Assembly: GCA_937944885.1 (NCBI GenBank)
Contig: CALFBB010000010.1
Coordinates: forward strand, 1 to 64,000
Source: an uncultured cyanobacterium
Lineage (GTDB): Bacteria; Cyanobacteriota; Cyanobacteriia; Thermostichales; Thermostichaceae
Direction: 5' to 3'
Length of the DNA stretch: 64,000 nt
Under the pieces are notes generated by a model that saw only the letters and a program-made list of their open reading frames with translations, ran no database searches and was not told the DNA's origin. This document shows positions 1 to 64,000 of this stretch, in pieces (positions within the stretch are counted from its first letter, which is position 1; each line of letters opens with the position of its first letter). The position numbers were made by a program, and so were the translations under genes.

Positions 1-362
1 GGTCTCGACAGCGAAAGGAAAGTCAATCCGATGCAGGGCAAAACCGCGACTATTGGCCGTTCTACCAGCTTGAGAGGTTGGTTCGGTACAAAGCAATGGC
101 GGCCGGCGTAAAAGTGGAGGGGGTGCGTCCGCAGCATACACCCAAGGCCTGCCATCGTTGGGGAGCGCTGAAGGCAGGAAAGAAACATGCCTATGTCTGC
201 AGTTGGTGCGGATACGGGGCGCACGCCGATGCCAATGCTGCGAGGAAGATCCGGGACTGGCGCGAGCTGTGCTGCCTGCTTGAGCTTGATGTTCAGGCGG
301 GCGGGCGGAATGACCCAGCCCTGAAGCGTGTAAGCCCAACTGCTGCGCAAGCGGCGGCGTAG
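1..362 (+). pseudogene. tnpB: TnpB (IS200/IS605 OrfB family), C-terminal part, 5' end outside window
   Basis: The frame is open from the left edge (from base 3) to the TAA-type end at 362, so the TTG at 78 given by the ORF track is not the true start. The readable part is the end of a TnpB protein: a zinc-ribbon region followed by HADANAARKI, which carries the last RuvC aspartate of the family. TnpB proteins are RNA-guided nucleases carried by IS200/IS605 elements. The second zinc pair is intact (CSWCG), but the first reads CHRWG where the family normally has CxxC, so one zinc ligand appears to be replaced by Trp. This suggests decay or an already inactive copy. No tnpA is visible here. The family call is firm; whether the missing 5' part is intact cannot be told. 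Confidence 0.85.
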
Positions 363-410
363 CGAGAAGCGCAACCAACCCCCTTCGGGCGGGGGAGGAG
401 GTCAACTATT
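363..410 (+). mobile_element. Probable right end of the IS200/IS605-type element
   Basis: Directly after tnpB a GC-rich hairpin (CCCCC at 379-383 with GGGGG at 391-395) is followed by GTCAAC. IS200/IS605 elements lack terminal inverted repeats and end in a subterminal hairpin just downstream of tnpB, and this region also makes the guide-RNA scaffold. The exact element end is not determined, because the left end lies outside the window. Confidence 0.45.
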
Positions 411-985
411 TTCCTAATGTTGCCTCTGTTACTTCCTCAGCAATCATCACCGGAACACTAGAGAAAGATTGTTAGCAGGCATGGGAACCACCTCTTTTGA
501 CGCTCATCCCATTCGCGTGAGCGGGCCGGAGGCCTCAGAGCGCCAGCTGCAAAACAGCGGCTTCATCTAGTAGGGGGCTCCCCCTTCAGAGAGTCTTGGC
601 TAGAACCTCTCCAGGGGCGGACGGTGCACCCCACCGGACTTTTTGCATTGATTTTGCAGCACCAATGCACCGACAGCAAGGCATTCATGCCAACCGGTTC
701 TCAGCGCCTCGTGGGCTCCCCGATGATGAGGATACTCCCGAGAAGCCCCTACGGCTTTCTCCTGCACCATAGCCTTGCCCAATACGCCCCCACCTGAGGC
801 CGATGCGATTCAACCTCTCAACCCCAATCACCTCAGCCCCATCACCGGTGAAATGAAGGTGAAATGAAACTGGCCGCATTTGCCCCCCGGGGAACCCAGC
901 CTCTACCCCGGTCAAACCCTGCGTCCAACCAACCTGCAGCTAGGCTTGGGCCTGAACCGAAGCCGAGTCAGCCTTGGTCTTCCTC
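411..985. other. No supported gene
   Basis: About 575 bases between the insertion-element remnant and msrA. The short frames on both strands show no recognisable domain or convincing ribosome binding site. A short near-tandem GGTGAAATGAA/GGTGAAATGAA lies at about 848-867. This could be old mobile-element debris. Confidence 0.4.
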
Positions 986-1645
986 TTATACCAACTCGGT
1001 CAGCACCTCTGGCAAACAGACCTTAGTTCCCCCTAAGCCACAGTAACCACCGGGATTTTTAGCCAAATACTGCTGATGATAGTCTTCGGCGTAGTAAAAC
1101 TCCGGTGCATCCAGAATTTCTGTGGTGATTTTGCCGTATCCCTGTGCTCGTAGGGCCTCTTGATAGATATCGCGAGTTTTTTCTGCCCATTCCCGCTGGG
1201 CCTGAGAATAAACATAGATGCCAGAACGGTACTGGGTGCCGACATCGTTACCTTGGCGCATCCCTTGGGTGGGATCATGGTTTTCCCAAAACACCTTCAG
1301 CAGCTGCAGATAGCTCACTTGCGCTGGGTCATAAATCACCCGTACCACCTCATTGTGTCCTGTGAGGCCGGTACACACTTCTCGATAGGTGGGGTTGGGA
1401 GTAAATCCACCGGCATAGCCCACAGCAGTGGTGAATACCCCGGGTATCTGCCAAAACTTGCGCTCTGCCCCCCAGAAGCAACCCATGCCAAATAGGGCCC
1501 ATTCCATCCCTTCTGGGAAGGGCGGTTGCAGCGGATTGCCGTTCACAAAGTGCCGGTTGGTAATCGGCATGGGCTCAGCCCGTCCAGGTAAGGCCTCAGC
1601 TTTTGTAGGCATAGAGGTTTTTTTGCCAAATCCAAAGAGCACCAT
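986..1645 (-). CDS. msrA: Peptide-methionine (S)-S-oxide reductase MsrA
   Basis: 219 residues, a normal length for MsrA with an N-terminal extension of about 45 residues. The catalytic motif GCFWG is present ([13 protein letters not shown]), followed by family blocks [21 protein letters not shown] and [10 protein letters not shown]. The tail [14 protein letters not shown] carries Cys residues in the place of the recycling cysteines. The enzyme reduces methionine-S-sulfoxide in oxidised proteins using thioredoxin. The gene stands alone on the minus strand, with long non-coding gaps on both sides. The start may lie further in, at [11 protein letters not shown], because the first 25 residues are poorly family-like. 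Confidence 0.95.
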
Positions 1646-2094
1646 AGAGACAATCCGATACGTTTGTTCAACATTTCTTAGTCTAGCTCATGTTTCTAGC
1701 AAATGTCCTCGGCAAGGATGTGCAGATCGTTGAGGGCACGACTGTAAGAAATGATGATTAGAATAGCAGCCCAATCAAAACGCCCTTTGATGATCCTAAA
1801 TACAGTCCTAAGTGTACTTCAATCTTTGTGGGTAAAGCTCCTGAAACTTGAGTTGCATTTACTGTAGTTGCAAAAGCATATCTTTTCATCTTATTTGTTA
1901 TTTGTCTTCCTCTGAGAGTCTTGCTGGTTAAAGGATTGTTTCTGTCTCTTTTTGAGTTTCAATGCTTAGATTTGCTCATACAGCTTCTGCCTAACCCTCA
2001 GTCCTTCTCTCCTCAAAAGAGGGATCCCCGGTCTGTCCTGGCTGATCCTGCCCAATATTGTTTGTGTTCAGCAGGCCAATCTGGAGGATAAAGC
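1646..2094. other. Intergenic region, nothing recognised
   Basis: About 450 bases between msrA and folD. The part from about 1740 to 1990 is clearly more AT-rich than its surroundings and holds no open frame of note. It must contain the msrA promoter (minus strand), but I see no convincing -10/-35 pair or structured RNA. Confidence 0.4.
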
Positions 2095-2964
2095 CTAGTG
2101 GCGGTTGCGCAGGCGGTAACTCTCAAGGGTATTGTGCAACAACATGGTTACTGTCATCGGTCCTACACCTCCGGGCACAGGGGTAATGGCAGAGGCTACC
2201 TCCTTGACCTCTTCGTAACACACATCCCCCACCAATTGGCTGGCTCCTGAGGGGGTGAGGGTGCGGTTGATGCCGACATCGATAACCACGGCTCCCGGTT
2301 TAACCATGTCGGCAGAGAGCAAATGGGGTTTACCCGCCGCCATGACCACAAGATCAGCACGACGGGTTACCTCTGCTAGATCCGGGGTACGCGAATGGGC
2401 TACGGTAACGGTGGCATCGGCAGCCAAGAGCATCAAGCTCAGGGGCTTGCCTACCAGAATGCTCCGCCCCACCACAACAGCTTGCTTGCCGGAAAGCGGG
2501 ATCCCTTCTGTTTGTAACAGGCGCATCACGCCTAGCGGGGTACAACTTTGTAAGCCTGGTTCCCCCCGTACCAAACGCCCCAGGTTCAGCGGGTGCAGAC
2601 CATCCACATCTTTGTCAGGGTCGATGGTCAAAAGGGGCGGGATGGGATCCCAGCCGGAGGGTAAGGGGAGCTGGACTAGGATCCCGTCCACCCGCTCATC
2701 CTGATTCAGCCGGTGGATGGTGTCCAGCAACAGAGAAGGGGATGAGTCGGCAGGGAAGTGCTGACCCAAAGAGACCATGCCCACCCGCTGGCAGGCCCGC
2801 TCCTTTCCCCGGACATAAGCAGCACTGGCGGGATCCTCTCCAACCCGCAACACTGCCAATCCTGGTGGACGACCCACTTGAGCCGTCCAGGCTTGCACCT
2901 GTTCTGCCATCTCAGCTTGTAGGCGGGCCGCCAGGGCCTTGCCATCCAGGATCTTTGCGGGCAT
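2095..2964 (-). CDS. folD: Bifunctional methylenetetrahydrofolate dehydrogenase / methenyltetrahydrofolate cyclohydrolase FolD
   Basis: 289 residues, full length. It interconverts 5,10-methylene-THF and 10-formyl-THF with NADP, supplying one-carbon units in the cytoplasm. Visible signatures are the [11 protein letters not shown] block with the catalytic Tyr and Lys, [28 protein letters not shown], the Rossmann segment [16 protein letters not shown], and [19 protein letters not shown] near the end. The gene lies on the minus strand upstream of nothing that looks co-transcribed; xseA-xseB follow the same strand but are separated by about 130 bases. Confidence 0.97.
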
Positions 2965-3095
2965 TGTTCAGCCAGTCTCCCAGGGTACAGACAAAATCAT
3001 GACAGAACAAGCACGCACAAGGGATCCCCAAGCGCAAAACCCAGGTCAACAGAGGGATTCTATCGGCCTGTCTGCAGGAGCGAGCGAAGGGATCC

Positions 3096-3353
3096 CTAAA
3101 ACGGTTCTGGCTTCTCTGCTTCCGCAGGCTCCGATGCATTGGATTCCTCGAGTTCCTCAATGAGGATCGCCACCTGTTGCCGCTTTTGCTGTAAAAAGGC
3201 TTCGCAGGTTTTCAGGGTTTGAGCCGCTTGCTGAAAGCGCTCCACCACTTCCGCCAAATCCAGCTGCCCCGATTCAATCTCCTGGATCAAGGTTTCCACT
3301 TGGGCAATGGCTGCTTCGTAACGCCAGGGATCCTTACTTTTACGCTGTTTCAT
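3096..3353 (-). CDS. xseB: Exodeoxyribonuclease VII small subunit XseB
   Basis: 85 residues from the ATG at 3353. I prefer this start to the ORF-track start at 3380, because it forms an ATGA overlap with the xseA stop, the usual sign of translational coupling. The protein shows the family pattern: YEAAIAQVETLIQEIESGQLDLAEVVERF, then TLKTCEAFLQQKRQQV. The tail is acidic. It pairs with XseA to form exonuclease VII, which degrades single-stranded DNA in both directions. The stop codon sits in one of the GGGATCCC palindromes (3089-3096). Confidence 0.95.
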   Translation of the reverse strand: MKQRKSKDPWRYEAAIAQVETLIQEIESGQLDLAEVVERFQQAAQTLKTCEAFLQQKRQQVAILIEELEESNASEPAEAEKPEPF

Positions 3354-4600
3354 CCCTCTTCCCCCTGGACCTTTACCCATACCTGTCCTGAGGCCAGTTG
3401 TATCACCAAGCGGGTCTGAGGTGGCAGATGGTGGGTGCGGATTAGGGATCCCTGTTCATCCCGTACCAGCGCGTAGCCGCGTCTGAGCACAGCTTCTGGG
3501 TCAAGGGCTTGCAGGTGCTCCCGCAGAGCCTGCTGCCTTTGCTCCTGCTGCTGGAGATGATGCTGCAGGGATTGAATCAGGCGTTGGCGCTGTTGAATCA
3601 GGCGATCTTGGGCCACCCTGAACAGCCGTTCTGGATGGACAAGGGCCAGGTGCTGCTGGCTGTGGCTGAGGTGTTGCTGGGCGCTGCGCAGAGCTTGCTC
3701 CACGCGGTCGATTAGGGTTTGCCGCAGCTGGTAGACCTGGCGAGACAACTCTTCTAAATCGGGCACAATCTGCTCGGCAGCTGCAGTTGGGGTATGGGCC
3801 GCATAGTCCGCCGCACAATCTGCCAAGGTTTCATCCCGCTGGTGGCCGATGCCTGTAACCACCGGGATCCGACACTCAGCAATGGCCCGTACCACCCGCT
3901 CATCGTTAAAACAGGCCAGATCCTCACTGGCTCCTCCGCCCCGCGCCAGCAAGAGCACTTCCGCCCGTCCATCCTGTTCCACCCGTCGAATAGCCCGCAC
4001 AATCGATTCAGGTGCAGCCTCCCCTTGCACTTGGGCCGGGGAAAACAGCACCCGTAAGCCTGGGTAGCGACGGTTGAGGGTGCGCTGAATATCTCCCCAG
4101 CCAGCGGCATGAGGGGAACTGACCACGGCAATGCACTGGGGGTGAGCAGGTAGGGGCCGTTGATTGTTGAAGAGCCCTTCAGCCCTGAGGCGGTCTTTCA
4201 GCTGTTGAAAGCGAAGCGCCAGCAGCCCTGCTCCCGCCGGTAAGACTTGCCAAATGACCATGCGATAGGTGCTGCTCCGGCTGTAGATCCCTACCTGCCC
4301 CAGCACGATCACCTGCTGCCCCACTTCCGGCCAAAAGCTGAGCTTGGCCGCTTGGTTCTGCCAGATCACCCCACTCAAAGCGTCGCCGGTTTCCGGATCC
4401 GTCAGGGTGAGGAAAAGATGCCCATTGCGGCTGCGGTTGCAACTGGAGACCTCCCCCGTCACCCACAGACGCACGAGGTAGGGATCCCCGCTCAGCAAAG
4501 CGCGCAAATAACCGGATACTCCGCCCACAGAAAGAAGAGGGGCTTCCTCCGTCAGATCCGCTAGGGCCAAGGCTGCTTCTAACCAAATGGGATCACGCAT
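3350..4600 (-). CDS. xseA: Exodeoxyribonuclease VII large subunit XseA
   Basis: 416 residues. An N-terminal OB-fold (about residues 20-115: VRLWVTGEVSSCNRSRNGHLFLTLTD) is followed by the catalytic part with SSPHAAGWGDI, LLARGGGASEDLACFNDE and PVVTGIGHQRDETLADCAADY, all typical of XseA. A Gln-rich coiled region fills about residues 280-370, and the C-terminal AVLRRGYALV block is present. It is the catalytic subunit of exonuclease VII, acting on single-stranded DNA in repair. It overlaps xseB by four bases (ATGA), so the two form an operon on the minus strand. Confidence 0.97.
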   Translation of the reverse strand: MRDPIWLEAALALADLTEEAPLLSVGGVSGYLRALLSGDPYLVRLWVTGEVSSCNRSRNGHLFLTLTDPETGDALSGVIWQNQAAKLSFWPEVGQQVIVLGQVGIYSRSSTYRMVIWQVLPAGAGLLALRFQQLKDRLRAEGLFNNQRPLPAHPQCIAVVSSPHAAGWGDIQRTLNRRYPGLRVLFSPAQVQGEAAPESIVRAIRRVEQDGRAEVLLLARGGGASEDLACFNDERVVRAIAECRIPVVTGIGHQRDETLADCAADYAAHTPTAAAEQIVPDLEELSRQVYQLRQTLIDRVEQALRSAQQHLSHSQQHLALVHPERLFRVAQDRLIQQRQRLIQSLQHHLQQQEQRQQALREHLQALDPEAVLRRGYALVRDEQGSLIRTHHLPPQTRLVIQLASGQVWVKVQGEEG

Positions 4601-4742
4601 AAATCGGAAAGGGGAGCCTGATCAAAATCCTTGCAGCCAAGAGTCATCTTAGAGCAGGAACACCGCGGGGATTAGGGCAGGCCATCCCCCCTTTCGGCAC
4701 GAATATGCGACGATAGGGCGAACAGAGGAGTTGGGTTGAGCT

Positions 4743-5894
4743 GTGACATTCGCCCAGTGGTTGGGGTTGGGGGCATTGCTGGGGTTGTTGGTTCTGCTCT
4801 GGCAGATCCGAGAGATTGTCCTGTTGGTATTCGCAGCCATTGTATTGGCAGTAGCACTAGATACTCTGGCCCAGATCCCGCAACGCTATGGGTTTCGCCG
4901 TGGCCCCTCGCTTGCCATCACCGGTCTAACCGTGCTGGTGGGGGCAATCATGGTGGGGCTGATCGTGGTGCCCCCCCTGGTGGATCAGCTGGGGCGACTG
5001 TTTACCGATGTGGTGCCGGATGGGATCTTGCAGGCGCAGCAGCTGATGGAGAGCTTCATCCTTTCCTTACCCACCGATATTGAGCTGCCCACCTTGAGAG
5101 AATTAGCCAATAGCTTGGTACCTCAAGCTACAGAGTTGGTGCGCCAGGTGCGAGACTTTTTCTCGGAGTCCTTCACAGCCTTTTTCGCGACTTTGATCAA
5201 TCTGCTGTTTGTTATTATCCTCACCATTTTGCTGTTGGTGGATCCGCAAGCTTACACGCAGGCCTTTGTGTCGGTGTTTCCTGCCTTTTATCGCCCTCGC
5301 ATTCGCTACATCCTCAAGCGCTGCGAGTTGGCCCTGCGGGGTTGGTTGATGGGGATCATGCTCACCAGCACCTTGGTGATGCTGCTGAGTGGGATTGGGT
5401 TGTGGATTTTAGGGGTACCCCTCATCCTGGCCAATGCTGTGCTGGCCGGGGTGTTTAATTTCATCCCCAATATCGGCCCAACTCTGAGTGTAGTGGCCCC
5501 GATGCTGGTGGCCCTGACGGATGCTCCCTGGAAATCCCTGGCTGTCCTGGGTTTGTATATCTTGATCCAACAGCTGGAGAGCAGTGTCTTCACCCCGATT
5601 GTGATGTCGCGGCAGGTCTCCCTCCTGCCGGCACTGACATTAGTAGCCCAGATTACGTCTGCTTTTTTCTTTGGGGTACTGGGCCTGTTTCTGGCCGTGC
5701 CTTTGGCGGCGATTATGCAGGTGTGGATTCAGGAGGTGCTGATTCGGGATGTCTTGGATCCTTGGCAAGGATCCCGGACACGCCCCTTATTGAGTCTGGA
5801 CAATGGCCGAGATGAGTGTCTCGATAGATCGAATAGCCTGCCGGCGGAAAGTCGCCCTGAACTGCAGCCGGAAGGTTCGACACGGGAGCGTTGA
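4743..5894 (+). CDS. AI-2E family (PerM/UPF0118) membrane protein
   Basis: 383 residues with GTG start. The fold is the usual one for this family: hydrophobic segments at the N-terminus (about residues 5-75), a central amphipathic region (DQLGRLFTDVVP, LFTDV to LVRQVRDF), and a C-terminal membrane block with VFNFIPNIGPTLSVVAPMLVAL and QQLESSVFTPIVMSRQVSLLPAL, the family signature. Members export varied small molecules or ions; the substrate cannot be read from sequence. The last 60 residues are hydrophilic and not conserved. It lies divergently from xseA, with about 140 bases between. Confidence 0.9.
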   Translation: MTFAQWLGLGALLGLLVLLWQIREIVLLVFAAIVLAVALDTLAQIPQRYGFRRGPSLAITGLTVLVGAIMVGLIVVPPLVDQLGRLFTDVVPDGILQAQQLMESFILSLPTDIELPTLRELANSLVPQATELVRQVRDFFSESFTAFFATLINLLFVIILTILLLVDPQAYTQAFVSVFPAFYRPRIRYILKRCELALRGWLMGIMLTSTLVMLLSGIGLWILGVPLILANAVLAGVFNFIPNIGPTLSVVAPMLVALTDAPWKSLAVLGLYILIQQLESSVFTPIVMSRQVSLLPALTLVAQITSAFFFGVLGLFLAVPLAAIMQVWIQEVLIRDVLDPWQGSRTRPLLSLDNGRDECLDRSNSLPAESRPELQPEGSTRER

Positions 5895-6014
5895 GGCCTT
5901 TCCAACCCAGATTGAGCTGTTTTTGTGACGCTCCTTAAATTTTTCGCGCTAGCGGCCAGAGGGCTTTTATAGTGAGGATCCTGCACCTGTTTTGATGAGC
6001 AGCTCTGCTGAACC

Positions 6015-6389
6015 ATGTCTCATTTCACGACGATTCAAGTCCAGATTAAGGATGGGGAGTTGCTTGCCGAAACCCTGCAGGAGTTGGGCTATCGGGTGGA
6101 GCGGAATGCCAGCCTACGCGGCTATCTCTGGAATCGCACCCGAGCTGACTTTGTCATTCGCCAGAAAAATGGCTATGACCTGGGCTTTCGGCGCAACGGC
6201 GATCACTACGAGCTGGTGGCGGATCTGTGGGGAGCCCAGATCGATCAGCAGGCTTTTCTGGCACCGATTCTGCAGCGCTACGCCCACAAGAGTTTGCTGC
6301 GCTCGGCTCGACAACAGGGCTATACCATCGAGGCGGAAGAGCAATTGGAAGATGGCACTATCCGTGTTGTGGTCGGGCGTTGGGTATAG
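6015..6389 (+). CDS. ycf35: DUF1257 protein, Ycf35 homologue
   Basis: 124 residues. The start MSHFTTIQVQIKDGELL and the block GYDLGFRRNGDHYELVADLWG match the Ycf35 family, which is found in cyanobacteria and in red-algal plastids. Its function is not established. The presence of this gene is one of the stronger signs that the DNA is cyanobacterial. The pentapeptide-repeat gene begins 25 bases downstream on the same strand, so the two may be co-transcribed. Confidence 0.93.
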   Translation: MSHFTTIQVQIKDGELLAETLQELGYRVERNASLRGYLWNRTRADFVIRQKNGYDLGFRRNGDHYELVADLWGAQIDQQAFLAPILQRYAHKSLLRSARQQGYTIEAEEQLEDGTIRVVVGRWV

Positions 6390-6413
6390 GTTAGAGCAGC
6401 TCGGCATCCGCTC

Positions 6414-7523
6414 ATGACAGGTAACTCCCGGCCGGCTGTTCAGGTTAGCGAGGGATCCCGGCCCAGCCCTTGGGATCTGGTTTTGGGGGGGCAACCGGGT
6501 GCAGCCCCTGCTCATGCTCTGGTGCTGGGGGGTATCGAAGGGCTACAACGGCAACTGACCTATGGTGAGGAAGCCGTGCGCCTGGCTGCCCTGCCTCGGT
6601 TGCTCAACTACGGCTCGGTGGGTCTAACCCATCTGATTGAGGCTTTGGCTGGCAATAGCTCTTGGGCGGTGCGCTTGGCGGCTTGGCAGCTGTTATCCCA
6701 GTTGCAGTCTGCTGAGGCTGAGGCTGCCTGTCGCACCTACAGCCCCTTTCGCCCGGTGGGGGGATCCCAGGGGGTGATTGCGGCCTACCGGCGGGGGGAA
6801 CGAGATTTTTCTTATGCAGATTTGGAAAAGGCTGATCTCCAGGAAGCCCGCCTGGGGGGCGTTCATCTGCTGCAGGCCAATCTGAGGGGATCCCAGCTGC
6901 GCCGGTGTAACTTCAACGGTGCCAAGCTGCAGCAAACTGATTTTCGCAAGGCCGATTTGCAACAGGCCAAGCTGAGTGGAGCTGATCTGCAAGGGGCGGA
7001 TCTGCGAGGAGCGGATCTGCGGGGAGTCAAGGTGAGTGGCACCAGCCTCAGGGGAGCCCAACTCTCCGAAGAGACCCTCCTGGAGGAACGGCTGCGCCAC
7101 ATTTGGCATTTACAAAACGTGGGGGGGCAGGGGCAAGATTTCTCCGGTCAAGATCTAAGCAAAGCAGATTTGCGAGGACTGCAGCTCTGTCAAATTCAGT
7201 TGCGAGCCTCTAACCTCAGGGGAGCAGATCTAAGGGGATCCAACTTGCAAGGGGCGGATTTGCGGGGGGCCAATCTGCAACGGGCGGATCTGCGGGGGGC
7301 CAATCTGCAAGAGGCTAACTTAGAAGGGGCAGATCTCACCGGCGCAGAACTGCGCCACGTTACCCTCCAAGGAGCCAACCTGCGGCGGGCAGATATCAGC
7401 CGCGCCAACCTAGAACAGGCCAACCTTCAAGGATCCCTGATTGAAGGGTTGAAACACAGCGGCACTCATATCGCGGGAGTGATCTTTGCCGACGGCACCC
7501 CTCTCAAACCCTGGTGGTGGTGA
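6414..7523 (+). CDS. Pentapeptide-repeat protein with HEAT-like N-terminus
   Basis: 369 residues. About residues 25-110 look like HEAT/armadillo-type helices (AVRLAALPRLLNYG, WAVRLAAWQLLSQLQ). They are followed by two blocks of A(D/N)LXX pentapeptide repeats, roughly residues 135-220 and 240-355, separated by a short linker (LLEERLRHIWHLQNVGG). Such repeats form a right-handed square beta-helix. No signal peptide or membrane segment is seen, so it is probably cytoplasmic. These proteins are numerous in cyanobacteria and their roles are mostly unknown; the HEAT-like part suggests protein binding. The start codon is an ATG, 25 bases after ycf35. Confidence 0.9.
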   Translation: MTGNSRPAVQVSEGSRPSPWDLVLGGQPGAAPAHALVLGGIEGLQRQLTYGEEAVRLAALPRLLNYGSVGLTHLIEALAGNSSWAVRLAAWQLLSQLQSAEAEAACRTYSPFRPVGGSQGVIAAYRRGERDFSYADLEKADLQEARLGGVHLLQANLRGSQLRRCNFNGAKLQQTDFRKADLQQAKLSGADLQGADLRGADLRGVKVSGTSLRGAQLSEETLLEERLRHIWHLQNVGGQGQDFSGQDLSKADLRGLQLCQIQLRASNLRGADLRGSNLQGADLRGANLQRADLRGANLQEANLEGADLTGAELRHVTLQGANLRRADISRANLEQANLQGSLIEGLKHSGTHIAGVIFADGTPLKPWWW

Positions 7524-7579
7524 GTTAGATTGCGCTTGATGAAGTTGATCCCAGCCCCACTCTCTTCCAGAACAGCCAC

Positions 7580-9406
7580 TTAGAACCCAAGACCATCTGC
7601 CCCAGAGGTAACCACTCCTTTTTCTGCATTCAAAGTAACAATTGCTCCATCCCGGATTAAGCGAGTAGCATCCTTTACCCCTACCAACACCGGTACCCCC
7701 AAGCGGGAGCCGATCACCGCCGCATGGGAGGAAGCCCCTTCTTCTTCAGTGATCACCCCAGCTGCCTGTTTGATCGCCTCCACATAACCGGCATCCGTAG
7801 CCTGGGCAACCAAAATATCACCGGCAGTAACCTTACTGGAATCGAGACTGGATTTGATAATACGAGCCGGGCCACTAACTGTGCCTTTGCCAAAGCCTTT
7901 TCCTTGGGCCACCACTGATTTCACTACATCCACCTTAATTAGATCCGTAGAGCCGGCTACACCTGGTAAGGTGCCGGCACTGAGCACCACCAAGTCTCCA
8001 TCGTGGAGCAAGCCCTCCTCTTGAGCCAAGCTAATGGCTGCCTGAAACGTCTGGCGGGTGGTGGCAAAATCCATGACCAACAGAGGCCGCACCCCCCACA
8101 CCAGCTGCATCCGCCGCGCTACTTCCACATGCGGGGTGATCGCCAGGATAGGGGTGCGGGGACGAAACTTGGAAACATTGCGGGCGGTAGCTCCGGTTTT
8201 GGTTAAGGTCATCACCGCCACAGCATCCAACTCACGGGCAATCTCCCCCACCGCACGACTGATGGAGTCAGGGATCAAGCTTTGTCGAGCCGGAATATGG
8301 CCATTGTGCTGACCCAATTCCTGCAGGGTGAGGGAGCGAACTTGCTGGCGCCGCTCTGTGTAGGTTGGGCCGAAGTAATCCTGCTCCATGCGCACGGCAA
8401 TACGGGCCATGGTGGCAACCGCTTCCACCGGATATTTACCCACTGCCGTCTCATTAGAGAGCATCACGGCATCGGTACCATCCAAAATGGCATTGGCCAC
8501 ATCCGAAATTTCGGCCCGGGTAGGGCGGGGACTATGGACCATGCTGTCTAGCATTTGGGTGGCCGTAATCACCGGGATCCCCAGGCAGTTGGCCAATGCA
8601 ATCATCCGCTTCTGTAAGATGGGCACCTCTTCAGCAGGCAGTTCCACCCCCAGATCCCCACGGGCTACCATCACCCCATCGCTGAGGGCCAAGATTTGAG
8701 GCAGTTGTTCAATCGCCTCATGTTTCTCGATTTTGACAATAATCGGCACCCGTTTGCCCACTGCCGCCATCAGCTCGCGCAATTCCAAAACATCAGAGGG
8801 ATCCCGGACAAAGCTGAGGGCTACCCAGTCCACCCCTTGATTGAGGCCAAAGTAGAGATCTTCTTTATCTTTCTGAGTGACCGCCCGGATGCTGAGGCGA
8901 ACCCCAGGGAAATTAACCCCTTTGTTGTTGGAGAGAGTCCCGCCAACAATGGTGCGACAGAAGAGTTCTCCTGCATCGGGATCCACCGCTTCCACCCGCA
9001 TTTCCACTCGGCCATCATCCAGGAGGATGGTTGCCCCCTCCGGTACCTCCTGGGCCAGCTTGTCATAGGTAACCCAACTGCGTTCCTGGGATCCAGCAAT
9101 CGGTTTGCTGGTGAGCACAAAGGGATCCCCAGCCTTGAGGGTAACCGAGCCTTCGGCAAACTTACCCAGGCGAATTTTAGGACCCTGGAGATCCTGAAGA
9201 ATGGCCACTTGAATGCCCAAATCCATAGAGGTTTGGCGGATCAGGCGAATGCTGCGGCGGTGCAACTCATGATCCCCATGGGAAAAATTGAGGCGAAGGG
9301 TCGTGGCCCCTTGCAGGATCATCTCCCGCAAAATCACCGGATCTAGGCTGGAGGGGCCAATAGTAGCGACAATCTTGGTACGCCGAAATGAATTACTTAG
9401 GTGCAT
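7580..9406 (-). CDS. pyk: Pyruvate kinase with C-terminal PEP-utilising mobile domain
   Basis: 608 residues, longer than the roughly 470 of standard pyruvate kinases because of an extra C-terminal domain. The N-terminus RRTKIVATIGPSS, the metal/substrate blocks VARGDLGVELP and ITATQMLDSMVHSPRPTRAE, and the allosteric-type domain are all clear. The last 90 residues contain EEEGASSHAAVIGSRLGVPVL, the phosphohistidine-type mobile domain also seen in PPDK and PEP synthase. This long form is known from cyanobacteria and Bacillus. It converts PEP and ADP to pyruvate and ATP, the last step of glycolysis. The gene is a single unit on the minus strand. Confidence 0.97.
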   Translation of the reverse strand: MHLSNSFRRTKIVATIGPSSLDPVILREMILQGATTLRLNFSHGDHELHRRSIRLIRQTSMDLGIQVAILQDLQGPKIRLGKFAEGSVTLKAGDPFVLTSKPIAGSQERSWVTYDKLAQEVPEGATILLDDGRVEMRVEAVDPDAGELFCRTIVGGTLSNNKGVNFPGVRLSIRAVTQKDKEDLYFGLNQGVDWVALSFVRDPSDVLELRELMAAVGKRVPIIVKIEKHEAIEQLPQILALSDGVMVARGDLGVELPAEEVPILQKRMIALANCLGIPVITATQMLDSMVHSPRPTRAEISDVANAILDGTDAVMLSNETAVGKYPVEAVATMARIAVRMEQDYFGPTYTERRQQVRSLTLQELGQHNGHIPARQSLIPDSISRAVGEIARELDAVAVMTLTKTGATARNVSKFRPRTPILAITPHVEVARRMQLVWGVRPLLVMDFATTRQTFQAAISLAQEEGLLHDGDLVVLSAGTLPGVAGSTDLIKVDVVKSVVAQGKGFGKGTVSGPARIIKSSLDSSKVTAGDILVAQATDAGYVEAIKQAAGVITEEEGASSHAAVIGSRLGVPVLVGVKDATRLIRDGAIVTLNAEKGVVTSGADGLGF

Positions 9407-9554
9407 ATCTCATGTTGCCGAGGGAAAGCAGCCTGGACTCTCCCCTCACACAGGGATCCCCTTGATACGATAACCCGTTTGCTCACTTTTAGCCCTCGCT
9501 TTTGAGGAATTCCCCAGATGAGAGAATGGAAAAGTCCCAACCCGGAGTTGAGCA

Positions 9555-9797
9555 ATGCCCTTAGCACCTGAATATGCTTATCCATTTGAGCACCATCAAA
9601 AGTTCTCCCTGGATAACCCGACCATTTCCAGCCCAGGGCTCTCTAAGCGGGAATATGTGGCCAGCCTCGTGTTACAGGGTATAGTCAGTAACCCCCAAAC
9701 CAACCTTGGTGATCTCCAACCTGAGCAGCGACAAGCTATGGTCTACACAGCAGTGCTCTTGGCAGATGATCTGCTGGCTGCTCTTGCTGCCCAGTAG
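9555..9797 (+). CDS. Small hypothetical protein
   Basis: 80 residues with ATG start, no recognised domain. The C-terminal half (SKREYVASLVLQGIVSNPQ to VLLADDLLAALAAQ) is helical and regular, which argues for a real protein. It is divergent from pyk and ends 26 bases before the convergent gene at 9823. I do not know its function. Confidence 0.5.
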   Translation: MPLAPEYAYPFEHHQKFSLDNPTISSPGLSKREYVASLVLQGIVSNPQTNLGDLQPEQRQAMVYTAVLLADDLLAALAAQ

Positions 9798-9822
9798 TTA
9801 AACAGGTGGTGCCGATTGGCTT

Positions 9823-10494
9823 TCAAATGGGGCTGAGCCGCTGCACCAACTCCTCTCCTAAACGGATAAAGTTAGCAATAGCTTGGGGTTCTAGCTGCTT
9901 GCCACTACGCCAGAAAATCAAATGGGATCCGCATCCCTCGGCAGCACAGTTGGGATGCTCTTCCAGAAACCTCAAGACCCCTGGGTGAAACCGCAGGCGA
10001 ACTTGCTCTTCATCTTCTCCTCGCAATAGGTAGCTGCGAGAAAAATAAGGATGACTTTCAAAGTTGATATCTTTCATCCCAAAAGCCTTGGCAATGCCGT
10101 GAAAAAAAGTATTTTCAGGGTGTAGGCGAAAGCTAGGCAGGTGCAAATCCTCTCGATAGGCAGCAAAAACCGATAGACGATGGGTGTTTCTCCTGTGTCC
10201 ACTGCCAGTGGTGTACTGGTAATCAAATACAGAAATTTCAGTGCCATTGATCAATCGTTTGCTTAAGCAATTGTAAAAACGACGTGCACTGCCCCGCTGC
10301 AACAGCTCAAAACCTGCCTCTGCCAAACTAGGGAGCTGGATGCCATTGGCCGTAAATTGCATCCCCAGGTGTGAGGCCAACTGCTCTAGAGCTTGGCGAC
10401 GTTTCTTCTCCTGGTAAGAAGTATAGGCCAGCAGCGCAACAACCAAAACAACAAACACAATCAACATCAGAGATATAAATGCTCCCAGACGCAT
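9823..10494 (-). CDS. Hypothetical protein with one N-terminal membrane anchor
   Basis: 223 residues. Residues 5-26 form a hydrophobic segment (FISLMLIVFVVLVVALLAY) followed by a basic stretch (QEKKRRQ), giving a membrane-anchored protein with the bulk on the cytoplasmic side. The remainder is a soluble alpha/beta region (INGTEISVFDYQYTTG, HLPSFRLHPENTFF) with a family look similar to cyanobacterial proteins of unknown function. No catalytic motif is visible. It lies downstream of glnA but behind a strong terminator, so it is probably transcribed from its own promoter. Confidence 0.75.
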   Translation of the reverse strand: MRLGAFISLMLIVFVVLVVALLAYTSYQEKKRRQALEQLASHLGMQFTANGIQLPSLAEAGFELLQRGSARRFYNCLSKRLINGTEISVFDYQYTTGSGHRRNTHRLSVFAAYREDLHLPSFRLHPENTFFHGIAKAFGMKDINFESHPYFSRSYLLRGEDEEQVRLRFHPGVLRFLEEHPNCAAEGCGSHLIFWRSGKQLEPQAIANFIRLGEELVQRLSPI

Positions 10495-10552
10495 ATGCTG
10501 CTCTCCGCCCCCAAACTCAGTTGCCTACCCTTAAGAATACCCAAAAGTAAAC

Positions 10553-10591
10553 AAAAAAAGGATCCCCTCTACAACCCAGAGAAGGGACCCT
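10553..10591 (-). terminator. Intrinsic terminator of glnA
   Basis: On the minus strand an imperfect hairpin (CTTCTCT ... AGAGGGG, with bulges) is followed directly by TTTTTTT. It lies about 60 bases after the glnA stop, in the right orientation. Confidence 0.7.
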
Positions 10592-10653
10592 GTTTGTGGA
10601 TAGTGATGCGCTACAGAACTAGTGCTGAAGATTACCTCTGAAATAAGGCTCGA

Positions 10654-12078
10654 TCAAGCATCAAAATAAAGGGCAAACTCATAGGGATGAGGCCGCAAGT
10701 TGATCGGGTTAATTTCATTGTCAATTTTGTACTCGATGTAGGTCTCAATCAAGTCTTCGGTAAAGACTCCTCCCTCCAACAGGAAGGCATGATCCTTTTG
10801 CAGGTTTTCCAAAGCATCCAACAAAGATCCAGGCGTAGAAGGGATCTTGGCCAGCTCTTCCGGCTCTAGGTCGTAGATATCCTTGTCCAGGGGCTCACCG
10901 GGGTGGATTTTGTTCTTAATCCCATCCAGGCCAGCCATCAACATCGCCGAGAAGGCAATGTAAGGGTTGCAGGTGGCATCCGGACAACGGAACTCCAGAC
11001 GCTTGGCTTTCGGGCTGCTACCGGTCACCGGAATGCGAATGGACGCAGAGCGGTTACCCTGAGAGTAAGCTAGGTTCACCGGCGCCTCAAACCCAGGTAC
11101 CAAACGCTTGTAGGAGTTGGTGGTGGGGTTGGTGAAAGCCAGAATTGCCGGGGCATGCTTGAGCAAACCCCCGATATAGTAGAGAGCCGTTTCGCTTAGG
11201 TTGGCATAGGTGCCTTCACTGTAGAAGAGAGGCTGGCCATTCTTCCAAAGGGATTGGTGGGTGTGCATGCCGGTGCCGTTGTCGTTAAACAGGGGCTTAG
11301 GCATGAAAGTAACTGTTTTGCCATGCTTACGGGCCACATTGCGGATCACATACTTGTAGACCATCATGTAGTCAGCAGCAGAAATCAAGTCGGCAAAGCG
11401 GTAACCCAGCTCCCCTTGTCCGCCAGTAGCCACCTCGTGGTGATGCTTCTCAATCGGCACCCCCAACTTGCCCATGGTCAGCAACATCTCGGTGCGAATG
11501 TTCTGGTGCGCATCGGTGGGCGGCACAGGGAAGTAACCCTCTTTGTAGCGAGGTTTGTAGCCCAGGTTGCCCCCTGCTTCTTCTCGGCCCGAGTTCCAAC
11601 GCCCTTCAATAGAATCCACAAAGTAATAGCCGGAGTTTTGGGTTTGATCGAAGCGAACATCCTCAAAAATGAAGAACTCTGCTTCTGGGCCAAAGTAAGC
11701 CGTGTCGGCAATGCCTGTCGACTGTAAATAGGCAACTGCACGAGCGGCCAAGCTGCGCGGGCAACGGGAATAGGGCTGACCGGTGCGCGGCTCAATAATG
11801 TTGCAGATAAGGCTAAGGGTGGGCACCTCCAGAAAAGGATCAATCCAAGCAGTCTTGGGATCCGGCACCATAAACATGTCAGACTCATTGATCGCTTTCC
11901 AGCCCCGAATACTGGATCCATCGAAGGCTAGCCCCTCGCTGAAGGTGGATTCTTGGATCATCGAGGTGTGGAAGGAGACGTGCTGCCAGGTGCCAAAGAT
12001 ATCCACAAACTTGAAATCTACCATCTGGACGTTGTTGTCCTGGATCATCTGAAGCACTTCTTGGGGCGTGGATGCCAT
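10654..12078 (-). CDS. glnA: Glutamine synthetase type I
   Basis: 474 residues from the ATG at 12078, which has a strong AAGGAGAG site just upstream. The ORF-track start at 12186 adds 36 residues with no family likeness. The sequence carries the usual blocks: [30 protein letters not shown], the ammonia/ATP region [14 protein letters not shown], and [14 protein letters not shown]. The adenylylation-site region reads [10 protein letters not shown]. The enzyme makes glutamine from glutamate, ammonia and ATP, the entry point of nitrogen assimilation. It has its own terminator and an NtcA-type promoter upstream, so it is probably a single transcription unit under nitrogen control. Confidence 0.98.
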
Positions 12079-12204
12079 TACTCTCTCCTTATTGGATTTG
12101 CAGTGAGAATTAGGGTGAACTAGGGTGGGTTCGGGTAAGCCTACACGGGATCCCAGCCACTGATCCCCACGTTTCAACCCGAACACGGCCAGAAACGCTC
12201 ACTC

Positions 12205-12246
12205 ATCCTAGAAAGGCCGACACCGGCATTTTGTTATTTCTGATAC
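12205..12246 (-). promoter_or_regulatory. NtcA-activated promoter of glnA
   Basis: On the minus strand GTA-N8-AAC (GTATCAGAAATAAC, 12246-12233) is followed after 22 bases by TAGGAT (12210-12205). NtcA-activated cyanobacterial promoters have GTAN8TAC about 22 bases upstream of a TAN3T -10 box, and no -35. The only deviation is AAC for TAC. Transcription would start near 12199, leaving a leader of about 120 bases. Confidence 0.75.
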
Positions 12247-12537
12247 AAAACTTGGTCAAGCTGGATCTCCTCCTCCGCTGGTTGGGTTTCTTGAGTGGAA
12301 CCTTTTTAGGGAACTTGAAGTCATCATCGGGATTGGTGGCGGTGAGCCTTGAGGAGGGGGGCTTGTTTGCGGTCCTTGTTGGGGATAATTCCTCAATAGG
12401 CAGGCCAGACAAAACCGGGATGTAAAGATGGGCTCGGCCATGCTAGAGATAAAGCAGAAGAGGAACAGGCAGAGGGGTCAGGTTCCTTGGCTGGGTTCCC
12501 TTTCTAAGGCTTAAACAGATTCGGTGAGGGCTCCCGG
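12247..12537. other. Intergenic region between glnA promoter and cobQ
   Basis: About 290 bases. The short frames in both directions are low-complexity or without family likeness. I looked for a cobalamin riboswitch (B12 box) before cobQ and did not see one. Confidence 0.4.
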
Positions 12538-14037
12538 GTGGCTCGATCTTGGATGGTGGTGGGAACATCCTCCCATGTGGGCAAAACTCTGCTGGTGACA
12601 GCCCTCTGCCGCATTCTCAAACGAGCCGGGAAAAGGGTTACCCCCTTCAAAGCTCAAAATATGTCCCTCAATGCCTACGTGACTGCCGATGGCAAGGAGA
12701 TTGCCTATGCCCAAGCGTTGCAGGCCTGGGCAGCCGGGATCCCGCCGGCGGTAGAGATGAACCCCATCCTCCTCAAGCCCCAAGGCAACCTCACTTCTCA
12801 AGTCATCCTCAATGGAGTAGCAGTAGGTACCTACAAAGCCGGAGAGTACTACGAGCGCTGGTTTGAGCCCGGTTGGCAAGCGGTCACAGCAGCCCTAGCG
12901 CACCTACAACGGCACTACGACTGGATTATCTGTGAAGGAGCTGGTAGCCCGGCAGAGGTGAACTTAAAACATCGGGATTTGGTGAACATGCGGGTGGCAC
13001 GGCATCTGGGATCCCCCACTTGGTTGGTGGCAGACATTGATCGCGGTGGGGCCTTGGCCCATGTGGTGGGTACCCTCCAGTTGCTGGAACCCGAAGAACG
13101 AGCCTTGATCCGCGGCATTGTCCTCAACAAATTTCGCGGCTCGCGGGAACTGTTGCAAGCGGGCTTGGATTGGCTAGAAAGCTACACCGGTATTCCTGTG
13201 GTGGGAGTTTTACCCTGGCTGGAATTGGCTCTGCCTCAGGAAGATTCCCTAGGGATTGGCGGGAGCTATCCGCAGCTTTTGGAGGATAGACAGGAGGGAT
13301 CCAACCGCAACACCTGGCAGGGATCCCGGCTGGAGATAGCCGTGATTCGACTGCCGCGGATGGCCAATTTTTCTGATTTTGACCCTTTGCTGGCAGAACC
13401 CAGTGTGCGCTTGCGGTGGGTTAACCCCGGCGAAGCCTTGGGATCCCCCCATGCAGTGATTCTCCCCGGCAGCAAAACCACCCTTGCCGATCTTTTTGCC
13501 CTAGAAAAGACAGGTTTAGCCCAGCAGCTGCAGCAGTATCCCGGGCAGATTGTCGGCATCTGCGGTGGTCTGCAAATGTTAGGGGAGCAGATTACCGATC
13601 CAGAAGGAGGAGAAGGGGTTACCGGCACCTATCCCGCTCTGGGGCTGCTCCCCCTGACCACCACCCTTGCCCCCACCAAAGTGACCCAACAGGTTCAGGC
13701 TCACATCCGATGGCCTACCCTTACCAGCGTCCAGGGCTACGAAATCCATCAAGGCTTTACCCAAGCGGATCCCCGCAGCTGCCTGTCCTTGTTTGAGCAG
13801 GAGAACCTGGGTTGGCGGGATCCCTCTGGGCGCATTTGGGGCACCTACCTGCACGGCCTTTTCGACAACCACCTTTGGCGACGGCAATGGCTAAACCATC
13901 TTAGGCAGCAACAGGGCTGGGATCCCTTGCCAGAACTAGAAGGCCACTATGCTCAACAGCGAGAAGCGCTTCTGGAGGAACTGACAGACCGGTGGCAAGA
14001 TCACCTTAACTTGAGTCTCTTTCTAGATGGGTTGTAA
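12538..14037 (+). CDS. cobQ: Cobyric acid synthase CobQ
   Basis: 499 residues with GTG start. The N-terminal part is a dethiobiotin-synthetase-like ATPase (VVGTSSHVGKTLLVTALCR, PFKAQNMSLNAY, CEGAGSPAEVNL). The C-terminal part is a class I glutamine amidotransferase with the nucleophile in GICGGLQMLGEQ and a histidine in GTYLHGLFDN. CobQ amidates four side chains of adenosylcobyrinic acid diamide in cobalamin synthesis. The gene stands alone; cobS and a cobN-like gene are 7 and 49 kb away in this window. Two GGGATCCC palindromes only 21 bases apart lie near 13300-13330. Confidence 0.97.
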   Translation: MARSWMVVGTSSHVGKTLLVTALCRILKRAGKRVTPFKAQNMSLNAYVTADGKEIAYAQALQAWAAGIPPAVEMNPILLKPQGNLTSQVILNGVAVGTYKAGEYYERWFEPGWQAVTAALAHLQRHYDWIICEGAGSPAEVNLKHRDLVNMRVARHLGSPTWLVADIDRGGALAHVVGTLQLLEPEERALIRGIVLNKFRGSRELLQAGLDWLESYTGIPVVGVLPWLELALPQEDSLGIGGSYPQLLEDRQEGSNRNTWQGSRLEIAVIRLPRMANFSDFDPLLAEPSVRLRWVNPGEALGSPHAVILPGSKTTLADLFALEKTGLAQQLQQYPGQIVGICGGLQMLGEQITDPEGGEGVTGTYPALGLLPLTTTLAPTKVTQQVQAHIRWPTLTSVQGYEIHQGFTQADPRSCLSLFEQENLGWRDPSGRIWGTYLHGLFDNHLWRRQWLNHLRQQQGWDPLPELEGHYAQQREALLEELTDRWQDHLNLSLFLDGL

Positions 14038-14550
14038 AACCAAACCCGACCTGAGAGACTCAGAGCAGCCAGCTTTTGTAGCAGTAGTGCATCGTAAGTA
14101 ATGCTGAGTTAACAGATAACTTCTGAGTTTCCGAAGAAGAATAATTGTGGTGCAATGCCCCAAAGGCAACTCAAGCAGCGTCATCAAGAAGTATACGCAA
14201 TGGTGCAGCGCTAGCATCGCCCTTCCTGTCATTGACAGTTTGTGCCTAACTCTCCTCAGAATTCAACATTTCCGAGACAACAGAAAACTTTTGCTATGCC
14301 TAGTAGGTGTGGATCAGGAGTTGGCTGATCGCCACATTGAATCTATTTTGCTCTCACTATTTTGCTCTCAACAGTCTTTAAGAAGTTTGAGCGGCGTAAA
14401 TTCATTCGTCATATGGAAGAACTTACCCTGAACCCTGTACTCTGGAAAACCCTCACTCAATAGGACAAAGCTGACCTCAAACAATTAGCTAAACCACCTT
14501 GGTAGGATACGATCAGCGTCTGGAAGTTCACCCTTCATCTACTACTCACC
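14038..14550. other. Long gap with possible gene debris
   Basis: About 510 bases, AT-richer than the neighbours. Frame pieces such as KKFERRKFIRHMEELT and LADRHIESILLSLF look like parts of former proteins but are broken by several stops (for example TAG at 14461 and 14503). I cannot assign them to a family. Confidence 0.4.
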
Positions 14551-15231
14551 ATGACGACCGAACGATGGGGTAAGCTCCCTCCCCTGGAAAGTGGCGACCG
14601 CCTCACCCGCAGTGAGTTTGAGCGGCGGTACGAGGCCATGCCCCATCTCAAAAAAGCTGAACTTATCGAAGGGATTGTTTACGTGGCATCTCCCTTGAGA
14701 GCAACAGCCCACGGTGGCCCACATGGAGACATTGTGGGATGGCTGTGGACATACAAAGTTGCAACTCCGGGGGTTGATCTTTATGACAACCCTACCGTAC
14801 GGCTGGATGCTAGCAATGAAGTGCAACCGGATGCTGTTCTACGGCGGACAAGCGGTGGGCAATCCTGGATTAGCCCAGACGACTACATCGAAGGTGCCCC
14901 CGAACTCGTAGCAGAAATTGCCGCCAGCAGTGCTTCCCACGACTTGCATGACAAGCTGCGGGTCTACTCTCGTAACGGTGTCCAGGAATACATTGTCTGG
15001 CGTACCTACAGCCAGCAGGTGGATTGGTTCTACCTAGAAGCTGGGGAATACAAACCTCTGCCTGCAGATGCTCAAGGTGTTCTCTGCAGTCGGCAGTTTC
15101 CGGGTCTCTGGTTAGCGGCCCCGGCCCTGCTGGCGGGTGAGCTTGCTGCGGTGTTGCAAACGTTACAACAGGGGATTGCTACCCCGGATCACCGAGCTTT
15201 TGTTGAATCCCTCCGGTCAGCTCCCTTGTGA
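14551..15231 (+). CDS. Uma2 family (DUF820) putative endonuclease
   Basis: 226 residues. The PD-(D/E)XK-type core of the Uma2 family is visible: EVQPDAVLRR (Asp), PELVAEIAASSAS (Glu in the EIxxS block), and LRVYSRNGVQEYIVW with YxxxGVxEYWVVD-like arrangement. These genes occur in large numbers in cyanobacterial genomes and their natural role is unsettled; many copies seem to move with mobile DNA. The last codons overlap (GTGA) the start of a decayed cysteine desulfurase frame. Confidence 0.88.
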   Translation: MTTERWGKLPPLESGDRLTRSEFERRYEAMPHLKKAELIEGIVYVASPLRATAHGGPHGDIVGWLWTYKVATPGVDLYDNPTVRLDASNEVQPDAVLRRTSGGQSWISPDDYIEGAPELVAEIAASSASHDLHDKLRVYSRNGVQEYIVWRTYSQQVDWFYLEAGEYKPLPADAQGVLCSRQFPGLWLAAPALLAGELAAVLQTLQQGIATPDHRAFVESLRSAPL

Positions 15232-15528
15232 TTTACCTTGGCGACTTGTATCAGCAGCCTCAAGAGCATGGGTCGGTAGAGAATCTGCGGGTATTGATCC
15301 CAGGGATCCCCAGTAGGGCGGTGATTGCCAGGGTACGCCATCAGCTAGGGATTTCCACGGGAGCCGCTTGCTCTAGTGGGGTGGAGGCTCCCTCTCACAA
15401 GCAATAGAGTTGCCTGAAGCTGGGATTGAGGGGCATTACAGATAGGACTGGGCAAGTTCACCCCAGATGCAGAGGTGGAGCAGGCAGCTGAGATGCTGTT
15501 GCCTGCACTAACGGCAACCCGGTCTGCC
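15228..15528 (+). pseudogene. Internally deleted, frameshifted cysteine desulfurase (NifS/IscS-like) remnant
   Basis: The GTG at 15228 begins VIYLGD, resembling the MIYLDxxATT start of cysteine desulfurases, and after only about 15 residues the frame continues as VLIPGIPSRAVIARVRHQ and then LGISTGAACSSGVEAPSH, the family's active-site cysteine loop. It then meets a stop (TAG). Two other frames carry the rest: LPEAGIEG, then IGLGKFTPDAEVEQAAEML, the normal family C-terminus. So the middle of about 300 residues, including the PLP lysine, is missing and at least two frameshifts follow. It cannot encode a working enzyme. The end abuts the convergent M48 gene. Confidence 0.8.
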
Positions 15529-15529
15529 T

Positions 15530-17920
15530 TCAACCCAGCAGCATCAATCCAATGGCAACCCCTATCCCAATCAGACTGAACACCCATTGCCAGAAGAGAG
15601 GGTGGCTGGTTACAACCTGGCCTCGATAGCTCTGGAAGCGAGCCAAATCCACCCAGGGGACCACACCACGGCGGAACCAACCCACTGCGGATCCCTGCTC
15701 ACCGATCAACCTTTGCACCTGATTGGCGCCGAACAGGAAGTTACCCAAGGGTCCAAATCGAGAGGCATAGCGTAAGAAGATCATCCCAGACTCATCCTGA
15801 AACTTCAGATCGGAGCCAAAAGCATAGCCAGCATCGCCCCGCCCGATGATCCGGCCTTCCAATTGCATGGGTAAACCTCGCAAGGGGCTGGCATAGGGGT
15901 TGCTCATCGCCTTCAACACATTCAACACCGGAGGATTATTGAGGCTAGGGTACATGACCCCTGTCTGCAACAACTGCCCAACGCTGGCCCCCAAGATCAT
16001 CAGACCCAGAAGAGTATTGAACTGACCTGCCATGGCGGCCGGGATCCCCAGCAGCACTCCCAAAATCGCTCCTATCCAAACTGCATTCAACAACACCAGA
16101 TCCAGCAGAAAGCCCCCGTAGAGCTGTTGTCGATTCAGGTGTTTGCCCTGGGCCACCACGGCTGCCATATCAAATTCTGTTGGCAGATCCAGTTGCTCAG
16201 CATAGGTACTCAAGGCCCGCACCCGTTTGCCCGTCAAGGGGTGGGTGGAGTTCAGTTCCATCCACCCGGCCCAAGGGTTAAACAGATCCCACAAAAAGAC
16301 CTTGCCCACCTGAGCGGGATCCGCAGCTACCCGATAGGCAGTCCCAACAGTTGTTGCCGCTTTAGCATCGTAAATGCCCAAAGCACGAGTTCCTTCCAGC
16401 AAACGTCTACTGCGCTGACGGATCTCATCATCTTGTTCCCGTTCTCCTTCTTGCACAATGCCATAGGCAATTTTGACCAAGGCCCGCGCCAAAGCATTGG
16501 GATTTCCCGTTACTTCCGCTGCAAAATGGTCGGCGAAGTACTCCCGTACCCGCGACAGGTAAAGCAATAGGTAGGATCCCGCCACATAAAAGATGTAAGC
16601 GATAAACGCTAGATTGTGAATCCCTTTAGTATCTTTGTTATCCTTAGGACGAGAATCACGGGCATAGATGTAGATTAAGTAGGTGATTTGCACCAAGGTT
16701 GCAGCCAGGGTCATGATGGCAAAGTCCCAGTGGATGACGTGCCCCAACTCATGGGCATAGACAGTCGCTACTTCTTCATCCTCCAGGTAGGTGAACAACC
16801 CTTCACTGACGACGATGCGAGCAGTATTCGGCAGACTACCATAGGTGAAGGCAGTGGGGTTTTGGTCGCGGATCAATCCCAATTTCGGTTGTTTCAACTT
16901 CTGTTTTTGACAGACTTGCTCAATCACTGTAGCTGCTTCTGGGCTACGGCGTTTAACCTCCGCCAAGCTGACCCATTCGGTGCGATACAGCCAGTTTTGG
17001 GTTAAGTCCATCAGAAAGGGTGACAAAAAGAAGATCAGCCCATTGAAAGCAAGGGTAATCAAAATGGCAAAAATTAAATAGCCAAAGGAAAAGCTGCCCT
17101 CAAGGCCGACCATAATTGCCAGCGACAGGACAAACACCATCCCAAACAACAAGCCCACGGTCACTGCAGAGGCCACGGTTAGATTGCCGGCAAAACTGGC
17201 CAGAGTCAGAGGGATCCCCATCTGAGGGCTGCGGCTGCTGCGTTTGAGTTGTCCTGTGGTCCGCCCAGATGTCAGGTCCGCCAGGGTGGTGTTGGGGTCG
17301 AAGCAGTAGCGGCTTAACCAGATGCTCAGCAGGCGCAGCTGTTGCTGGTTCAGGGTTTTGAGAGGTTCTATCCACAGGGCTGCCTCCACCGAGAGCAGCA
17401 CCGTTGAGACAGAAGTAGGATTCTCAAACAGGGTAGGCAGCAGGGGCAAAACCTCCCGCTTTTGCTCGTCGCTGAGGCGATGGAAAGCCAGGATCGCCTG
17501 AGAAAGCAAACCTGGCGGCTGGGGTAAGTCGCTGGTCAGCAAGCGAGGATCCTCGATAAAGCAATAGCTGCTGAGGTTCAAGGGCTCATCGGTAGCAATC
17601 TGCGTGGACATGGGATCCACGCTCGGGGCCTGGGGAAGCTTAACCTGCCTTTTCCAGTCAGCAGCATGTTGGCCGAAGGGGCGACTGTAGAGGGTCAAAC
17701 TTCTCACCTGCGGATATTGAGCCGAAACTGTAGCTTGGAACCAAGTGGTCAAGCTGTCATAATTAAGCTTGAGATCAATAGGGCGGTTAATCATAACCAT
17801 CAGGGCGTAGGCTCCTGCCGGGCCACCCTGAAGCGTCTGCACCTTCACTTGCAGCTTAAGTCGTGGGTTGCGTAATGCCTTTTCTAGCCACTGAGTGATT
17901 TCCAGTTCGTTCATTGCCAT
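15530..17920 (-). CDS. Large membrane M48 family zinc metalloprotease
   Basis: 796 residues, far longer than HtpX (about 290). The zinc motif HELGHVIHWD sits near the middle, with a downstream Glu in REYFADHFAAEVTGNPNAL as third ligand, giving an HtpX/M48B-type active site. Hydrophobic segments lie before it (SAVTVGLLFGMVFVLSLAI, LIFAILITLAFNGLIFFL), after it (LAFIAYIFYVAGSYLLLYL) and at the C-terminus. The first 230 residues are soluble and specific to cyanobacterial members as far as I know. It probably acts in membrane protein quality control. Its 3' end is 2 bases from the nifS-like remnant. Confidence 0.93.
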   Translation of the reverse strand: MAMNELEITQWLEKALRNPRLKLQVKVQTLQGGPAGAYALMVMINRPIDLKLNYDSLTTWFQATVSAQYPQVRSLTLYSRPFGQHAADWKRQVKLPQAPSVDPMSTQIATDEPLNLSSYCFIEDPRLLTSDLPQPPGLLSQAILAFHRLSDEQKREVLPLLPTLFENPTSVSTVLLSVEAALWIEPLKTLNQQQLRLLSIWLSRYCFDPNTTLADLTSGRTTGQLKRSSRSPQMGIPLTLASFAGNLTVASAVTVGLLFGMVFVLSLAIMVGLEGSFSFGYLIFAILITLAFNGLIFFLSPFLMDLTQNWLYRTEWVSLAEVKRRSPEAATVIEQVCQKQKLKQPKLGLIRDQNPTAFTYGSLPNTARIVVSEGLFTYLEDEEVATVYAHELGHVIHWDFAIMTLAATLVQITYLIYIYARDSRPKDNKDTKGIHNLAFIAYIFYVAGSYLLLYLSRVREYFADHFAAEVTGNPNALARALVKIAYGIVQEGEREQDDEIRQRSRRLLEGTRALGIYDAKAATTVGTAYRVAADPAQVGKVFLWDLFNPWAGWMELNSTHPLTGKRVRALSTYAEQLDLPTEFDMAAVVAQGKHLNRQQLYGGFLLDLVLLNAVWIGAILGVLLGIPAAMAGQFNTLLGLMILGASVGQLLQTGVMYPSLNNPPVLNVLKAMSNPYASPLRGLPMQLEGRIIGRGDAGYAFGSDLKFQDESGMIFLRYASRFGPLGNFLFGANQVQRLIGEQGSAVGWFRRGVVPWVDLARFQSYRGQVVTSHPLFWQWVFSLIGIGVAIGLMLLG

Positions 17921-18061
17921 CTCCTGAGTTTGAACTCCAACCTAGAGAAGAGCAGCCATTCACCTAGAGAACCGTCGACCTCTACGGTGGCTATTCTGGC
18001 ATTTCGGTCAGGGATCCCTCTCTAATTCCAGGTCACCTATACATCTTGGCGAGGGTGAACC

Positions 18062-19276
18062 ATGCCTCTTTCTGCTGCTATTGGACTTGATGGGGATCCC
18101 TATAAATTTGGGATGGCAATTCGCTCCCTTTGGGGGCTGGAGCCAGAGGCCATTTTTTTGAACCATGGCTCCTTTGGGGCTACCCCCAAGTCGGTACTGG
18201 CTGTCCAAACTCAGTGGAGAGAACGTCTGGAAGCTCAGCCGGTGCGGTTTATGGGCGAGGAGCTCCCCCAGGCTCTGCGAGCTGCTGCTGCCGAGTTGGC
18301 CGCCTTTGTCGGAGCCAAGCCGGAAAATTTGGTGTTTGTAGAAAATGCTACTGCTGGAGTCAATGCGGTCTTGCGCTCCTTGCCATTTCAGCCTGGGGAT
18401 GAGATTGCCTGTACCAATCAGGGCTATGGAGCAGTGCGTCAGGCGATACAGTTTGTCTCTGCCCGCTCGGGATCCCTTGCGGTTGAAGCGCAGATCCCTT
18501 TTCCGATTGAGGGGCCAGAGCAGATTGTCACAGCCTTCGCGGCAATTCTCACTCCACAAACTCGTTTGGCGGTTTTGGACCACATCACCTCACCCACAGC
18601 CCTGATCTACCCATTGCCTGAGCTGATCAGCCTCTGTCGGGAGCGCGGGATCCCTGTTTTGGTGGATGGTGCACATGCGCCAGGGATCCTTCCTTTGGAG
18701 TTGGAGAGCCTGGGGGCCGATTGGTACGTTGGCAATGCCCACAAGTGGATGTTTGCTCCGAAAGGCTGTGCTTTTTTGTGGGTAGCTCCCCATCAACAGC
18801 CTTATACCCACCCGACGGTGATCTCCCATGGTTTTGGTCAAGGATTTCTAGCCGAGTTCGATTGGGTGGGCACCCGGGATCCCAGTTCTTGGTTGGCCAT
18901 TTCCGCAGCCCTGCAGTTTATGGAGGAGTTGGGGATAGAGTCCATACGTCGGTACAACCACAGCCTACTGCTGCAAGCGCGGCAGCTGCTGCTGGATCGT
19001 TTTCAGGGGATCCCACCTGCTCCGGAGAAGATGCTGGGCTATATGGCGACTTTGCCTCTACCAGCGTTCTGGCAGGAGTGGATACCAGACCAACCTCTGG
19101 ACCGGCGCGCCCGCCTGCTTCACGATTATCTCTGGACAACTCACCACGTTGAAGTACCGGTTATCCCTTTTGCAGGACAACTTTGGCTGCGCATCTCTGC
19201 CCAAGTTTATAACCACCTGGCTGAGTACGAGAAGCTGGCGATGGTCCTGGAACACCTATCCAAGCCCAAGGGTTAG
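18062..19276 (+). CDS. Class V aminotransferase-fold protein (isopenicillin-N-epimerase-like)
   Basis: 404 residues with ATG start preceded by GAGGGTG. PLP-fold type I motifs are clear: FLNHGSFGATP near the N-terminus, FVENATAGVNAVLRSL, VDGAHAPGILPL, and the Schiff-base lysine in YVGNAHKWMFAPKG. The sequence is closest in style to the CefD/isopenicillin-N-epimerase-like subgroup, which is widely over-annotated; most cyanobacterial members have unknown substrates and some may be desulfurases or lyases. It should be called only as a PLP enzyme of this family. It ends on the very base before the convergent lipoprotein gene. Confidence 0.9.
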   Translation: MPLSAAIGLDGDPYKFGMAIRSLWGLEPEAIFLNHGSFGATPKSVLAVQTQWRERLEAQPVRFMGEELPQALRAAAAELAAFVGAKPENLVFVENATAGVNAVLRSLPFQPGDEIACTNQGYGAVRQAIQFVSARSGSLAVEAQIPFPIEGPEQIVTAFAAILTPQTRLAVLDHITSPTALIYPLPELISLCRERGIPVLVDGAHAPGILPLELESLGADWYVGNAHKWMFAPKGCAFLWVAPHQQPYTHPTVISHGFGQGFLAEFDWVGTRDPSSWLAISAALQFMEELGIESIRRYNHSLLLQARQLLLDRFQGIPPAPEKMLGYMATLPLPAFWQEWIPDQPLDRRARLLHDYLWTTHHVEVPVIPFAGQLWLRISAQVYNHLAEYEKLAMVLEHLSKPKG

Positions 19277-19882
19277 TTAAGGAGCAGGGCTGGGAAACCC
19301 AGTGGGAGACGGACTAGGAAAGGGGCTCGGTGATGGACTAGGGGATGGCGATGGACTAGGCGTCGGAGAAGGACTAGGGGATGGCGATGGACTAGGCGTC
19401 GGAGAAGGACTGGGGGATGGCGATGGGCTAGGCGTCGGAGAAGGACTGGGGGTTGGCGATGGACTAGGCGTCGGAGAAGGACTGGGGGTTGGCGATGGAC
19501 TAGGCGTCGGAGAAGGACTGGGGGTTGGAGTCGCTACAATGCGGATGACCCGTTCGCCGGCTGAATGGGGAAATTGAGTTGGTCTTACCAGGAGCATGGA
19601 GCCAAACCCAGAAATCTGGTTATCTTCCTGACGAGTACCCCCCGGATCAATGCGAATGCGATCCCCAACTTGGAACCCGACGATGCTAGAAGTGGGTAGA
19701 CGGGTTACCCCTGCCGGGACAGACTGGTTAACAAAAGTCTCGCCCGGAGAGGAAGGAGGAACTGTTACAGAACGACTGCTGCTGCCGCACCCTGCCGTAA
19801 TCACAGGTAGCAGCATCAGGAGTGCTCCCAGCACAAAGCTCACTATCCAGGTCAACCAAGACTGATGATGTCGATGACTCAT
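19277..19882 (-). CDS. Putative lipoprotein with Pro/Ser/Thr-rich tail
   Basis: 201 residues. The N-terminus is a signal peptide ([24 protein letters not shown]) ending in a plausible but non-canonical lipobox (TAGC). A small soluble region (residues 35-115) follows, with [19 protein letters not shown] and [20 protein letters not shown], reminiscent of a short beta domain. The last 80 residues are only PSPTPSPSP repeats, encoded by a 36-bp minisatellite. Such tails act as extended spacers in cell-surface proteins. No family was recognised. Confidence 0.8.
19347..19526. repeat. 36-bp minisatellite, five tandem copies
   Basis: The unit GGCGATGGACTAGGCGTCGG plus 16 further bases is repeated five times with a few point differences, each copy encoding 12 residues ([12 protein letters not shown]-type) on the minus strand. 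Shorter, more degenerate units lie on the left side up to about 19310. The copy number may vary between strains. Confidence 0.92.
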
Positions 19883-20577
19883 TAATCACTCCACCCAGAC
19901 CACACACGCAAAGTTAGTTAAATGCAAAAGTTAGCCAAGGCTGAAACCGGCTACTCTGCTAGGTTAACCCCTCTTCCTCTCTTCCACAATGCCCAGAAAC
20001 CTGACCAAAATTGAGGAAAGTTCTACCCGCTTTCTCCGCTTCAGGTTGCTGAGGTTGCAGGGATCCCTCCTAATTTTTTCATATGCTTCCAGCACTTGAA
20101 GGCTGTATCCTGCTTGGGCTAGAGTTTTCGCAGCAGCTAGCCTGGCCCTAATCACCAAAACCGTTGGCCCTTGGGAAGCCTGTCCTTTGCGAGTGCCTAA
20201 GCTGGATCCCCAACCTATCCTGCACTATCCTGCTAGGATCACCTAACTCAGCTTAAAAAGCTGACGACATCTGAAAGCACCCACACAACACCCTGAGTCG
20301 AACGGTTCACCCTAGCTCAGGAAGCAGCCAATTCAAGGGGATCTCCACCCTGCTCTCCGTCCACATGTCATGTATTGAGATCAATTGCTTGAGCTGCTCG
20401 CTGCAGACCAAACCTTCTAGGATGGATAAAGTGCTTATCGCTGACCCAACGCAATGGAGGCTCTTCAGCATGAACCCCAATGAAAATCCGGATCCCGGTA
20501 CCCCCAACTAGGATAAGCCAATACCCCCGGCTCCGATCGAGTAAGATGTAGAGGAGTTTAAGATCAGCGGAGATGAT
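19883..20577. other. Long region without a supported gene
   Basis: About 690 bases. Two minus-strand frames (19964-20158, 64 codons; 20307-20507, 66 codons) are open, but they match no family I know and lack good ribosome binding sites. The first is basic and helix-rich and could be a small gene. The right end precedes the DUF4342 gene. Confidence 0.35.
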
Positions 20578-20805
20578 TTGCTAGCCAAAATCCGGGAGCT
20601 GATCGAAGAGGCCAATGTTCGCCGTATTCTCATCAAAGATGCCGAAGGTCACACCCTGATTGAAATTCCCCTCGGGGTGGGTGTAGCAGCAGGGGTTTTG
20701 GGAGCAACCCTGTTCCCTGTCTTGGCAGCTGTGGGGGCGATTGGCGCTTTGGTTGCTAGGCTAACCATTGTAGTGGAGCGCACCATTCGCGATGAGGATC
20801 CCTAG
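20578..20805 (+). CDS. DUF4342 family small protein
   Basis: 75 residues from a TTG start with GGAG five bases upstream. The core REANVRRI-like block (EEANVRRILIKDAEGHTLIEIPLGVG) and the hydrophobic C-terminal half ending TIVVERT match DUF4342. The function is unknown. Family members usually begin about ten residues earlier (VEEFKxSGxxLL). That same stretch, VEEFKISGDD, is present in frame just upstream, but it is preceded by TAA with no start codon between. Either the protein truly begins at TTG, or the original ATG has been lost by a small mutation. Confidence 0.8.
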   Translation: MLAKIRELIEEANVRRILIKDAEGHTLIEIPLGVGVAAGVLGATLFPVLAAVGAIGALVARLTIVVERTIRDEDP

Positions 20806-20881
20806 GGCCAAGGCCAAAGCCTGCTTCCCTCGGCCAAGGGATCCCGTTCACGCCAGCGTCTTCTGGAGAGGCTGAATCCCT

Positions 20882-21697
20882 TTGCAACCCAAAAAGAGGA
20901 TGGAGCGATTGCGGGGCTTCTGGGCAGCCCTAACTTTTTACACCACCTTGCCCTTGGGAAGGTCGGAAAACCTAGAATTTACGGGCATTGCTGCCTGGTT
21001 GCCGGCGGTGGGGTTGGTCATCGGCGGGATCCTCTGTCTAATGGGAAGGCTACTGCAGGCTTTTCCAGATCCGGTACGTGCTGCTTTGCTCTTGGCTGTG
21101 TGGGTGCTGCTGACGGGGGGCTTACATTTGGATGGGGTAGCCGATACTGCCGATGGCCTGGCCATCAATATCCACAAAGACGCCTGTCCTGAAAGCGATA
21201 TAGAAACAGGGGCAAAGGGATCCCGTCGTCGCCTGGAGGTAATGCAAGATAGCCACACAGGCGCCTATGGGGTGATGGCCCTGGTGCTGCTGCTGCTGCT
21301 GAAATTTGCTGCTCTCATCCCTTTGTCAAGTTGGCCGCTGTTGCTGTTGGTACCGGCTTGGGGTCGCTGGGGTCAGTTGCTGGCCATTGCCCTCTACCCC
21401 TATCTGCGCCAGCAGGGATCCGGGCGCTTCTTAAAAGAGTCCACCCCCTTTCCTGCGGCTCTCTGGCCGGGTACGGTTCTGCTTCTGAGCTTAACAGTTG
21501 GATTGGTCTGGACAGGGATCCTAGACGGGACATTTGCATGGCTCTGGACGATGGGGGTAGCGACAGGAGCAGCTGGGGTAGGCTATTGGATCCACCGTCA
21601 GCTGGGGGGGCACACAGGCGACACCTACGGGGCCACCTTGGAATGGTCGGAAGCAATAGCATTGTTGTGGGGATCCCTTTTTGGGTCTAGGTCATGA
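20882..21697 (+). CDS. cobS: Adenosylcobinamide-GDP ribazoletransferase CobS
   Basis: 271 residues from TTG; an ATG at 20900 is a possible alternative. The CobS signature is clear: FWAALTFYTTLPLG, TGGLHLDGVADTADGL, RRLEVMQDSHTGAYGV. Several membrane segments follow, and the C-terminal HTGDTYGATLEWSEAIALL block is complete. This inner-membrane enzyme joins adenosylcobinamide-GDP with alpha-ribazole in the last steps of cobalamin synthesis. The insertion SESDIETGAKGSRR between DGVADT and LEVMQD is a little longer than usual and contains a GGGATCCC palindrome. Confidence 0.95.
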   Translation: MQPKKRMERLRGFWAALTFYTTLPLGRSENLEFTGIAAWLPAVGLVIGGILCLMGRLLQAFPDPVRAALLLAVWVLLTGGLHLDGVADTADGLAINIHKDACPESDIETGAKGSRRRLEVMQDSHTGAYGVMALVLLLLLKFAALIPLSSWPLLLLVPAWGRWGQLLAIALYPYLRQQGSGRFLKESTPFPAALWPGTVLLLSLTVGLVWTGILDGTFAWLWTMGVATGAAGVGYWIHRQLGGHTGDTYGATLEWSEAIALLWGSLFGSRS

Positions 21698-21891
21698 CAG
21701 CCTTGTTCATTTCTCTTGCCAATGTCTGCTTCGCAAACCTCCTTTCAGATCACCCTGGCTTCACTGCTTATCAAGCAGGCGCACCAAAAAGCATCACCCT
21801 GAAGCAGAATGCCCCCATTTGGAAAAAGGAGCACTGGCAGGATGGCTCAAGCGAGTGGGTGAGCATTAGCGCCTGTGAGGGTGAGCATTGA
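21694..21891 (+). CDS. Small ORF overlapping the cobS stop, doubtful
   Basis: 65 codons starting at an ATG that overlaps the cobS stop (ATGA), so translational coupling is possible. The first 20 residues are hydrophobic and resemble a signal peptide (LFISLANVCFANLL). The rest shows no family likeness. It may equally be a chance frame. Confidence 0.25.
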   Translation: MTALFISLANVCFANLLSDHPGFTAYQAGAPKSITLKQNAPIWKKEHWQDGSSEWVSISACEGEH

Positions 21892-21953
21892 TCCTGGATC
21901 CCCTGCCCGGTTCAGCGATAAAAGTAATCACAAGTCATTAAGAAAGCAAGTCA

Positions 21954-23528
21954 TTAAGAAAGCTCCAAAAGCTGACGTTGCTGTTCCCCCAATTTTTGGG
22001 AAGGAAACCTGACATTGCCGGTTTTAATGCGGATCTGAGGTAGACATTCGGGGTAATGGGTTTGCATAAACTTCAGCATCTGTTCCCGCACATCACAGCG
22101 CAGATCCCACGCTTTCGGAGAATCCATCGCACTGAGCAGAACCCGCAACTCGACGGTTCGCTCCTTCAGTTCCGTGACCTGCAGACAGTAGACTCGCCCA
22201 TCCCAGAGGGGATGATTCCGCACAATCTCAGCAAACTTTTGCCGCAACACCTCCACCGGAATGGTGTAATCAACATCCATAAAGATGCTGCCGATGATGG
22301 AAGCCGAGGTGCGTGTCCAGTTTTGGAAAGGCCGTTCGATAAAATAGCTAATCGGCAGCACCAAGCGCCGCCAATCCCAGAGTTTGATCACCACATAGGT
22401 GAGAGTAATCTCTTCAACCCAACCCCATTCGTTTTCCACAATCACCACATCATCCAGCCGAATCGGTTGGGTAAAGGCAATTTGGATCCCGGCCAATAGG
22501 TTCCCCAGGGCTTTTTGCATGGCAAACCCGATGATGATCCCGGCTACACCGGCTGAGGCAATAAGCGCCTGTCCGAACTGCCGCACAGGAGGGAAAAACA
22601 ACAGTACAGCAGCAATAGTGAATAACCCCAACAAAAACAGACCAATGCGCTGAATCACATGTACCTAGGTATAGATGGCGCGTGCCCTCAGGTTGTCGGC
22701 AGCAGAAATATCGAACTTGCGCAAAATAATATCGTCCAAATTGAGGAAAAACTGGGCCGCCACCCAAGCTAGGCTAAGAATACTGACTACCCATGACAAA
22801 GCTGCAGTGGTCTCTTGAAAGGCAGCAGGCACAGGCACCAATTGAAAAAACACCAGCACCGCCAACAACGGCGTAACCACCTCCAGACAACGGGCCGTCG
22901 TCGGGATCCAAATTGCGCACAGAAAGGAGTCCTGTTTAGCCTTACGGGCTACTGCTTTGGCCCGATTCCGCACCTGCTCCAGCACCAGCAACGTAAACCA
23001 CACCCCACTTGCCACCGAAGACCCGACAATCAGGTAGTGCAGCAGCCTAAACATCTGCCGCCCTGAGATGCTGTGATGGTGCTGCAGATAACTGAGCAAA
23101 GGAGCAATCGCCAAGAAGCCCCCATAGATCCATATTTGCAAGCTGAGTGGACGAATCAGACTGGTTAACAAGGTGCGGGTGAGAAATGGCCGTACGCGGT
23201 GGCGCCGTTGCGGTTGCAGCTCACGACGAATAAAGCGGCGTACCATCACCACCAAGCCGGCGATCAGCGCTATCAATACCCCTGTGGCCACCAGACTCTT
23301 CACCCCTGAAGGGATCCCGTCCGGGTCAGCACCCACCAGCTGCACCAACCTTTGCACCCCCTGCAAACTGAGATGGGTTACAAAAGCAGCCACTTGACTG
23401 AGAAATTCCCCGGTAAAGCGGGAGGGGAGAGACTCGGAAGTTTCCTCAAGGGTGAGGATCCCATCCAAAAGCCTTTCGTCAGGAGTCGATATCATCCCCA
23501 TTGACCCTAGGAGGAAAAACTCCAACAT
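21954..23528 (-). pseudogene. MscS-family mechanosensitive channel interrupted by one in-frame TAG
   Basis: The ORF track shows two pieces, 22665-23528 (287 codons) and 21954-22658 (234 codons). They are in the same frame, separated only by TAG (22667-22665) and the two codons GTA CAT. Together they give one protein of about 522 residues. The N-terminal half has several membrane segments; the second half carries the MscS pore-lining helix and beta domain (ASAGVAGIIIGFAMQKALGNLLAGIQIAF, FTQPIRLDDVV). A CAG to TAG change in LRARAIYT-Q-VHVIQRIG would explain it. The break falls before the pore helix, so the first product alone cannot be a channel. It may be a true nonsense mutation, a sequencing error, or read-through. 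Confidence 0.88.
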
Positions 23529-23610
23529 TTGTAACAGAAGCCGTCCAAATCCGCCCCCACCTTAGCAAGGGATGCGCTCACATCCAAGCTGAGTCCAGGC
23601 TAGGGGTCCT

Positions 23611-24591
23611 CTATCCCAATAGGGCAGGATCGGTTTCCGACAAAAAGCTCAAAGCCACCGACAAAAATGCCTCTGCTGCTTCAATATGAGGAAAAGCTGC
23701 TCCTGGCAGGCGGTAAATCGGTACATCTGGGCGCAGGAGACGGTAGCGCTCCGTCTGTTCTGGGCTTGTGAGGCGGTTGCGTTCCCCCCACACCACGGCC
23801 ATGCGCTTAGAGACCACCTGAAAGTCTTCTTCTATGGCTAAATTCAGCTTGCCGGTGAGAAAAGAGCGGGGGGCAAATTGGGCACCTGCTTGGTGAGCAG
23901 CCTGATAATAATAATCCACCACCGCCGCATCGAGGGTGTAGCCGGGGGAGAATAAACTTTGTTCCGTAAATAGGCGCACATTCCAAGGGGCGGTAATGCC
24001 GTTGTAAAGAGCCAATCCCACTACTGGCAAGCTGAGTAATGCGTAGACAACCTGAGCCAAAGGGATCCCAATACTCTCAGGCACCAAACTGTTGTCTCCT
24101 AAAGGGGCAATCAGCAGCAGCTTTTGCCAGTGATGGGGTTGTAGCCGCGCTGAGCGCAGGACAAACCCGGCCGACAGAGAATTAGCAATAGCGTGGGTAG
24201 GTCGCCCGATCACCTGCCCAACAAAATCCTGAATCATCTGGGCATAGAGGTTACCGGTGTATTCCAAATCGGGACGCTCGGAGTTCCCCCAACCCAACAA
24301 ATCCAGAGCATAAACCTGATAGTGCTGGCCCAGTTCTGCCATAATGGCACGAAACTCGTAGCTAGAGGATCCTGCTCCAATGCCGTGAAGCAGCAGCAGC
24401 GGCTCACCGGATCCGATAACCTTGTAAAACAGGCGATGGCCCCGCCAAAAGTAGACCTTCTCCTCTCCGGGCAGCACGCTGGCTAGAGGTTGAGTTTGGG
24501 CCGAGATCCAGGCATTGAGAATGGCCAAGGCACCCACGCCCACAGCAGTGGCCCAGAGGCCGGTTCTTAGAACTTGGCTCAGCTCTTTCAT
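23611..24591 (-). CDS. Alpha/beta hydrolase
   Basis: 326 residues. An N-terminal hydrophobic segment (LWATAVGVGALAILNAWI) may anchor it in the membrane or be a signal peptide. The alpha/beta hydrolase core is clear: LLLHGIGAGSSSYEF (oxyanion region), the nucleophile elbow reading ANSLSAG, and a C-terminal histidine in AFPHIEAAEAF. Note that the elbow is N-S-L-S-A-G, slightly unlike G-x-S-x-G. The substrate is unknown. It starts 43 bases downstream of infA on the same strand and may be read through from the ribosomal operon, in the place where rpmJ-rpsM would normally stand. Confidence 0.9.
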   Translation of the reverse strand: MKELSQVLRTGLWATAVGVGALAILNAWISAQTQPLASVLPGEEKVYFWRGHRLFYKVIGSGEPLLLLHGIGAGSSSYEFRAIMAELGQHYQVYALDLLGWGNSERPDLEYTGNLYAQMIQDFVGQVIGRPTHAIANSLSAGFVLRSARLQPHHWQKLLLIAPLGDNSLVPESIGIPLAQVVYALLSLPVVGLALYNGITAPWNVRLFTEQSLFSPGYTLDAAVVDYYYQAAHQAGAQFAPRSFLTGKLNLAIEEDFQVVSKRMAVVWGERNRLTSPEQTERYRLLRPDVPIYRLPGAAFPHIEAAEAFLSVALSFLSETDPALLG

Positions 24592-24634
24592 AGGAGACAG
24601 CCCTAGACAGAGAATCTAGGCAAAGATGGCGAAC

Positions 24635-24859
24635 TCACTTTTTCTTGAGGCGGTAAGTAATACGGCCTTTGTTCAGGTCGTAGGGGCTGAGCTCCACCTT
24701 AACCCGATCCCCAGGCAGAATCTTGATGTAGTTGCGGCGAATTTTCCCAGAGATGTGGGCAAGCACATTAAACCCGTTGTCCAAATCCACCCGGAACATC
24801 GCATTGGGGAGGGATTCTGTGACCACTCCTTCCATTTCAATCGCATCTTCTTTAGACAA
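24635..24859 (-). CDS. infA: Translation initiation factor IF-1
   Basis: 74 residues, the normal length, and a complete S1/OB-fold sequence ([53 protein letters not shown]). The start is a TTG preceded by a strong AGGAGGGT; no ATG is available in frame at the right place. It binds the ribosomal A site during initiation. It is the last gene of the ribosomal superoperon here. In most cyanobacteria rpmJ, rpsM, rpsK, rpoA and rplQ follow; they are absent. Confidence 0.98.
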
Positions 24860-24894
24860 TGAACCCTCCTAAAAACAACACAAACAACATAGCG

Positions 24895-24909
24895 GTGGCT
24901 TTCAGCCAC
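24895..24909. other. Small perfect hairpin between map and infA
   Basis: GTGGCT-TTC-AGCCAC, six base pairs with a three-base loop and no following T-run. It could be a processing or attenuation site ahead of infA. Confidence 0.35.
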
Positions 24910-24975
24910 AGCAGCCCTGTGAGGATACTTGTAAGGATCCTCAACATCTCCATCCTAGCTTCTACCGGAGATTGC

Positions 24976-25806
24976 TTAGGATTGGAAAGGGGTGCGGTCG
25001 GTTAAGATTTCCGCCCCAGACTCGGTGATCAAAACCGTATGCTCAAACTGGGCCGACCAAGAGCCATCTACGGTCACCACAGTCCATTGATCCGCTAGCA
25101 CCCGGGTTGCTTCCCCACCCACATTGACCATCGGTTCAATCGCTACTGTCATGCCGGCGCGCAGTTTCGGGTTGGGCAGATCAGGGGTGCGGTAATTGGG
25201 AAATTGCGGCTCTTCGTGCAGGTTACGCCCCACACCGTGGCCGACATATTGCTTCACCACCGAGTAGCCCCGCCCTTCAATGTAATCTTGAATGGCCCCT
25301 GAAACATCCTGCAGCAAAACACCATGACGGACATGGTTAATACCTGTTTGCAGCGCCTGGGCAGCAGTATCGATTAAATCTTGGGCAGACTCACTCAAAG
25401 GCTCTAGCCCAATGGTGATACAGGAGTCGGCATGCCACCCCTCAAAAATGGCACCAAAATCCACCTTCACCACATCTCCTGCTTGGATCAACTTGCGCCG
25501 ACTCGGGATCCCGTGTACCACTTCGTGATTGACACTGACACAAACACAAGCCGGAAACCCGTAGTACCCCTTGAAGCTGGGTAAAGCATTCAGCTGAGCC
25601 ACCCGCTTTTCCGCATAAGCATCGATATCAGCCGTTGTCCATCCCGGCTCTAGACGCTCCGCGATCTCCTGCAACACCTGAGCCACTACACGACCCGCCT
25701 GGCGCATCTTCTCCACTTCCCGCCGCGACTTAATCTCAATCAGTTGCATACCCCGCCGCCGGGATCCCACTTGGGAGGGATTTCCAACTCCTGCTCTGAT
25801 CATCAC
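24976..25806 (-). CDS. map: Methionine aminopeptidase type I
   Basis: Up to 276 residues. The family begins at [20 protein letters not shown] (ATG at 25749), so the first 19 residues from the GTG at 25806 or the ATG at 25803 may not be translated. The start at 25803 would overlap the adk stop. The metal-binding residues stand in [34 protein letters not shown], and EPMVNVGG, with the last Glu in [16 protein letters not shown]. It removes the initiator methionine from new proteins. Position after secY and adk is the usual one. Confidence 0.96.
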
Positions 25807-26402
25807 GCTTTCCCCCCTGACCTGTGTGTCTCTGAGAGGCCTTGCAACAGTGCCTGAAGATGCTCCTGCACCGATTCCACAGGTTGATCGCCGTTTACCC
25901 GGTGCAAGCGGCCCTTCTGTTTATAAAAATCAATCAAAGGAGCGGTTTGCTGCCGATACACCTCTAGGCGCTTCAGAATCACCGCTTCATCCACATCGTC
26001 GCTGCGCCCCTGTTCCTGTCCACGCGCCCGCAGCCGCGCCAACAAGACATGATCCGGCACATCCAGATTGAGGACATGATCGTAGTCTTGACCCAGCTCT
26101 TTGAGCAGATCCTCTAGAGCTTCTGCTTGTAGCAAAGTGCGGGGAAAACCGTCTAGGATCCAGCCCTGCTCAGGAGACTTTTCCAACTGCCCCCTCACCA
26201 TTCCCACTAGCACCGCATCCGGCACCAGCTCTCCTGCATCCATATACACTTTGGCTTGGGAGCCAAGAGGGGTTTGAGCTTTCACTTCCGCCCGCAACAG
26301 ATCTCCTGTAGAAATCTTAGGCATGTGGTAAATGGCCGCCAACCGCTCCGCCTGAGTCCCCTTACCTGCCCCCGGTGGGCCCAAAAAAATTAACCGTGGC
26401 AC
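25803..26402 (-). CDS. adk: Adenylate kinase
   Basis: 199 residues. The P-loop [15 protein letters not shown], the AMP-binding block [24 protein letters not shown] and the family [34 protein letters not shown] are all present. The LID is short, without zinc cysteines, as in other short-form kinases. It equilibrates ATP, ADP and AMP. The start overlaps the secY stop in a TAATG arrangement. Confidence 0.97.
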
Positions 26403-27700
26403 TACTGCTTCACCATCCCTTCGTAGCGTTGCGAGATCACATAGGTCTGGATCTGTTTGGAGGTTTCAATGGCTACCCCCACCAAAATTAACAGCGAAGT
26501 AGCTCCCAAGCCTTGAAAGGTAGTGATGCCAGTGGCCCGCTCTACAGCAGTGGGGATAACAGCTACAGCACACAGGAAAATTGCACCCAACAGAGTCAGT
26601 CGGTTCAGGATCCCTTCGATGTACTCTGCCGTCGCCTTACCAGGCCGTACCCCCGGAATGCTGGCCCCCATTTTTTTCAGGTTTTGGGAAAGATCGACAG
26701 GGTTAATAATCAAAGAAGCGTAGAAATAACTGAAGAAGAGAATCAGGACAAAATAGAAGGGGATGTAAAACCAAGAGGTGGGTGCTAGGAAGTTGGCCAC
26801 CTGCACCAAAGTCAGGTTCTGGGTGTACTGGGCCAAGGCCAGCGGTAAAGACATCACTGAGTAGGCAAAGATGATCGGCATCACGCCCCCCTGGTTCAGA
26901 CGCAGCGGCAGGTAGCTTTTCTGCTCACGGAACAGCTTGTTGCCCACCTGACGTTTGGCGTAGACAATTGGGATCTTGCGGCTCCCCTCCTGGACAAACA
27001 CAATGCCGACAATGGTCGCCAGGAAAATAGCCGTTAGGAGCAGAATGCCGCCAATGCTGCTGCTGTCAGCACGGGCCAAACTAATGGTTTGACCCAGGGC
27101 ACGAGGCAAGGTGGCAACAATGTTCACAAAAATCAATAGCGAAGGGCCGCTGCCTACACCTCTTTCGGTAATCATTTCCCCCAGCCAGACCACAAACATG
27201 GATCCGGCTGCCAAGGCTAGGGTGGTGGAGGCCATAAAGGCCAGCTCATTGCTGGTAGTAGCAAATTCTCGCACCCAGAAAGAGATGCCAATGCCTTGAA
27301 TGATCGCCCAGCCTAAGGTGACGTAGCGGGTGTACTGAGAAATTTGTCGCCGCCCCTGTTCCCCCTCGTTTTTCTGCAGATTCTCTAAAGCTGGAATGGC
27401 TGAGGTTAGCAACTGCATAATGATCGAGGCATTAATGAAGGGCAGGATCCCAAGGGCAAAGATTCCCAAGGCCGAAATCCCCCCTCCGGAGAACACGTCC
27501 AACAACCCAAAAACGGGGCTATTGGCGGCTTCTGCTGCAAATCGGGCTCGGTCAATGCTGGGGATGGGGATATAAATACCGAGTCGTACCAGCAGTAACA
27601 AACCCAGCGTCAAAAACAGACGACCCCGCAAACCAGACGCTTGAGCCATCTGCATAAAAGTCTCTTGGGCAGAGGGAGTGGAACCTCGTGTGTCAACCAT
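26402..27700 (-). CDS. secY: Preprotein translocase subunit SecY
   Basis: 432 residues with ten hydrophobic segments, the normal SecY length. Typical blocks are YIPIPSIDR in the first helix region, [37 protein letters not shown], and GVMPIIFA. The last part, with [24 protein letters not shown], is also typical. It forms the channel of the Sec translocon in cytoplasmic and thylakoid membranes. It follows rplO after about 100 bases. Confidence 0.98.
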
Positions 27701-27802
27701 GGAAAGGAAAACCTCGCAGCAGCGGAAAAGCAGGGTGGACTATTTACCACTCTACGCCTAGGGTAGGTCAGTCGGCAAAAACCAGCAGTCTAGAGTGGAA
27801 GA

Positions 27803-28258
27803 TCAGCGGGTATTGAGAATCTGGACTTGACCGCCTGCCGCCTCAATTTTGGCTTGGGCAGAAGGGGTAATGGCTGCGGCAGTGACCATCAGAGGAACGT
27901 TTACCTCTCCGTGACCGAGAATTTTCAAGGGGCCATCGTTGGTGGTGACAATCCCCAGCTCCATCAGGCTTGCCAAATTGACTTGGGTGCCGGCAGGTAG
28001 CGCCGATAGAGAACGCAAGTTAATCAGGGTATAGACCGGGCGCCGTGTGTAACAGGGAAAATGCTTTAGCTTGGGAACGCGGCGGTAGAGGGGAGTTTGC
28101 CCCCCCTCAAAGCCAGGACGAGTACTCCCCCCCTTGCGGGCTTTTTGTCCACGCATGCCTTTCCCACAAGAGGCACCCTGCCCTGCAGAAACACCGCGAC
28201 CCAACCGCCGCCGCCGCCGTGTGGATCCCTCTTGGGGTTGAATGTCTTCCAGTCGCAT
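27803..28258 (-). CDS. rplO: 50S ribosomal protein L15
   Basis: 151 residues from the ATG at 28258, which has GAGGTGA just upstream. The ORF-track GTG at 28264 lies within that site. The family start [20 protein letters not shown] and the block [22 protein letters not shown] are clear, as is [14 protein letters not shown]. It is a large-subunit assembly protein that binds 23S rRNA. It follows rpsE as usual. Confidence 0.98.
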
Positions 28259-28327
28259 GGTCACCTCTACTTCACAGATTCACTTTTTCAAGGATTCGGG
28301 ATGGCTGACTTGCCTTGAGCTGACTTG

Positions 28328-28864
28328 TTACTTACTAAACAGGCGGCGTATGTCAATACCTCGATCTTGGGCCACTTGCTCAAAAGTTCGCATCCGCCGC
28401 AGTGCATCGACAGTAGCACGAGCATTGTTGAGGGGGTTGCTAGAGCCCAGTTGCTTAGCCAAGCTGTTGCGCACGCCCGCCAGCTCTAGAACAGTGCGTA
28501 CTGCCCCCCCTGCAATCACCCCAGTGCCGGGGGCAGCTGGCATAACCAGTACAGCTGCACCACCACCCACCCCACGCATAGGATGGGGGACAGACAAACC
28601 GTTGGTGAGGGGCACATCGATCAAGTGTTTCTTGCCATCCACAACCCCTTTGCGCACCGCCCCGATTACATCGTTGGCTTTGCCTACACCAACTCCAACT
28701 TGGCCGCGCTCGTTGCCTACCACTACAACGGCCCGGAAGCTTAGCTTTTTGCCGCCCTTGACCACTTTGGTGACGCGGCGGATCTGGATCACCCGCTCTT
28801 GCCACTCGCTGGGTTGCTCTTCGCGGCTTTTTTTGGTTCTACGACGCTCTCTCTGCTCAGCCAT
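28328..28864 (-). CDS. rpsE: 30S ribosomal protein S5
   Basis: 178 residues from the ATG at 28864 ([13 protein letters not shown]); the track's extra 16 residues are not family-like. Core blocks [40 protein letters not shown] and [19 protein letters not shown] are complete. S5 works in decoding accuracy and in mRNA helicase activity at the entry channel. Spectinomycin-related loop residues look normal. Confidence 0.98.
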
Positions 28865-28992
28865 GTGTGATTTCCTCTGTAACAGTTGGGATCCCTTGCC
28901 CGCATGGGTCATGTTCGATAGGTGATTTGTTGGGCTACCTGTCGGCTTCTCGAGGATCCTAAAAGCAAGGATCCCGTTTCTGAAGCCAAACC

Positions 28993-29361
28993 TTAAAACT
29001 GTAAGCCTGCCTCCCGCGCTGCCTCAGCTAAGGCCCGGATGCGCCCATGGTAAAGCTTACCTCCCCGGTCAAAGACCACCTGAGAGATGCCCGCCCGCAA
29101 GGCCCGCTCGGCAACAGAACGACCGACTAGGGTAGCAGCCTCTTGTGTGGCGGCTCCGATTTCTCCCAACTCCTGCCGTAGCTGGGTGTCTAGGGTGGAA
29201 GCTGAGACCAAAGTATGCTGGGCTACATCGTCGATGACTTGAGCATAGATGTGTTGATGGGAACGAAACACAGCCAGACGGGGTCGCTCGGGGGTGCCAG
29301 AGACCTTGCGGCGAATGCGTCGGTGGCGGCGTTGAGTGGTGGTTTTGCGGTTGGTTTTCAT
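28993..29361 (-). CDS. rplR: 50S ribosomal protein L18
   Basis: 122 residues. The sequence runs [69 protein letters not shown], all standard for L18. It brings 5S rRNA to the large subunit. Two bases separate it from rplF. Confidence 0.98.
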
Positions 29362-29363
29362 GG

Positions 29364-29909
29364 CTATTTCTTCGCTTTTCCAGATTTACCTGCCTTGCGG
29401 CGAACTTGCTCCCCTTGATAACGGATCCCTTTCCCCTTGTAGGGTTCAGGTGGGCGAGTGGCCCGGATGCGAGCAGCGGTGTTGCCTACCAACTCTTTGT
29501 CGATGCCGGAAACCACAACAGTGGTGTTGCCTTCAACAGCAATTTGGATCCCTGGAGGAAAGGGAATCTCCACCGGGTTGCTGTAGCCAACGTTCAAAAT
29601 TAACTTGGTACCCTGGATGGCGGCCCGGTAGCCCACACCCACCAGTTCCAACCTACGCTCAAACCCCTTGGATACCCCATCCACCATATTGGCAACCAAA
29701 GTACGGCAGAGGCCATGCAGCTGACGGGCTGGACGAGACTCATTGACTCGACTGACGGTGAGCATCTGCGCCTGCTGATTGATCGAAATGAGGGGAGGCA
29801 AACTGCGAGACAATTGCCCTTTCGGGCCTTTTACCGAGATTTGCTGACCCTCGATCTGAACCTCCACCTTGGCAGGAAGGGTAATGGGGCGTCTACCGAT
29901 ACGAGACAT
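29364..29909 (-). CDS. rplF: 50S ribosomal protein L6
   Basis: 181 residues from the ATG at 29909 ([12 protein letters not shown]), the family start; the track's start at 29939 overlaps rpsH and adds unrelated residues. The two duplicated L6 domains and the C-terminal signature [17 protein letters not shown] are present. It lies near the factor-binding site of the large subunit. Confidence 0.98.
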
Positions 29910-29935
29910 GGGAATACTCCTGACAAGACAGTTAC

Positions 29936-30340
29936 TCAATACACAAAGCAGAGCACTTCGCCGCCAATGCCGTTCTTACGGGCTTCCCGGTCGGTCATGA
30001 TGCCGCTGGAGGTGGAAATGATGGCAATGCCGATGCCCCCCAACACCCGGGGCAGCTCCTTGTGGCTGCGATACACCCGTAAGCCCGGTCGGCTCACCCG
30101 CTTCAGGCCGTTGATGATCGGCTTACGACCTTTGCCTTTGTACTTCAACCGCAGTATCAATTGAGCCCGGATCCCTTCTCCCTCTTCTTTCCATTCGCTC
30201 ACAAAGCCCTCCTCATACAGGACGCGAGCAATGTTGCGGGTCATGCGAGTCGCAGGGATCGCCACCGACTCGTGCCGAGCCATGGTGGCGTTGCGAATGC
30301 GGGTGAGCATATCGGCGATCGTGTCGTTGGTGTGGGCCAT
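29936..30340 (-). CDS. rpsH: 30S ribosomal protein S8
   Basis: 134 residues. [21 protein letters not shown] at the start and [31 protein letters not shown] at the end are the S8 signatures. S8 binds helix 21 of 16S rRNA and in many bacteria represses the spc operon by binding its mRNA; no matching structure was checked here. Confidence 0.98.
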
Positions 30341-30404
30341 GGGTAGGTCGGTGCTCCTTGGGGGATCGATCAGTGAAACGAGCGTAGACAGTTAAGTACT
30401 GAGG

Positions 30405-30947
30405 CTAAGAGGTAAAGGGCATGCCGAACTCCCTGAGCAGAGCGCGCCCTTCCTCATCGGTTTTGGCGGTGGTGACAATCGAAATGTCCATACCCCGTAT
30501 CTGGTCAATAGAGTCATAGCTGATCTCAGGGAAAATGAGCTGCTCTCGAATGCCCAGGGTATAGTTGCCGCGTCCATCAAAAGCTTTAGGGCTAACGCCG
30601 CGAAAATCTCGGATGCGCGGTAAGGCAATGTTGATCAAACGGTCTAGAAAAGCGTACATGCGTTCCCGTCGCAGGGTCACCATCAACCCCACCGGCATCC
30701 CCTTGCGGATTTTGAAGCTGGCGATTGCTTTTTTAGCCCGAGTAATCACCGGACGCTGACCCGTGATGGCACTGAGCTCAGCGATGGAGGATTCTAGGGC
30801 TTTGGCATTTTGGGAAGCATCCCCTAGGCCACGGTTGACCACGATTTTCTCAAGACGCGGTACCTGGTGGATGTTGGTGTAGCCCAGATCCTTTTGCAAC
30901 TTGGGGAGAATGACTTTGGTGTAGTGGGTTTGAAGACGTTGGGGCAT
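30405..30947 (-). CDS. rplE: 50S ribosomal protein L5
   Basis: 180 residues. The blocks [63 protein letters not shown] and [20 protein letters not shown] are standard. L5 contacts 5S rRNA and the P-site tRNA. It has its own site of initiation with AAGGAGAAA just upstream. Confidence 0.98.
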
Positions 30948-31011
30948 GGGGGTTTCTCCTTACGGCTCTGGGCTGGGTCAGAGCCAAACCAATAGAGGAC
31001 AGCAATTCTGA

Positions 31012-31410
31012 CTAGTCGAGGATCTCGCCCGTTTTCTTGAGAACACGGACTTTGCGACCGTCAGCGGTGATCTGATAACCAATCCGGCTGGCGACCTCCT
31101 GCTTTTTGGAGTAGGCCATCACTTTGCAAACAGGTATGGGGGCTTCTTTGGTTTCAATGGTGCCGCTTTCCCCTTCCCGTTGGGGCTTACGGTGGTAAGT
31201 AACAATGTTTACACCTTCTACCAAAACCATGTTGCGTTCAGGAAAGGCACGCAGCACCTCGCCAATTTTGCCTTTGTCCTCTCCGGAGATTACCTGAACG
31301 GTATCTCCCTGCTTGATACGCATCTTGTACCGCAGGCCATTGCGGTGCTTACGAATGCCGGAACGCTCGGTCAGGCGACGAATTTGACTGGGTTTGAGAG
31401 GACGAGCCAT
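31012..31410 (-). CDS. rplX: 50S ribosomal protein L24
   Basis: 132 residues. The KOW motif is in [42 protein letters not shown]. About 25 basic residues precede the usual start MRIKQGD, and the TAATG overlap with the rplN stop supports the longer form. It starts 50S assembly by binding the 5' end of 23S rRNA. Confidence 0.97.
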
Positions 31411-31778
31411 TACAGTACCTCCGGAGCTAGCGAGATAATCTTGGTGTAATTTTTCTCGCGCAGTTCACGAGCCACCGGGCCAAAGACTCTTGTGCCCCGT
31501 GGGTTGCCTTCGTTGTTGATAATCACGGCAGCGTTGTCATCAAATCGAATACTCATGCCATCAGGGCGACGTACGGTGTCGACAGTACGAATGACAACGG
31601 CTTTGACGACATCAGATTTCTTGACAGGCATGTTGGGCAGAGCATCTTTGACAACGCCGATGATCACATCCCCTAAGCTGGCGTAGCGGCGGCCACTGCT
31701 GCCCAAGACTCGGATGCACATCATTTTGCGCGCACCGGTGTTATCGGCCACTGTCAACATGGTTTGCTGCTGAATCAT
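31410..31778 (-). CDS. rplN: 50S ribosomal protein L14
   Basis: 122 residues from the ATG at 31778 ([18 protein letters not shown]), the universal L14 start, which overlaps the rpsQ stop as ATGA. The rest is highly conserved ([45 protein letters not shown]). It forms an inter-subunit bridge. Confidence 0.98.
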
Positions 31779-32026
31779 AGTTTCTTCACCTCCCTTAGGA
31801 TTTCGGCCACTTGCCAACGCTTGGTGCGACTGAGGGGACGAGTTTCAGTAATTCGCACCAAGTCCCCTTCTTGACAGCGGTTTTCCTCGTCGTGAGCCTT
31901 GAAGCGCTTGGTCTTGACGACGATCTTGCCGTACTTTCTGTGGGCAACTCGATCTTCAACCGCTACGACCACTGTCTTCTGCATCTTGTTGCTGACAACG
32001 ATGCCAACCTTTTCCCGAACAGCCAT
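31775..32026 (-). CDS. rpsQ: 30S ribosomal protein S17
   Basis: 83 residues. [29 protein letters not shown] and the [12 protein letters not shown] block identify it. The start overlaps the rpmC stop (TAATG) and the stop overlaps rplN (ATGA), so it is tightly coupled on both sides. It binds 16S rRNA early in assembly. Confidence 0.98.
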
Positions 32027-32247
32027 TACTTTTTCTCCTCTCGACGTTCGCCCCGCTTGCGTTCCCCTTCAACGGTTAACAACTGGGCCAATTTGTGCTT
32101 GCGCAGCCGAATCAGGTGCGGTTGATTTAACTGCCGTGTCGCTTGCTGCAGGCGCAGCTCAAACAACTCTTTTTTGACGGCGTAGATCTCGTTGCTGAGT
32201 TCCTCGTCTGATAAAGCACGGGCATCGGCAATTTTTGGCATGGGCAT
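32026..32247 (-). CDS. rpmC: 50S ribosomal protein L29
   Basis: 73 residues. The [34 protein letters not shown] helix hairpin is typical. The tail is very basic ([13 protein letters not shown]). It sits at the peptide exit, next to L23. Confidence 0.97.
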
Positions 32248-32250
32248 GGC

Positions 32251-32724
32251 TTATTCTCCTGGGACGCTGGTGGCAAGTTCTACTGCCTCACCCTTAGGGG
32301 GCGCTTCCTCTGCAAAGTCAGCTTTGGTAACAAACTTAACTTTGATCGGCAGCTTCTGGGCGGCAAGGCGCATCGCTTCTCGGGCAACTGACTCCGGCAC
32401 TCCTCCCATTTCAAAGAGGATGCGGCCTGGCTTGACCACAGAGACCCAAAATTCGGGGTTGCCCTTACCGGATCCCATCCGTGTCTCGGCAGCACGCTGG
32501 GTAACGGGCTTGTCAGGGAAGATACGGATCCAAATCTGGCCACCCCGGCGCACGTAACGGGTCATGGCACGGCGACTGGCCTCAATCTGCCGAGCCGTAA
32601 TCCAAGAAGGCTCAGTAGCAACCAAGGCATATTCCCCGAAGTTGATGCGATTGCCTCGGGTGGCCTTACCTTTCATGCGCCCGCGCTGCTGCTTGCGGTA
32701 TTTGGTACGTTTGGGGCTTAACAT
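32251..32724 (-). CDS. rplP: 50S ribosomal protein L16
   Basis: 157 residues, about 17 longer than usual because of a C-terminal tail ([16 protein letters not shown]). The core is standard: [33 protein letters not shown]-type block and [19 protein letters not shown]. It lies at the A-site of the peptidyl transferase centre. A GGTAT-type Gly-rich loop with the usual arginine (site of hydroxylation elsewhere) is conserved. Confidence 0.97.
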
Positions 32725-32768
32725 GAGCGTTCCTCAACTGTGAAGCAATGGGGATCCCTGGCCAGGTC

Positions 32769-33515
32769 TCAAGCCTCTGCTGCCGAGCGATCTTCGAAGG
32801 TCGGCCGCCGCCGTTGTTGCCGACGTTTGGGCTGCTGTAGAGGTGGTTTCTGTTCGGGGCGCTCCTGTCCGGGTAAAACTTCTCCTTTGAAGACCCAAAC
32901 CTTGACCCCGATGATGCCAAAGGTGGTACGAGCAACGCGCTCGGCATAGTCAATATCCGCCCGCAGGGTATGCAGGGGGATCCGTCCTTCCCGAGTCCAT
33001 TCGGTACGGGCAATCTCTGCCCCGTTCAATCGACCAGCAATTTGGATCTTGATCCCCTGCACGCCTGCCCGCTGTGCCCGCTGAATCACCTGACGCACAA
33101 TACGGCGAAAGGCAATCCGCCGTTCCAGCTGCTGGGCGATGTTTTCTGCGAGTAGGGCTGCTTCTGCATCGGCGCGGGTTACCTCCACCACATTAATGCG
33201 AATGGTTCGCTCACTCCCACCCCGGAGACCGAGTTCTTTTTGCAAGCCCTGACGCAAGGCTTCTAGGCCGGATCCACCTCGACCAACCACCACCCCGGGG
33301 CGAGAGGCTCGGACTTCCAGATCAATCTGATCAGCTTTGCGCTCAATTTGGATGTCTGCCAAGCCGGCACCGCTGAGTTGCTTGGTTAAATAGGTACGAA
33401 TGTGCTCGTCCTCCTGTAACAAAGCCGGATAACGAGCCGGATCGGCAAACCAGCGGCTGCGATGTTCTTTAATGACGCCGAGGCGGAAACCGTTGGGGTG
33501 GATCTTTTGTCCCAT
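32769..33515 (-). CDS. rpsC: 30S ribosomal protein S3
   Basis: 248 residues. [15 protein letters not shown], the KH domain with [17 protein letters not shown], and [13 protein letters not shown] are standard. The C-terminal 35 residues are Arg/Gln-rich ([17 protein letters not shown]). It helps to unwind mRNA at the ribosome entry. Confidence 0.98.
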
Positions 33516-33551
33516 GGTGGTGTTGGTGTAAAGGGCTAGAGATAGACAAGT

Positions 33552-33923
33552 TTAGGAGGCTGTTGCCGTCTCGTTTTGCACGGGCCGAACAGCAATGGTG
33601 ATGTGACAGGTACGCTTGCGAATGGGGTAAGCCCGTCCCTGGGCACGGGGACGGAATCGTTTCAAGACGGGTCCTTGGTCGGCATAAGCTTGGCTTACCA
33701 CCAAGTCGCGGGGATCCAAGCCGTTGTTGTGTTCGGCATTGGCTACTGCTGAGCGCAGCACCTTGCGAATGGGTTCGCAGGCGGCATAGGGCATGAATTC
33801 CAACAGGATGAGGGCATCGGCATAGGTGCGGCCACGGATTTGATCCAGCACCCGCCGCACCTTGAAGGGCGACATACGGATGTAGCGAGCTACCGCTTTG
33901 ATGTCAGATGAAGAATCAGCCAT
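33552..33923 (-). CDS. rplV: 50S ribosomal protein L22
   Basis: 123 residues from the ATG at 33923 ([32 protein letters not shown]), which has a better site than the track start at 33944. The C-terminal block [20 protein letters not shown] forms the tip in the exit tunnel and looks normal. Confidence 0.98.
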
Positions 33924-33966
33924 GATGCTCTCCTGTTGGATCACTCTTCAATAAACTCAGCCTAGT

Positions 33967-34248
33967 TCAGCGGCGAGCTGCCTTCTTATCACTGCCCGCA
34001 TGGCCCCGGAAGGTGCGAGTTGGAACAAACTCCCCTAGCTTGTGACCAACCATCTGATCGGTGATGAAGAGGGGCACATGTTGCTTGCCGTTGTGAACTG
34101 CGATGGTATGGCCGATCATCACGGGCAAGATGGTACTGGCTCGCGACCAGGTTTTTATCATTTGCTTCTCATTACGCTCGTTCATCCGCTCCACTTTGAG
34201 AAGCAGCTTGGCATCAACAAAAGGGCCTTTTTTGAGTGAACGTCCCAT
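33967..34248 (-). CDS. rpsS: 30S ribosomal protein S19
   Basis: 93 residues from the ATG at 34248 ([15 protein letters not shown]), the universal start; the upstream residues in the track are not part of it. [27 protein letters not shown] and the basic tail are standard. It lies in the 30S head, near S13. Confidence 0.98.
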
Positions 34249-34307
34249 GAGAACCTCGACAATCCAATAACCAATAAAGATTGAATAGCACTTCAACAGG
34301 TGGGTTT

Positions 34308-35192
34308 CTATTGAGCTGTCCGCCCACCTTTGTCACGACGGCCACCGCGACGCCGCCCTCGCACGATTAACTTATTGCTGGCTTTGTTGCGTTTGCGCGT
34401 TTTGTATCCCAAAGTGGGCTTACCCCAAGGGGTGACAGGGCCACTGCGCCCAATCGGAGCCCGCCCTTCTCCACCGCCATGAGGGTGATCCACAGGGTTC
34501 ATCACCGAACCGCGCACTTTTGGGCGACGACCTAACCAACGGCTACGACCAGCTTTGCCAAGGCTAAGGTTGCTGTGATCAACATTACCCACTTGTCCGA
34601 TAGTGGCGTAGCAATCGGAGCGAATCATGCGCACCTCGCCAGAGGGCAGCTTGAGAGAAACATACTTGCCTTCTTTGGCCACCACCTGAGCTCCGGCCCC
34701 GGCGGCACGAACAATCTGTCCACCCCGACCGGGATACAGCTCAACATTGTGTACCACCGTTCCCAGTGGGATCCGTTCTAAAGCCATGGCATTGCCGATT
34801 TCAAAGGGGGCATCAGGCCCAGCCACAATGGTGGATCCCACCTCTAAATAGCGTGGGGCAAGAATGTAGCGTTTCTCACCATCTTCGTACTGCACTAAGG
34901 AAATGCGCGCGTTGCGGTTAGGATCGTACTCAATGGTCTTAACCACAGCAGGGATCCCTCGCTTGTCACGGCGAAAATCGATGATACGGTACAGGCGCTT
35001 GTGACCCCCACCCCGTCGCCGACTGGTGATCACACCGCGGTTGTTGCGCCCTTTCTTGCGATGGATAAATCGCAACAGGGACTTTTCCGGCTTGTGGCGC
35101 TTGCCATTTTCATTCCGAGACAGCTCCTCGAAATCGGAAACTGTCATGTGCCGGGTACTGGGGGTGTAGGGTCGGAAGGTGCGAATGCCCAT
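34308..35192 (-). CDS. rplB: 50S ribosomal protein L2
   Basis: 294 residues, slightly longer than E. coli. The essential block [16 protein letters not shown], with its catalytically important histidine, is intact, and [14 protein letters not shown] and [17 protein letters not shown]-type regions are present. It binds 23S rRNA at the subunit interface. It is separated from rplW by about 65 bases. Confidence 0.98.
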
Positions 35193-35256
35193 GATTGCCA
35201 GGGGGTGAAGGACTCAGTGCAAGTGGATCAAGAAGAGGAGAGGGGATTACTTTAAG

Positions 35257-35556
35257 TTAAGTGTCAGGGAAGAGAGTGATAGAATCTCCTTCAGCCAAAG
35301 TAACCACGGCCCGCTTGGGACGGGTGCGGTAGCCAACAAAACGACCAACTCGCCGCTGTTTACGAGGCGGTTTCAGGGTGTTGACCGAAGTGACCCGCAC
35401 CCCAAACATCTCCTCGACAGCAGCCCGGATGAGAGGTTTGGTGGCGGTGGGCATGACCTCAAAGGTGTACTTGCGCTGCTCCATCAGCACCGTTGCTTTT
35501 TCGGTAATGATCGGGCGCAACAACACGTCCGCCAGAATCCGCTTACTCTCGGTCAT
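35257..35556 (-). CDS. rplW: 50S ribosomal protein L23
   Basis: 99 residues. [27 protein letters not shown] and the extended loop [15 protein letters not shown] are typical. It overlaps the 3' end of rplD by 14 bases. It is the docking site for trigger factor and SRP at the tunnel exit. Confidence 0.98.
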
Positions 35557-36331
35557 CGCTTTGCTCCTCTGCTTCTGCTTCCACTACTGCCGGTTCAGCT
35601 GCTTGCGCAGATGGCTGGGCTGACTCGGCTGCTACCGGAGTAGAGGGAGAACCGTTGACTGCCGTTGTGGTGGGTTCTGCTCCCGCCACTGCCGTAGGCT
35701 CTGCTCCCCAACGGACCTTGATTTGTTCCAAAGCAGAGGTGGTGATCAGCACCCAGTCCACGTTGAGCAGATCAAACACATTGATCTGATCCAGGCCGAT
35801 CAGCTTAACTCGAGCAATGTTGCGGATGGCCCGCTCCAGGGTCTCCGTTCGCTGCGGAACAATCAGCAGTGCCGATTGATCTTCCATAACCCCCCAGCGC
35901 AGCAGAGCTTGAGCCACCGTACGGGTTTTGGGAGGGTTAAGCTGCTCCTGAAAATCTTGCACCACAATCAGGTCTTCCACCCGGCTTTGCAAGGCCGTAC
36001 GCAAGGCCAGCTGCCGCTCTTTGCGGTTCATGGCTAGGTTGTACTCTCGCTTGCGAGGGCCAAAAATGACCCCTCCCTTCCGCCACAGGGGAGAGCGAAT
36101 CGAACCTGCACGCGCTCGCCCCGTTCCCTTTTGCTTCCAGGGTTTGCGACCACCACCTCGCACCTCAGCACGGGTTTTGGTGTGGGCATTGCCCTGGCGG
36201 GCATTGGTCATCTGACGGCGTACCGCCAGGTAGAGGATGTGACTGGCGGTTTCAGGGCGAGCCACTTTCAGGCTCAGCTCCGCATTGCCTACCGTTTCCC
36301 CTTGCCAATCTTTAACCACACAGTTTGCCAT
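35543..36331 (-). CDS. rplD: 50S ribosomal protein L4 with acidic/Ala-rich tail
   Basis: 262 residues, 50 more than usual. The core is standard ([43 protein letters not shown], and [13 protein letters not shown]). The extra C-terminus is rich in Ala, Thr, Pro and Glu ([14 protein letters not shown]) and looks disordered. In E. coli L4 represses its own operon. Confidence 0.97.
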
Positions 36332-36405
36332 TCTTCCCTCGTCTTTGCCGTTTGGAACAGAGTCCTTTGCTCGGCAGCTTTAGACCTTACCAGGATTTCT
36401 TTCAC

Positions 36406-37050
36406 CTAGCGTTTACTTCCCACCTGCTTAGCAGGGGTAATCTCCAATAACCCACCCTCAACACCAGGCAGGCAGCCCTTGATCAAGAGCAGATCCCGCT
36501 CCACTTCCACTCGCTCTAGCTTTAACTTGCGAATGGTAACTCGGCTGCCTCCGAGACGTCCGGCCATGCGCAAGCCGGGGAAAACCCGACCAGGGGTTGT
36601 CCCAGCGCCGATAGAACCCGGCTCGCGGTGGTTTTTGGAGCCGTGGGACATGGGACCGCGACCAAAGTGGTGGCGCTTTTGGTTGCCAGCAAACCCACGT
36701 CCAATAGAAGTCCCCGCTACATCCAACAGCTGGCCAGGGGTAAACATATCCACAGTTAGGGTTTGCCCTAGCTGGTAGTTTTCTGGGTGCTCGACGCGAA
36801 ACTCCCGCAAATAACGCAAGGGCTGCGATACACCCGCTTTGCTCAGATGACCCCGCTGCGGTTGAGTAAGATGCTTTTCGGCAGTGGGTAGGTAGCCCAC
36901 TTGAATGGCGTTGTAGCCGTCTGTGGCTTGAGTCTTGATCTGGGTAACAATACAGGGGCCAGCCTGTACCACAGTAATAGGAATGGCTAAACCCTCCGCA
37001 GAGAAGAGTTGAGTCATGCCGACTTTTCTTCCAAGGATGCCAAGCGCCAC
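36406..37050 (-). CDS. rplC: 50S ribosomal protein L3, first gene of the superoperon
   Basis: 214 residues from the GTG at 37050 ([16 protein letters not shown], read as MALGIL). The ORF track begins at 37110, but GGAGG stands five bases before this GTG and family members begin here, so this start is decided by the ribosome binding site. The blocks [29 protein letters not shown] and [17 protein letters not shown] are standard. It is the promoter-proximal gene; rpsJ, which starts this operon in E. coli, is not upstream. Confidence 0.97.
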
Positions 37051-37101
37051 AAGAGCCTCCAATCGAGCCTGCACGACTCGCCTTTTCGTTAACAGGTTTA
37101 A

Positions 37102-37118
37102 CTGGCTCAATGAGCCAG
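37102..37118 (-). promoter_or_regulatory. Leader hairpin of the S10-spc superoperon
   Basis: CTGGCTC-ATT-GAGCCAG on the minus strand, seven perfect base pairs, about 50 bases before the rplC start. It has no T-run, so it is not a simple terminator. It could serve autoregulation or mRNA stability. Confidence 0.4.
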
Positions 37119-37391
37119 ACTTCTACAGCAGATCAGACAGCAGCAGACACTCAGAACAAAACTGAGGTCGCCGCAACGAGCAACTGGGGCAGGGACAAAA
37201 GGACAAAGAGGTGTTGACTCTGGGGGAACCAACCGGCCAACCTAAGCTGACCCTTTGACTTTACTGACCCCGAATTCACACGCTAAGCTGCTTCTCCGTA
37301 AAACTGCACAGACTTGCCTGTAACAAGGCAGTATCTGGGGTAGCAGTACGCCGAAGTTGCCACCAGCCCTTACCAAAGTGGGCAGATTTAT
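37119..37391. other. Divergent promoter region rplC / helicase-like gene
   Basis: About 270 bases that must hold the ribosomal operon promoter on the minus strand and that of the 37392 gene on the plus strand. I see no -10/-35 pair good enough to name. Confidence 0.4.
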
Positions 37392-39488
37392 TTGGCAACA
37401 GTAGTACATCATAGTGAAGCGGAGACCTGTTTGTCCAGATTTTCACAGAAAAAGTTGGGTCGTCTAGGGGGGCCGGTGAGGATGACGCTGGGGGTGGGCA
37501 ACGCTGAGGGGAAATCTTCTCCTTTTCGGAGTGTCATAGGGTGGGCGGGCAGTGGCCTGACTCAGGCTTGCCTTGATCGCTACAAGCATTTGCTGAGGAC
37601 GGGATCCGATCCAGGTCGGATCCTGTTTCTGGTGCGTAGCCAACGACAGGCCCGTGAAGTTCTAGAGCGCCTACAACAGGAAAGCACAGCTTTGGTGGGG
37701 CCGTGGCGGGTGGAAACTTTTTTGCAGTGGGTGGGGCGCTCTCTGGCAGACCATTGGCCGCGGGTACAAGCGGCGATTCCACAGTTGCCTGACCGGTTTG
37801 AGCCGGTGCCCTTGGCTAAAGATTTGACCCAATTTCTCTGTGCACGGGTGTGTGTTCTTTGCCCTCGCCATGGAGAGGCCTTTGCCAATACCGGTCTGAA
37901 GGAGTTTCAGATCTGGGATCAAATCAGCAGTGCGGCCTACATTGCCGGAGCCTCGGGGTTATCTGCTGAAGAGGTGGGATCCCGGTTAGCACAAGCTTGG
38001 CCACCAGATGCGGATCCGGTGCGGGCAGAGACCTTACAGGCGATGGGCTGTTGTGTAGGGCGGTTGTGGGCGGCAGCGCTGGAGTTGGGAGCTTTTGATT
38101 TCGGCTTGCAACTTCGTCTGTTTCGGGAACACATCCTACCTTTGCCAGAGTTTTGGGCGGAGTGGGATCACCTGATCGTGGATCAAGCGGAGGACAGTTG
38201 TGCTGTGGCGTTGGAGTTTTATCGACAGGGACAGTCCCATCTGCAAAGCCAATGGTTTAGCTACACGATTGGGGGTGGGGCCTCTTTCACTGCTGTTCCG
38301 GAGGGAGTGGCCCATTTTTTAATGGAGAAAACCCAGGTTCAATTCCTTGAAGGTAGCTATCGTGCTTCAAACAGGATGATTCGATTGGGGCTAGAAATTG
38401 CCCGGGCCCTGGATCCACAGTTTTCTCCTCCTCTATCTACGCTGCCAGGCAAGGGTTTACCTTCCTTTGAGGTTTTGGAAGGAGAAACCCAGTTTGCGGC
38501 GCTAGAGGCGATGGTGGCTCAGATCAAGCGTCTCCTAGCAGCCGGTATCCAGGCACGCCGCATCGCTATTCTGTTGCCCCGCATGGATGTCGGCATCAGC
38601 CTCAGTTTGCAGGAGCAGTTGCCAGAGGTTTGGCCAATTGCTCCACTTCCGGCTTTGATTGGTTATCCGCTGGTGCGCGCGGTGTTGACGGCGGCGGAAC
38701 TGGCCCATCCCGAGTGGAGGGCTTTTCCCACTCTGCCGCAGTGGCAGCTGATGCTGGGGCTGGTACTGGGGTTGGATCCGGTACGGGCGGCTTTGTTGGC
38801 AGAAGATACGTTGGATCCGGTGAGACGGTCTTTGCGCCCGCAAACGGCGGTGCGGCAACCTGAGCGGGTGGGGTTTGCCAACCTAGAGCGCTACCAAAAG
38901 CTCTTGCTCTGGTTGCAGGAGTATCCTTCTGAATCTCCGCTGGATCACTTCTTCCAACAGTTTTTTACAGATCATTTGGCCAATGGAGCAGCTTCTCCTC
39001 AGGAACAAGAGTTGCTGCAACTGTTAATCGAAGCAGCACAACGATTTCGACAAGCATTTCCCACTGAGACGGGTCCCTCTTTCTTGAGCATGATTCGTTC
39101 GGGACAGACCCCCAGTAGTAGTCGCTATGAGCCTGACTATGGTCAACATTTGGTTGTCGCCACTCCTGTAGCCTATATTAACCGGGGCCTAGAGGCAGAC
39201 TATCAATTTTGGTTTGATATCACCAATCCCAGTTGGTCTCGCTCCCTTTGGCACACCCTCTACAATGACCGAGTGCTCACCCCAGATTGGGATGGCATGG
39301 TTTTTGATCCGGTACAAGACTTGCGAGTTCGGCAGCAAATTCTAGGCCGTACCTTGCTCAATCTTTGCTGCCGCAATCGTCACGGCCTATGGCTAGTACG
39401 CTCAACCTTCAATTATCGGGGTGAAGAAAATACCAGCATCTTGGATTGTCTAATTTTGAAGGGGTTTCGGGCATTGATGGCTGCCTAG
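37392..39488 (+). CDS. UvrD/PcrA-helicase-like protein with degenerate ATPase motifs
   Basis: 698 residues from TTG; an ATG at 37482 is an alternative and is family-closer. The arrangement recalls superfamily 1 helicases: a P-loop-like VIGWAGSGLTQACLDRY near the start (the essential Lys of GxGK(S/T) is replaced by Leu), RILFLVRSQRQAREVLERL, WDHLIVDQAEDSCAVALEF in the position of Walker B/motif II (LxxDEAQD becomes LIVDQAED), and LVVATPVAYINRGLEADYQFWFD in the place of motif V/VI. So it probably does not hydrolyse ATP, and may act as a structural subunit in DNA repair. It lies divergently to the ribosomal operon. I do not know a named homologue. Confidence 0.75.
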   Translation: MATVVHHSEAETCLSRFSQKKLGRLGGPVRMTLGVGNAEGKSSPFRSVIGWAGSGLTQACLDRYKHLLRTGSDPGRILFLVRSQRQAREVLERLQQESTALVGPWRVETFLQWVGRSLADHWPRVQAAIPQLPDRFEPVPLAKDLTQFLCARVCVLCPRHGEAFANTGLKEFQIWDQISSAAYIAGASGLSAEEVGSRLAQAWPPDADPVRAETLQAMGCCVGRLWAAALELGAFDFGLQLRLFREHILPLPEFWAEWDHLIVDQAEDSCAVALEFYRQGQSHLQSQWFSYTIGGGASFTAVPEGVAHFLMEKTQVQFLEGSYRASNRMIRLGLEIARALDPQFSPPLSTLPGKGLPSFEVLEGETQFAALEAMVAQIKRLLAAGIQARRIAILLPRMDVGISLSLQEQLPEVWPIAPLPALIGYPLVRAVLTAAELAHPEWRAFPTLPQWQLMLGLVLGLDPVRAALLAEDTLDPVRRSLRPQTAVRQPERVGFANLERYQKLLLWLQEYPSESPLDHFFQQFFTDHLANGAASPQEQELLQLLIEAAQRFRQAFPTETGPSFLSMIRSGQTPSSSRYEPDYGQHLVVATPVAYINRGLEADYQFWFDITNPSWSRSLWHTLYNDRVLTPDWDGMVFDPVQDLRVRQQILGRTLLNLCCRNRHGLWLVRSTFNYRGEENTSILDCLILKGFRALMAA

Positions 39489-39550
39489 CGTAAAGATCAC
39501 CCATACCTTGTGCAAGGACCAGATGCTACTTTTCCTTTTCCCTAGGTTGC

Positions 39551-39569
39551 TCTCCCCCCTGGGGGGAGA
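39551..39569. terminator. Perfect GC hairpin after the helicase-like gene
   Basis: TCTCCCCCC-T-GGGGGGAGA, followed by CTTTG rather than a full T-run. It lies 60 bases after the stop of the plus-strand gene and 76 bases from the end of the convergent small gene, so it may terminate both. Confidence 0.5.
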
Positions 39570-39644
39570 CTTTGAAGGTGTATGCGGTGATCCCTAGAGG
39601 GCTGTCATTTCGGTCTGTAAACTCAGCCAGTCTAAGGGAAGCGG

Positions 39645-39869
39645 CTATCGCCCTTGTTGTTCTATGGTTCGGCGTAGTTCACTGGCCATTTCCATAAACT
39701 CTCGAGGGTTCCCTGCCGTGCCATAGGAGGCACGGTCGCGCACCTTCTTGCCGCTGCCTTGACGGGTGCGGATATTTAGTAGAGAACTGGCCATCTCCAT
39801 GAACTTAGCAGGACTTCCCTCACTGCTAGCCCGCGTTGCAGAGCTGCGTCCGCTACGAGTGATCGCCAT
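39645..39869 (-). CDS. Small protein with duplicated (P)xxFMEMASxL motif
   Basis: 74 residues from the ATG at 39869, with GAGGT just upstream; the track start at 39887 adds six residues without support. The protein has two copies of a motif, GSPAKFMEMASSLLNIR and GNPREFMEMASELRRTI, joined by a basic Gly/Ser-rich linker with a KKVRDRASYGT segment. Such an internal duplication, with conserved FMEMAS in both copies, argues for a real gene. I do not recognise the family or the function. Confidence 0.6.
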   Translation of the reverse strand: MAITRSGRSSATRASSEGSPAKFMEMASSLLNIRTRQGSGKKVRDRASYGTAGNPREFMEMASELRRTIEQQGR

Positions 39870-40096
39870 AAAGACCTCAATTCTCACAAATGAAATGCTT
39901 GTTCATATTTTCCCACAAAGGATCTCAGATCAACCAGGCCCAATGCTTGATCTTGTCAAGTAGCTGCAGGGTAGATGGGGGAAGAGCAACACCGTCTCTG
40001 ACAGAATCAGCCAAGGCCACCGGGAGAGAGATGAGAGAGATGAACCGGTGCAATATGCCGTGTCAAGTGAAGAAGCAAGTCAGGAAGGACAATGAA

Positions 40097-40627
40097 CTAG
40101 AGGTAACCTTTATCTTGTAGACATTGCATCACTTGCTGAACACTTTCAGCGATGCTTTGTTCGGCGGTTTTGCAGATTACTTCCGGATTTTCTGGCGGCT
40201 CATAGGGGTCATCAATGCCGGTAAAGTTCTGGATCAATCCAGCTCGTGCTTTTCGGTACAGTCCTTTCACATCGCGGCTTTCGCATACTGCCAATGGCGC
40301 ATCCACAAAGACTTCAATAAAGTTACCAATCTGTTGACGCACCTCCTGGCGGGTTTGCCGGTAGGGGGAAATGGCGGAAACCAAGACAATCACCCCCTGC
40401 CGGGTCAAAAGCTTTGCCACAAAGCCAATGCGGCGGACATTCTCATCCCGATCCACTTTGCTATATCCCAACCCTTTGCTGAGATATTGCCGCACCACAT
40501 CTCCGTCTAGGACCTCCACTGGCAGTCCCCAGGCCCGCAACTGCTGAGCTACCCCTTGGCTAAGGGTGGTTTTGCCTGCTCCACTTAGCCCCGTAAACCA
40601 GACTGTGACCCCTCGCCGTGACATCAA
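40097..40627 (-). CDS. cysC: Adenylylsulfate kinase CysC
   Basis: 176 residues. The P-loop [15 protein letters not shown], the [34 protein letters not shown] block and [24 protein letters not shown] are all characteristic. It phosphorylates adenosine 5'-phosphosulfate to PAPS in sulfate assimilation. The start at 40627 is followed by a second ATG at 40624; either is possible. It is a single gene, divergent from argD. Confidence 0.97.
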
Positions 40628-40729
40628 GATCCCGCACCCTTTGGCCTCGTTAGGATATCATTCCGAAAGCTAGGGTGATACACTCGAGAGGCTGCACATC
40701 TTGGCCACGCCCTAGCTCTTTTTTCGGTT

Positions 40730-41977
40730 ATGTCGCCCCTGAGTTCTAGCTTTGCTCAGACCAACACGGGATCCCCCACAACTGCGGATCTGTTTGCCGA
40801 GCATGTGATGTCCACTTATGGGCGCTATCCCCTGACGCTGGTGCGCGGGCAGGGATGTCGCGTTTGGGATGAACAGGGGCGGGAGTACCTGGATTTTGTG
40901 GCCGGTATTGCCACCTGTACCTTGGGCCATGCTCACCCGGTTTGGATCCAAGCTTTAACTGAGCAGGCTCAACAGCTGCACCATGTTTCTAATCTTTACT
41001 ACACCCCCCCCCAGGCACAACTGGCCCAATGGCTGACCCGGCACTCTTGTGCGGATAAGGTATTTTTCTGTAACTCCGGGGCAGAGGCCAATGAAGGGGC
41101 CATTAAGCTGGCCCGCAAATACGCCCACACCGTGCGCGGGATCCAGGAACCGGTGATTCTCACCGCCCATGGCAGCTTCCATGGCCGTACCCTGGCTACT
41201 GTCACTGCTACCGGCCAGCCCAAGTACCAAAAAGACTTTGCCCCCTTGGTTCCCGGTTTTGACTACATTCCCTACAACGACATTGAGGGGACGGAAGCTG
41301 TCTTGAACCGCTGGGGGGAGCGGGTCTGTGCGGTGTTGCTGGAGCCTCTCCAGGGGGAGGGGGGGGTTTTACCCGGGGATCCCACCTATTTTCAGTGGTG
41401 GCGACGGGTATGTAATGAGCGAGGCATTTTGCTGATGCTGGATGAGGTGCAGGTGGGCATGGGCCGTACCGGTAGGCTCTGGGGCTACTGCCACCTGGGG
41501 GTGGAGCCGGATATTTTCACGCTGGCGAAGGGCTTAGCGGGTGGGATCCCGATTGGGGCTTTGTTGGCTAAGGACTTTTGTGCGGTGTTTCAACCTGGGG
41601 ATCATGCCAGCACCTTTGGGGGCAACCCTTTGGCTTGTGCCGTGGGCTTGGCGGTTTGTCGCACCTTGATGTTGGACAGTTTGATTTGGAATGCTCAACA
41701 AACGGGGGCCTATTTGCGTCAGGGCCTGTCTCGACTGGCGGAACAATTCCCCAGGCTGATCGAGCAGGTACGGGGCTGGGGCCTGATTCAAGGGTTGGTG
41801 ATGCGGATCCCGGCAGCAGAGGTGGTTAAAGCGGCGATGGAGATGGGCCTCCTGCTGGTGCCGGCGGGGCTGCAGGTGGTGCGCTTTGTACCCCCCTTGA
41901 TCGTTACCCCAGCAGAGATCGACCAGGCGCTGGCTTTACTGGGATCCGCTTTGGAAAGGTTGGCAGCTTCTCACTGA
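40730..41977 (+). CDS. argD: Acetylornithine aminotransferase ArgD
   Basis: 415 residues. The class III aminotransferase marks are clear: WDEQGREYLDFVAGIATCTLGH, FFCNSGAEANEGAIKLARKYA, AHGSFHGRTLATVTATGQ, LDEVQVGMGRTG, and the PLP lysine in TLAKGLAGGIPIGA. It works in arginine synthesis, giving N-acetylornithine from the semialdehyde, and in many bacteria also acts in lysine synthesis. The first 20 residues have no family likeness and may be extra. Confidence 0.95.
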   Translation: MSPLSSSFAQTNTGSPTTADLFAEHVMSTYGRYPLTLVRGQGCRVWDEQGREYLDFVAGIATCTLGHAHPVWIQALTEQAQQLHHVSNLYYTPPQAQLAQWLTRHSCADKVFFCNSGAEANEGAIKLARKYAHTVRGIQEPVILTAHGSFHGRTLATVTATGQPKYQKDFAPLVPGFDYIPYNDIEGTEAVLNRWGERVCAVLLEPLQGEGGVLPGDPTYFQWWRRVCNERGILLMLDEVQVGMGRTGRLWGYCHLGVEPDIFTLAKGLAGGIPIGALLAKDFCAVFQPGDHASTFGGNPLACAVGLAVCRTLMLDSLIWNAQQTGAYLRQGLSRLAEQFPRLIEQVRGWGLIQGLVMRIPAAEVVKAAMEMGLLLVPAGLQVVRFVPPLIVTPAEIDQALALLGSALERLAASH

Positions 41978-41988
41978 GGGGCGGCAGC

Positions 41989-42429
41989 CTAGCTGGGGGG
42001 GAGCTGTTGCCAAGCTTGGCGCAAAAACTCCTGTAACAATTGGCGAGCTACCAGCCCAAAGTCCTCCGGATCCCTGGCTTGCTCCAACCAGGGCAAAACC
42101 TCTTCGGCATAGGCCGGCACAAACCTGGCAGCCGGCCAGAGCAAATCAGCAGTTGAGCGCAGATGCCACACCTGGGATCCCTGTTGAAGTAAGAGGGGCC
42201 GGACCCAGAGCATGGCCGGGGATCCACTTCGTGCCTGAGATCCTGGGGCAACAGACTGAATCAGCTCCACACACAGGGTTGCCTGCAGCCCCTGTAGCTT
42301 GAGAATGGGGCGCGGCGGCGGCGGGTGCACATTCACCGCATCTGGCACGGTACGCCCCTCTATACCGAGAGTCTCACCAGAACTACATTTGGCAGGCAGA
42401 CGGGGCAACAATCTTATACAGACCCTCAA
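41989..42429 (-). CDS. Hypothetical protein
   Basis: 146 codons, probably starting later than the track suggests, near VNVHPPPPRPILKLQGLQATL. The segments VELIQSVAPGSQ, VRPLLLQQGSQVWHLRSTADLLWPA and PEDFGLVARQLLQEFLRQAWQQL look like a small soluble protein. It ends only 11 bases from the end of argD in convergent orientation. I do not know the family. Confidence 0.6.
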   Translation of the reverse strand: MRVCIRLLPRLPAKCSSGETLGIEGRTVPDAVNVHPPPPRPILKLQGLQATLCVELIQSVAPGSQARSGSPAMLWVRPLLLQQGSQVWHLRSTADLLWPAARFVPAYAEEVLPWLEQARDPEDFGLVARQLLQEFLRQAWQQLPPS

Positions 42430-42603
42430 CTTAACTCAACATCAATTGATACAGACTATCTTGATCCTAGCGGGTGCTGATCCGCCACTCGCCGGGCTAG
42501 GGATCCCAAACCCAAGAGGATCGGCCCATTGCAAGCATTTCGGGAACTTAACTTTGTGGCCTTGTGCTAGACCATTCTTGATGCCGATTCCATCGCTCTT
42601 GCC

Positions 42604-43452
42604 ATGATGCACACCTTTGTTCCACCGCACCGCTTCTTTCCCTACCTGACTTGGACCGAGATCCAAGCCATGCCCGACAAAGAGGACGTGGTGATTATCC
42701 AGCCGGTTGCTTCCGTTGAGCAGCATGGACCGCACCTGCCGCTGGTGGTGGATGCGGCCATTGGTACGGCTATCATCGGGCGAGCGCTGGAAAAACTGGA
42801 TCCCGACATCCCGGCCTATGTCTTACCTACCCAGTGTTACGGCAAAGCCAATGAACACTGGCATTTTCCCGGCACCATCACCCTTACCAGTCAAACTCTG
42901 ATGGCGGTGCTCACAGAGGTGGCGGAAAGCATTTATCGAGCTGGGTTTCGCAAGCTGGTCTTCCTCAACTCCCATGGGGGTCAACCGCAAGTACTGGAGA
43001 TAGTGGCACGGGATCTGCATCAACAGTACGAAGACTTCATGCTCTTTCCGGTATCCGTCTGGCGGGTTCCCCACGCAGGGAAGGAGCTGTTTACGGAGAA
43101 AGAACGGGAACTGGGCATTCATGCCGGCGATAGCGAAACCAGCATCCTCATGCACATTCTGCCCGAGACCGTTCGTACCGATAGGCTGACATGCGAGTAT
43201 CCTCAGGATTTGCCTGAAAATAGCCTGATCAGCATGGAGGGAGCAATCCCCTTTGCTTGGGTAACCCGCGATCTCAGTCAAAGTGGTGTCCTGGGAGATG
43301 CGACTGCTGCTACAGCCGAAAAGGGCAAGCTCCTGGTGGAGTCGATGGCGGAGGGTTGGGTGCAACTCATCCAGGATCTCTACAAGTTCCGCCAGCCCCA
43401 GGCCTGGCGAAAAGGAAGAGCCGGTGCTGCTCCGCTTTCCAGCCTGACGTAA
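42604..43452 (+). CDS. Creatininase family protein
   Basis: 282 residues. Metal-binding motifs of the creatininase family are present: PVASVEQHGPHLPLVVDA, KLVFLNSHGGQPQVLEIVARDL, and GIHAGDSETSILMHI. Family members are zinc or manganese amidohydrolases acting on creatinine, formamides or pterin/flavin-like compounds, and the real substrate here is unknown. A TRZ/ATZ-type amidohydrolase lies 5 kb downstream. The true start may be the second ATG (MHTFVPPHRFF). Confidence 0.92.
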   Translation: MMHTFVPPHRFFPYLTWTEIQAMPDKEDVVIIQPVASVEQHGPHLPLVVDAAIGTAIIGRALEKLDPDIPAYVLPTQCYGKANEHWHFPGTITLTSQTLMAVLTEVAESIYRAGFRKLVFLNSHGGQPQVLEIVARDLHQQYEDFMLFPVSVWRVPHAGKELFTEKERELGIHAGDSETSILMHILPETVRTDRLTCEYPQDLPENSLISMEGAIPFAWVTRDLSQSGVLGDATAATAEKGKLLVESMAEGWVQLIQDLYKFRQPQAWRKGRAGAAPLSSLT

Positions 43453-43655
43453 GATTGCTACCCAAATTCCTCACCGTGTTCCCGGTATTCTGGGGTTAGC
43501 ACCTGGAGAACCTTAAGGGCCAACTGAAACCAATAGGCCACTATCAGCAGAAGAACAGCCCGGAAAAGGCCCTGGCACATGCTTCAACCCCTCTCCCGAG
43601 AGCAGCCTGTGTAGCACTGAACTTCCCCGCAAGTAGTGTCTGGTTGGTGTTGGGT

Positions 43656-44369
43656 TCAGGCAGCCTGGGGAAGCTTGACAATAAGGTGGCGATGCTTGTC
43701 CAGCATAATCCACTCCTGCTGACGAAAGCGGTTTAGGAGACGGGTAATGGTGACGCGGGTGGTACCAATGGCATTGGCCAGATCTTGATGGGTTAGACGA
43801 ACCTGAAGACGAACCCCCCCAGCAACCGGGGATCCCAACTCTAGTGCCAACAAAGAGAGCAACTGTCGCAACCGATCTTCCACTCGCCGGCGTCCTGCCA
43901 AGGCCAGCAAAGCTTCCGTTTGTTGCAAACGGCGCACCACTTGCTTGAGCAAACCGTGGCTTAGAGCTTCTGAGGCTTCCACTTCAGCGGCCGATAGCCG
44001 CAACACATCCACGGCCGTCAAGGCTGTTGCCTGATAGGGATCCAAGAGGGTAAGAGGGGATCCCAGGGGCATGGAGGGCCCGGCAAACCCCAACAAGGCT
44101 TCCGTACCATTGGGGTAGCTGGTTGTGATTTGGACGAACCCCCGGCAGACGATTACCCATTCTTCAGGAAACAAGGGGATCCTCTGACCGGAAGCATAGG
44201 GAGTCAAATTGCGTTCCCGATAGAGATTTTCCAACACTTGGCGTTCCCGAGCTGTCAGAGTGGCGGTAGAATAACCGAAAACTGTTTCAGGCATAGGCTG
44301 GCTCCGATAGGGCAAACTGAGGACACCTAAGACCAAGCTTCTTTCCATAAGCCAGTAGCAACGCGCCAA
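43656..44369 (-). CDS. Crp/Fnr family transcriptional regulator
   Basis: Up to 237 residues; the likely start is the ATG at 44294 (MPETVFGYSTATLTARERQ), giving 212. The first part is a degenerate cyclic-nucleotide-binding-like domain (YASGQRIPLFPEEWVIVCRGFVQI). The C-terminus has the winged helix-turn-helix of the Crp family, LTHQDLANAIGTTRVTITRLLNRFRQ, close to that of NtcA. It lacks the NtcA effector-domain pattern, so I do not call it NtcA. It is divergent from the CRISPR array 450 bases away; a link is only possible. Confidence 0.88.
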   Translation of the reverse strand: MARCYWLMERSLVLGVLSLPYRSQPMPETVFGYSTATLTARERQVLENLYRERNLTPYASGQRIPLFPEEWVIVCRGFVQITTSYPNGTEALLGFAGPSMPLGSPLTLLDPYQATALTAVDVLRLSAAEVEASEALSHGLLKQVVRRLQQTEALLALAGRRRVEDRLRQLLSLLALELGSPVAGGVRLQVRLTHQDLANAIGTTRVTITRLLNRFRQQEWIMLDKHRHLIVKLPQAA

Positions 44370-44816
44370 GACTACCTGCGCCGCTCTTAACCCTGACTTG
44401 TGTAGCCAGGTGTTTCTGACAACACATTACCGTTTACCTCAGGTATCTGAAGTAAAGACGAGGTTATGCTTAAGTTAAGCTTGATTAAATCTCCTCAGCT
44501 CCGCCAAGCAGGGTAGACAGCCTAGCACCAGTCTGCGAGGCCCACAATGCCGATGTCACGCCGCCGGGAAGAATCTGGCTGTTGGCCAGGAACTGCTTGG
44601 GGTAGCCTCCCAGTTCGGCCATTAGAGTCCTTGAGCCTAGGGCTTGCGAGGAAAATCGCTGAAACGACCTATCTGCGTTGAGCCGCTCGACACCTTGCTG
44701 CATAAGGGTTTCAGGCCTCTCAGACCCCTCCTCAAGCTCCCATTTTTGCCAAGTTGGCCGACCCCCTCGCAAATGGCTCTTGCATCCCTTGCCCTGACTG
44801 GGTTTTAATGGACGCT
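44370..44816. other. Intergenic region and probable CRISPR leader
   Basis: About 450 bases. The part at 44400-44490 is AT-rich (TTAAGTTAAGCTTGATTAAA). The part next to the first repeat is not AT-rich, which is unusual for a leader. The 95-codon minus-strand frame 44485-44772 is not supported by any family likeness. Confidence 0.35.
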
Positions 44817-45231
44817 GTCCTCACTCTGTGGGGATCCCTATAAGTTGGAAACCGAGATCTTGATCCGATTCCAACAGAGCCTGTTTAAGTCCTCACTCTG
44901 TGGGGATCCCTATAAGTTGGAAACCCCCTCTTGGTTGGGCGGAATCAGCCACCGTGTTATGTCCCCACTCTGTGGGGATCCTATAAATTGGAAACTTAAG
45001 GAACTGCTCAACCACCCGCGGCCAGAGACGCGGGTCCCCACTCTATGGGGATCTCTATAAGTCTCTATAAGTTGGAAACAAGAGAAAGCAGGAGCAGAAA
45101 GGGTGAAGTGAGAAATAGACGTCCCCACTCTGTGGGGATTTCTATAAATTGGAAACCTTTCTCTGCCAACAGACTGTGCGAACACAGTCTCGGAAGTCCC
45201 CAATCTTTGGGGATCCCTATAAATTGGAAAA
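44817..45231 (+). CRISPR. CRISPR array, six repeats and five spacers, no cas genes in the window
   Basis: Repeats of 36 bases start at 44817, 44889, 44961 (35 bases), 45034 (46 bases, internal duplication), 45121 and 45196. The consensus begins GTCC(C/T)CACTCTGTGGGGAT and ends CTATAAGTTGGAAAC. Spacers are 36, 36, 38, 41 and 39 bases. The first two repeats are identical while the last four carry changes, so the leader is probably on the left and the array is read on the plus strand; the GAAAC end agrees. Each repeat can fold as CCCCAC-TCT-GTGGGG. No cas gene lies within the window, so this is an orphan array that would depend on proteins made elsewhere. Confidence 0.92.
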
Positions 45232-45253
45232 AAATTGGAAAGAAGAAATAGAA

Positions 45254-45327
45254 TCGGAGCGAAAGGATTTGAACCTTCGACCCCCACTACCCCAAAGTGG
45301 TGCGCTACCAAGCTGCGCTACGCCCCG
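45254..45327 (-). tRNA. tRNA-Pro (anticodon GGG)
   Basis: The cloverleaf closes well on the minus strand: acceptor CGGGGCG/CGCTCCG with one G-U pair, D stem GCGC/GCGC, anticodon stem CCACT/AGTGG around loop TTGGGGT (anticodon GGG), and T-arm with TTCAAAT loop. CCA is not encoded. The 3' end faces the CRISPR array, whose last repeat ends 22 bases away. Confidence 0.95.
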
Positions 45328-45458
45328 ACGCACTCAACAAGAGAGAAAACTCTAGGAGTGCTTTGCTAGTGTAGCATTAGATCCCGGCAGGCGTTAACCC
45401 CAGATTGCGGGATCCCCTGGGGAACATGCTAGCTTAGTTGAACTGTTCAAAAATCACA

Positions 45459-45501
45459 CGCCTGAACCATCGGGTGTCCTTGACCGGGATCCGTTCAGGC
45501 G
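45459..45501 (+). promoter_or_regulatory. Leader hairpin before rpsB
   Basis: CGCCTGAAC at 45459-45467 pairs perfectly with GTTCAGGCG at 45493-45501; a smaller CGG/CCG pair can form inside. It lies 25 bases before the rpsB start, ahead of its AGGAGA site. This is the right place for S2 autoregulation, but it was not compared with known rpsB leaders. Confidence 0.5.
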
Positions 45502-45525
45502 GAGGCTAACCCGCAGGAGATTCAC

Positions 45526-46326
45526 ATGAGCGTAGTCAGTTTGCCTCAGCTATTGGAGGCAGGTGTTCACTTTGGCCACAAAGCCAGCCGTTGGAACCCC
45601 AAGATGCGGCCTTACATCTTTACAGAACGCAATGGCATCCACATCATTGACTTGGTGCAGACGGCCCGTTACCTTAACGAAGCTTACGAGTATGTGCGAG
45701 ATGCCGCCGACAAGGGGTGGCGCTTCCTATTTATCGGTACCAAGCGACAAGCAGCCGGGATCATCGCCCAAGAGGCACGTCGCTGTGGTAGCTACTTCGT
45801 TAACCAGCGTTGGCTGGGCGGCATGTTGACCAACTGGGCTACCATCAGAACCCGCATCGACCGTCTTAAAGAGATTGAAGAGATGCAGAGCAGCGGCACG
45901 ATGGATCGCTTGCCCAAACAAGAATCGGCTCGGCTAAAGCGGGAACTGGCCAAGCTGGAAAAATACTTAGGCGGCATCAAAACCATGCGCAGGCTGCCGG
46001 ATGCGGTGATCATTGTGGATCAACGGCGGGAAGCCAACGCGGTACAGGAATGTATCAAGCTTAACATCCCGATCATCTCCTTACTAGACACCAACTGCGA
46101 TCCGGATCTGAGCGATGTCTTTATCCCTTCCAATGATGATGCCATTCGTGCCATCAAGCTGATCGTGGGTAAGCTAGCCGATGCCATCTACGAAGGGCGA
46201 CACGGGCAGCTCGACACCAGCGAAGAAGAGGACTATGACTACGAAGGTGCTATGGATCTCGATGATGATGGTTTAGAGGATCTGGATGAAGATGAAGAAG
46301 GAGACTCAGACGAGGAGATAGAGTAG
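45526..46326 (+). CDS. rpsB: 30S ribosomal protein S2
   Basis: 266 residues. [54 protein letters not shown] and [29 protein letters not shown] are standard. The last 45 residues form a strongly acidic tail ([19 protein letters not shown]), longer than in most bacteria. The start has AGGAGA seven bases upstream. It is followed by tsf, the usual pair. Confidence 0.98.
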
Positions 46327-46331
46327 GCCCT

Positions 46332-46360
46332 AGGCAGGGATCCCATGGATTTCCCTGCCT
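46332..46360 (+). terminator. Hairpin between rpsB and tsf
   Basis: AGGCAGGGA ... TCCCTGCCT, nine base pairs, followed by GCTTCTT. It may partly terminate transcription so that tsf is made at a different level from rpsB. The 5' arm and loop contain a GGGATCCC palindrome. Confidence 0.6.
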
Positions 46361-46485
46361 GCTTCTTACCCTCAAGCCTGTATCCTTAAGGCATGTAGGT
46401 TTTTAGGTTCTAGCACTTATCCCTGACTTTTCATTCGGCTTGGCTGTCACCCCTTGTTGTACGCTGTGAGACTTGAGGAACCCTC

Positions 46486-47301
<816 letters not shown>

Positions 47302-47305
47302 ACCC

Positions 47306-48115
47306 ATGTTGGAGTTGCACTGCCACACCACCTGTTCTGATGGATCCCTGAGTCCATCACAATTGGTGGAGGCAGCCGCTCGTGCCGGTGTGAAAGCCCT
47401 GGCTATTTCCGATCACGACACTCTCGCCGGTTGGGATGAAGCGGTAGCGGCAGGATCCCGTTGGGGCGTTGAGATTATCCCGGCAGTGGAGTTAAGTACC
47501 GTTTGGCAGGGGCGGTCCTTACACCTGTTGGGGTTTTATCCCCGACCAGAGCAGCTCACCCCTCCTCTAGAAGAACGTCGCCAGGGGCGGATCCGACGCG
47601 CCGAGGCCATGGTGCAGCGCTTGGCAGAACTGGGTTATCCGATTCCTATGCCCAGCACCCATCTGATCCCCGGTCGGCCCCATTTGGCGCAAGCTTTGGT
47701 GAGAGCGGGTCATGTGCGTGATACCCGCGAGGCCTTTGAGCGCTTTCTGAGGGATGATGGGCCGGCTTTTGTGCCCTACGAGAAGTTCAGCGCCCTAGAG
47801 GGGATCCAACTGTTGCGTGCCTGTGGAGCGGTGCCGGTGTGGGCACATCCGGGACTCTTTCAGGGAGATACTCTGGAGAATACGTTTGCGGCCCTGTTGG
47901 GAGCGGGGTTGATGGGTCTAGAGGTTTATCATCCGGAGCACAGTGGGCGACAGAAACGGCAGCTGTTGAAACTGGCCCAGAAGCACAACTTGGTGGTAAC
48001 CGGAGGCAGCGACTATCACGGGCCAAATCAAGCCGGGTTTCATCTGAATATGATGAACCTGAGCTTAGATCTGCTGGATGCTCTGAAAGCGGCCCACGCC
48101 CGTCTGTCTGCTTAG
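47306..48115 (+). CDS. PHP-domain phosphoesterase (YciV/RNase AM-like)
   Basis: 269 residues. The metal-binding motifs of the PHP family are present: ELHCHTTCSDGSLSP, ALAISDHDTLAGWDEA, IIPAVELST, AVPVWAHPGLF and VVTGGSDYHGPN. The closest characterised relatives are 5'-3' exonuclease-like YciV/RNase AM and 3',5'-nucleotide phosphatases. It begins four bases after the tsf stop and is probably co-transcribed. Confidence 0.9.
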   Translation: MLELHCHTTCSDGSLSPSQLVEAAARAGVKALAISDHDTLAGWDEAVAAGSRWGVEIIPAVELSTVWQGRSLHLLGFYPRPEQLTPPLEERRQGRIRRAEAMVQRLAELGYPIPMPSTHLIPGRPHLAQALVRAGHVRDTREAFERFLRDDGPAFVPYEKFSALEGIQLLRACGAVPVWAHPGLFQGDTLENTFAALLGAGLMGLEVYHPEHSGRQKRQLLKLAQKHNLVVTGGSDYHGPNQAGFHLNMMNLSLDLLDALKAAHARLSA

Positions 48116-48197
48116 TGGACTTTTCCGGTACTAATTAATCTTGGCAGGGTTAACTCGAACACGCTAAGGTAACAGGCGGCCTTTTGGGATCCCGGGC

Positions 48198-49604
48198 ATG
48201 AGCTACGTCCTCCGCAATGCGCTAATTCCCACGAGCACAGGTTACGAGACCAGGGATGTACACATTGAAGGGGAGCAAATTGCAGAGATTGGCCCTAGCT
48301 TGGCCGTAACCGGCACCGAAGTGGATGCCCGCGATAAGCTGCTTCTGCCGGGTTTTGTCAATGCCCATACCCATTCCTCAGAGATGTGGCAACGGGGGAT
48401 CATCCCTCCCTACCCTTTGGAGCTGTGGCTGGCCCAACTGCAGGAATATTCACCCTTGGACACCGAGAAAGTCTATCTGAGTGCTTTGGGTACTGCCGTG
48501 GAAACCCTGCTCACAGGTGGTACCTCAGTGGTGGATCACTTGGTGTTGATCCCGGGGCAAGAGCTGGCCACCATTGCAGCAGCCGTCCGTGCCTACCGAG
48601 AAAGTGGCATCCGCGCCTTTATTGGCCCACTGATTCAGGACCAAGCCCTATCGGCAGGGGTACCGAGTGGGGGAAGCGCAACCTTGCAGCAGGAGGCTTA
48701 CCCTCTCACCACTGCAGAAGTCTTGGGGATTGTAGAAGAGGCAGTGCGGCAATTCCACCGACCAGAAGAGGGAATTACCTTGATGGTGGCCCCGACCGGG
48801 ATCCAACTGTGCTCTGATGATCTGTTTAGGGGCTGTGTGGAGCTGAGCCAAAAGTACAACCTACCCCGGCATTCCCATCTGTTGGAAACCCGTGCCCAAC
48901 AAATGCTGGCCCAAGAAAAATATGGCTGCAGTGCCGTTGAACATTTGCAACGGATCGGCTACCTGGACAACAAAACCTCCTTGGCCCATTGTGTTTGGCT
49001 GACGGATGCGGATATCGAGATTTTGGCTCAGACAGGCTCCACCGTTGTCCACAACCCTTTAAGCAACCTACGTCTGGGTAGCGGCATTGCCCCGATCTTG
49101 AAATATCGGCGGGCAGGGGTGAATGTGTCTTTTGGCTGTGATGGAGCTGCCAGCAACGACTCTCAGGATCTTCTGGAAGCCATCAAGATCGGCAGTATCC
49201 TGCACAATGTCACGGACTTAGATTACCGCCACTGGATGACTCCTCGCGAGAGTGTAGAGATGGCGGCACGGGGTGGGGCTAAAGGTCTGGGCATGGCGGA
49301 GCAATTTGGATCCCTGGCGGTAGGGATGCAAGCGGATTTGGTGCTCTATGATCTCACCCAGCTGTCGCTGCTACCCCGTACGGATCCCATCGGGCTTTTG
49401 GTTTGGGGTCGCCCTACTCAGGTGGTGGATAGGGTTTGGGTGCGCGGCCGGCAAGTGGTTGCAGCGGGAACTGTAACCACGGTGGATGTCAATAAACTCC
49501 GACGGGATCTCTTTGCCCACAGCCACTGGGATCCCTTGCGTAAGTCGAAGCAGGTCAAGCAACTGGAAGCCCACTATCGCCGGGTTATGGGGTTGCCAGA
49601 ATAG
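48198..49604 (+). CDS. TRZ/ATZ family amidohydrolase (cytosine/SAH-deaminase type)
   Basis: 468 residues. The metal site of the amidohydrolase superfamily is clear: NAHTHSSEMWQRG, HSHLLETRAQQ, LAHCVWLTDADI and FGCDGAASNDSQDLLEAIK. Related enzymes deaminate guanine, S-adenosylhomocysteine, methylthioadenosine or triazines; the substrate cannot be told. The start is ATG at 48198. Its 3' end is 25 bases from the queG start. Confidence 0.92.
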   Translation: MSYVLRNALIPTSTGYETRDVHIEGEQIAEIGPSLAVTGTEVDARDKLLLPGFVNAHTHSSEMWQRGIIPPYPLELWLAQLQEYSPLDTEKVYLSALGTAVETLLTGGTSVVDHLVLIPGQELATIAAAVRAYRESGIRAFIGPLIQDQALSAGVPSGGSATLQQEAYPLTTAEVLGIVEEAVRQFHRPEEGITLMVAPTGIQLCSDDLFRGCVELSQKYNLPRHSHLLETRAQQMLAQEKYGCSAVEHLQRIGYLDNKTSLAHCVWLTDADIEILAQTGSTVVHNPLSNLRLGSGIAPILKYRRAGVNVSFGCDGAASNDSQDLLEAIKIGSILHNVTDLDYRHWMTPRESVEMAARGGAKGLGMAEQFGSLAVGMQADLVLYDLTQLSLLPRTDPIGLLVWGRPTQVVDRVWVRGRQVVAAGTVTTVDVNKLRRDLFAHSHWDPLRKSKQVKQLEAHYRRVMGLPE

Positions 49605-49629
49605 CCTAAGCAGCAGGAGGGATCCCCTA

Positions 49630-50643
49630 TTGAGGGAAGTAGAGCCATCCCAAGTCACAGAGCAAGTGAAACAGCAAGCCCTTGCCCTTGGCTTTGACAA
49701 AGTTGGTGTTGCCAGTGTGACGGATCCCCCGGATTTACAGGGCTTGCGCACCTGGCTAGCCGAGGGCATGGCTGCCGATATGGACTGGATGCAGGATCCA
49801 CGGCGAGAGAATGTGGAGTTGGTGCTGCCAGGTGTCCAATCGGTGATCTGTGTGGCCGTGAATTACTACACCCCGGTTCAGCACAGCTCGGATCCCGGCC
49901 ATGGCAAGCTCTCTCGCTACGCTTGGGGACGGGATTACCACCGTGTTTTGGGGCGACGGCTAAAGCAGCTCCACCTGTGGCTGCAGAGTCAATTTCCAGA
50001 CTACACTGGCCGCTTTTATGTGGATACCGGCCCGGTGATGGAAAAACCCTGGGCTATGCAGGCAGGTCTGGGGTGGATCGGCAAAAATAGCCTTCTACTC
50101 ACTCGTGAGTACGGCTCCTGGGTCTTCTTGGGGGTGTTGCTCACCACCTTGCCGTTGCTACCGGATCGACCCCACTCTTTCCACTGCGGTACTTGTACCC
50201 GTTGCTTGGCTGCTTGCCCCACCCAGGCAATCGTTAGGCCAGGACTTGTGGATGCCCGTCGGTGTATTGCCTATCACACCCTGGAAAGCCATGCCGAAGG
50301 GATCCCCTGCGAAATTGCCCAGCACCTGAACAATTGGGTGGCCGGCTGCGACATTTGCCAGGATGTTTGCCCCTGGAACCAGCGCTTTGCTCAGCCCACG
50401 TGGATCCCAGATTTTCAGCCTTACCCCTGGAATAGAGCTCCCGACCTAAAGGAACTGGCCCACATCGGTGAAGCAGACTTTAACCAGCGATTTCCGGCTT
50501 CTGCTCTGCGTAGGCTCAAGGCCAAACGACTGCGGCGCAACGCCCGGGCTGCTCTAGAGAATGCACCTGAGAATGCACCTGAGAATACCCCTGCCTCGAA
50601 TACAGAGGGGGTTAACCCTGAAAACTCTGTTCCGCTCACGTGA
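49630..50643 (+). CDS. queG: Epoxyqueuosine reductase QueG
   Basis: 337 residues from TTG at 49630, which has AGGAGGG eight bases before it. The track start (49486) lies inside the upstream gene and gives an unrelated N-terminus. The cobalamin-binding reductase domain has YAWGRDYHRVLGRRLKQL and DTGPVMEKPWAMQAGLGWIGKNS; two 4Fe-4S clusters are at CGTCTRCLAACP and CDICQDVCPWN. The enzyme carries out the last step of queuosine synthesis in tRNA and needs cobalamin, which fits the cob genes of this genome. The C-terminus has a short tandem ENAPENAPENTP. Confidence 0.95.
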   Translation: MREVEPSQVTEQVKQQALALGFDKVGVASVTDPPDLQGLRTWLAEGMAADMDWMQDPRRENVELVLPGVQSVICVAVNYYTPVQHSSDPGHGKLSRYAWGRDYHRVLGRRLKQLHLWLQSQFPDYTGRFYVDTGPVMEKPWAMQAGLGWIGKNSLLLTREYGSWVFLGVLLTTLPLLPDRPHSFHCGTCTRCLAACPTQAIVRPGLVDARRCIAYHTLESHAEGIPCEIAQHLNNWVAGCDICQDVCPWNQRFAQPTWIPDFQPYPWNRAPDLKELAHIGEADFNQRFPASALRRLKAKRLRRNARAALENAPENAPENTPASNTEGVNPENSVPLT

Positions 50644-50788
50644 ACAGCAGAAAATTCCCTCTACAGCAGTAAAGGGCGGGTCGATTTGACCTGTAAACCT
50701 TCACCCAGGACCAAACCGGCGATACCTTGATGAAGAATTGGGGGATGAAAGAGAAAAGGAATGAGTGGAAAAATAGAAACCAGGATCC

Positions 50789-52090
50789 CTAGGTGGAGCG
50801 CAGTTGCACCGGCATAACCAAGTAACACAAGCGCATTGCTCCAATCGGCCTCCAAATGGCAGGTTGTACCGCACCGTTGAGATCCAAGCTCACCTGCTGA
50901 GTGTGAAATACCTTGAGAGCATCGAGTAAATAACGCACGTTAAAAGCCAGCTCCAGATCCGGTCCCGACATTTGGATCGGCAGAGACTCTTGGCCACTCC
51001 CCACATCGGGAGCTTCGGTGCTGATCTGAAGGGTCTGGGCTGCTGCAGAAAGCTGGAACTTGACGATATCATTCTTCTGAGCAGCAAACACGCCCACCCG
51101 CTCTAGCGACTCTATCAAGGGCCGACGCTCTAGGGTCACTTGTCGCTCAAATTGGGTGGGAATCAGGCGTCTATAATCAGGATATTGCCCCTCCAAGAGC
51201 CGGCTGATGATTAAATGACGTTCGAGGCTAAACTGCACCTGGGACCGGTCAAAGCGCAGCTGCACGGTCTCGGCCACTTGGTTGCTGAGAATCCGCTCCA
51301 ACTCTCGCAAAGTACGGGCGGGAACCGTGAATTCTAAGCCCCGTCCCGGAAACTCACTCAGACTTTCATCTCCAGCGCGGAGCATCATCAGCTCAGTCTG
51401 CACCGTAGCCAAACGATGCCCATCCGTAGCCGCAAACTCCAACAATGGGGGATCCCCCGGTAAGAGTTTGACGTGTACCCCTGTCAGCACCTGCTTGGTG
51501 TCATCCCCAGAGGCAGCAAAGAGGGTTTGGCTAATCCCCTGCAACAGGCTCTCAATGTTCAGCTCCAAAGTTTGTGCTGCTCCATCCCCAGCACCTACCT
51601 CAGGAAAGGTAGGGTAGTCCTCAGCAGACAATCCCCGTACCTGGTACTGACCAACTGTCGAAATCAAGGTCACGGGAGCATCCTCTCGTGGCTGACTCAG
51701 GGTAACCTTGCCCCCGGGCAGGCGGCTGACAATGTCGCCAAGTAGCCTGGCCGGTAGGGTGGTACGGCCGGTGACCTCCACCTGAGCATCAAACTCACTG
51801 CGGATACCCAAGCTTAGGTCAAAGGCAGTTAGGGCCACTCGTTGCCTGTCTGCATCCGCTTCCAGCAGCACATTGGCCAAAACCGGCATGGACGGACGAC
51901 TGGCCACAGCCCGACCCACCAATCCCAGGTGCTGACTGAGATCCGCTTGCTCACAGGTCAGGTTCAAAGAGAAAGAGCGGGCGGAATCCCCTCCCGAACC
52001 TGCACCAAAGCGGCTCTGAGACACATCAGCGTTGTCTGTCAGGCTTTGGGCTTGCACCATGACGAGCACTTGAGGACTGAATATGCACAT
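50789..52090 (-). CDS. dnaN: DNA polymerase III beta clamp
   Basis: 433 residues from the first ATG; the third domain ends in the clamp-like CYLVMPVQLR. The true start may be the ATG at 52060 (MVQAQSLTDN), since the first 40 residues are not family-like. GRAVASRPSMPVLANVLLEA, TVGQYQVRGLSAEDYPTFP, AATDGHRLATVQTEL and LLEGQYPDYRRLIP are standard. The ring holds the polymerase on DNA. It is downstream of dnaA, with the origin between. Confidence 0.97.
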   Translation of the reverse strand: MCIFSPQVLVMVQAQSLTDNADVSQSRFGAGSGGDSARSFSLNLTCEQADLSQHLGLVGRAVASRPSMPVLANVLLEADADRQRVALTAFDLSLGIRSEFDAQVEVTGRTTLPARLLGDIVSRLPGGKVTLSQPREDAPVTLISTVGQYQVRGLSAEDYPTFPEVGAGDGAAQTLELNIESLLQGISQTLFAASGDDTKQVLTGVHVKLLPGDPPLLEFAATDGHRLATVQTELMMLRAGDESLSEFPGRGLEFTVPARTLRELERILSNQVAETVQLRFDRSQVQFSLERHLIISRLLEGQYPDYRRLIPTQFERQVTLERRPLIESLERVGVFAAQKNDIVKFQLSAAAQTLQISTEAPDVGSGQESLPIQMSGPDLELAFNVRYLLDALKVFHTQQVSLDLNGAVQPAIWRPIGAMRLCYLVMPVQLRST

Positions 52091-52200
52091 CCTACACCGA
52101 TCGGCCCGCTTCGGATCCCTAACCCTGGCAGTAACTTCAATCGCGCGTGAGAAGTTTAAAATCTCGATCCCTACTCTATCTAAAAATTTTGATCTAGTAG

Positions 52201-52558
52201 TAGTAGGGGCTGTGGAAACTGTGGAAAGTGATCCTCAACACCTTGTGCCACAAGCTTTTGACCTTATTCCCCACCTGTGGAAAAAATGTGGAAAACTAGC
52301 CTAGTTTTCCACAGAGTATTTATACCTGTTAATAACTTAGGGGGTTTTTCCACAGGTTTTCCACAGGTTTTTGGGGTTTTTCCACAGGTTTTCCACAGGT
52401 TTTTGGGGTGGAAATGTTGCTATTTCCTGACAAATTCACAAAACTTAACACACAATCAGTGTTAGATCCCCTAACCTGGTGAATCCTCCCTCTAGATGTG
52501 GTCAGAGATTTCATCGTGGTTTGGGCGAGCCACGATGGATTTCCACAGGTTTTCCACA
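52201..52558. other. Predicted chromosomal replication origin (oriC) with DnaA boxes
   Basis: Eleven matches to the cyanobacterial DnaA box TTTTCCACA lie here. Four are on the minus strand as TGTGGAAA(N) at 52211, 52220, 52276 and 52287. Seven are on the plus strand at 52305, 52346, 52357, 52378, 52389, 52539 (ATTTCCACA) and 52550. They stand between dnaA and dnaN, the usual place of an origin. An AT-rich stretch at about 52415-52465 could be the unwinding element. Orientation of the S10 operon, away from the origin, agrees. Confidence 0.85.
52342..52405. repeat. Two exact 32-bp tandem repeats inside oriC
   Basis: Copies at 52342-52373 and 52374-52405 are identical, and each holds two DnaA boxes 11 bases apart, so the four boxes are spaced 11, 21 and 11 bases apart. 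Confidence 0.92.
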
Positions 52559-52950
52559 GGCTGTGAAAGAAAGTTTCGCAGTGGTGTTTTTCTTTGCTGG
52601 GTTAGCAATAGTCATTCGCGCAGGAGGGGAACATGGATGGGTTGGTCCTGGCATTGCTTAGCTTTAGAGGGGGAGTAGACTGCCGGTAGGGCAAGCAGGG
52701 ATGCTAGAGCGATGGTAGGTTGTCTGCCTTGATCTGTCCCTTGCGACAGCGGTGGGTATCACCATGGCTGCAGGGTTCGAGATGGTGTAGCACCAACTAA
52801 CTCGGTCTACTCAAGCAGGTCTGCGGTGGGGTGCACTGTGGAGGTTCAACTCAAATGCTTCTATCAAATGCTTCTAGAGAGGTTCTGGTGAGGAGTGGAA
52901 TTGCTCACTCCAGCCGAGGCGCTGTGAACAGAGAACCTCTTGCTATCTGC
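52559..52950. other. Region between oriC boxes and dnaA, no gene
   Basis: About 390 bases downstream of dnaA (minus strand). A short direct repeat TCAAATGCTTCTA occurs twice at about 52850-52880. A stretch near 52760-52800 has a 5S-rRNA-like loop sequence on the minus strand, which does not close as a 5S. Confidence 0.45.
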
Positions 52951-54375
52951 TTAGCGTTGGCAGGATGAGCCTCCGGCGTTGGACAGGGAGATAAACCGTA
53001 GCCGTTCTGCCAGGTTTTGCAGTTGTCGTTCAAATTGCAAGCTTTCCCGTTGCAACTGGGCCACCTTCTCGCAACTGTAGAGAACAGTGGTGTGATCTTT
53101 ACCGCCAAAGTAATCACCGATTTTGGGCAAGCTGAGGTTGGCGTGGTGACGCATGAGAAACATTGCAATTTGGCGAGCTTGGCTAATCTCTCGTTTGCGG
53201 GAGGTTCCTAGTAAACTCTCGCGGTCGATGCCAAACTCTTCACAAACCACTTTGACCACCATATCGGCCGTGATCTCTTTCGGTTCTGTGGGTGGGTTAA
53301 GGATTGGCTGAATGGTCTCTACACTCATCGGTAGGCCGGAGATAGAGACATAGGCTACAGCTCGGATCAAAGCCCCTTCCAACTCACGGATGTTGCTGGT
53401 GTAGGTGGTGGCAATGTACTCAATCACCTCAGCAGGCAGGTTCATGCCCTCGTACTCGGCTTTTTTCTTGAGAATGGCCATGCGAGTTTCAATATCTGGG
53501 GATTGGATCTCGGCAATCAAGCCCATGGAAAACCGGGAACAAAGCCGCTCCTGCAGGCGAGGGATCAGATGGGGGGAGCGATCGGCAGCTAGGACAATTT
53601 GTTTGCCGGATTCATGCAGAGTATTAAAGGTATGAAAAAACTCTTCCTGAGTGTACTCTTTGCCCTCGATAAACTGGATATCATCCACCAGCAGCACATC
53701 TACAGCTCGGTAATGCTCCCGAAATGATTGCATACTATCCCGACGGATAGCATCGATTAAATCGTTGGTAAAGCGCTCTGTGGAAACATAAAAGATCTTG
53801 GCGTGACGATTGGCTTCCAGTTGATAGTGACCAATCGCCTGCATCAGGTGGGTTTTACCCAAACCAACTCCACCACAGAGAAAAAGAGGATTGTAGGCAC
53901 GACCAGGTTTATCGGCTACCGCCAAGGCAGCAGCGTGGGCCATGCGGTTGTTGGCGCCCACCACAAAGCGGGAGAAGGAATACTTAGGGTTGAGATCCGG
54001 CGCTCGCATCGGCAGGCTGCTCCCCACTTCCAGTCCTAAAGTGGCGGAAGTAGGTAAGTTACTGGGAGAGGGCAAGGAAATGCCGGTGGCTTGTGGTTCC
54101 TCCTCGGTTAAGGCCTGGGGGGAAACGGAGAACTCCACCTGTAAAGGGATCCCGGCTACCCGTTGCACAACCTCTGTGATGGTGGGGGCATAGTGTTTCT
54201 GCAGCCAGCCCCGTGCCCATTCACTGGGCGTACAGATGGTCAGGCGATTATCCACCAAGGATTCGGCTCGGGCCGTTTTGATCCAGGCCTCGAAGGTTGG
54301 ACGGCTAAGCTGCACCTGTAAGTGCCGCAGAGCCTCATCCCAGAGTTGATCCAGGGAGATATCCACGCAACACAC
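52951..54375 (-). CDS. dnaA: Chromosomal replication initiator DnaA
   Basis: 474 residues from GTG at 54375; the GTG at 54366 ([13 protein letters not shown]) is nearer to family starts. Domain I covers about residues 4-85, a short variable linker follows, and then the AAA+ domain with [20 protein letters not shown] and [20 protein letters not shown]. The last domain has the DnaA box-binding motif [19 protein letters not shown]. It opens the origin at start of replication and is divergent from nothing; the origin lies at its 3' side. Confidence 0.98.
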
Positions 54376-54663
54376 CTAACGCGATAAGTCAATCACCCAG
54401 GGGATCCCTGGGCAGGGATTCAGGATACCTCAATTTAGCTGCTTCAGTCAGGGTGAAGGCAGACCCCCTTCCCAGCTGGCCAGAGGTACGAAGTGTCTCA
54501 ATGCCGGATGGAAAGCCACTCTGGCTAGCCTTCATCAGGTAAGCGTGTAAACTTGGGCCGTGGAGAGGGTACTGGGTTGTGTGAGGAGACGGCCCACTTG
54601 GCAGGGACAAAGGTGGTATCCGGCAGAGAAGTCAAGATTCGGGCTATCACCCTTGGTTGGCAG

Positions 54664-55533
54664 CTAGGACTGAGCCAGCTGTTGCTGAGCCGCTTGTCGC
54701 ATCACCGCGATGGGTACAGGCTTGCCTCCCAGCCACAGAGACAAAGCCTTGGCACCCTGTTGAACCAGCATTTCCAGGCCGGTGATTGGGGTGTGGCCTA
54801 GCTCGGCGGCCATGCGCAACAGCGGCGTGGGATCCGGCACATAGATCAGGTCATAGACAATTGCGCCGGTGGGCAAAAGACGCAGTTGCTCCCGGCTCAG
54901 GGGGGAGGCAGTTGGGCTGTGGGCATTGGATCCCGCTTTCATGCCAATTGGCGTGGTGTTGATCAACAGCTGGGTTTGCGCCAGATAGGGATCCAGCTCC
55001 ACCCAAGGGAGTACCTGAATCTGGGGCCAAGTCTTCTGTAGCTCGGCCAACTTCTGCGGGGAACGCCCCGCCACCCGCAGCGGCTGCAGCCCCCCTTCTA
55101 GGCATCCCTGGATCACCGCCCGTGCCGCTCCACCGGATCCCAGTACCAGAGTTGGGATCCCCTTCAGCCCCAGCGATATGAGGGGATGCAAAAAACCATC
55201 AATATCGGTATTGGTTCCCGCCCACCCACCCTCAGGCAGCCGGTACACCGTATTCACTGCTCCCACAGCGGCGGCGCGGCTATCGACATGCTGCAAGAGG
55301 GGCAGGATGGCCTGCTTGTGGGGAATGGTGACATTAAAGCCCTGCACCCCAATGACCGCCAAGCCGGCAACCGCTGTGGCCAGCCGGTCTGAGGCCACCG
55401 GAAAGGGCACGTAGCAGTAGTCTTCCCCCAGCGTAGCCAAAGCCGCATTGTGCATGGCCGGAGAGAGACTGTGGGCAACCGGATCCCCGATGAGACCGAG
55501 CAGCCGAGTTGTGCCTGAGATCCTCCCCGTCAA
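54664..55533 (-). CDS. aroE: Shikimate dehydrogenase AroE
   Basis: 289 residues. GLIGDPVAHSLSPAMHNAAL, GFNVTIPHKQAILPLL, GAVNTVYR, NTDIDGFLHPL, the NADP-binding VLGSGGAARAVIQGCL, and the end block DLIYVPDPTPLLRMAAELGH are complete. It reduces 3-dehydroshikimate with NADPH in aromatic amino-acid synthesis. Its start overlaps the stop of the preceding gene (ATGA). Confidence 0.97.
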   Translation of the reverse strand: MTGRISGTTRLLGLIGDPVAHSLSPAMHNAALATLGEDYCYVPFPVASDRLATAVAGLAVIGVQGFNVTIPHKQAILPLLQHVDSRAAAVGAVNTVYRLPEGGWAGTNTDIDGFLHPLISLGLKGIPTLVLGSGGAARAVIQGCLEGGLQPLRVAGRSPQKLAELQKTWPQIQVLPWVELDPYLAQTQLLINTTPIGMKAGSNAHSPTASPLSREQLRLLPTGAIVYDLIYVPDPTPLLRMAAELGHTPITGLEMLVQQGAKALSLWLGGKPVPIAVMRQAAQQQLAQS

Positions 55534-56006
55534 GGCTCCGCTGCCTCCCCCTCCACCCGCTGCAAAGTCTGTTGATAGCGGTCACGCCAACGGCTCAAGG
55601 ACTCCTCCGAAAGATGATCGACGATATCCGATATATTGCGCAGCATCTCATAGGCTTGCTGAAAATCTTGAGACTGTCCATGGGCCCCTTCCTGACGTAA
55701 CTTTGCCATGTAAAGGGTCATTTTAATAACTTGCAATTTATTTTTAATCAGATCCTCTAGCATGTCTTGGACTTGCTCGATGGCCTCTGCTCGCACTAGC
55801 CGCTGACGACGACGGATCAGCCAAAACAGCACCCCATGTAAAATCCCCACTACCACTGCTGCTACAGCAGTAACTTTCCAAAACTGCAATTCGGTATTGC
55901 CCCCCAGGAGCCCGGCCAGGAGGATAACCACCAAACCAAAAGCCGTGAGGAGCAGCTCAATCTGGTTGAGCAGAAACGTTTTGATGGTTTGCGGTTTTCT
56001 AGTCAT
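55530..56006 (-). CDS. Hypothetical membrane protein, coupled to aroE
   Basis: 158 residues. Two hydrophobic segments at about 15-35 and 42-64 (LLLTAFGLVVILLAGLLGG, VTAVAAVVVGILHGVLFWLI) are followed by a basic stretch and a long cytoplasmic helix (EAIEQVQDMLEDLIKNKLQVIKMTLYMA). The helical part has some likeness to histidine-kinase dimerisation regions, but the phosphoacceptor histidine is absent. The stop overlaps the aroE start as ATGA, so the two are translated together. No function is known. Confidence 0.75.
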   Translation of the reverse strand: MTRKPQTIKTFLLNQIELLLTAFGLVVILLAGLLGGNTELQFWKVTAVAAVVVGILHGVLFWLIRRRQRLVRAEAIEQVQDMLEDLIKNKLQVIKMTLYMAKLRQEGAHGQSQDFQQAYEMLRNISDIVDHLSEESLSRWRDRYQQTLQRVEGEAAEP

Positions 56007-56355
56007 GGTTTGACAAACTCAAAGACAAAGCCTGCAATCCCTCTCATCCATGTCAGCTCAAGTTAGAGGATTCCTTTATTCCTTGAATCGATAGGCGATT
56101 AACGGTTGGGAATAGGGGATCCCTTGCAAGCCCACGGTTATGCGTATTGTCGTCGAGATCTTCCTAGGATCAGTACAGATCTTGCTCAGGTTAGAGAAGG
56201 TATGGACCGGCTCCCAGCCATACTAGCTTGTTTCTCCGTACCGGTAGGAAGGGTCTTTCAGCATTTTTTGACCAGTGAAAAAGGGATCTGTTGAAACATT
56301 GGTCGGTTTGAAAGCCTAACCCTCCACCTTGGATCGCCCAGAAGAGCGTTTAAGA
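56007..56355. other. Intergenic region, nothing recognised
   Basis: About 350 bases between two minus-strand genes. The 62-codon plus frame at 56106-56294 has no family likeness. Confidence 0.4.
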
Positions 56356-57660
56356 TTAAATGGGGCGAAGAGCTTTCCGCGGCACAGACCAACCTCTTTT
56401 GTGCAAAGGTTTAGAGCGTAGTGTTCGCTTCAGTCGCCGCCGCACAGATCGAGAGGCAGACGGACTGGAGGAACGCCGGGGAGAGAGAGTTGCTTCAGAG
56501 GTCAAGGCTTGAGCCTGTTGTTTCAGCTGCAGATTTTGTGCCTGCAGATCTTTGAGCTCTGCAAGACGGTGCTCCAGCTCTTGCCGCAGCTTGGTGTTTT
56601 CTGCTTGCAACTGCTCTAGCCGCTTGAGCACCCCTTCTGAGGCAGCTGGCGGTTTGGCAGCTGTAGGAAGCGTGCTGTACACATTGCGGCTGTCTCGCAT
56701 GGCTTGGGCAGCCCGGCGCAAGAGAGCAACCCCCTTGGGATCATCATTCTCCATCAGACTGGCGGCCCCAAAATGCAACTGCACCGGCAGGGTTTGTCCG
56801 TTCACCACAAAGGGATCCTGAACTAGGCGCTGACAGCAGCGTTCGGCAGCCATTTGTGTAGCAGCTAAGGTACTACCTGCAACGAGAACAATGAACTGTC
56901 CCTCGTCGTAGCAAAACAGATCATCTCTATCCCGCAGGGTGTTAACTAGGCGCTCTGTCAAGAGCTGGAAAAGAGTGGCCCGAGCTCGGCTATCCAACCT
57001 CTGGCTGAGGGCACTGAGGTTGGCAAGACGCAGGCCAAACAGACTGAGAGGCTCCGACTGAGAGCGGGCTTGAGCCACCCGCAAAGGCAGACGGGTTAAC
57101 AAATCCTGGCGGCTGCCCACTGGCAAGCCAACCGACTTTTCGGGGGATGGAGCTGGCTTTTGCCCGGTTTTGAGCAGATGTTGTTGGCGGCGACCTTCCA
57201 CAATGCGCAGACCCGCTCGTACCCGTGTCATCAACTCCGCAGCTTGAAAGGGCTTGGAGAGAAACTCATCAGCCCCTGCCTCCAAAGCCCGCTCCATGTT
57301 ATCGTTGCCCTCACGGGCAGTCATGATGATGTAGTAGATCCAGGCGTACTCTGGGGATTGCCGCAACTGCCGACAGAGTCCCAAGCCATCCAGAGAGGGC
57401 ATCACCCAGTCAGCAATGATCAAATCGGGTGGCCGGCGACGAATTTGCTCTAAGGCAGAGAAACCATCCAAAGCATAGGAAATGCTACAGCCCTGCTTGC
57501 CCAAAAAGTTGGACAACATCTCTGCCACCATGTAGCTGTCATCCACAATTAGAACATGGGCCTGAATCGCGCTATCCTCGCTTTTACTTGCGGGGAAACT
57601 TGCCTGAGCATGCTCAGACTGAGGGGCAGAAGTGCTCTCTGGGTTAGGATCCATAGGCAA
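56356..57660 (-). CDS. Response regulator with degenerate GGDEF domain and coiled-coil tail
   Basis: 434 residues. The receiver domain (about 35-150) has LIVDDSYMVAEMLSN, the phosphoacceptor Asp in LIIADWVMPSLDGLGL and the lysine in FLSKPFQAAEL. The middle (about 190-340) follows the diguanylate cyclase fold (LTRLPLRVAQARSQSEPLSLFGLRLANL), but the GGDEF signature reads CYDEGQF, so it should not make c-di-GMP. A coiled coil (350-395) and a basic Ser/Arg-rich tail follow. It may bind partners or nucleotides instead. No kinase lies beside it. Confidence 0.85.
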   Translation of the reverse strand: MPMDPNPESTSAPQSEHAQASFPASKSEDSAIQAHVLIVDDSYMVAEMLSNFLGKQGCSISYALDGFSALEQIRRRPPDLIIADWVMPSLDGLGLCRQLRQSPEYAWIYYIIMTAREGNDNMERALEAGADEFLSKPFQAAELMTRVRAGLRIVEGRRQQHLLKTGQKPAPSPEKSVGLPVGSRQDLLTRLPLRVAQARSQSEPLSLFGLRLANLSALSQRLDSRARATLFQLLTERLVNTLRDRDDLFCYDEGQFIVLVAGSTLAATQMAAERCCQRLVQDPFVVNGQTLPVQLHFGAASLMENDDPKGVALLRRAAQAMRDSRNVYSTLPTAAKPPAASEGVLKRLEQLQAENTKLRQELEHRLAELKDLQAQNLQLKQQAQALTSEATLSPRRSSSPSASRSVRRRLKRTLRSKPLHKRGWSVPRKALRPI

Positions 57661-57891
57661 ACCAGATCAGGACAAGCTCCAGGGTGAGAAGGGCAAAAAC
57701 TTGTTCCAAAGACATTCTCAAGACCTTCTGAGTGGCAGGTATTAAAAGCAGAGGTGATACCTACCAATGTAAGATCTATAATTCCCTGCGCCCCTCGTTA
57801 GTTAACCCCCTGAGATGCTAGGGATCCCTCCTAGCCGTTCATAGGATTTCATTTCTTGTAACATCCTGCCTGTCCAACTTCAGTAACGAAT

Positions 57892-58704
57892 TCAGTAACG
57901 AATCTCCAGGGTGACTTGGGTGCTCACCCTCTGTTCTCCCCCCTCTACGGGTGTAGAGGCTATCTCAGAGCGGGCAAAATCTGTCAAAGGGATCGGTGGT
58001 GGGGCAATACGGCTATCACTGTGAATCTGAATGCGTTCAACTGACTTGGGGGTAAGATTCAAGGCCCCCAATACATCTTGAGCTTGACGTTGAGCATCTT
58101 CCACAGCTTGTACTAGAGCACGGCTGCGCGCCTGGACTAGGGTAGCGTCATCAGCCCGGAAGCTGACCGATTCCACCTGAGTGGCTCCAGCACTAATGGC
58201 TTCATCCAGGATTTGTCCGGCACCAACCACCGGCACTTCGAATTGCACACTGTTTTGCCCCTGCACGCCTACCAGGCGGGATTGACCGTCCTGGTACTCG
58301 TATTGCGGATAAAGGGAGATTGCTGTGGTTTGCAAAGCATCAACCTGTAGCTCCTTGAGGCGGTTGACCAAGCGCTGGGAACGTTCTGCCACCTGTTGTT
58401 GTACGGTTTGGGCTGAGTCTCCGCGCAGCACCACCCCAAGGCGAATTTGGGCAATCGAGGTTTGCACTTGGGCAGATCCCTGCCCGGTTACAGTTAAGAC
58501 CCGGGATCCCTCTCCAGAATTGGCCATCACCCCTCCGTGACTCAGCAAAGTCCAGCTCAAGACAACGGCAACCAACAGCATCAGCATCATTCCCAAGGCT
58601 GTTGCTAGGGAGCCGCGGGGCCGCCATGTCCACAGTTTGACCATCTCTGGGGTTCTCCCGTATGCGAGCAAGGATGGGAGGAAGGGATATGGTTTGCCGG
58701 ACAC
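57892..58704 (-). CDS. SIMPL domain (DUF541) periplasmic protein
   Basis: Up to 270 residues; the likely start is the ATG at 58644 (MVKLWTWRPRGSLATALG), giving 250 with a signal peptide or anchor (MLMLLVAVVLSWTLL). The domain has VTGQGSAQVQTSIAQIRLGVVLRG, TTAISLYPQYEY and ISAGATQVESVSFRADD, the SIMPL pattern, as in E. coli YggE. YggE-type proteins are linked to oxidative or membrane stress; no enzyme activity is known. Confidence 0.9.
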   Translation of the reverse strand: MSGKPYPFLPSLLAYGRTPEMVKLWTWRPRGSLATALGMMLMLLVAVVLSWTLLSHGGVMANSGEGSRVLTVTGQGSAQVQTSIAQIRLGVVLRGDSAQTVQQQVAERSQRLVNRLKELQVDALQTTAISLYPQYEYQDGQSRLVGVQGQNSVQFEVPVVGAGQILDEAISAGATQVESVSFRADDATLVQARSRALVQAVEDAQRQAQDVLGALNLTPKSVERIQIHSDSRIAPPPIPLTDFARSEIASTPVEGGEQRVSTQVTLEIRY

Positions 58705-58928
58705 TGAAGCAATTCTGGAGGCCGTTTCTGCTTCCCAAGATTACTCCAGACGACAAAGCCAACCTCACCGATTTTAGAAGGTTCACTCTGGGGGTGGCTC
58801 CTTCGGCTACAAAAGTTATCGGCTACAAAAGTTAGGTGATTGTTGGCATGCTAGGGATCCCTGGTCAGCTACCTCAGGTCGTATCATCGAAGGTAACGGG
58901 ATCAGCCTCTATTGGGACCTATTCAAGA

Positions 58929-59186
58929 ATGGCCGAATCGAAACTGCGGCAATTGCTGCACGAGCTGGATGCAGAGCTGCAAAAAACGCCTACCCTAGAT
59001 GAGAAACAGCGACAACAGATTGCCTCCATCCGTCAGGAGGTGGAGACAGTATTGACAGAACTGGGATCCCCCGCCCGAAGCAAGGATCGCATTGGGGAAG
59101 CCATTGGTCTGTTTGAAACCTCTCACCCCAAGCTGACTCTGATTCTGGAGCAGGTCATCGATACACTAGCCGGCATGGGTTTGTGA
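58929..59186 (+). CDS. DUF4404 family protein
   Basis: 85 residues from the ATG at 58929 (MAESKLRQLLHELDAELQ), the family start; the track's GTG at 58836 adds 31 unsupported residues. The sequence DRIGEAIGLFETSHPKLTLILEQVIDTLAGMGL is typical of the family, which has no known function. Helical throughout. Confidence 0.8.
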   Translation: MAESKLRQLLHELDAELQKTPTLDEKQRQQIASIRQEVETVLTELGSPARSKDRIGEAIGLFETSHPKLTLILEQVIDTLAGMGL

Positions 59187-59220
59187 GACTGACCGGAAAC
59201 GTTCAGAAGCCATATTCCTT

Positions 59221-59542
59221 ATGAAAAAGAGCCCAAGTCGGGCCGGCCCAGATCGGGTGGAGCAATTGTGGGTTGCTGTAGCTGAGCAGACTGCTGCCCA
59301 TGCTCAGGAAATTTGCGGGGAAGCGATTCGAGAAAGCCGCGCTGAATTTGCAACAAACTGCTGTCCATGCTCAGGGGTTGAGAGAGCTGCAACAAGTTGT
59401 CAGCAAGACCCGCGCTGACCTTGTCCACTTTGCGGAATGGGCCGAGCAAGTCACGCAACTGCTGGTCAAGGTCTCGGCCTTGCAAGAAAGACAAGACCTA
59501 GCTCTAGAGCAGATGCGTCGCTCGCTATCGGGCAGAAGCTGA
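59221..59542 (+). pseudogene. Small helical ORF broken by a frameshift
   Basis: Frame 1 starts with MKKSPSRAGPDRVEQLWVAV and continues to AQEICGEAIRES; at about 59335 the reading moves to frame 2, which continues AALNLQQTAVHAQGL to ALEQMRRSLSGRS. Both parts have the same helical style and share QTA(A/V)HAQ, so I think it is one gene of about 105 residues with one frameshift. No family was recognised. Confidence 0.5.
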
Positions 59543-59553
59543 CCAAAGATTTT

Positions 59554-59847
59554 ATGTCTTGCTTGAGTTCTGCCCCTGACATGTCTATCTGCTTGATTCT
59601 GGAATCCGCCCCACAGCAAGCCTACTTCAGCTGTGAGCAAAAATCCCAAATCAACTACCTGCTCTGGCGACAGCTCTACAGTGAATTCGAACCAGAGGCT
59701 ATCGACCAACCGGCTTTCGCCCTGCTCGGAGGACAGGTCTAGGCCGAACTGCCCATGGTTACCCAGACAGCAGGAGGGTTTCTAGGTCATTTCTTGGAGA
59801 CGAGAGCAGAGAAATACGCCAAATCGCTTAGGTCAACATCCGCGTAA
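59554..59847 (+). pseudogene. Short ORF interrupted by TAG
   Basis: From the ATG at 59554 the frame reads MSCLSSAPDMSICLILESAPQ to FALLGGQV, then TAG (59740), and continues in the same frame AELPMVTQTAGGFLGHFLET to TAA at about 59847. A CAG to TAG change would join the two parts to about 97 residues. The second half, if ever used, would be lost. Family unknown. Confidence 0.4.
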
Positions 59848-59873
59848 TCAACGAGTTTAAAGAATACCCAAAA

Positions 59874-60117
59874 TTGCATACTGAAAGTACAGGTAAAGCA
59901 AATCCATACAATGGAAAAAATATACAGGCGATTATTGACAAAGCCTTTCAAACACGGGTGCTAACCTATCGGCAGCAGCGGCATTTGGATGCCTTGCTGA
60001 TACGCCAGCAATATACCCTGCGGAGCTACGGAGTTTACAGCAACTGCGCCAAGCCCTAGCGGAGGGCAAGGTGGTTTTTGGCTCGGATAGTTTGGTTCTG
60101 ATCAGGGAGTCTGCCTA
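59874..60117 (+). pseudogene. Small ORF with one-base frameshift
   Basis: The first part (TTG at 59874) reads HTESTGKANPYNGKNIQAIIDKAFQTRVLTYRQQ to LLIRQQYT. After a one-base slip at about 60019 the other frame continues as AELRSLQQLRQALAEGKVVFGSDSLVLIRESA and stops at 60117. The two parts join to a coherent helical protein of about 81 residues. No function is known. Confidence 0.6.
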
Positions 60118-60199
60118 GTTGGTTAAAAACGCGAAGTCTCGGAAACGAGATGGAGAAGCCCGCCTCGTTGGTGCAGCCTGGCCACAGGGCATAATGTGA

Positions 60200-61015
60200 A
60201 TGCATTATGTGAATACATTTTTGGCTCAACCCATGAAACCCTTTGCTCTGCCGGATCCCTGGGGCATCTATTCTGTCTGGCGTCGGCATGCAGAAGTGTA
60301 TCGCAAAACGTGGCTGGTCAACTGTTTACTCCCAGTTACCGAGCCTCTGGTCTATTTGCTGGCGTTTGGTTTTGGTTTGACTCCTTTGGTAGGAGGACTG
60401 GCTTACCTGGGGCAGCCCACCTCCTATCTGCAATTTATTGCCCCGGGTATGATCGCGGTGGCTATCCTTTTCCAGGCTTTTTTTGAAGGGGCCTACGGCA
60501 GCTTCATTCGCCTCAACTATCAACGCACCTGGCATGCTCTCCTTACTGCTCCCCTCAGCTATACCCAAGTGTTTTTGGGAGATTGGTTCTGGGCGGCTAC
60601 CCGTGGTTTGATTTCTGGTCTTGTCACAGGGTTGGTGACGGTAGTAACCGGTCTTTACCCCCTACAAGGGTTACTGGGATCCCTGCCGATTTTGGTCTTG
60701 GGTAGCTTGGTATTCGCTGCAATGGGGTTGCTGACAGCCGGACTGGTGGTCACGGTGGATCAGGTGAACGTACCGATCTTTACCCTGGTGGTGCCGATGT
60801 TTGTGTTGTGCGGCACCTATTTCCCGCGCAATAACCTGCCGGTTGCCCTGAACTGGGTGGCTAGCTTTCTGCCACTCTCCAGTTTGGTGGATCTGGTGCG
60901 TTGGCCACTGGGGTTACCGAATCTGTGGCTACTGGAATTGACTTGGTTGATCCTGTTGGTGATTGGGGTGGGAGCTTTGGCCCATTGGCAGCTGGCGCGA
61001 CGGTTGTTTAGCTGA
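60200..61015 (+). CDS. ABC-2 type transporter permease (NodJ-like)
   Basis: 271 residues; a second start at 60233 (MKPFALPDPWG) is possible. Six hydrophobic segments and the ABC-2 pattern (GLLTAGLVVTVDQVNVPIFTLVVPMFVLCGTYFP) are clear. Members export drugs, polysaccharides or lipids in partnership with an ATPase. No ABC ATPase gene is next to it on either side in this window, so the partner must be elsewhere. It follows the cluster of broken small ORFs. Confidence 0.9.
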   Translation: MHYVNTFLAQPMKPFALPDPWGIYSVWRRHAEVYRKTWLVNCLLPVTEPLVYLLAFGFGLTPLVGGLAYLGQPTSYLQFIAPGMIAVAILFQAFFEGAYGSFIRLNYQRTWHALLTAPLSYTQVFLGDWFWAATRGLISGLVTGLVTVVTGLYPLQGLLGSLPILVLGSLVFAAMGLLTAGLVVTVDQVNVPIFTLVVPMFVLCGTYFPRNNLPVALNWVASFLPLSSLVDLVRWPLGLPNLWLLELTWLILLVIGVGALAHWQLARRLFS

Positions 61016-61707
61016 GTGCACCCACATCCCTTCGCCCTTGGGCAGAACTCTGCAAGGGCCAGTATCGGTTCACACAACTACCGCTTCCTCTCCCCTCTCA
61101 ACAGGAAGGGATCCTTTGCCTAGATCTGACTCCTTTTATTGGTTCCACCTCTAGTTAAACTTCTCCGTTCCGTAGGATGCGGAGCATCAATCGATATCCG
61201 CTCCGCTCTCGGCAAGGGATCCAGGGTCGTCAACCAAGGAGGTCCTCCGATAGGCTGCAATTCCGCCTCGGCTAGACCCTACCTAGAGGGTGAAACCCTT
61301 GTCCAGCAAGCAAAAGTGTTACGCACCGCTAAGGGAAGAATCAGGGTTTGAGCCCGGTCGGGCACCCTGTTGCTAAAATCATCAGAATAGAGCCTTATAG
61401 TGCCTTGTAGTCATCTTTTGGGCTGAAATGGAGGGGGATCCCCTTGGGGCAAGGGTTCTGACCAGAACCATCACTCGGAAATGGGTCATACATTCACCCA
61501 GAAAAAACGTGTTGGCTCTGGATCGGCTGAGAAGAGCTGCGGCCACAACAATTTCTTGTCAAGGTTTCTTATCTTTTTATCTTCTTATCAAGGTACTGCC
61601 GGTTGGGTACAGGAATTTGTTGGGTACAGGAATTTGCTGAATGTTCACCACAAGCCATCCAACACGTTGGGATGATGTACTTTGCACCGTAGGGTTATCC
61701 TGTAGAA
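61016..61707. other. Long region without a supported gene
   Basis: About 690 bases. Plus-strand frames at 61139-61351 (70 codons) and 61428-61640 (70 codons) are open but not recognised. A short direct repeat GGGTACAGGAATTTG occurs twice near 61600-61635. A promoter of the C26 gene should be near 61650. Confidence 0.4.
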
Positions 61708-62511
61708 ATGAATAGGATGTTTCTGCACGAGTCTCAACCCGGCTCAGCCTTTCCCTGTCAGCCTTTGATCGGCGTTACCACTCGTAATCGTGATGGCGAG
61801 GGCAACTTTATTGCGCCAGGTCGTTATATTGATGCCATTCGAGCAGCAGGCGGCATTCCGATTTTATTTCCGCCAGGAGAGAGTGAACCGCAGGTTTTGC
61901 TGTCTTTGGTAGATGGGTTGCTGCTGACAGGGGGTGGGGATCTCTGTCCCAGTACTTATGGTGAGGATCCCAAGCATCCTCAGGTGCGCTATGTCAACCT
62001 AGAACGGGATCGGTTTGAGGTGGCTCTTGCAGAAGCAGTGATGAAGCAAGGGATCCCTGTGTTGGGTATTTGTCGAGGGATGCAATTGTTGAATGTGGTC
62101 AGTGGTGGCAAGCTAATCCCGCATGTGCCGGATGTGTACGATGAGCTGGATCACTTTAACCCGGAAGATCGCCGACCGATTCACCACAAAGTCAGTATCT
62201 TTCCCTCCACCCGACTCCATCAAATTATGGGTGCTGAGGAAATCTCGGTGGTCTCTTGGCATCATCAGGCCATTTGTCATGTACCGGCGGGGTGGCGTTT
62301 GTCCGCTTGCTCTGCCGATGAGCTGATTGAAGCTATTGAGCACGAGACTCACCCTTGGGCAGTGGCTGTACAGTGGCACCCGGAGTTTACCTTTGAGGAG
62401 GCGGGGCATTTTCAGCTGTTTCAAGAGTTTGTGCGGGCAGCCCGTCAGTTTTCTCCCCGCTTGGCAGGTCGGGGGGTGGCGAATCCTGAGCAAACACCTC
62501 AGGTGGCCTAG
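61708..62511 (+). CDS. Gamma-glutamyl-gamma-aminobutyrate hydrolase family protein (peptidase C26)
   Basis: 267 residues. It is a class I glutamine-amidotransferase-like hydrolase: DGLLLTGGGDLCPSTYGED, the nucleophile Cys in VLGICRGMQLLNVVSGG, and the His-Glu pair in AVQWHPEFTFEE. VVSWHHQAICHVPAGWRLSA is typical of PuuD relatives. It probably hydrolyses gamma-glutamyl bonds; a polyamine link cannot be shown, as no other puu genes are near. The cobN-like gene follows 73 bases later. Confidence 0.93.
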   Translation: MNRMFLHESQPGSAFPCQPLIGVTTRNRDGEGNFIAPGRYIDAIRAAGGIPILFPPGESEPQVLLSLVDGLLLTGGGDLCPSTYGEDPKHPQVRYVNLERDRFEVALAEAVMKQGIPVLGICRGMQLLNVVSGGKLIPHVPDVYDELDHFNPEDRRPIHHKVSIFPSTRLHQIMGAEEISVVSWHHQAICHVPAGWRLSACSADELIEAIEHETHPWAVAVQWHPEFTFEEAGHFQLFQEFVRAARQFSPRLAGRGVANPEQTPQVA

Positions 62512-62584
62512 TGGAGGCTTGTTCATCTCTTTTGTTTGTCTTGTCAATCCTTTAGGATGAGCAGACTCAAAAAGCGAATCTCCT

Positions 62585-64000
62585 ATGCACCGAGTTGCAG
62601 CGATACCCGGGGGATGGGATCCCTCTATGGAGGGGGTGATCTTTGTTGAGCAGGATCCGGCGCCGATGGTTGTGCTTTCGGCAGCCGATACTGATCTGAC
62701 GGCCTTGAGCAAAGCTCTTAACCTGTTGCCCTCAGGCTTTCCGGCAGTGCGGGCGGCCAACCTGTTGCAGCTACAACAGCCCTTGAGCATTGATGACTAC
62801 GCAGAGAGGGTGTTGCGGCAGGCGCAGCTGATCCTGATTCGGCTGTTGGGGGGGCGAGCCTACTGGAGTTATGGTCTGGAGGTGGCCCGCCAGGTTGTCG
62901 AGGAAACAGGATCCCAGCTGATTGTTATCCCGGGAGATGATCGTCCGGATTGGGATCTGATCGGCCATTCGACTGTCAGCCTGGGGGTAGCGGATCGGGT
63001 GTGGCGCTACTGGCTGGAGGGGGGAGCTGAGAATGTAGCAGCCAGCCTGATCTTTTTGGCTAAGGAGCTGCTGGGCTATGCCTACCCTGTCCCGCCGCCG
63101 CAGGTGTTACCGCGGCTGGGGATTTATTCTCCGGCTGCGGTGAGCCAGGGGGATCCGCAAGCACCCAAGGTGGGCATTTTGCTCTACCGGGCCCATGTGC
63201 TGGCGGGCAATACGGAGCCGGTGGATCAACTGGCGGCAGCCTTGCAGGAACGAGGAATGCAGCCCCTGTGTCTGTATACCTCCGGTCTGCAGGATCCGGA
63301 TTTACCGCAGGCGATTCGGGATCATTGTGCTGGCCAAATCGAGCTGCTGCTCAACAGCACCAGCTTTTCTCTGGCGCGGTTGGATGGCGATCAACCCAAT
63401 GTTGCCCTCTGGCAGGAGCTGGATGTGCCGGTGGTGCAGGTGATCTTGAGCGGCGGATCCCGGCAGCGCTGGCAAGCTTCTACGCGCGGACTGGGGGCAA
63501 GGGATCTGGCTATGAATGTGGCTTTGCCGGAGGTGGATGGACGGATTATCAGCCGGGCCATTTCCTTCAAAGCCAGCCAAAACAGGGATCCCCGCCTACA
63601 GACGGAGGTGATGACCTATGAGGCGGTGCCGGATCGGGTAGCATTTGTGGCTGATCTGGCAGCCAACTGGGTGAGATTGCGGCGGACCCCTGTGCCTGAG
63701 CGGCGGCTGGCCTTGATCCTGGCCAATTATCCCGGCCGAGATGGGCGGCTGGCCAATGGCGTCGGTCTGGATACCCCCGCCAGTTGTGTACAGATTCTCC
63801 AGGCCCTTCAGACAGCAGGCTACGGGATCCCCTACCGACCGCAAACCGGAGATGAACTGATCGCTTGGCTGACCGAGGGCCAAACCTATGACCCCCTGGG
63901 ATCCCTGCGGCCTGCCAGACAATTCCTGGGGGCTCAAGAGTATCAAGAATGGTTTGGGCAACTGCCCAGCACGATGCAAACCCAGCTCCTCGAGCAATGG
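62585..64000 (+). CDS. cobN: CobN-like cobaltochelatase large subunit, N-terminal 472 codons, runs off the window
   Basis: The frame from ATG at 62585 (MHRVAAIPGGWDPSMEGVIF) is open to the last base, so it is missing from the ORF track. Family-typical segments are LSKALNLLPSGFPAVRAANL, LILIRLLGGRAYWSYGLEVA, PKVGILLYRAHVLAGNTEPVD, AISFKASQNRDP and LALILANYPGRDGRLANGVGLDTPASCVQIL. It is related to both aerobic CobN and magnesium-chelatase ChlH; the arrangement is that of CobN. The enzyme puts cobalt into hydrogenobyrinic a,c-diamide. The gene contains several GGGATCCC or GGATCC sites. Confidence 0.9.
   Translation, partial: MHRVAAIPGGWDPSMEGVIFVEQDPAPMVVLSAADTDLTALSKALNLLPSGFPAVRAANLLQLQQPLSIDDYAERVLRQAQLILIRLLGGRAYWSYGLEVARQVVEETGSQLIVIPGDDRPDWDLIGHSTVSLGVADRVWRYWLEGGAENVAASLIFLAKELLGYAYPVPPPQVLPRLGIYSPAAVSQGDPQAPKVGILLYRAHVLAGNTEPVDQLAAALQERGMQPLCLYTSGLQDPDLPQAIRDHCAGQIELLLNSTSFSLARLDGDQPNVALWQELDVPVVQVILSGGSRQRWQASTRGLGARDLAMNVALPEVDGRIISRAISFKASQNRDPRLQTEVMTYEAVPDRVAFVADLAANWVRLRRTPVPERRLALILANYPGRDGRLANGVGLDTPASCVQILQALQTAGYGIPYRPQTGDELIAWLTEGQTYDPLGSLRPARQFLGAQEYQEWFGQLPSTMQTQLLEQW

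Follow-up and report, generated by a model that had tools for sequence, protein, structure and literature searches.

A chromosomal oriC with a probable DnaA-trio unwinding module in a Thermostichus-like cyanobacterium

The dnaN–dnaA interval and its DnaA boxes

The window, a 64,000-nucleotide stretch of a cyanobacterial contig, carries two replication genes on its minus strand with an 860-bp intergenic gap between them. One is dnaN (50789–52090), which encodes the DNA polymerase III sliding clamp with the N, central and C DNA_pol3_beta domains of Pfam; the other is an intact dnaA (52951–54375), whose 474-aa product, the replication initiator, has the Pfam domains DnaA_N, Bac_DnaA and Bac_DnaA_C and aligns over its full length with the B. 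subtilis-type DnaA 8btg_A. The longest dnaN ORF begins about 40 codons ahead of the region common to most relatives, and because matches mostly start at residues 33–42, the true dnaN start may lie further in, which would make the spacing between oriC and dnaN slightly larger.

The gap contains 11 DnaA boxes, eight of them exact copies of TTTTCCACA and three with one mismatch, compared with a mean of 0.36 and a maximum of 4 in 2,000 dinucleotide shuffles of the 860-bp region. Four boxes lie on the minus strand: box 1 (GTTTCCACA, 52211–52219) and box 2 (CTTTCCACA, 52220–52228), which have one mismatch each and abut directly in tandem, followed by the exact boxes 3 (52276–52284) and 4 (52287–52295), whose 11-bp spacing is conserved. 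Seven lie on the plus strand, beginning after a conserved 18-bp step with box 5 (52305–52313) and continuing with boxes 6 (52346–52354), 7 (52357–52365), 8 (52378–52386) and 9 (52389–52397), all exact; about 150 bp further on stand box 10 (ATTTCCACA, 52539–52547), which has one mismatch and is not conserved outside the genus, and the exact box 11 (52550–52558), which is conserved to order level. The orientation switches between 52295 and 52305, in agreement with the first-pass annotation, which had described four boxes facing one way, seven the other and a switch at about 52300. Conservation to order level also extends to short motifs around CAGTGT and AGATATG in the interval between boxes 9 and 10 (52431–52500); no DnaA box covers them, and they are possibly another protein's site or a dnaN promoter element.

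In 55 of 68 cyanobacterial species oriC lies beside dnaN (PMC4674748), and two marks of a cyanobacterial origin, adjacency to dnaN and a cluster of TTTTCCACA boxes beyond chance, are both present here. The locus is the chromosomal oriC at its usual cyanobacterial site, as had been proposed from the sequence at first reading; its position between dnaN and dnaA and its box cluster bear that identification out. It is an origin of the ordinary cyanobacterial kind, well preserved, with an initiator-site layout common to many cyanobacteria. To this known picture we add an unwinding module, the class-wide extent of the layout and a comparison of trio retention across lineages.

The DnaA-trio and its tandem boxes

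On the dnaN side of the array stands an element that the first-pass annotation had left out, half of it lying before the start of the described segment at 52201. The plus strand from 52195 to 52228 reads TAGTAGTAGTAG-GGGC-TGTGGAAAC-TGTGGAAAG, that is, four trios, a spacer and two abutting boxes. The DnaA-trio (TAGTAGTAGTAG, 52195–52206, plus strand) consists of four TAG repeats, a proposed single-strand DnaA site, and recurs across the class; all 12 of its columns, like all nine of box 1, are invariant in nine genomes to order level, and box 2 is conserved as well. The GC-rich spacer GGGC (52207–52210, plus strand) runs from trio to box, and its 4-nt length is kept in nearly all trio-bearing relatives. 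Beyond the trio lies an AT-rich stretch (52151–52194) that, judging from its composition and from where it lies with respect to the trio, which matches the basal unwinding system (BUS) model (PMC8287927), is likely the first DNA opened, a putative DUE; 40-bp windows over 52161–52220 are 65–68% AT.

The BUS has been described for B. subtilis and is predicted in 85% of bacterial origins (PMC8287927). It calls for at least three NAN trios, a DnaA box within 0–16 bp that is often one of a tandem pair, and a DnaA with an AAA+ domain, a box-binding domain and a single-strand-binding isoleucine. At this locus, we find four TAGs, a 4-bp spacer, two abutting boxes and a DnaA that has both domains by Pfam, together with Ile207, which in the 8btg_A alignment falls on the single-strand-binding residue I190 of B. 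subtilis. From the sequence, the trio, GGGC and the tandem inverted boxes at 52211–52228 probably form an unwinding module, and this module tells more about how the origin works than the number of its boxes.

B. subtilis DnaA-boxes 6/7 form a similar arrangement between dnaA and dnaN, with a box pair, a short GC-rich spacer and TAG repeats, although the trio series is mixed there, whereas all four TAGs are perfect here, and the surrounding box array is different. Thermotoga maritima oriC also has tandem TAGs beside a box cluster of mixed orientation, and its three tandem TAGs are essential for opening (PMC10316083); its box sequence differs, however, an extra trio element intervenes and the array layout is not homologous. 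Another close counterpart is the origin of S. elongatus PCC 7942/6301; S. elongatus DnaA opens its origin in vitro, an activity abolished by trio or box mutations or by I224A, a single-strand-binding mutation of DnaA (PMC8287927). That origin shares with the present one its place beside dnaN, the TTTTCCACA boxes, the core order, the trio and the GGGC spacer, at near-identical core spacings (9-53-11-19-31 in S. elongatus, 9-56-11-18-41 here). It differs in that dnaA lies elsewhere rather than adjacent, in the layout of the plus arm and in having regular GC skew (PMC7198777).

We envision that DnaA would first bind double-stranded DNA at boxes 1 and 2, the tandem inverted pair, and that its assembly would then extend over the GGGC spacer to the TAG repeats in single-stranded form, so that AT-rich DNA on the dnaN side would melt and helicase could be loaded there. 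The inner inverted pair (boxes 3 and 4) and the plus boxes (5 to 9 and 11) would hold further DnaA that nucleates or stabilizes the complex, and the two arms may be likened to the facing DnaA-binding arms of E. coli oriC. A different melting site is conceivable, namely the AT-rich gap between boxes 5 and 6 (52314–52345), where the converging arms would melt the DNA between them. Near the orientation switch, 52301–52340 is 70% AT and so equals the trio-side stretch, but the sequence there is not conserved beyond the genus, whereas the trio is invariant and the trio–box geometry fits a demonstrated unwinding module (PMC8287927); we regard opening in that gap as quite unlikely. AT content was dropped as a sole marker of the melting site, as three stretches reach about 0.7.

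The trio also bears on whether the cluster could be a DnaA-titration site or a regulatory site of the dnaN promoter rather than an origin. A second, smaller conserved cluster does exist away from oriC, which means that clusters alone are no proof of an origin. The trio–tandem module, however, has a single match in the whole genome, at this locus, in the typical cyanobacterial oriC position (PMC4674748), and we consider a purely titrating or regulatory role very improbable. The second cluster has five boxes (two exact, three with one mismatch) at 41099–41195 of contig 43, between an ORF with a RibD_C domain and a DUF2811 ORF; orthologues occur in two of the relatives compared (G002 and G005) and a weaker one in a third (G007). 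It may possibly be a DnaA-regulated promoter or a DnaA-titration site.

Conservation of the layout and age of the repeat

We aligned nine oriC regions, the present one with those of five genus-mates, two family members and one order-level relative, and found the same layout in all nine. Invariant columns across the nine genomes number 93 of 115 in the elements and 43 of 395 outside them (p about 1e-46, a value that is descriptive given the relatedness of the taxa and the interdependence of the columns); within the genus, the counts are 110 of 115 and 207 of 395.

A core of this layout stands upstream of dnaN in most of about 50 cyanobacterial genomes sampled. Its order is the trio, a 4-nt spacer, two inverted boxes 8–9 bp apart, 52–56 bp, an inverted pair with boxes 11–12 bp apart, 17–20 bp and a plus-strand box. 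A strict pattern of trio and tandem boxes matched 140 of 390 genomes of the class, and its reversed control matched none. The 2,696,255-bp genome G037, which we take to be S. elongatus PCC 6301, carries the same core without mismatch. Because the same core recurs across much of the class, the converging box orientation is a standard cyanobacterial design.

Within the plus arm, a 32-bp unit, GGGGTTTTTCCACAGGTTTTCCACAGGTTTTT, occurs twice without any difference, at 52341–52372 and 52373–52404, with boxes 6 and 7 in the first copy and boxes 8 and 9 in the second; the self-match at a shift of 32 extends over 37 nt. The spacings of 11-21-11 correspond to offsets of about +17, +17 and +34 degrees at 10.5 bp per turn, that is, to roughly one helix face, a phasing that is conserved in the relatives. 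Sequence and arithmetic agree on this point with the first-pass annotation, which had also derived the four boxes from the 32-bp duplication. The alignment contradicts that derivation: both doublets, with steps of 11-20/21-11, occur in all eight relatives (five in the genus, two in the family and one at order level). The four repeat boxes are therefore ancestral and older than this genome, and a recent duplication that created them is ruled out. What is special here is only the exactness of the linker, which is identical in both copies in this genome alone; in the relatives, the doublet step is 31 or 32 bp and the linker has diverged. Local homogenization or a few substitutions would each suffice to explain the exact identity.

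The array stands beside dnaN in all eight close relatives. dnaA is less fixed: it adjoins oriC in the window and in three relatives (G002, G006 and G008) and lies away from it in the other five. In three of these (G003, G005 and G007), dnaN and oriC lie on a contig that does not carry dnaA. In the other two, G001 and G004, which are presumably JA-3-3Ab and JA-2-3B'a, dnaA is at the deposited chromosome start, with dnaN and oriC near 1.65 and 1.62 Mb, respectively, so the zero point of these genomes is dnaA and not the predicted oriC. For JA-3-3Ab, the Ori-Finder authors had already pointed out that the deposited start is not at the predicted oriC (PMC2275245). Their predicted origin for Synechococcus sp. 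JA-3-3Ab, presumably a member of the same genus, resembles the present one in its position beside dnaN and its TTTTCCACA boxes and lacks typical GC skew; it differs in that dnaA is about 1.3 Mb from oriC. Judging from the ORFs, the former dnaA side is now occupied by a tRNA-dihydrouridine synthase-like gene in G001 and a RelA/SpoT-like gene in G004; these neighbours are unlike, and hence the dnaA-side flank differs between the two genomes.

Strand skew, trio retention and DnaA dependence

GC skew had been suggested as a check on the origin, with a minimum elsewhere counting against it. We sampled GC, TA, CDS and third-position skew in stretches of four relatives (G001, 40; G004, 20; contig 2 of G002, 13; G008, 7) and found no V shape centred on oriC in these samples, nor any GC, TA or CDS switch at oriC in the 20-kb samples of the two complete genus-mates, G001 and G004. 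The organism's own genome is in 62 contigs, and its oriC contig is weakly asymmetric (−0.002 to the left and +0.024 to the right over 34 kb). In G004, the sign of third-position skew flips near 1.0 Mb, a position that is neither that of oriC nor that of dnaA, and we attach no meaning to this. JA-3-3Ab is known to lack typical GC skew (PMC2275245), and JA-3-3Ab and JA-2-3B'a are among the chromosomes with the weakest skew (PMC2099444). Because these genus-mates have no skew switch at oriC, the skew check does not decide the origin.

Flat, irregular skew in the genus-mates is also a ground for a different view of the locus, that it is an oriC by descent in an organism that now starts replication at multiple sites or without DnaA, as Synechocystis 6803 and Nostoc 7120 do, and that the array is kept for control of dnaN transcription by DnaA or for occasional use. 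In cyanobacteria, such skew tends to accompany independence from DnaA and oriC (PMC7198777), and several relatives have dnaA away from oriC. Yet strong constraint acts on the trio and on every spacing of the array, control of transcription would need no trio, and boxes have survived loss of the trio in several lineages, heterocystous ones among them. We therefore think this view improbable. Taken as a whole, the locus very probably serves a Thermostichus-like cyanobacterium as its only chromosomal oriC, follows the standard design of cyanobacterial origins and is opened by DnaA through the trio module.

DnaA dependence had first been suggested here from the large number of boxes. Box number does not carry that conclusion: Scytonema, Tolypothrix and Microcoleus keep arrays without a trio, and Nostoc PCC 7120, like Synechocystis 6803 and Synechococcus 7002, can do without dnaA (PMC7198777). 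Some cyanobacteria that have dnaA replicate without DnaA, whereas in S. elongatus, with oriC near dnaN, dnaA is essential (PMC7198777). Similar-sized arrays without a trio mean that dependence on DnaA cannot be judged from the number of boxes. Such dependence is nevertheless the reading we favour for this locus, whose trio module is intact and invariant, and DnaA-driven initiation at this oriC is likely on these grounds.

A boxes-only pattern, with no trio required, matched 159 of the 390 class genomes. Among the boxes-only matches listed, 37 had no strict trio match by hand count, and 20 of these, read directly, comprised three with a variant trio and 17 with none. Among named loci with the array just downstream of dnaA, nine keep the trio (for example, Trichocoleus, Lyngbya confervoides, Kastovskya and Pantanalinema) and 20 have lost it (Microcoleus, Tychonema, Okeania, Trichodesmium, Argonema, Tolypothrix, Scytonema and others), in a comparison that covers origins other than those of Nostoc 7120, Synechocystis 6803 and Synechococcus 7002. 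In two Nostoc, about 16 nt that include gcgatcgc, or a close variant of it, separate the TAG repeats from the box; Microcoleus and Tychonema have a gcgatcg-like (HIP1) sequence at the expected place of the trio.

Trio retention appears to be a better mark of DnaA-driven opening than box number. That trio loss follows DnaA loss was already expected by the authors of PMC8287927, and in our data the relation is a correlation. We tentatively propose that, across cyanobacteria, the trio and not the box count marks the lineages that open oriC by DnaA, that arrays outlive the trio where DnaA is dispensable and that the present lineage has kept its module intact despite the loss of skew. DnaA dependence in cyanobacteria is usually argued from GC skew or the presence of dnaA; a trio kept or lost beside a conserved array is a sharper sequence mark, predicting that DnaA drives opening in this lineage and that several of the filamentous lineages named above have lost this mode of opening. 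With the module intact here although skew has vanished and, in several relatives, dnaA has moved, skew loss by itself would, if this proposal is true, not mean loss of DnaA control.
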